DNA from: a virus | DNA length: 20,782 nucleotides | Strand: one strand, 5' to 3' | IMG/VR virus record: IMGVR_UViG_3300032117_000184 | Location: 1 to 20,782 of that record | Shown: one piece after another, positions 1 through 20,782 of the stretch | Position numbering within the stretch: the first letter of the stretch is position 1 | How the letters are laid out: every line of letters begins with the position of its first letter | Program-made: the position numbers and the translations under genes | Notes under the pieces: generated by a model | What the model was told of the DNA's origin: nothing | Databases searched by the model: none | The model's input: the letters and a program-made list of their open reading frames with translations, nothing else

Positions 1-1686
1 AAAATATAATGATGCATCATATAATGAAGAAATTGTCAAATTCTTTACATTAATATAACCAGTTGAATAATTAACAGAACCAATAGTGGCATTTGCTATT
101 ACTTTAGAACCATCTGGTCCATAATAAAATAAACGAATATTTCCAATACCATCATCGTCTAGATAGTATATGTTTGTGCTTCCTGGAATATAAAATCCAC
201 TACTTAGAATTACATTGTCAGGAGTTCCAGTTTCTCGAATTGGATTAATTAAATTAATAGTATATTCTGCAGATGTATTATATTGTGGGTTAGCGATTGC
301 TCTTTGAAGAACTAGAGTCGTAATATTATTTTCAATTGCTGGATCAGCAGCATCAATTAATTTACTTAATTTAGAGAATCTAAACACACCATCAAAATTT
401 TGTAGATCTGAATTATTATAATCATTAACAACATTTGTAATTATTGTCGCTAAATCGGATGGAGATTTATTTGTAATTTGATTGTTATAATATGCAGTAA
501 TAGTAAGTTCAATATTAATTGCGTCTGGGTCAACTATATTTGTAATTACAGAAACAATACCACGTGGCTTAATAACATTGGTAATGATATCCATTTTCTG
601 TAGAGCAGTTAAAGCAGAAACATTATATGGTTTAATACAAACATAAACTTGACCATAGACTGGAGGAATGTTATCTTCACCACCCCAAACAGAAACTGAT
701 TGCGCCTCAGGTACGTTTGCGTAGATTATTGCTTTATAATCATCAGTAGTAACTGCACGATTTTGTGATGAATAGAATTTTGGAGCATTAAAACGAATAC
801 TATCAATTGTTTCCGATACAGAACCACCAATCGCAGGAGATAATGTAGTAACGGCAACTGTTGCTCCACTTAATAATGATCCACCATTAAAAGAGAAAAT
901 AGAAGCACCATTCGCTGCATCTAAACTTGATACAAAATAATTTACATAAACCAAGTTACCTGGAACTAAAGCAACACCCAAGTTACCATCACCAAAATCA
1001 ATTTGATATAGTCCATCATCCATTTCTTTAACCCAATAAACTGTGGATGTTGGACCAACATTAACTAATGTATCTGCTGGTTTAAAGTAAGTGTAGATTG
1101 AAGAACTTGGGTTGTCTTGAACAGTTATATTCAATGTGTTTAAATCAGCATTCGCATTTGGAATTGTTATAATAGTACCTGTATTATATGTATAGGTATT
1201 TGTTATTGGAATACCTTCAGTAAGTGTTACATTTGGAAATACAAATGTAAGACCAGAAGAAGAAGCAGTAACTGCTTGCTTATTAAAGAACGTATATGTT
1301 GTTCCATTTACATTAGTTGTAAAAGAACTAAATGCTGGTAAAGTTAATGCTGCTGGCAAATTCGTTCCAGTCGGAGCAGTAACTGTAATTGTAACTTGAG
1401 CAGTTGCCGATGTTGCTGAGCGAGGACGATAACCAAGCATCTTTGCCAAAGAAACAACACTATTACGTTTTCTTGCTGAGTCAAGAAACATTTCATTTAC
1501 TGCAAGATTATTATAAAGAGCATTATAATGTGTGTTATATGCCAATACATCAAGTAGAACTGATAATGCAGACCCTTCAAAATTATAATCTTGAAACTGG
1601 GTTTGACCCTGTAAATATGTAATTAAATTTGCTTTGATATTATCAAAGTCTAAATCTGTTGTTGAGATTTTTTGATTATTAGACAT
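1..1686 (-). CDS. gp6: Baseplate wedge protein gp6, partial (C-terminus beyond left edge)
   Basis: My translation of the minus strand from the ATG at 1686 stays open to base 1, giving about 562 residues, so the C-terminus lies outside the window. The N-terminal part (DLDFDNIKANLITYLQGQ, then a region rich in SVLLDVLAYNTHYNA and MLGYRPRS) is the pattern I recognise from gp6 of T4-like marine phages. The middle has the threonine- and glycine-rich beta structure of baseplate J-like proteins, including the stretch WGGEDNIPPVYGQV. T4 gp6 is about 660 residues, so roughly the last sixth is missing. In T4, gp6 dimers form the wedge ring that clamps the baseplate hub. The start overlaps the stop of the gp25 gene (TAATG), which indicates translational coupling and cotranscription with the baseplate genes upstream. 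Confidence 0.9.
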   Translation of the reverse strand, partial: MSNNQKISTTDLDFDNIKANLITYLQGQTQFQDYNFEGSALSVLLDVLAYNTHYNALYNNLAVNEMFLDSARKRNSVVSLAKMLGYRPRSATSATAQVTITVTAPTGTNLPAALTLPAFSSFTTNVNGTTYTFFNKQAVTASSSGLTFVFPNVTLTEGIPITNTYTYNTGTIITIPNANADLNTLNITVQDNPSSSIYTYFKPADTLVNVGPTSTVYWVKEMDDGLYQIDFGDGNLGVALVPGNLVYVNYFVSSLDAANGASIFSFNGGSLLSGATVAVTTLSPAIGGSVSETIDSIRFNAPKFYSSQNRAVTTDDYKAIIYANVPEAQSVSVWGGEDNIPPVYGQVYVCIKPYNVSALTALQKMDIITNVIKPRGIVSVITNIVDPDAINIELTITAYYNNQITNKSPSDLATIITNVVNDYNNSDLQNFDGVFRFSKLSKLIDAADPAIENNITTLVLQRAIANPQYNTSAEYTINLINPIRETGTPDNVILSSGFYIPGSTNIYYLDDDGIGNIRLFYYGPDGSKVIANATIGSVNYSTGYINVKNLTISSLYDASLYF

Positions 1687-2078
1687 TATCGAGATCTTTG
1701 TAATGTTAGGTCTAGAGTTTGAGGTTCAGTACTATTTAAAATAGTATATTCAATAGCAACAAAAAGAGAATACCCATCATCGGATAAATTGACAATTACA
1801 TCAGTCAAATTTACACGAGGCTCATAGTTATTAATTGTATTAACAATTGCTTGCTTTACCATCGCTCCGATCATTGGAGAAGCTGGTTCAAATAATAAAC
1901 GCTTAATTGGGCTGCCGATTTCGCTATGAAATGGTCTCTCATAGAAAGATGTAAGGATTAGATTCTGAATAGCAGCTTTTACCGCATAATCGTCTAAACG
2001 AAGTGCGATATCTCCAGTCACAGGATTGGGTATAAAATTAAAGTCTATATCAGAAAATGTTCTTGTATTTATTGGCAT
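1686..2078 (-). CDS. gp25: Baseplate wedge subunit gp25
   Basis: The 130-residue product matches the length of T4 gp25 (132). It shows the gp25/GPW features: an N-terminal FSDIDFNFIPNPVTGDIAL segment, SFYERPFHSEIGS, and a central NNYEPRV motif, where the Glu-Pro-Arg is the family hallmark. The family builds the inner baseplate wedge and contacts the first sheath ring; contractile injection systems share it. The gene sits between the PAAR tip gene and gp6, as in other T4-like phages. No Shine-Dalgarno sequence precedes the ATG. Instead a late-promoter-like CCTAAATA lies 5 nt upstream, directly after the stop of the PAAR gene. The C-terminal TLQRSR resembles the end of T4 gp25. Confidence 0.93.
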   Translation of the reverse strand: MPINTRTFSDIDFNFIPNPVTGDIALRLDDYAVKAAIQNLILTSFYERPFHSEIGSPIKRLLFEPASPMIGAMVKQAIVNTINNYEPRVNLTDVIVNLSDDGYSLFVAIEYTILNSTEPQTLDLTLQRSR

Positions 2079-2094
2079 ATTCTTATTTAGGTTA
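2079..2094 (-). promoter_or_regulatory. Late-promoter-like CCTAAATA before gp25
   Basis: Minus-strand sequence TAACCTAAATAAGAAT precedes the gp25 ATG; the first TAA is the stop of the PAAR gene. CTAAATA (2090 to 2084) resembles the T4 late -10 element TATAAATA. The same 12-mer TAACCTAAATAA occurs before the gene at 8854. With T4 geometry (element at -13 to -6), transcription would start on the A of the gp25 ATG. Promoter function is inferred. Confidence 0.45.
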
Positions 2095-2391
2095 TTCTAT
2101 GGTAAGTTTTGCAGAACCTGGACCAACTTTATCTCCATCTGCTATTGGATCATTTGTTCTTGCGACTGCTATACCTTCAAAATATGTTTTCGATGCGCCA
2201 GATGTTATTTCTCTCTGGGCATCTTGATGTATACCACCACCAAATGGAGTATGAGATTCATATTCATCCCCAACCAATCCTATTAATAAACCATCAACAT
2301 AGGATTTGGTGGCTTGGTTTTTATGTGTTAGTGGTGTAGATGGACCATCTAATCCTTGAGACATATCACCTTTTCTAGCTACATTTCCCAT
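2092..2391 (-). CDS. PAAR-repeat spike tip protein (T4 gp5.4-like)
   Basis: This is a 99-residue PAAR-type protein. It has the short glycine-, histidine- and serine-rich repeats of the family: GDMSQGLDG, THKNQATKSYVDG, GDEYESHTPFGGGIHQ, and ARTNDPIADGDKVGPGSAKL. PAAR proteins form a sharp metal-binding cone on the beta-helical needle of contractile tails; T4 gp5.4 plays this role on gp5. It lies immediately downstream of the gp5-like spike gene, and its ATG overlaps that gene's last base, so the two are probably made together. In T4 the tip sits on the C-terminal end of the gp5 needle; here that end carries an extra enzymatic domain, so the exact attachment is unclear. Confidence 0.85.
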   Translation of the reverse strand: MGNVARKGDMSQGLDGPSTPLTHKNQATKSYVDGLLIGLVGDEYESHTPFGGGIHQDAQREITSGASKTYFEGIAVARTNDPIADGDKVGPGSAKLTIE

Positions 2392-5300
2392 TATACCTTC
2401 TGCGGAGGAGCAGCACCATCAGTAAGTAAAACAAACCCATTTGGAATACCAGCAGAATTTCTTTGATAAACTTTATCGTTAGACATTGTAAAAGCCCATT
2501 TTAGATTACCTTTTTGTTTATATGACAAATGCATCCAAACTTGATCTTTGTATCTATACTCTAATATAACTTGATTATAAGGAACTAATGCTTCAATATT
2601 TTGAATCATATTATAAGTTGCATTATATCTGTCTGGTAAAAGTAATGCAACATCTGCTGCTTGTCCTTTACAGTGATCAGAGAATGGAGACTCTTGAGGT
2701 ACAACACCCTTTAAACGATAACCAGATGTAATTGTCCATTGTTTTCCATATCCACCAATTCCACCTGGAAGGACAGATAATGCTGGCTCCAAAACATTTT
2801 GGCAAAGAATAGCAAGGTTCGAAACGATTTCTTGAGTAGTATAAACTCTTAATGGACCACCTTTAACATCCTGTAATTCTTGATCTACTAATTTGTGTTT
2901 TCCTTGAATTCCACCATAAATTAACATCCCAAGAGTAAAATTCGGAGATAATCTAAAATCGTTTGTAAAATTAGTAGTACTTTGTATCTTTGATGTATCA
3001 ACAGCAACAATATTATTTGAACCGCCAGTCGTAGGTGTGTTCGCAGAAGTATCTACAGATGGAGTTGGTGGATTTGGAACACCATTAGTTTGCGCTTGGT
3101 TGTTTGCGAATGCTCTTCCCTGTGGTGTATCATAATCTTGTGGGGTTTCAGCTGCGGCATAATTTTCAACAACACGATCTGGTGGAGATAACTCAGGAAC
3201 ATCTGGATATAATGGCGCACCAGCAGTTGGTGCTGGTAAATCAATAGATTCAACAGCGTTTGCTCCATTACCAAACTGACCAGTTGAGTAATCTGCGTAT
3301 AGTGTGCCACCAGCAAGAATATTCATATCCTCGCCAGAATTGATATTAACTCCAGATCCAGCCAACTGATTAATATTGGCAGCTTCAAGAGTAAAGTCTC
3401 CACCAGCTTTAATTTGAACTGTACCACCAACAGCTAAAGTAAAATCATTGGCAACACCAGCTGATAGATTATTACCAACTTGTAAAGTTGCATCACCCTC
3501 TACTTGAATATTCGCATCAGACTGTGCGTATATGTTTACGTTACCAGCAACAGTTAAATTACAGTCGCCTTGTACGTGAACATAATTATTTCTAAGCATA
3601 ATGGTGTATGTTTCACCATTAATGAATGTAGTTTTTGATCCATTTGGGTCAATTTCTTCATATGTTCCAGCACGATGGTAAGTATGAATACGTTCTTGGC
3701 CAGGAGTATCATCAAATTCTTGAATGTGACCAGATTCTGTTTCCATAACTTTATTATATGGATACTGAGCACCAAAAGCAGAAAGTGGTTGACTCCAAGT
3801 TCCATTACCCATTGGCAAAGGAATTCCTTGATCTCTAGTGCTATCTTTTAATTCAACAACAGTACCTTTAATAATACCACGAGCAAGACGATTAGTGTCT
3901 GGTTCATTTACGTAATCAGGAAGGGGATACTTATTATTTGGATCTCTAAAGCCAGTATTATCAGTTCCACGTTTAATACTTTCTTGTGATGGACCAGGAA
4001 CTACTGGGGCATTATCTGGTGGTGGAGTAGGAGCATCAGTACCTGCTGATTTTTGCACAGAACCAGTAACAGCCCCACCATAAAAGTATTCATAATAAGA
4101 TTGTTTTTTCGCAGCAATATCTGGAGAATTAACACCAACTGCTTTTTTCGCAGCAAAGAAATATCCAGGATTATCTGTTGGGCTTACACCTTTTGGTACA
4201 CGATCTTTAATATAAAGAGCAGCGACCATTGCTGACACATTTAAATCATCATTGAGAGAATCAGGATTATTTAAAATGTCAATATTTAATCCAGCAGCCT
4301 TTGCTAGATCATTATATCGTTTGTAGTTACCACGACCAGTAAGTTGAATATATCCACGACCATAATATTTACCACCATCTTCATCAGTTAAATTACCAAG
4401 GAAACCTTTACCACGTCTTGTTGGTCCATAGATAACGCTGAAAAATTGTTCTCTTGTTAATCCCTTTTTTTGCGCATCAGAATATTGTTGTGCATCGGCA
4501 TCTGACAAGAAAGAGAAAATTTGTTTTATTCTAGAAACTGAATAATTATATGATTCTAACTGAGGAATCCAAGTTGTTTCTCCACCAGCGATACCAAGTA
4601 AAGCACATTTCTGTTCTTTAGTTGTTAAACCAACAGCATCGCAAGCAGCAATAAGTGCTTTAATACCCGCAGATGCTTTTGATTGATTTGTCGTAGATTT
4701 TGGTGGAGGAACAGTTGGTATTGAATCATTGACAGCACTAGAAGCAGGAGTCGCAGGAGTAGTTGGTGATGCAGCAGGAGGAGTAGTTGTAACAGGTTGT
4801 CCGTTACCAGATGTTATTGGATTACCAGAACTATCTGTTACTACATTCGATGCTTTACTTTGATTAACAGCATCCAGATTAGTTGGTGCTGGTTTGAATG
4901 TAATAATGTTTTCGCCATACCCAGTAACTGCTTCGCTAATTGTAATTTTAGTTCCACTATCAACACTAACAATTGTACAATTACTTGATAATCCATATCC
5001 AACAACAAACATATTTGCTGTAAGACCAGTAGTCAAATCTGTTCTTCCAGTTGGATCAGTGAATGTTAATTGTTTACCATCAGTTGGACCAACAATAGTT
5101 GTTAATTGGATATCGGAAAGTTTAGCAGATGGGTTTACTGCAGTCTCACTATCATCATTTGATATAGCAGTAGGAGTTTGTGGAATACCACCAACAGTAC
5201 CAAGAATAACTGGTTGTTGCATATCGTGGTCAAGGAACATTACAATAACTGTTGTTCCTTCAACTGGACCAACAGGAGTATATCCAATACCATTCATAGC

Positions 5301-5453
5301 AGCAGAACCAATTGGTTGTACTGGTGTTGACCATGGTAAATCGTTTGTTGGTAACTGAGTCTTATCGTGAGTATGTAGTCCTACGATACGAACTTGGCAA
5401 CGACCAAGTTGTAATGGATCAGCTCTATTCTCAACTATTCCTGTATAAAACAT
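2391..5453 (-). CDS. gp5: Baseplate spike gp5 with GH19 and M15 wall-degrading domains
   Basis: The 1020-residue product is nearly twice T4 gp5 (575). Domains in order: a gp5/VgrG OB fold (about 1-95, GIVENRADPLQLGRCQVRIVG); a small beta domain (110-190); a Pro/Thr linker; a GH19 chitinase/lysozyme-like domain (about 260-460); the gp5 neck and triple-stranded beta-helix (about 525-730, with repeats such as VHVQGDCNLTVAGNVNIYA); a second Pro/Thr linker; and a C-terminal peptidase M15-like domain (about 815-985). GH19 acid candidates are Glu292 (GGETTW) and Glu300 (ESYNYS). M15 zinc ligands would be His927 and Asp934 (SDHCKGQAAD) and His975 (WMHLSY). The GH19 domain occupies the position of the T4 lysozyme domain. 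The likely role is local peptidoglycan digestion during tail penetration. The ATG overlaps the stop region of the hub gene. Confidence 0.9.
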   Translation of the reverse strand: MFYTGIVENRADPLQLGRCQVRIVGLHTHDKTQLPTNDLPWSTPVQPIGSAAMNGIGYTPVGPVEGTTVIVMFLDHDMQQPVILGTVGGIPQTPTAISNDDSETAVNPSAKLSDIQLTTIVGPTDGKQLTFTDPTGRTDLTTGLTANMFVVGYGLSSNCTIVSVDSGTKITISEAVTGYGENIITFKPAPTNLDAVNQSKASNVVTDSSGNPITSGNGQPVTTTPPAASPTTPATPASSAVNDSIPTVPPPKSTTNQSKASAGIKALIAACDAVGLTTKEQKCALLGIAGGETTWIPQLESYNYSVSRIKQIFSFLSDADAQQYSDAQKKGLTREQFFSVIYGPTRRGKGFLGNLTDEDGGKYYGRGYIQLTGRGNYKRYNDLAKAAGLNIDILNNPDSLNDDLNVSAMVAALYIKDRVPKGVSPTDNPGYFFAAKKAVGVNSPDIAAKKQSYYEYFYGGAVTGSVQKSAGTDAPTPPPDNAPVVPGPSQESIKRGTDNTGFRDPNNKYPLPDYVNEPDTNRLARGIIKGTVVELKDSTRDQGIPLPMGNGTWSQPLSAFGAQYPYNKVMETESGHIQEFDDTPGQERIHTYHRAGTYEEIDPNGSKTTFINGETYTIMLRNNYVHVQGDCNLTVAGNVNIYAQSDANIQVEGDATLQVGNNLSAGVANDFTLAVGGTVQIKAGGDFTLEAANINQLAGSGVNINSGEDMNILAGGTLYADYSTGQFGNGANAVESIDLPAPTAGAPLYPDVPELSPPDRVVENYAAAETPQDYDTPQGRAFANNQAQTNGVPNPPTPSVDTSANTPTTGGSNNIVAVDTSKIQSTTNFTNDFRLSPNFTLGMLIYGGIQGKHKLVDQELQDVKGGPLRVYTTQEIVSNLAILCQNVLEPALSVLPGGIGGYGKQWTITSGYRLKGVVPQESPFSDHCKGQAADVALLLPDRYNATYNMIQNIEALVPYNQVILEYRYKDQVWMHLSYKQKGNLKWAFTMSNDKVYQRNSAGIPNGFVLLTDGAAPPQKV

Positions 5454-6742
5454 TATTTTTTAGTCCCATCAATACTCTTTAATAGAGTGTCTTTTATTAG
5501 TTCCATATTACATTCGTGTCGATCACGAGTAATGTAATGATTAATAGCTGAAGCAATATAATTACCAGAAAACATATTATCAATAGTATCATCATCATTA
5601 TCAGTTTTAGATGTTGGATCTACTTTATATAATGTAATTTTCATTTTTTGACCAACTGTATAATCACATCTTCCTGGAACAACAAGTTCTATTTTATTTG
5701 CTTCTGCAGCTTTCAATAAAGACAATCTTTGTTGTTCATTTTTATAATTTGTAGCATCACCAAAACCACTAAAATTTGCATTATCTCTTGGATAATTTAT
5801 AAGCAAAGAATTTGTTTTAAAAACAGAGTTTTGGCTGGCAATGTTATATTTGTTAAGATGGTTTTGTTTATCAAAATTATCAAACATTGTGAAATTCTTA
5901 ACATTATATTGTTTCTTTGTTAAATCAAAAGAAACAATCTTTGAGGAAAACAATCCACTTCTAAGTCTATCCATGTAATCAAAACCAGTAGGAATGCTTA
6001 TGTGATCTATTCTTTTATAATCTTCTTGTGGGTTTTTAGCATCACCACCCATTGGTGTTGAATCCCTAGTATATTTGTCATATATAAATTCAGCATATAC
6101 ATCATTATTATAAAGAGTATCTAAACTGGCAAAATAAAAACCATCTCTATTCTCAAAGAAAACATAACTTGGAGATCCATTTTTATTTACTGCCATATTA
6201 GTAGCATAATGTATTGCTTTTGCTGGAGACCAAAAGTTAGAAATAAATTTAATATCTTTTGCAGTCTGCTCAACCTGAACTCGTTTATTAGTTTCTAGAC
6301 CATTAAAAATATCAGTGGCCAAATACTTAACAATATCCGATGGTGCACCAGTAAATACTTTACTTACTTTTTTATTTAAATCAACAACAGCTTCCATTGA
6401 GATAAAATGTAATTGGTAAACTACATTTCGATCTCCAACCAATTCTCTATCTGTCAATTTGTAAATATAAAACTTTCCAGAAATATTACCAACCTTTAAA
6501 GATGGTGTTGATATTTGAAGTTCTAATGTTTCTTCACCAGCAAATGGAAACAGATTGACTAAATCAAAAGATTCTTTTAATATTAATGACCCTGTTATAA
6601 ATGGAGAAAACAAATCTTCATAATATGAGATGGCAATAACTTGAGGGGTTACTTCTTGAGATACGCCTGATCTAGTGGTAATTAATACCTTCTCAATATT
6701 TACATCGCCAGCTTGGCGAAGAACTGAATCAGAATCTTGCAT
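5453..6742 (-). CDS. gp27: Baseplate central hub protein, gp27-like
   Basis: The 429-residue protein is encoded directly before the spike gene and overlaps it by one base. T4 gp27 is 391 residues and forms a trimeric ring joining the tail tube to the gp5 spike. Visible support: an N-terminal tube-like beta domain (VTPQVIAISYYEDLFSPF, then GSLILKESFDLVNLFPFAG), a central region with FISNFWSPAKAIHYATNMA typical of hub proteins, and a late beta segment PGRCDYTVGQKMKITLYKVD. The identification rests on this general pattern plus position between gp53 and gp5; sequence similarity to T4 gp27 itself would be weak. It could be called simply a hub or gpD-like protein. The start codon lies next to the stop of the gp53 gene. 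Confidence 0.72.
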   Translation of the reverse strand: MQDSDSVLRQAGDVNIEKVLITTRSGVSQEVTPQVIAISYYEDLFSPFITGSLILKESFDLVNLFPFAGEETLELQISTPSLKVGNISGKFYIYKLTDRELVGDRNVVYQLHFISMEAVVDLNKKVSKVFTGAPSDIVKYLATDIFNGLETNKRVQVEQTAKDIKFISNFWSPAKAIHYATNMAVNKNGSPSYVFFENRDGFYFASLDTLYNNDVYAEFIYDKYTRDSTPMGGDAKNPQEDYKRIDHISIPTGFDYMDRLRSGLFSSKIVSFDLTKKQYNVKNFTMFDNFDKQNHLNKYNIASQNSVFKTNSLLINYPRDNANFSGFGDATNYKNEQQRLSLLKAAEANKIELVVPGRCDYTVGQKMKITLYKVDPTSKTDNDDDTIDNMFSGNYIASAINHYITRDRHECNMELIKDTLLKSIDGTKK

Positions 6743-7236
6743 TACAATTGATCTTTATAATTTTTAAGAACTGCACCAATTAACTCAGGAGAAACAATTT
6801 TAATTCTACGTTTTGTTTCATTTAACGCTTCTTCATATTCTCTATTAGAAACCGATGTTGCTCCTGATATAGTTTGATCAACAATATATTGACCAGTTGA
6901 ATCTACCCAGTGATGAATGGCATCAGCATTTGCTCCATACTTATCAGAAATATATTGTTCAAGCGCAAGATAATTCATTGGAAAATCTGCTCTGTAATCA
7001 TACATATCATTGGCAAGCATTATAATCCAATGATAATCTGGCGTACCATAAATTTTATCTGATATTATTTCAGGAGTCTCACCATCAACAATATCATAGT
7101 AATCATATACTGTAATATTAGAAAGTATATCTTTTCTAAACTTAATATTTCTAGTAATATCAGTCATTATAAATGCTTCAGTACTGTTACCTATTTGGTA
7201 ATCATAAAGCATTTTTGGAAAATTTTCAAAATACAT
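6742..7236 (-). CDS. gp53: Baseplate wedge protein gp53
   Basis: The 164-residue product fits the gp53 family (T4 gp53 is 196). The N-terminal MYFENFPKMLYDYQI is the usual family opening. A LysM-like segment follows (about 42-100: YDYYDIVDGETPEIISDKIY, then GTPDYHWIIMLAND), in which the tyrosine- and tryptophan-rich stretch is characteristic. The protein ties adjacent wedges together around the hub in T4. The gene overlaps its neighbours by single bases on both sides, which places it in one tightly coupled baseplate operon with the gp48-like and hub genes. No unusual feature was seen. Confidence 0.88.
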   Translation of the reverse strand: MYFENFPKMLYDYQIGNSTEAFIMTDITRNIKFRKDILSNITVYDYYDIVDGETPEIISDKIYGTPDYHWIIMLANDMYDYRADFPMNYLALEQYISDKYGANADAIHHWVDSTGQYIVDQTISGATSVSNREYEEALNETKRRIKIVSPELIGAVLKNYKDQL

Positions 7237-8357
7237 TATAGACCATCCTTAACTTTATCTTTGGTCAATAGAGCCAATTCACGGAACTGTAGTTGAATAT
7301 CAATTTGAGTCGGCATGCCATCAGGGAATGTTGTGAACATTCCATTTGGAGTATAATTTACATGCATATTAGTTAACACAGCAGAAGTGTGGCGATGTAA
7401 ATTTAAATTTTCTTGTCCACCATTATAATAAAAAATATCAAATTCTGAGGGATAAATGTACAAGAAATTATTAGCATCTTTAAATTCAGGATGCATGTGA
7501 TATTTAAATTGTTGAATAATATTCAACACGTGTTTTGCTTCTGTTGAATTTGTAGGGAAAAATTTATAATTGAAACTAAATGTTCTAAAATCAACACCCT
7601 TAAAAACCTGCTCTTTCTTTGGATTCGCAGCAAGACCCAACGCAGCAGAATTGGCACCAGCATTTGGACCTTTAGATAAAGCAAGGTTTGCTAAAATAGC
7701 AGCACCAACTCCAGTTGCGTCTGAACTTTTGCTTTTTGAATTTAATGCTTTTGCTATCTCTCCTCCACCTGCAGCAGCCATGGCCAAAGTAGCAGTGTCT
7801 TCCTCAGACCACTGAACACCATATGTTATAGATAAATCATTTGGTATATGTAAGGCAATCGCAGTTTTTAAACGCTTATTTGCTCTTGTGGTTTTAATAG
7901 AGTCGCTACTTAAAATTTTTCCAACTGCAGCTCCAGTTACAGCTCCAGCTGCAGCTCCCTTTGCTGCGCCCTTAACATTACCTGTTAATAAACCACCACC
8001 AACAGCACCTTCTACAGCTCCAGCAGTTGCATTGGCTGAAGTTAAGTTATTACCAATATTTTGACCGACTAAATCGCCTTGATCTCTTGGTGTTAAATTC
8101 TCAACAGCAACACTTGGATCATTGGCATACAATTTACCATCTTGGGAAACATTTATATAAAAAATAACATAATTCCCACCATATCGACCATCAGGTGCCA
8201 TTAAGTCTGCTGGATATGACCAATTACCAATATCATATTTACCGCCCTCAAATACCGTTGCATCACCTCGTGGTGTATACGTACTTGGTGGTGGGTTTGG
8301 AGTTGCTGGAGCAGCTGCATCAGCAGCTGGTTCAGGCGTAGTAGTTGTTTCTGCCAT
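7236..8357 (-). CDS. gp48: Baseplate tail tube cap protein, gp48-like
   Basis: The product has 373 residues (T4 gp48: 364). An Ala/Pro-rich leader (1-30) precedes an N-terminal domain (YDIGNWSYPADLMAPDGRYG). The C-terminal half has the tail-tube-related fold seen in gp48/gp54: DFRTFSFNYKFFPTNSTEAK, FKYHMHPEF and YPSEFDIFYYNGG. In T4, gp48 and gp54 cap the hub and start tube polymerisation. A glycine/alanine-rich glycine-zipper segment at about 112-148, and a second Ala/Gly-rich stretch at 190-245, are unusual. This is the first gene of the minus-strand baseplate operon. Its leader contains AGAG shortly before the ATG, and a late-type CATAAATA lies at 8404-8397. The alternative gp54 assignment is less likely because a better gp54 candidate is at 9456. 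Confidence 0.75.
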   Translation of the reverse strand: MAETTTTPEPAADAAAPATPNPPPSTYTPRGDATVFEGGKYDIGNWSYPADLMAPDGRYGGNYVIFYINVSQDGKLYANDPSVAVENLTPRDQGDLVGQNIGNNLTSANATAGAVEGAVGGGLLTGNVKGAAKGAAAGAVTGAAVGKILSSDSIKTTRANKRLKTAIALHIPNDLSITYGVQWSEEDTATLAMAAAGGGEIAKALNSKSKSSDATGVGAAILANLALSKGPNAGANSAALGLAANPKKEQVFKGVDFRTFSFNYKFFPTNSTEAKHVLNIIQQFKYHMHPEFKDANNFLYIYPSEFDIFYYNGGQENLNLHRHTSAVLTNMHVNYTPNGMFTTFPDGMPTQIDIQLQFRELALLTKDKVKDGL

Positions 8358-8363
8358 ATTTTC

Positions 8364-8371
8364 TCTAAATA
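8364..8371 (+). promoter_or_regulatory. Late-promoter-like TCTAAATA for the plus-strand operon
   Basis: TCTAAATA lies in the 44-base gap between the divergent gp48 and gp4 genes. By T4 geometry transcription would start near 8377, leaving a leader of about 25 nt before the gp4 ATG at 8402. It would also exclude the upstream GTG at 8372 as start. The motif is recognised by resemblance only. Confidence 0.45.
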
Positions 8372-8396
8372 GTGTTAATTACTGTTCCTATTACCT

Positions 8397-8404
8397 TATT
8401 TATG
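8397..8404 (-). promoter_or_regulatory. Late-promoter-like CATAAATA for the baseplate operon
   Basis: On the minus strand, CATAAATA overlaps the gp4 start codon and points toward the gp48-like gene. It matches the NATAAATA form of the T4-like late element. The predicted start near 8391 gives a leader of about 34 nt to the ATG at 8357. It faces the plus-strand element at 8364, so the two transcripts would overlap for about 15 nt at their 5' ends. It is inferred from the motif and position. Confidence 0.45.
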
Positions 8405-8836
8405 TTCCATAAAAGATTATATAAACCTTTGCATCCAGAAAAATACGCAGGTAATCCAACAAATATCATAATGAGATCTAGTTGGGAAACTAGATTTGCC
8501 AACTGGTGTGATCAAAACCCAAGTATATTAAAATGGAGTTCAGAGGAAACTGTTATACCATATCTGTGTCCAACAGATAATAAAATTCATCGTTATTTCG
8601 TTGATTTTAACATCCAAGTAGCTCAACGAGGTGGAACAATAAAACGCTATTTGGTTGAAGTAAAACCTGCGAAATATTGTATTCCACCAGAATATCCTGG
8701 AAGACAAACAAAGAAATATATCACAGAATCAATGACGTATATTAAAAATCAAGCCAAATGGAAGGCTGCGACAGAATATTGTAAAGATCGCGGATGGGAA
8801 TTTAAGATTATAACAGAGAAAGAACTTGGGCTCTGA
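8402..8836 (+). CDS. gp4: Head completion protein gp4 (nuclease-like)
   Basis: From the ATG at 8402 the product is 144 residues, close to T4 gp4 (150). It begins MFHKRLYKPLHPEKYAGNPT, the family's N-terminal pattern, and contains the TnsA-like nuclease signature: SSWETRFANWCD, WSSEETVIPY, a catalytic-type Asp in HRYFVDFNI, and a Glu-X-Lys in LVEVKPAKY. In T4, gp4 completes packaged heads before tail joining. A GTG at 8372 would add ten residues, but it sits inside the likely late promoter region and lacks a ribosome site, so I prefer 8402. It is the first gene of the plus-strand block and is followed, 17 bases after its stop, by the gp2-like gene. The same gene 2-gene 4 adjacency occurs in T4. 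Confidence 0.85.
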   Translation: MFHKRLYKPLHPEKYAGNPTNIIMRSSWETRFANWCDQNPSILKWSSEETVIPYLCPTDNKIHRYFVDFNIQVAQRGGTIKRYLVEVKPAKYCIPPEYPGRQTKKYITESMTYIKNQAKWKAATEYCKDRGWEFKIITEKELGL

Positions 8837-8853
8837 TAACCTAAATAACATAT
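8836..8853 (+). promoter_or_regulatory. Late-promoter-like CCTAAATA before the gp2-like gene
   Basis: TAACCTAAATAACATAT directly precedes the ATG at 8854. It shares the 12-mer TAACCTAAATAA with the site before gp25. CTAAATA spans 8841-8847; with T4 late geometry the transcript would start at about 8853, leaving essentially no leader. There is no Shine-Dalgarno sequence here. Two exact copies placed identically before two structural genes suggest a real signal, but promoter activity is inferred. Confidence 0.5.
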
Positions 8854-9456
8854 ATGGCATCTAAGAAACCAATCCAAGACGTATTCGACCAAAATAAATA
8901 TGATCTCCTTACTGCTGTAAAGAGATCTAGAAGCTGGTTCGAAAAACAAGTTGCTGCAATGGCTCAGCAGGGAATAACACCACAAAAAGTTTTAAAGGGA
9001 GAACCTACTGATCTTAAAACTAATATTGTTCCTGGCAGCTTGTATATGTATATTTATGACCCAAAATTAAAAGAAGAACTACCATATTATGATAGATTTC
9101 CTTTGGTATTTCCATTTAGAAAAGTTCAAGGTGGATTTCTTGGTTTAAATATGCATTATTTACCATATGATTTACGTATTAAATTATTGGATAATTTATT
9201 GGTTTTTAAAAATAATGCTCGCTGGGATGAAACTACAAAAATTAAATATAGTTGGGCATTAATTGATGGTGTTTCAAGATTTGCTGCGGCAAAACCTTGC
9301 GTAAAACATTATCTATCTGGTCATGTTAGAAGTCAGTTCAGACAAATATATTCTGAAGATTGGGCGACTGCTATGTTGCTTCCAGTTGAAAGATTTGTCG
9401 GAGCATCTAAACAACAAGTCTGGGCAGATTCCAGAAGAATTATAAGAAAAGCATAA
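8854..9456 (+). CDS. Probable DNA end protector, gp2-like
   Basis: The 200-residue product carries a pattern I associate with proteins annotated as gp2/DNA end protector in T4-like marine phages: SRSWFEKQV, a core LYMYIYDPK with LPYYDRFPLVFPF, then GGFLGLNMHYLPYDLR, and a C-terminal part with SEDWATAMLLPVERFVGA. In T4, gp2 binds the ends of packaged DNA and protects them from host RecBCD nuclease. It lies next to the gp4 gene, as in T4. T4 gp2 is longer (274 residues), so the assignment depends on recognised motif plus neighbourhood. Its TAA overlaps the ATG of the next gene (TAATG). Base composition is like that of its neighbours. Confidence 0.6.
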   Translation: MASKKPIQDVFDQNKYDLLTAVKRSRSWFEKQVAAMAQQGITPQKVLKGEPTDLKTNIVPGSLYMYIYDPKLKEELPYYDRFPLVFPFRKVQGGFLGLNMHYLPYDLRIKLLDNLLVFKNNARWDETTKIKYSWALIDGVSRFAAAKPCVKHYLSGHVRSQFRQIYSEDWATAMLLPVERFVGASKQQVWADSRRIIRKA

Positions 9457-10226
9457 TGGCAAATTTAAACGATTTTATTGCTCAAGTAAAACAAAATGGA
9501 ATGGCAAGAACAAACAGATTTGCTGTTGAGTTTGCGCTACCAAACAGTCTTCAAGGATTTGATCTTAATTCATTAAGAACTGCATTGTTATTTTGCGATC
9601 AAGTCCAGTTACCTGGACTGAACATTAATACAACTGATACTAGATCATTTGGAGAAGTTAGAAAAGCTCCATATGAAAAATTATTTGAAGATATTAACAT
9701 GTCTTTTTATGTTGATAAAGACATGGTAATAAAAGATCTTTTTGATACATGGCATGATTCTATTATGGATAGAAACACAAGAACTTTTGAATATTATGAT
9801 AACTATGTTACGCCAATAACAATTTATGTTCAAGATATAAACGATAATAACACATATACTGTAATGTTATACGAAGCGTTTCCAAAAAGCATCGGAGCAG
9901 TTCAATTAGATTATTCTGCTAAAGATGTAATGAAATTGTCTGTTAATTTTGCTTATAAAAATTGGATATCATTCCCAAGCGTAAACGGCACTTCCGTTGT
10001 AACACCAGATGGTCATCAAAACACGTTTGCCGTCAATCCATATAATGGGATTACTTCAAATGGATATGTTCAACACCAAACAGATTTTCCAGTTAGTCCA
10101 TACGCTGATGTAACATCAAATGGATATAGTCCTGTAAATACATTTGCAACTAATTTACAGAATTTCGCGATAGGAGCAGCAGGATCTGCTCTTGTTACTA
10201 GATTACCTAATTTATTAAAATTTTAA
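9456..10226 (+). CDS. Tail-tube-fold protein, probable gp54 tube initiator
   Basis: The 256-residue product has the tail tube (gp19-like) fold pattern across about 1-172: NDFIAQVKQNGMARTNRFAV, FCDQVQLPGLNI, a conserved RKAPYEKLFEDINMSFYVDK segment, WHDSIMDRN, and YEAFPKSIGAVQLDYSAKD before a closing beta strand. A C-terminal extension (175-256) contains two TSNGY copies (200-204 and 220-224) and a hydrophobic AIGAAGSALV stretch. The major tube protein gp19 is usually about 160-200 residues, so the extension favours gp54 (tube initiator) or a tube paralogue. T4 places gp54 with the chaperone and tape measure genes, as seen here. Single-base overlap links it to the preceding gene. Confidence 0.55.
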   Translation: MANLNDFIAQVKQNGMARTNRFAVEFALPNSLQGFDLNSLRTALLFCDQVQLPGLNINTTDTRSFGEVRKAPYEKLFEDINMSFYVDKDMVIKDLFDTWHDSIMDRNTRTFEYYDNYVTPITIYVQDINDNNTYTVMLYEAFPKSIGAVQLDYSAKDVMKLSVNFAYKNWISFPSVNGTSVVTPDGHQNTFAVNPYNGITSNGYVQHQTDFPVSPYADVTSNGYSPVNTFATNLQNFAIGAAGSALVTRLPNLLKF

Positions 10227-10227
10227 T

Positions 10228-10686
10228 ATGTCAAATTCAGAAAAACAAAAAGAAGATTGGATGAATTCCAAGTGGCGCCCAATGATGGGTTGGATGTACA
10301 TGCTTATCTGTTTGTTAGATATGGCAGTATTTCCAATTCTTTGGTCTTTGTTACAAGCAATTCAACATCAATCAATTACTCAGTGGAATCCATTAACACT
10401 ACAAGGTGCGGGTCTGTTTCATATTGCTATGGGTGCTATTCTTGGTATCTCTGCTTACGGTAGAACTCAGGAGAAATTAAATGGAGCAAACAATGGCGGA
10501 TTGGCAACGACACCAACCATTCCTACAAGCATCCCAACAGCACCTAGCGTACCTACGCCAGTCACAGCACCAGCCGCAACAGCAAGCACGACAACAGTTG
10601 CTCCAACTTCAAACATATCCACACCCCCTACATTTGGAATGCCAAAACCTCCAATTCCAAAACCAATGATAAATACAGGTAGTTAA
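10228..10686 (+). CDS. Holin-like two-helix membrane protein
   Basis: The 152-residue product has an N-terminal SKWRPMMGWMYMLICLLD segment and a later GAGLFHIAMGAILGISAYGR segment that give two predicted membrane helices at about 20-42 and 60-78, joined by a polar loop. The WRPMxxWxY and SAYGRTQEK motifs are typical of holins of the 3TM/GTA type in many phages, which make inner-membrane lesions that let the endolysin reach the wall. Residues 93-150 form a long Pro/Thr/Ala-rich tail of low complexity, probably disordered. The gene stands among tail and packaging genes, far from the SleB-like hydrolase (17283-17891). A structural role cannot be excluded, but the family pattern favours a holin. 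Confidence 0.7.
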   Translation: MSNSEKQKEDWMNSKWRPMMGWMYMLICLLDMAVFPILWSLLQAIQHQSITQWNPLTLQGAGLFHIAMGAILGISAYGRTQEKLNGANNGGLATTPTIPTSIPTAPSVPTPVTAPAATASTTTVAPTSNISTPPTFGMPKPPIPKPMINTGS

Positions 10687-10689
10687 AAT

Positions 10690-11103
10690 ATGAAAATAGA
10701 TGATTCGTTATCAGAGGTATTTGATTTGATTCCTCAGGAAAAACCAAAAACTGAAATAGTTGATAATTCAACTGGCGAAATTGTACAGACGCCAGAAGCT
10801 AAAATTGACAGCGATTATGAAACTGCCAGAGATAATCTAAGAGAGTTATTAACTACTGGGCAGAATGCTTTATATTCTGCATTAGAAGTAGCTAAGCAGT
10901 CTGAACATCCACGTGCATTTGAAGTTGTGGGTAATCTTATGAAACAACTGGCTGATGTTAACCAACAACTTATGGATATACATCAACAGAAACAGAAACT
11001 TGACGGTAAAACTGGAAAGGTTGATAAAGTGACCAACAATGCTATTTTTGTAGGTAGCACTGCTGATTTGGGTAAAATGATTAAGAAAATGCAAGGAGAA
11101 TAG
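10690..11103 (+). CDS. gp16: Terminase small subunit gp16
   Basis: The 137-residue product is close in size to T4 gp16 (164). It shows the family core: DYETARDNLRELLTTGQNAL, then EHPRAFEVVGNLMKQLADVN in a long helical hairpin (about 42-100), and the C-terminal VTNNAIFVGSTADLGKMI. Small terminase oligomers recognise concatemeric DNA and regulate the large subunit gp17, which is not in this window. The N-terminal 40 residues are acidic and probably flexible. The gene is followed, after 2 bases, by the chaperone gene. The sequence GGAGAA at 11095-11100, inside its 3' end, can serve as the Shine-Dalgarno site for that next gene. Confidence 0.85.
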   Translation: MKIDDSLSEVFDLIPQEKPKTEIVDNSTGEIVQTPEAKIDSDYETARDNLRELLTTGQNALYSALEVAKQSEHPRAFEVVGNLMKQLADVNQQLMDIHQQKQKLDGKTGKVDKVTNNAIFVGSTADLGKMIKKMQGE

Positions 11104-11105
11104 TA

Positions 11106-11828
11106 ATGGCATTACCAGTGATGAGTACACCAACATATAATTTGGTGATTCCTTCTTCTAAGAAAAGTGTGAAGTATAGACCATTCTTGGTAAAAGAGGA
11201 AAAGGCATTATTAATTGCTCAACAGAGCGAAGATATTGTTATTATGGTTGATACATTAAAGTCTATTGTGGCTTCTTGTATTATTGATAAAATTGATACT
11301 GATAGTTTAGCCACATTTGATCTTGAGTATATTTTTACTCAAATCCGTGGTAAATCTGTTGGAGAAAAGATTGATTTATTATTTCCATGTGATAATGAAC
11401 ATGGCGATCAAAATGAAAAAGCAAAGGTTAAAATTACAATTGATCTTACGCAAATTCAAGTAGAGTTTCCAGAAGATCATACTAACAAAATTGCATTATT
11501 TGACAGTGTTGGAGTTGTAATGAAATATCCAACAATTGAAATTATGTCTAAGTTAGAAAAGGTTGATAATGATGATCTTGAAAATATCTTTGACATTATT
11601 GCTGATTGTATTGATTATATCTACGAAGGCGATAAGATTCATTATGCTAAAGAACAGAAGAAAGAAGAACTGGTAGAGTTCTTAAACAATTTAAACTCTA
11701 CTCAGTTTATGAATATCCAAAAATTCTTCACTACGATGCCAAGGATTAAAAAGGAAGTTGAATACGACTGCCCGATTTGTCAAAAACATCATAAGAAGAC
11801 TTTGGAGGGAATGCAAAGTTTTTTTTAA
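11106..11828 (+). CDS. gp26: Tail assembly chaperone / hub protein gp26, short (zero-frame) form
   Basis: The zero-frame product is 240 residues and resembles gp26 of T4-like marine phages: MALPVMSTPTYNLVIPSSKK, YRPFLVKEEKALLIA, FDLEYIFTQIRGKSVGEK, and a C-terminal cysteine/histidine motif CPICQKHH (Cys222, Cys225, His228, His229) that may bind zinc. It ends at a TAA formed inside a run of eight T. The gene lies directly before the tape measure gene, the standard place for tail assembly chaperones. A -1 frameshift in the T run would extend it (see 11106-12013). T4 gp26 and gp51 act in hub assembly; calling this product a chaperone rests on position and on the frameshift design. Confidence 0.8.
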   Translation: MALPVMSTPTYNLVIPSSKKSVKYRPFLVKEEKALLIAQQSEDIVIMVDTLKSIVASCIIDKIDTDSLATFDLEYIFTQIRGKSVGEKIDLLFPCDNEHGDQNEKAKVKITIDLTQIQVEFPEDHTNKIALFDSVGVVMKYPTIEIMSKLEKVDNDDLENIFDIIADCIDYIYEGDKIHYAKEQKKEELVEFLNNLNSTQFMNIQKFFTTMPRIKKEVEYDCPICQKHHKKTLEGMQSFF

Positions 11829-12013
11829 TTAATCTCTGCCATGAGAGTTTGGTGAATTATTATAAATTAAATTTCGCCTTACTGCAGTACCACAAATACT
11901 CCTTAGCAGAGATTGAAGATATGATACCCTTTGAACGTGAAGTGTATGTTGCCATGTTAATTAACTATCTGGAAGAAGAAAAGAAAAGATTAGAATCTAA
12001 AAAGAGAATGTAA
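11106..12013 (+). CDS. Frameshifted long chaperone (gp26-gp51-type fusion)
   Basis: The zero frame ends AGT TTT TTT TAA. The run of eight T (11819-11826) allows a -1 slip on T TTT TTT, after which the new frame reads from 11825 to the TAA at 12011-12013, adding 62 residues for a product of about 302. The added part reads NYYKLNFALLQYHKYSLAEI then EDMIPFEREVYVAMLINYLE and a charged tail, a short helical segment like the second chaperone part in other tails. No ATG precedes its conserved section: the first in-frame ATG is at 11921. A 9-bp stem AATCTCTGC (11831-11839) with GCAGAGATT (11906-11914) starts 5 nt after the slip site. Alternatively, translation could restart at GTG 11852 after GAGAG. 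Confidence 0.75.
11819..11914 (+). promoter_or_regulatory. Programmed -1 frameshift element: T8 slip site plus 9-bp stem
   Basis: Eight T (11819-11826) include the zero-frame heptamer T TTT TTT at 11819-11825. After a 5-nt spacer, AATCTCTGC (11831-11839) pairs perfectly with GCAGAGATT (11906-11914) across a 66-nt loop. The loop holds a small hairpin AGTA/TACT (11886-11889 with 11897-11900). The spacing matches known stimulators of -1 frameshifting. Confidence 0.65.
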
Positions 12014-12015
12014 AA

Positions 12016-13713
12016 ATGGCAAAACCACAAATGAACGTCCACGTAAGTTCAAGCGATTTTAAAAATCTGCTTGCAGCACAACAACAATCATTGGGCGAAT
12101 TAACCTCAATTAAAAAATTAATTGAGTTATCAAGAGATCATGAGAAACTACAAAAAGCAACTGGTGGGGCAGATAGTCAAAAGATTCAAGAGGAAATTCT
12201 TTCTCAGTTAAAAGAACAAACAAAGAATAGCAGAAAATATTACAAAACACAAGCAGAGTTTCAAGCTGAATGGGATAAAGAAGCCAAAGATATTGCTGAC
12301 ATGGTAAAGGGTATGAAGTCAGTTAAAACTCTTGGTGAAAAGTTCAAAGACAGCGTTTCTGGTGTTAAAGAAAAATATGGAATTGCCAATGGTGGTTTAA
12401 AACGAACTGTTCTTGGTGCAATGAATGTTGGTGGTATCTTTAATAAAACTCTCGACAGAGATAAGTTTGTTGAACAACAAAAGGCACTTGGCGCAAAAGC
12501 AATGCCAAATGAATCTTCAGCAGATTTTAAGAAAAGACTCAAAGAAGATTATGAAGGTGCTCGTCAATCAAAAAATAAAATTACCGATAATGAGAAAGCC
12601 ATACAAGCACACATGGCTAAAGCAGGAACCACTGATGAAGAATTCTTAAAGGGTGAAAGTCCTGAGTTTGCTGCATTGTTAGAAAAACGACAAGCGCACA
12701 CTGAAGAACTGGGTAAATATGATAGAAGCACAAGACAGTTTAGTCCTGACAAAAAGAATGCTGAACTGGCTGGTCTATTACCTCAGCAACAATTTCAACC
12801 TGCTGCTGGAATTTCCAACCCTGTTGCTGGTTTAGGAGCAACTGCAGCAAAAGCACCAAGCGCAACAGCTACTGCAGCTGAATCGTTGCAAGGTGCTGAG
12901 GCAGCAGAAGAAGGTAACCGAGAGCAAGAAAAAGAAACTGATCTTTTATCAAAGATTGAAGAAAACACTAGAGGTGGTGAAGGTAAAGATAAGGAAATTA
13001 AAGAAGAAAAGAAACCAGAAGGTGGTGGTTTACTTGATACAATTATGGGTTTTCTTGGCAATGGTCTAATGCAAGCATTTAAATCTTTGTTTAATCCAGG
13101 AACTATACTTAAATCTCTTGGTAAAATATTTGCTATCGGTATGATCGTTGGTGCTTTATTTGAAGGTATTATGGATGGCTTTGATGAATTTATGGAAACA
13201 GGTGATATTGGTAAAGCAATTGTAGCAGGTCTCGCTGGTATAGTTGATTTCTTAACATTTGGATTGTTTGATAAAGACGCAATCAAAGATGTGATAGGTA
13301 ATATTGGTGGCTGGATTAATGATCATTTAATACAACCATATCTTGATATGTGGAAATGGATTGGTAAAAGTTTAATGTCAGTACTTGAAAGTATTGGTAT
13401 ACCTGAGATAACCTTACTTGATAATAAAATTACTGGTAAAGTTTCTGTTGGACCATGGTATCCATTTAAATCTGATGGTAGCGGAGAGGGCGATAAAAAA
13501 CCTGAAGCAGCAACCCCACCACAAGAAGGTAATGTTGTTGAACAAAAATCTGCTGAGAATGCTGATGCTGCCGCAACACCTGCTGCAAACAATAATACTA
13601 GTGTGGTAAATGCACCAGTAACAACTAATAACACAACTACTCAAGTTATTAAATCACCAATACGTAACCAAGAATCTTCCGTAAGTAGTTACGTAGCAAA
13701 AAGATACGCATAA
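12016..13713 (+). CDS. gp29: Tail tape measure protein, gp29-like
   Basis: The 565-residue product is close to T4 gp29 (590). It follows the frameshifted chaperone by 2 bases, the classic chaperone-tape measure arrangement. The N-terminal 250 residues are highly charged, helical and coiled-coil-like (LLAAQQQSLGELTSIKKLIE; later EEILSQLKEQTKNSRKYYKT). Residues 260-300 are Ala/Pro-rich. Residues 338-415 hold hydrophobic segments (GGLLDTIMGFLGNGLMQAF; IFAIGMIVGALFEGIMDGF; IVAGLAGIVDFLTFGLF) that could insert into the host membrane on DNA delivery. The C-terminus is Asn/Thr-rich and polar. Tape measures set tail length; the sequence itself is not strongly conserved, so the call rests on context and composition. 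Confidence 0.75.
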   Translation: MAKPQMNVHVSSSDFKNLLAAQQQSLGELTSIKKLIELSRDHEKLQKATGGADSQKIQEEILSQLKEQTKNSRKYYKTQAEFQAEWDKEAKDIADMVKGMKSVKTLGEKFKDSVSGVKEKYGIANGGLKRTVLGAMNVGGIFNKTLDRDKFVEQQKALGAKAMPNESSADFKKRLKEDYEGARQSKNKITDNEKAIQAHMAKAGTTDEEFLKGESPEFAALLEKRQAHTEELGKYDRSTRQFSPDKKNAELAGLLPQQQFQPAAGISNPVAGLGATAAKAPSATATAAESLQGAEAAEEGNREQEKETDLLSKIEENTRGGEGKDKEIKEEKKPEGGGLLDTIMGFLGNGLMQAFKSLFNPGTILKSLGKIFAIGMIVGALFEGIMDGFDEFMETGDIGKAIVAGLAGIVDFLTFGLFDKDAIKDVIGNIGGWINDHLIQPYLDMWKWIGKSLMSVLESIGIPEITLLDNKITGKVSVGPWYPFKSDGSGEGDKKPEAATPPQEGNVVEQKSAENADAAATPAANNNTSVVNAPVTTNNTTTQVIKSPIRNQESSVSSYVAKRYA

Positions 13714-13714
13714 A

Positions 13715-13738
13715 AAAAGGGAGCCGAAACTCCCTTTT
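13715..13738. terminator. Bidirectional rho-independent terminator
   Basis: AAAAGGGAG (13715-13723) pairs with CTCCCTTTT (13730-13738), giving a 9-bp stem with a 6-nt loop CCGAAA. The A run on one side and the T run on the other let it work in both directions, between the plus-strand tape measure gene (stop at 13711-13713) and the minus-strand gp32 gene (stop at 13755). It is the only spacer at this convergent junction. Confidence 0.88.
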
Positions 13739-13754
13739 CAACCATCTAGCTGAA

Positions 13755-14669
13755 TTATTCTTCTTCAGCAATTTTCTGGAAATAAGACATAACATCTTCA
13801 TCGTCATCTTCTGGCATTGAAGCCTTTGGAGCAGGTGCTGGTTTAGATGCAATTTTAGGCGCAGAAGCAACTGGCAATTCATCTTCATCAACAGATGCAG
13901 CAGACTTGCTAACAAACGCATCACCAGAAAGAACCTGTTCAAGTTTTTTCTTCAACTCATCATAAGATTTGAAATTCTTACGATCAGTGAATTCAGACAA
14001 CTTATGTTGTGCATTAACAATTGCCACCAATTCCTCATCGGAACCTGCAGCTGGGCATGGGTCAGAGAATACTGACTCATCATAGTTAGCATAACCATCT
14101 TTCTTACGCATACGCAATTTAAAGTTTGCGCCTTCCCATAAGTCAAACACATTCACTGGTGTTTCGTCTTCAAAAGTTGGACGAGCCTTGTCCATAATCT
14201 TATCAAAGATTTTCTTACCAAATTTAAACAGTTTAACCTGTCCTTCGTTCTCAGGATGTTTTGGATCAGAAACGATCAAGACATTTGCGATAAAACTCAA
14301 TTTACGCTTTTGTTTACGAGCAATCTCTTTATTTGCATCAGAACCAGAGTTCCAAAGCATGGTGTTCATTTCACCGACTGGGTCAGTTTCACCAAGAGTT
14401 GTTAGGGAGTTCTCGATATACCACTTACCAGTTGGACCCTGGAAGCCATGACTGAAGATACGAACCCAAGGAAGTTCATCACCTTCGACACGTGGTAGGA
14501 ATCGGATTGTTGCTGTGCCATTGCCAGCTTTGTCGCCCTCTAGACGCCAGAATCGGTCATCGTCATATGACTTCTTTTCGCCTGATTGGGGATTTGAGAT
14601 TTTATCGAATTCTCCAGCGATTTTGCTGAAGTCTTGATTGCGCATTTTACGGAGTGTTTGAATATCCAT
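13755..14669 (-). CDS. gp32: Single-stranded DNA-binding protein gp32
   Basis: The 304-residue product is the same size as T4 gp32 (301). It has the basic N-terminus used for cooperativity (LRKMRNQDFSKI), the OB-fold core (ATIRFLPRVEGDELPWVRIF, FIANVLIVSDPKHPENEGQV, then KLFKFGKKIFDKI and NVFDLWEGANFKLRM), and an acidic C-terminal tail (PEDDDEDVMSYFQKIAEEE) that recruits replication partners. The T4 zinc site (one His and three Cys) is absent: the only cysteine is Cys205, and the matching region reads SLTTLGETDPVGEMNTMLW. The gene is downstream of gp59 and a small acidic protein. It has a clear AAGGAAATAAA Shine-Dalgarno region before the ATG and ends at the bidirectional terminator. Confidence 0.95.
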   Translation of the reverse strand: MDIQTLRKMRNQDFSKIAGEFDKISNPQSGEKKSYDDDRFWRLEGDKAGNGTATIRFLPRVEGDELPWVRIFSHGFQGPTGKWYIENSLTTLGETDPVGEMNTMLWNSGSDANKEIARKQKRKLSFIANVLIVSDPKHPENEGQVKLFKFGKKIFDKIMDKARPTFEDETPVNVFDLWEGANFKLRMRKKDGYANYDESVFSDPCPAAGSDEELVAIVNAQHKLSEFTDRKNFKSYDELKKKLEQVLSGDAFVSKSAASVDEDELPVASAPKIASKPAPAPKASMPEDDDEDVMSYFQKIAEEE

Positions 14670-14690
14670 TTTATTTCCTTGTATTAGTAT

Positions 14691-14912
14691 TTACGGTTTA
14701 TGTTTAGTATGTTGTATTTCTATATTATCATTCAATTCAATGTCGTCATCAAAGACGTCATCTTCAAAATCATAATCTTCTTCAACATAGTTATTTAGCG
14801 TTCTCATACCTCCTGTTTTTTTACCATTGGTATGTCTAGCAGTTTTACCCAAACGCTTACTAGAAATCTCATCATCAAAAGATTTCGATGCTTTATAATA
14901 TGTACGACCCAT
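14691..14912 (-). CDS. Small acidic-tailed protein between gp59 and gp32, unknown
   Basis: I do not recognise this 73-residue protein. Its first half is basic (KSFDDEISSKRLGKTARHTN, then GKKTGG) and its second half strongly acidic (NNYVEEDYDFEDDVFDDDIE). The split charge could suit an interaction with nucleic acid or with basic proteins such as gp32 or gp59, but this is speculation. The ATG lies one base after the gp59 stop, and the gene runs the same way as its neighbours, so it is probably translated in the same operon. A GTAAATA sequence at its stop precedes gp32 and is a weak late-promoter candidate. Confidence 0.6.
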   Translation of the reverse strand: MGRTYYKASKSFDDEISSKRLGKTARHTNGKKTGGMRTLNNYVEEDYDFEDDVFDDDIELNDNIEIQHTKHKP

Positions 14913-14913
14913 T

Positions 14914-15522
14914 TCAGTCTAATTCTTCTACAAAATGTTTAAAGATCTGCCCAAGTTTTATTTTATCGTATTTAACGAATCCTGTCAACTTTTTTATTCG
15001 CAATAATTCAGCACCCCAAATATGTTGCACAGTGGGATTACTTATCCAATGTTCAACAACATGATCCAATTCATTTACAATTACAAGGGTTTCAATTGAA
15101 ATTTTACCACCCAAAAATAATTTTAATGATGCAGGATACTCATTATTTTTAAAATCGAATATACTGGAAGTTGGTAGTTTATTTATCTCAACATATGTGA
15201 GTAAACTTGCCAAGTCATCAATAAAAATACGACTGATACTTTGTTTTCTTTTATTCCATTCAAGAAGATTATCATCGGCTTCTTGACCTGCATAAATTGC
15301 AGATTCATTACCATAGGCAAAATTAGCAACAAAGAACTGAATAATATCTCGATCTGAGTTGAACTTTCTTGCCAGTTTCTCAAAAATATATCTGTCGTTA
15401 CGTGCATTAAATGCTTCACGTGATCCTTTTACATTTCCTCGATTTTCGAAGACGTTAAATTTCTCAGAGGTGAAGTGTAATTTAATTGCTAGGTAATAAC
15501 GGTATGCTTTAAATCCGTCCAT
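14914..15522 (-). CDS. gp59: DNA helicase loader gp59
   Basis: The 202-residue product matches the gp59 family (T4: 217). It begins MDGFKAYRYYLAIKLHFTSE, the typical family start, followed by YIFEKLARKFN, IQFFVANFAYGNES, and LLEWNKRKQSISRIFIDDL. gp59 loads the gp41 replicative helicase on gp32-coated DNA at forks and recombination intermediates. Its position upstream of gp32 and downstream of a gp33-like gene follows the T4 order. Two bases separate its ATG from the stop of the preceding gene. No odd features. Confidence 0.9.
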   Translation of the reverse strand: MDGFKAYRYYLAIKLHFTSEKFNVFENRGNVKGSREAFNARNDRYIFEKLARKFNSDRDIIQFFVANFAYGNESAIYAGQEADDNLLEWNKRKQSISRIFIDDLASLLTYVEINKLPTSSIFDFKNNEYPASLKLFLGGKISIETLVIVNELDHVVEHWISNPTVQHIWGAELLRIKKLTGFVKYDKIKLGQIFKHFVEELD

Positions 15523-15524
15523 AA

Positions 15525-15740
15525 TTAAACATCTAATTTTGCCTTCTTTGGCAAATAATTTTCGTCTTGAAAATTTACCTCAAGTTTATCCTTAAGAGAT
15601 TTATTCACAAGTTTAGCGATATCCTCTGGTTCAATAAAGTTTTCTTTACAATATTGAAGGACAGCTTGCATATAACTGATTTTCTTTTCAAGAACGATCT
15701 GTTCAATATGCATTGAAAAGTCATTTGAAGATTTAAACAT
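15525..15740 (-). CDS. gp33: Late transcription coactivator, gp33-like
   Basis: The 71-residue product fits short gp33-type coactivators of T4-like marine phages: an N-terminal helix FSMHIEQIVLEKKISYMQAV, then LQYCKENFIEPEDIAKLV, NKSLKDKLEVN, and a C-terminal NYLPKKAKLDV that could reach RNA polymerase or the sliding clamp. In T4, gp33 links the clamp gp45 to polymerase carrying gp55 at late promoters. T4 gp33 is longer (112). The call depends on the pattern and on the position directly before gp59, as in T4. Its start overlaps the upstream gene by 8 bases. Confidence 0.65.
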   Translation of the reverse strand: MFKSSNDFSMHIEQIVLEKKISYMQAVLQYCKENFIEPEDIAKLVNKSLKDKLEVNFQDENYLPKKAKLDV

Positions 15741-15945
15741 TTTTCTTTATCCAATATTCACAATTACGAATTTCTTGCATAATTTTACTATAACGATCGG
15801 ATTCTTTTTTAAACAATTTCCAGATTGGAGTATCAGGGTTTTCTGGATCCATTTTCTTTTCAAATTTATCCAAATACATTGTAAAAAACTTATCCATCTT
15901 CATTTTTTCAACGATAAGTTGTTGGTGCTTTGTTTTGTAATCCAT
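15733..15945 (-). CDS. Conserved small charged protein, unknown
   Basis: The 70-residue, lysine-rich, helical protein contains the pattern DPENPDTPIWKLFKKESDRY, similar to small proteins beside gp33/gp59 in T4-like marine phages. I cannot assign a function. T4 has DsbA, a double-stranded DNA binding protein, at the comparable place, but I see no clear similarity. A strong sigma-70-type promoter (TTGACT, 17 bp, TATAAT at 15979-15951) lies immediately upstream. Its predicted start falls on or beside the ATG, so the transcript may be leaderless; AAGG sits too far upstream to act as a ribosome site. A later start (Met15 or Met17) is possible. Confidence 0.7.
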   Translation of the reverse strand: MDYKTKHQQLIVEKMKMDKFFTMYLDKFEKKMDPENPDTPIWKLFKKESDRYSKIMQEIRNCEYWIKKNV

Positions 15946-15950
15946 AATAT

Positions 15951-15979
15951 ATTATACCTTGTTTTTTGGTTTAAGTCAA
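15951..15979 (-). promoter_or_regulatory. Sigma-70-type promoter upstream of the gp33-gp59-gp32 operon
   Basis: On the minus strand, TTGACT (15979-15974) and TATAAT (15956-15951) are separated by exactly 17 bp. The transcription start is predicted near 15944. It resembles the promoter at 16390-16362 (shared GGTATAATATAT). It probably drives early or middle expression of the replication genes by host polymerase. Confidence 0.75.
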
Positions 15980-15981
15980 AT

Positions 15982-16329
15982 TTACCCACGTCGCATTGTT
16001 GCGATTTCAACTGCTTGTTCATCACTAAAGATTGGGACAGCATTGGATTTGTGCATAGTTCCAATACCTTTAATCTTTGTGCCAGTGTAAACTGGATTTG
16101 GTTTTACTGGGCATGGACCACCACTGAATGGAAGACTTGGAATCTTAGGTGTCTCACGACAAGCAGGTTTTCCAAGCGAGTATACATCACTGAGGGATTG
16201 CTTCGGAGTCACAATCGTCTTTGTGGCATACTTCTTTTTTAATGCTTCCCAAGAAGCATCTAACTCACGCTGTTTAGCATTTGGTTTACGTTTTTTGGAC
16301 TTTTGGGGACCAGTAAATATCATTTGCAT
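15982..16329 (-). CDS. Conserved hypothetical protein
   Basis: From the ATG at 16329 the product is 115 residues (an alternative TTG at 16350 would give 122). The basic N-terminal half reads GPQKSKKRKPNAKQRELDAS; the conserved-looking C-terminal half reads VYTGTKIKGIGTMHKSNAVP then IFSDEQAVEIATMRRG. I recall similar conserved hypotheticals near the replication genes of T4-like marine phages but know no function. The promoter at 16390-16362 predicts a start near 16355, which would leave only about five bases before the TTG but about 26 before the ATG, so I chose the ATG. A second ATG at 16323 is also possible. Confidence 0.7.
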   Translation of the reverse strand: MQMIFTGPQKSKKRKPNAKQRELDASWEALKKKYATKTIVTPKQSLSDVYSLGKPACRETPKIPSLPFSGGPCPVKPNPVYTGTKIKGIGTMHKSNAVPIFSDEQAVEIATMRRG

Positions 16330-16361
16330 AATTTTATCAAAAAGAGTCAATCACAGTATAT

Positions 16362-16390
16362 ATTATACCCTAAAATAAAATCAAAGTAAA
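16362..16390 (-). promoter_or_regulatory. Sigma-70-type promoter for the 115-residue gene and downstream
   Basis: On the minus strand, TTTACT (16390-16385), a 17-bp spacer and TATAAT (16367-16362) form a good sigma-70 promoter. It lies between the terminator at 16405-16425 and the gene start at 16329, exactly where a new transcription unit should begin. It shares GGTATAATATAT with the promoter at 15979-15951. Confidence 0.72.
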
Positions 16391-16400
16391 GCGATTTTTG

Positions 16401-16428
16401 ATAAAACCCTCAGAAATATAGGGTTATT
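16401..16428 (-). terminator. Rho-independent terminator after the small membrane protein gene
   Basis: AACCCT (16405-16410) and AGGGTT (16420-16425) form a 6-bp stem with a 9-nt loop. On the minus strand the stem begins within the stop codon of the gene ending at 16424 and is followed by TTATC, so the T tail is short. It separates that gene from the promoter at 16390-16362. Confidence 0.6.
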
Positions 16429-16633
16429 TTGACTTGGAAGCGTAGATACTGCAAATAGGATCTTGAGACTTATATGCACAGCGGACTGCAATTGGGTCGA
16501 TGCCCTTTACAATTGCAGACTCAATATTTCTCTCCATAGATTTTAATTCTGCGTATTGATTAAAACTACATGCTCCAACAACTGAAAGAAAACCAACTAA
16601 AATTGCAAGAATAAACACTTTATCATTTTCCAT
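16424..16633 (-). CDS. Small membrane or lipoprotein, unknown
   Basis: The 69-residue product has one N-terminal hydrophobic segment (residues 6-22, VFILAILVGFLSVVGAC). The VVGAC at its end could be a lipobox with Cys22 as lipidation site; otherwise it is a membrane anchor. The remainder has a periplasmic look with two cysteines (IDPIAVRCAYKSQDPICSIY) that could form a disulfide. I recall similar small phage proteins but no tested role. Its closeness to the SleB-like hydrolase operon makes a spanin or lysis accessory role possible but unproven. A strong AAGGAG site precedes the ATG. Confidence 0.7.
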   Translation of the reverse strand: MENDKVFILAILVGFLSVVGACSFNQYAELKSMERNIESAIVKGIDPIAVRCAYKSQDPICSIYASKSK

Positions 16634-16647
16634 TTATTTCTCCTTAA

Positions 16648-16830
16648 TTACCAACTACCATCATCAATAACAAGCCGAATCGAAATTGGACCTAATATCA
16701 AATACAAACTGTACATTGACGGATCCATATCGTTTGGTTTATTAAACTCTTTATGAAATCTCCAATGATATGGATTTACTGCAAGAGAAACCCATATACC
16801 AGAATACTTAAGATAATTCTTTAACTGCAT
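16648..16830 (-). CDS. Small hypothetical protein
   Basis: From the ATG at 16830 the product is 60 residues. The open frame extends to a GTG at 16863 (71 residues), but no ribosome site supports that start. It contains GIWVSLAVNPYHWRFHKEFN and a C-terminal LILGPISIRLVIDDGSW, which resembles short conserved hypotheticals of T4-like phages. The function is unknown. Its start lies within the 3' end of the ClpP-like gene (22-23 bases of overlap), and its stop comes just before the Shine-Dalgarno site of the next gene, so it appears to be part of the same transcript. Confidence 0.6.
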   Translation of the reverse strand: MQLKNYLKYSGIWVSLAVNPYHWRFHKEFNKPNDMDPSMYSLYLILGPISIRLVIDDGSW

Positions 16831-17365
16831 CACATAATCCCATTTTCTTTGCTTCAATCGCACTTAACCAAATATCCTGAGGTGGAAGCAACATCTCACG
16901 AATTTCGGCTTCTTTTAAACCAGTACATTTTTTATAATGAGCAATCATTTTCTTTGTTGTTAAATCAAATTCTTTAACAGTTGCAAACAACTCATGCTCT
17001 TTACCAATTGCACCCCATGAATATTGATGGGATAAAATTGATGTGTTTGGAGTAAGAATTCGATGACCTGGACTTCCAGCAATAAAGATCATTAGACCAG
17101 CAGAAGCAACTTGACCAAGACCGATAGTTCTAATTGGAATTGCAGATCCACGCATTGTATCGATTAAAGCAAAAGCTGCATTTAAATCGCCACCAGGACT
17201 TGTGATAATTAAATTAAGAAGTTCTGGTCGTTCTTCAGCAAAGTTGGCTTCAAAGATCCATTCAACTGCATTCTTAACACTATTAAGGCTGATCTCCTCC
17301 ATCAGTAATAGAAAAGAGTGTTTGGATTGTTCCTCTTTCAGTTGCAGATTCAGTTTTGACATCAT
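16808..17365 (-). CDS. clpP: ClpP-like serine protease
   Basis: From ATG 17365 the product has 185 residues, near the ClpP size. All three catalytic residues are visible: Ser88 in GLGQVASAGLM, His113 in SILSHQYSW, and Asp164 in PPQDIWLSAIEAKKMGLCDA. The LNLIITSPGGDLNAAFALID segment is the usual ClpP oxyanion strand. ClpP forms a barrel fed by ClpX or ClpA; a phage copy may redirect host proteolysis or act on phage proteins. The start region overlaps the SleB-like gene by 83 bases. A TTG-type extension to 17404 is possible but has no ribosome site, and the ATG at 17302 would remove the first beta strand. A phage tmRNA lies about 2.3 kb away. Confidence 0.88.
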   Translation of the reverse strand: MMSKLNLQLKEEQSKHSFLLLMEEISLNSVKNAVEWIFEANFAEERPELLNLIITSPGGDLNAAFALIDTMRGSAIPIRTIGLGQVASAGLMIFIAGSPGHRILTPNTSILSHQYSWGAIGKEHELFATVKEFDLTTKKMIAHYKKCTGLKEAEIREMLLPPQDIWLSAIEAKKMGLCDAVKELS

Positions 17366-17891
17366 AGTATTTACCACTTTCTTTATAAAATATATGTCTA
17401 CCAATTACGGTAGTCTTCTCTAACTTCCACTTCGGATTAACATAATCTGCGTGATAATATAACGCACCTTTGGTTATATCTTTTAATTTCTCATAGTTAG
17501 CATAAACAAACAATGCTACATCTTTTGATTGTTGATATGCTGCACTTTCTTTATTAATTTTGAATGGGGCGCATACCCAAGAGAATTGACAAACAGTTAA
17601 ACCTTGCCAGAAGGTTTTTTGTTTAACAACTCCACATATATCTTTTGGAAATCGTGGATCTTGAGTTCTATTAAGCGTAACCATTGCGACTGCTTTTTTA
17701 CCATCTTCGGATTCATATCCTGCTTCATGGTAAATATTGTCTGCTAGACAATCAACTTCTTTTTGACTTTCCTTGGTTAATTGATTATAACCTACATCAA
17801 GTATTAATGAATCAGATAATGCATTTCTGGTTAGAAGTATTGCACAGATTCCTAATAATATAATTGGTATGTATATACGATATTTACGCAT
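17283..17891 (-). CDS. SleB-like cell wall hydrolase (endolysin candidate)
   Basis: The 202-residue product has an N-terminal membrane/signal-anchor segment (residues 6-21, IYIPIILLGICAILLT) and then a SleB/Hydrolase_2 domain (about 45-170). Key features are ADNIYHEAGYE with probable catalytic Glu56, the VAMVTLNRTQDPRFPKDICG helix, CQFSWVC, and GALYYHADYVNPKW ending with IGRHIFY. The family cleaves peptidoglycan glycan strands. An uncleaved N-terminal anchor would suit a SAR-type endolysin or a periplasmic wall enzyme. A strong AAGGAG Shine-Dalgarno site lies 6 bases before the ATG. A terminator just upstream separates it from the 91-residue gene. Confidence 0.88.
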   Translation of the reverse strand: MRKYRIYIPIILLGICAILLTRNALSDSLILDVGYNQLTKESQKEVDCLADNIYHEAGYESEDGKKAVAMVTLNRTQDPRFPKDICGVVKQKTFWQGLTVCQFSWVCAPFKINKESAAYQQSKDVALFVYANYEKLKDITKGALYYHADYVNPKWKLEKTTVIGRHIFYKESGKYYDVKTESATERGTIQTLFSITDGGDQP

Positions 17892-17910
17892 ATAATCTCC
17901 TTTTTAGTTA

Positions 17911-17937
17911 AAAGAAAGAGAGCGGATGCTCTCTCTC
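17911..17937 (-). terminator. Rho-independent terminator upstream of the SleB-like gene
   Basis: On the minus strand AGAGAGC (17934-17928) pairs with GCTCTCT (17923-17917) across a 4-nt loop ATCC, followed by TTCTTTT. The 7-bp stem lies 9 bases after the stop of the gene ending at 17946 and so would end its transcript. Confidence 0.8.
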
Positions 17938-17945
17938 AATCCCTA

Positions 17946-18221
17946 TCAGGTGGACTTTTTGCTATTAGTCTTAGTATCTAGTGGGATGTTTGAAACGAAA
18001 CCATTCAAAGCTGCTGCTTTTGCAATGATATCCGATTCGCTTGGGTAAGCAGGGAATCCAGGATGTTCTGGAACTGTGCCACCATTGATTTTAGCAGATT
18101 CGACTTTTACTTGCCAGTCGTTGCTAACTTGTTCACGTTTACCATAGTAATCCTCGGTAAGCATGTCTTTCGCCATTTTTAAAAGTTCAAGGCGAATCTC
18201 GAACGGAGTCATGTTTGACAT
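17946..18221 (-). CDS. Conserved hypothetical protein
   Basis: This 91-residue protein starts MSNMTPFEIRLELLKMAKDM, a pattern I recall from short conserved proteins of T4-like marine phages; a proline-rich middle (GTVPEHPGFPAYPSESDIIA) and a serine/lysine-rich tail follow. The N-terminal helix is amphipathic. I know no function. AGGAGAAG lies 5 bases before the ATG. A TATAAATA element at 18294-18287, together with a hairpin and T run in the leader, suggests its own transcript. A terminator follows its stop. Confidence 0.7.
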   Translation of the reverse strand: MSNMTPFEIRLELLKMAKDMLTEDYYGKREQVSNDWQVKVESAKINGGTVPEHPGFPAYPSESDIIAKAAALNGFVSNIPLDTKTNSKKST

Positions 18222-18244
18222 TTTACTTCTCCTGTGTTGTGTGT

Positions 18245-18280
18245 AAAAAAAATAGAACTTTTATTGAGAGTTCCCAACTC
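18245..18280 (-). terminator. Hairpin plus T run between two minus-strand genes
   Basis: On the minus strand GAACT (18273-18269) pairs with AGTTC (18259-18255), followed by TATTTTTTTT (18254-18245). An alternative hairpin GAGTT/AACTC (18280-18276 with 18272-18268) shares these bases. It would terminate the 18290-18820 gene, but it also lies inside the leader expected from the TATAAATA at 18294-18287. Confidence 0.45.
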
Positions 18281-18286
18281 ACTTAT

Positions 18287-18294
18287 TATTTATA
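18287..18294 (-). promoter_or_regulatory. Late-promoter-like TATAAATA
   Basis: This is an exact match to the T4 late element TATAAATA on the minus strand, overlapping the stop codon of the gene ending at 18290. Transcription would start near 18281, giving a leader of about 60 nt before the gene at 18221. Chance occurrence in AT-rich DNA is possible. Confidence 0.4.
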
Positions 18295-18820
18295 ATCTAA
18301 TAAAATTAAACTCTACTTCAGAATACTTATTTTGAAGAGCATTCCAATGTTTTCTCCACGCATCAATTCTTTGTTGCTCAGAATCTTTGTTAACATCATT
18401 GACATATGTACTTGTAAAACTTTCTACAGTATTAGTAAAGTAAGAATCACAACCATATATGTCAATAACATCAACGTACATATTTAAAACTAATGCAGCA
18501 GCAACATGCCCTGAACTGTACATTTCTGGAATTTTATAGTTAGTATCAATTATAATTACACCATAACGATTTTCAATATAATCCTGAAATTTTAATTCGC
18601 CAGCAGTTCGCCATGCTTGTTTAGTGACAAATATTTGATCTTCTTTACATTGAATTAAATTTGGTTTGGCAAACCATGCATGCATGATATTGCCATCCAT
18701 AATAACAGTACCATCAACAGTGGTCCAGGGAATGTTACATCCCATAACATAATCATACCCTAGTTTACCTTTAAAGGCAACTCTAGATGGTCCATTGCAA
18801 AGTACTGCTGCTGAAGACAT
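18290..18820 (-). CDS. Rossmann-like protein, possible glycosyltransferase, unknown
   Basis: The 176-residue product opens with AAVLCNGPSRVAF and GCNIPW. A hydrophobic strand followed by a GPS loop and a CN motif is also found at the start of sialyltransferase-like (GT42) and DUF115-like glycan enzymes. Later segments include TVIMDGNIMHAWF, IIIDTNYKIPEMYSSGHVAA, and VIDIYGCDSYFTNTVESFTS, which look like an alternating alpha/beta fold. I cannot assign a substrate; it could modify a glycan or be a distant relative with another job. Its ATG overlaps the GroES stop (TAATG), so it is probably translated with GroES and the outer-membrane protein. Confidence 0.5.
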   Translation of the reverse strand: MSSAAVLCNGPSRVAFKGKLGYDYVMGCNIPWTTVDGTVIMDGNIMHAWFAKPNLIQCKEDQIFVTKQAWRTAGELKFQDYIENRYGVIIIDTNYKIPEMYSSGHVAAALVLNMYVDVIDIYGCDSYFTNTVESFTSTYVNDVNKDSEQQRIDAWRKHWNALQNKYSEVEFNFIRL

Positions 18821-19080
18821 TATTCAGCCACTGCAACAATAAATTCTTCTTTGATCATAATGCGCTGAGCGTCACCAATCTTAACAACAGCACCTTTGTT
18901 CCATTCAAGGTAAATAACAGCACCGACTTTTACATCGGTGACATCTGGACCAATGGCTAGAACTGTACCTGTTTTTGATTGATCAAATCCAGCACCTTCA
19001 AGAATAATACCAGACTGAGTAGTATTTTCTCGTTTGTTCTCTGCTACGAGAACAAACTTTTTCATTGGTTTAATTTCCAT
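18820..19080 (-). CDS. groES: GroES-like co-chaperonin (T4 gp31 functional analogue)
   Basis: The 86-residue product is a GroES/Cpn10-type protein: KPMKKFVLVAENKRENTTQS and GIILEGA supply the N-terminal strand and the GroEL-binding mobile loop; KTGTVLAIGPD, KVGAVIYLEWNKGAVVKIGD and EFIVAVAE complete the barrel. T4 gp31 replaces host GroES to fold capsid protein gp23 with GroEL. This version is closer to bacterial GroES in motif and size (97 in E. coli) than to gp31 (111). Stop-start overlaps on both sides join it to the outer-membrane protein and to the 176-residue gene. Confidence 0.88.
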   Translation of the reverse strand: MEIKPMKKFVLVAENKRENTTQSGIILEGAGFDQSKTGTVLAIGPDVTDVKVGAVIYLEWNKGAVVKIGDAQRIMIKEEFIVAVAE

Positions 19081-19544
19081 TAGAATGAATACTTTAGACT
19101 TGCTTGAACAGTATTACCATCAAATGCGCTTACGCGATCTTGACCGTATTGACGATAGAAGTCAACACCTGCTTTAAAACCACCACCCAATGGAACAGAT
19201 GCGCCAGCACCAACACGCAACGCATATCCGTCAGCAGTTGATCCTACGTTGTTCAAATATGATGCGCCAACCTTTGGTGTTAGAGTAACATTACCAAGTT
19301 TGTAGATATCATAACCAGCAACAACGCTGTATTTGTCTTGGTTATTTGCTGATTGATTCAAACGAGAAAATTCTCCCTCAACAGAAACTTTACCAAATTG
19401 CTCACCAGCAGTTACACCATAGTGAGAATGGTTTTTACCAGAATCTTGATGTGATTCATCTTTAGCACCAAATACTCCAACTTCAACAGCCTGAGCGACA
19501 CCAAATGTTGCCAATAGTGCGATTAACAAAATACCTTTTTTCAT
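19080..19544 (-). CDS. Outer-membrane beta-barrel protein with signal peptide
   Basis: The 154-residue product has a classic signal peptide (MKKGILLIALLATFGVAQA, likely cleavage before VEVG). About eight amphipathic beta strands with polar loops follow (SVEGEFSRL, KYSVVAGYDIY, VTLTPKVGASYL, YALRVGAGASVPL, FKAGVDFYRQYG), and the C-terminus is SLKYSF, the aromatic beta-signal read by the BAM machinery. This points to a small 8-strand barrel of the OmpA/OmpX/OmpW sort, inserted in the host outer membrane. Possible roles are superinfection exclusion, adsorption modulation or permeability; none can be chosen from sequence. AAGGAG precedes the ATG. The gene is probably of host origin and is first in a three-gene cluster with GroES. 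Confidence 0.82.
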   Translation of the reverse strand: MKKGILLIALLATFGVAQAVEVGVFGAKDESHQDSGKNHSHYGVTAGEQFGKVSVEGEFSRLNQSANNQDKYSVVAGYDIYKLGNVTLTPKVGASYLNNVGSTADGYALRVGAGASVPLGGGFKAGVDFYRQYGQDRVSAFDGNTVQASLKYSF

Positions 19545-19567
19545 ATAACTCCTTAAATTAATAAAAT

Positions 19568-19598
19568 GGTTGGTTATTCTGTTACGAGGAAACCAACC
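19568..19598 (-). terminator. Terminator-like stem after the tmRNA
   Basis: On the minus strand GGTTGGTT (19598-19591) pairs with AACCAACC (19575-19568), an 8-bp perfect stem with a 15-nt loop, followed by ATTTTATTAATTT. It lies between the tmRNA tag region and the outer-membrane gene. The T tract is interrupted, so it could also be a 3' processing element of the tmRNA coding piece. Confidence 0.55.
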
Positions 19599-19615
19599 GA
19601 AACCCTAAGCAGCGT

Positions 19616-19648
19616 TTAGGCTGCTAATGCGAACAGTTCGTCGTTTGC
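19616..19648 (-). other. tmRNA tag reading frame, ANDELFALAA
   Basis: Codons GCA AAC GAC GAA CTG TTC, then GCA TTA GCA GCC TAA encode ANDELFALAA and a stop. With the alanine carried by tmRNA the added tag would be AANDELFALAA. E. coli adds AANDENYALAA, so only the ENY section differs. The resume codon GCA and the following AACGACGAA match E. coli exactly. The terminal ALAA is the signal that ClpX and ClpA read. Only 10 codons long, so it is invisible to ORF finding. Confidence 0.93.
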
Positions 19649-19732
19649 GTTTACGTTGTTTTAGTTTTTATGTCTTCTCTGACAAGTTGTCCACTTCTGT
19701 ACTTGTTGCCCTGTCGAAACCTAGTCACCCCC

Positions 19733-19833
19733 ATCAGAAACATACTATGGTGAAATTGACTTACATCGTAGAGGTCACGGCTTACCAATCCTGATCCCAA
19801 CCTTTCGGTTTTGTAGAGATTTAAGTATGCTTC
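19733..19833 (-). other. tmRNA intervening spacer removed on processing
   Basis: This 101-nt segment separates the CCA end of the acceptor piece from the G1 of the coding piece, as in other permuted ssrA genes. It contains a GNRA tetraloop hairpin, AACC-GAAA-GGTT (19810-19799). Removal would need host RNase P at G1 and 3' trimming at CCA. Its exact processing is inferred. Confidence 0.7.
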
Positions 19834-19910
19834 TGGTGGAGGTGGGGAGAATCGAACTCCCGTCCAGAACACTTTTCTAGTTGCTTCGTACAACCATCTC
19901 ACCTACACAT

Positions 19911-19939
19911 AGTATACTTTATTTATACCTGTTTGTCAA
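19911..19939 (-). promoter_or_regulatory. Strong promoter for tmRNA, with a late element in its spacer
   Basis: On the minus strand, TTGACA (19939-19934), a 17-bp spacer and TATACT (19916-19911) form a near-consensus sigma-70 promoter, with a start near 19904. The spacer contains TATAAATA (19927-19920), an exact T4 late element, whose start would be near 19914. The tmRNA could thus be read by host polymerase both early and late. Late use is inferred from the motif only. Confidence 0.78.
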
Positions 19940-20150
19940 GTATTTCTTTACCAGCGTCGATTCTGTTCCATGCTCGCTCGTGGAAATAATATAGAACACT
20001 ATTCACAACCAAAGCAAAAGAAACTACACCGAGCCCAACCATCCAAGAACCAGAAGAAATATATCCTCCGATAAAATTTGTGATTGTTACAAGAATTCGC
20101 CATGTTGCGACTTTACCAATAGATCGCATCGCCTTTTCATAAAATAACAT
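19923..20150 (-). CDS. DUF2061 family membrane protein
   Basis: The 75-residue product contains the DUF2061 pattern: RSIGKVATWRILVTITNFIG near the N-terminus, a hydrophobic middle (VGLGVVSFALVVNSVL), and the hallmark YYFHERAWNRI near the C-terminus. Two membrane helices are likely (about 17-32 and 36-56). The family is a small bacterial inner-membrane protein of unknown function, often next to sulfate or nitrogen metabolism genes. Its ATG directly follows the stop of the TctC-like gene, so both are one transcript. The promoter of the tmRNA lies within its 3' end. Confidence 0.8.
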   Translation of the reverse strand: MLFYEKAMRSIGKVATWRILVTITNFIGGYISSGSWMVGLGVVSFALVVNSVLYYFHERAWNRIDAGKEILDKQV

Positions 20151-20782
20151 TTAGTTGCCTTTCTGAGTAGAAATTACTTTACTAACAACAGGATCATATC
20201 TTTTTTCAAAATCTAATATGTATTTTGTTGTCTCTTTAGATTCTAGTAATTTTTGATTAACAAACATCATGTTAGATGCAAGAGAATCCTGGACTTCTTT
20301 AGATTGAAGAGCCTTTTTAAATTCTTTGTTATACCATTCTACAACTTCAGATGATGTATCTGGAGGTAATACTAATGGAATATCTAAATTAAACACAATA
20401 TCTGGATAAACAGAGGCAAATGTTTGAACTTTAGGAATTGATTTAATTGGTTGCGCAGAAGAAACGCCAATGATTTTAACCTTACCTGCTATGTGCGCCT
20501 GATAAGAAATTGCCAAAGGCATAACACCGAATCTAATGTGTTTAGCCATAACTTCAGCCAATACATCATTTGGACCTTTATAATCAACACGAACTAAATG
20601 CTGTTGATCTTCAATAAATCCAATATGCTGTTGTAACAATTCATAAAATAAACGAGCAGCAGCACCTGGATCTCCCTGTGTAACTGGTTCAGTTTTTGTT
20701 ACTTTAGCATATTCTTTAATAGAATTTACTGGATCATCTACACTGGCAACTAATGTCATTGGGATAGAAGCCATGTTCAACA
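20151..20782 (-). CDS. TctC/Bug-family solute-binding protein, partial (5' end beyond right edge)
   Basis: The frame is open to the right edge, giving 209 or more residues; TctC proteins are about 320, so the signal peptide and first third are missing. Visible motifs: GDPGAAARLFYELLQQHIG; VDYKGPNDVLAEVMAKHIRF (the family's VPYKG strand with substrate contacts); HIAGKVKIIGVSSAQPIKSI, PKVQTFASVYPDIVF; then PLVLPPDTSSEVVEWYNKEF and KKALQSKEVQDSL. These are all typical of tripartite tricarboxylate transporter receptors (Bug proteins), which bind carboxylates in the periplasm. A phage copy suggests an auxiliary gene that feeds host carboxylate uptake. No TctA/TctB is in the window. ATG 20774 within the window is only an internal Met. 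Confidence 0.85.
   Translation of the reverse strand, partial: LNMASIPMTLVASVDDPVNSIKEYAKVTKTEPVTQGDPGAAARLFYELLQQHIGFIEDQQHLVRVDYKGPNDVLAEVMAKHIRFGVMPLAISYQAHIAGKVKIIGVSSAQPIKSIPKVQTFASVYPDIVFNLDIPLVLPPDTSSEVVEWYNKEFKKALQSKEVQDSLASNMMFVNQKLLESKETTKYILDFEKRYDPVVSKVISTQKGN

Follow-up and report, generated by a model that had tools for sequence, protein, structure and literature searches.

Two-piece tmRNAs encoded by phages are already known. Buchholz et al. (2022; PMC9004378) described a two-piece ssrA gene in the Methylophilales phage Melnitz; their tally across phage genomes came to 53 two-piece tmRNAs, of which 50 were marine or aquatic. The first-pass annotation of the DNA studied here was thus right that tmRNAs had been reported in related marine myophages. 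The tmRNA database comprises 79 unique phage tmRNA sequences (PMC11915505). The stretch of 20,782 nucleotides that we analyzed (IMG/VR record IMGVR_UViG_3300032117_000184, positions 1 to 20,782), hereafter the window, contains one more phage two-piece tmRNA.

Melnitz (MZ577097) resembles the window: both are T4-like phages with a permuted gene and an encoded CCA, and in both a spacer stem starts right after CCA while TGAT precedes G1. However, the tmRNA of Melnitz is of the alpha type (106.7 bits against the alpha model, 25 bits against the beta model), and a glutamine riboswitch was reported by its authors (PMC9004378) that was not found in the window. A riboswitch within the spacer or near the gene was considered and rejected, since Rfam searches at E<=10 returned only the tmRNA and one chance sRNA match. 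Pelagibacter phage HTVC008M (KC465899, 145161-145370) likewise has a permuted gene with encoded CCA and a similar terminal hairpin loop (CCUCGUAACAGAA), yet it is alpha-type (83.8 vs 56 bits) and its T-loop reads UGCAAUA where the window has UUCGAUU. Cyanophage S-CAM3 (KU686198) is another T4-like phage with a permuted tmRNA, which in contrast is cyano-type (127.2 bits) with 6 nt from the acceptor strand to G1. Betaproteobacterial genes of Rfam family RF01850 (Rhodocyclaceae, Accumulibacter) share the best Rfam model, the permuted order and the T-arm and acceptor sequence with the window, but differ in tag and 3' structure and show low similarity beyond T-arm and acceptor; in Rhodocyclaceae the spacer after ACCA comprises only about 4 nt.

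The complete circularly permuted gene of the window lies on the minus strand at 19560-19939. Covariance-model searches matched RF01850 (beta_tmRNA) at 19953-19562 (-) with 135.8 bits (E 8.6e-42) and RF04321 (tmRNA_permuted) at 19895-19616 (-) with 131.3 bits, far above the gathering scores of 84 and 47 bits, respectively. Independently, ARAGORN reported a permuted tmRNA with the tag ANDELFALAA*. The first-pass annotation had proposed exactly such a complete, two-piece phage tmRNA and named the Rfam models as its check; both programs confirm it, with the beta-tmRNA model scoring best and both the beta and the permuted model well over cut-off. Its range of 19600-19904 located the gene, but stopped short of the terminal hairpin, which extends to 19568, left out the promoter (19939-19911) and named no strand. 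The following features were assigned:

19911..19939 (-): sigma-70-type promoter TTGACA-17-TATACT, 11/12, directly 5' of the acceptor piece
19920..19927 (-): TATAAATA, which lies between -35 and -10 and matches the T4 late-promoter consensus exactly; its role is uncertain
19834..19899 (-): acceptor piece with 5' P2 strand, T-arm, 3' acceptor strand CACCUCC and encoded ACCA (Rfam, ARAGORN, sequence reading; 5' end approximate)
19891..19894 (-): P2 5' strand GUUG, with its partner CAAC at 19689-19686 in the coding piece (GCUG/CAGC in relatives)
19845..19861 (-): T-arm GGGAG-UUCGAUU-CUCCC (Rfam match, sequence reading, covariation)
19834..19844 (-): acceptor 3' strand CACCUCC (19844-19838) and ACCA (19837-19834); the mature acceptor piece is predicted to have its 3' end at 19834
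19733..19833 (-): spacer of 101 nt, predicted to be removed (fold and comparison of 89 distinct genes)
19833-19824 with 19746-19737 (-): 10-bp stem closing the spacer, followed by UGAU (19736-19733) immediately 5' of G1 (fold, comparison)
19566..19732 (-): coding piece with G1 (19732), acceptor 5' strand GGGGGUG, GGUUUCGAC loop, P2 3' strand, tag frame and terminal hairpin (3' end approximate)
19616..19648 (-): tag frame with resume codon GCA, ANDELFALAA and stop UAA (ARAGORN; tags of relatives)
19568..19598 (-): terminal hairpin GGUUGGUU/AACCAACC with loop UCCUCGUAACAGAAU, fully paired in relatives

The anatomy of the gene is directly readable. On the minus strand the acceptor piece (19899-19834) comes first and the coding piece (19732-19566) second, and since there is a single promoter, both would be transcribed as one unit. 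The acceptor stem, with GGGGGTG at 19732-19726, is paired in 7/7 positions and includes the G3-U70 pair, as had been noted before; the CCA end at 19834, G1 at 19732 and the spacer length of 101 nt given in the first-pass annotation proved exact as well. With the 7-bp stem, the T-arm and CCA, the tRNA-Ala-like domain is present, as is a short tag frame that has a resume codon and an end of the ClpXP type. The terminal hairpin occupies the position where tmRNAs usually have a pseudoknot.

Stems, tags and promoters were compared among 89 distinct phage tmRNA copies, which are mutually related, so that the counts given here do not represent independent events. In an alignment of 10 sequences, 97.0% of the cells were paired and two-sided changes occurred in 20/44 pairs; none of 500 shuffles paired as highly, and slid registers were also far below. 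Compensatory changes were present in five of the seven helices tested. The P2 pairing across the two pieces, already proposed from the window alone, is backed by joint switches between the pieces (GCUG/CAGC, n=52; GUUG/CAAC, n=23), and the terminal hairpin is fully paired in all 70 matched copies despite 18 different stem sequences. In the 89 copies, the spacer stem starts right after CCA and nearly always stops 4 nt, usually UGAU, short of G1. It measures 9.8 bp on average, compared to 3.4 bp in shuffled sequences and 5.4 bp if halves of different copies are cross-paired; at least 7 bp are reached in 92% of the copies vs 3% of the shuffles, and all 10 pairs show two-sided changes. Taken by itself, the spacer has a weak folding energy (z -1.26); the support for this stem is comparative, not energetic. 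Since ACCA can pair with UGAU at 3/4 positions, the precursor would come close to one continuous hairpin through CCA. The degron is conserved too: among the readable phage tags, 83/83 start with AND and 80/83 end with LAA, while the middle is variable.

The same holds for the promoter. A score of at least 10/12 was found upstream of 51 of the 89 distinct tmRNA genes, and the best upstream score averaged 9.8 vs 7.9 in shuffles. Furthermore, the motif [ATC]ATAAATA occurs upstream of 29/89 genes, against 4.3 expected from shuffles. In the window, TATAAATA is located inside the host-type promoter, so that both early and late expression might be possible. A gene for a gp33-like late-promoter regulator (15525-15740) is encoded on the same contig.

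Sequence evidence of this kind makes it very probable that the gene is a functional phage-encoded permuted tmRNA of the beta type, which would use a host-type promoter and host SmpB, rescue ribosomes and tag proteins for ClpXP. Transcription, processing, charging, use of SmpB, proteolysis and benefit to the phage are modeled here on established tmRNA biology. The promoter at 19939-19911 would give rise to a single precursor, folded as one long hairpin from the acceptor stem through ACCA/UGAU to the spacer stem. The spacer would then be removed by tRNA-processing enzymes, RNase P acting at G1 and 3' nucleases at CCA, and the acceptor and coding RNAs would stay joined via acceptor stem and P2. 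Host AlaRS would charge the molecule via the G3-U70 pair and host SmpB would deliver it to stalled ribosomes, where translation would continue from the GCA codon and append (A)ANDELFALAA as a tag for recognition by ClpXP. As likely benefit, ribosomes stalled on mRNAs, those of the host included, that are broken during infection would be recycled. Searches of 13 large viral contigs with a tmRNA (127-174 kb) and of two cyanophages detected no phage SmpB, while 10/14 control genomes were positive. Thus the host would have to supply SmpB, as is assumed for the tmRNAs of other phages. We found no report in the literature of a phage two-piece tmRNA being processed or charged. Why phages carry tmRNAs is a wider question, for which the present group yields clear predictions about expression, removal of the spacer, tagged peptides and the phenotype of loss.

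The genomic surroundings bear out the earlier assignment to a T4-like phage: the contig encodes gp32, gp59, the late regulator gp33, tail tube, baseplate hub and tail tube cap. Upstream of the tmRNA lie a DUF2061 gene and a TctC-type gene, while genes for an outer-membrane barrel protein, GroES, a cell-wall hydrolase and ClpP follow downstream on the same strand:

20151-20780 (-): TctC-type tricarboxylate-binding protein (PF03401), upstream of the tmRNA; the gene reaches the window end
19080..19544 (-): outer-membrane beta-barrel protein (PF13505), next gene downstream
18820..19080 (-): GroES-like co-chaperonin (PF00166)
16808..17404 (-): ClpP-like protease subunit (PF00574), about 2.2 kb downstream of the tmRNA in the same gene run

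The TctC-type protein is an unusual phage cargo and might hint at a betaproteobacterial host. The ClpP-like gene overlaps the cell-wall hydrolase gene (17283-17891, (-)) by about 120 bases in different frames, an arrangement retained in the relatives L118-L120.

The contigs compared to describe the distribution of the gene come from public metagenomes. The phage is apparently a freshwater one, going by the sources of some samples and not by a tool result. A T-arm scan of viral contigs yielded 113 stretches. Using groES as query, a permuted tmRNA was found in 27/35 loci; the eight others comprise two with a half gene, one contig starting within the tail of the gene and five distant phages lacking the shared neighbors. 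A survey with clpP as query, independent of the tmRNA, covered 44 loci that span the region from an upstream gene, which from its sequence and not by family search we take to be PD-(D/E)XK-like, through clpP. Here 42/44 loci have the permuted tmRNA, 41 by ARAGORN and L286 by the covariance model (124.5 bits) where ARAGORN was negative, and the two remaining loci are the half-gene lineage. Consequently, the tmRNA is near-core in this phage group. Its site is constant, flanked by the PD-(D/E)XK-like gene on one side and the clpP-gp33-gp59-gp32 cluster on the other. Because it nearly always occupies this one site, follows a host-type promoter and has phage GroES and ClpP as neighbors, the tmRNA appears to be selected for and not an accidental pick-up. 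In the literature searched, with most subscription journals outside, we found no report of near-constant beta-type copies in this uncultured T4-like group, of the covariation and promoter evidence or of the cassette exchange; a claim to priority would nevertheless not be firm.

The two exceptional loci deserve a closer look:

L118, 5346-5540, and L120, 1428-1622: half tmRNA, an alpha-type coding piece without acceptor piece, adjoining the PD-(D/E)XK-like gene

From the outer-membrane gene downwards, both contigs share about 95% identity with the window; IMGVR 3300000439_000127 belongs to this lineage. Their coding piece carries the tag ANDNYAPFEIALAA and starts immediately after the stop of the upstream gene. 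From UGAUGGGGGUG on it matches the intact alpha-type phage tmRNA of L221 (91% over 115 nt), and its 3' part is similar to L128. No acceptor piece was found within 32 kb of contig. Judging from these matches, the half gene is probably a recombination product that left the acceptor piece behind, which is the simpler reading given the match to L221. Possibly the acceptor piece sits elsewhere in the genome and the tmRNA is split into two separate genes; we set this weaker reading aside in view of the same match and the 32 kb lacking an acceptor piece. Unless the acceptor piece does lie elsewhere, the tmRNA may be dispensable, since this lineage lives with half a gene.

The type of the tmRNA requires some care. 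The alpha and cyano models gave 54.1 and 43.0 bits against the 135.8 bits of the beta model, whose cut-off is 84 bits. However, the window tmRNA lacks the final 9-bp hairpin of the RF01850 model, although it has the pseudoknot hairpin, and thus the gene is beta-like by score but not a typical bacterial beta tmRNA. The first-pass annotation had suggested acquisition from a host with a permuted tmRNA. This is not supported: similarity to the compared bacterial genes is low and confined mainly to T-arm and acceptor, a permuted tmRNA is present in only 4/150 sampled genomes of the order of a betaproteobacterial Sulfuritalea genome, and nearly all phages of the group have the gene in a conserved position. 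The 30 bacterial matches of the T-arm scan are mostly from Accumulibacter and other Rhodocyclaceae, with none outside the betaproteobacteria where the title gives the group. A recent capture from a host was rejected, as the similarity to bacterial genes is at T-arm level only. Any capture would be old, given this wide and syntenic occurrence in the group and the movement of the gene between phages. The latter is evident from the distances of the coding piece, which correlate poorly with those of ClpP (0.15) and better with those of the protein at 17946-18221 (0.51). L121 and L134 are nearest by ClpP, yet have a different tmRNA allele, while the coding piece of L072, farther by ClpP, is 97% identical. 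On these comparisons, the tmRNA is exchanged between phages as a cassette at a fixed site. Since alleles move in this way, the host cannot reliably be read from the tmRNA type alone.

One alternative explanation involves a neighboring gene. The tmRNA might mark proteins which the phage ClpP helps to degrade, either to recycle host amino acids or to remove host proteins. Recycling was earlier proposed for Melnitz (PMC9004378), and the LAA degron, the maintained order from tmRNA to ClpP in the group and a ClpP-like protein with residues aligned to the catalytic Ser, His and Asp retained would all fit. However, the distant phages L020, L043 and L054 have a tmRNA with no detectable ClpP nearby, so that the linkage fails as proof of joint function; moreover, the half-gene lineage retains ClpP at 98% identity, and the phage protein is so remote from housekeeping ClpP (63 bits vs the TIGR00493 cut-off of 309) that it could do another job. 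We therefore regard this role as unlikely. The broader proposal, that tmRNA, GroES and ClpP work together as one phage protein-quality-control module, with the tag feeding a protease that contains the phage ClpP, seems to us somewhat more doubtful still.

Other scenarios deny the gene its usual function. A decoy or inhibitor of host tmRNA has a reported precedent in the tag-less tmRNA of mycobacteriophage DS6A, cited in PMC11915505; the DS6A molecule lacks a reading frame, whereas the window has an intact resume codon, tag and stop, all of them conserved, which leaves such a role very improbable. Slightly less probable again is a functionless captured bacterial gene, for example a relic of integration at ssrA, although ssrA is a common integration site and its fragments occur in prophages (discussed in PMC9004378). 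A mere passenger would hardly be retained in 42/44 loci, diverge for long within phages and keep compensatory changes in 5/7 helices together with tag and promoter. Finally, tmRNA being a bacterial gene, host DNA might have been mis-assembled into a viral contig, but dozens of independent contigs, some of 160-175 kb, have this gene flanked by identical phage neighbors; this synteny refutes the idea, to which we give practically no credence. A functional phage tmRNA thus remains our preferred reading.

Further tmRNAs were also observed. One-piece tmRNAs occur in the viral contigs L023, L031, L047, L055, L071, L076, L115 and L116, where the tags are longer and acidic (ANDDVEIFEDFALAA, for example). 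Alpha-type permuted phage tmRNAs are found in L200 (1400-1760) and L221 (5655-6058) with the tags ANDNYAPFEIALAA and ANDNFAPFEFALAA, the acceptor stem of L200 being GGGCCAG/CUGGUCC. In public cyanophage records, a permuted tmRNA stands without annotation in BUCT-ZZ01 (L002, ON615601.1 116952-117248), and that of S-CAM3 (L003, KU686198.1 183013-183196) is overlaid by the annotated hypothetical protein AOV58949.1.
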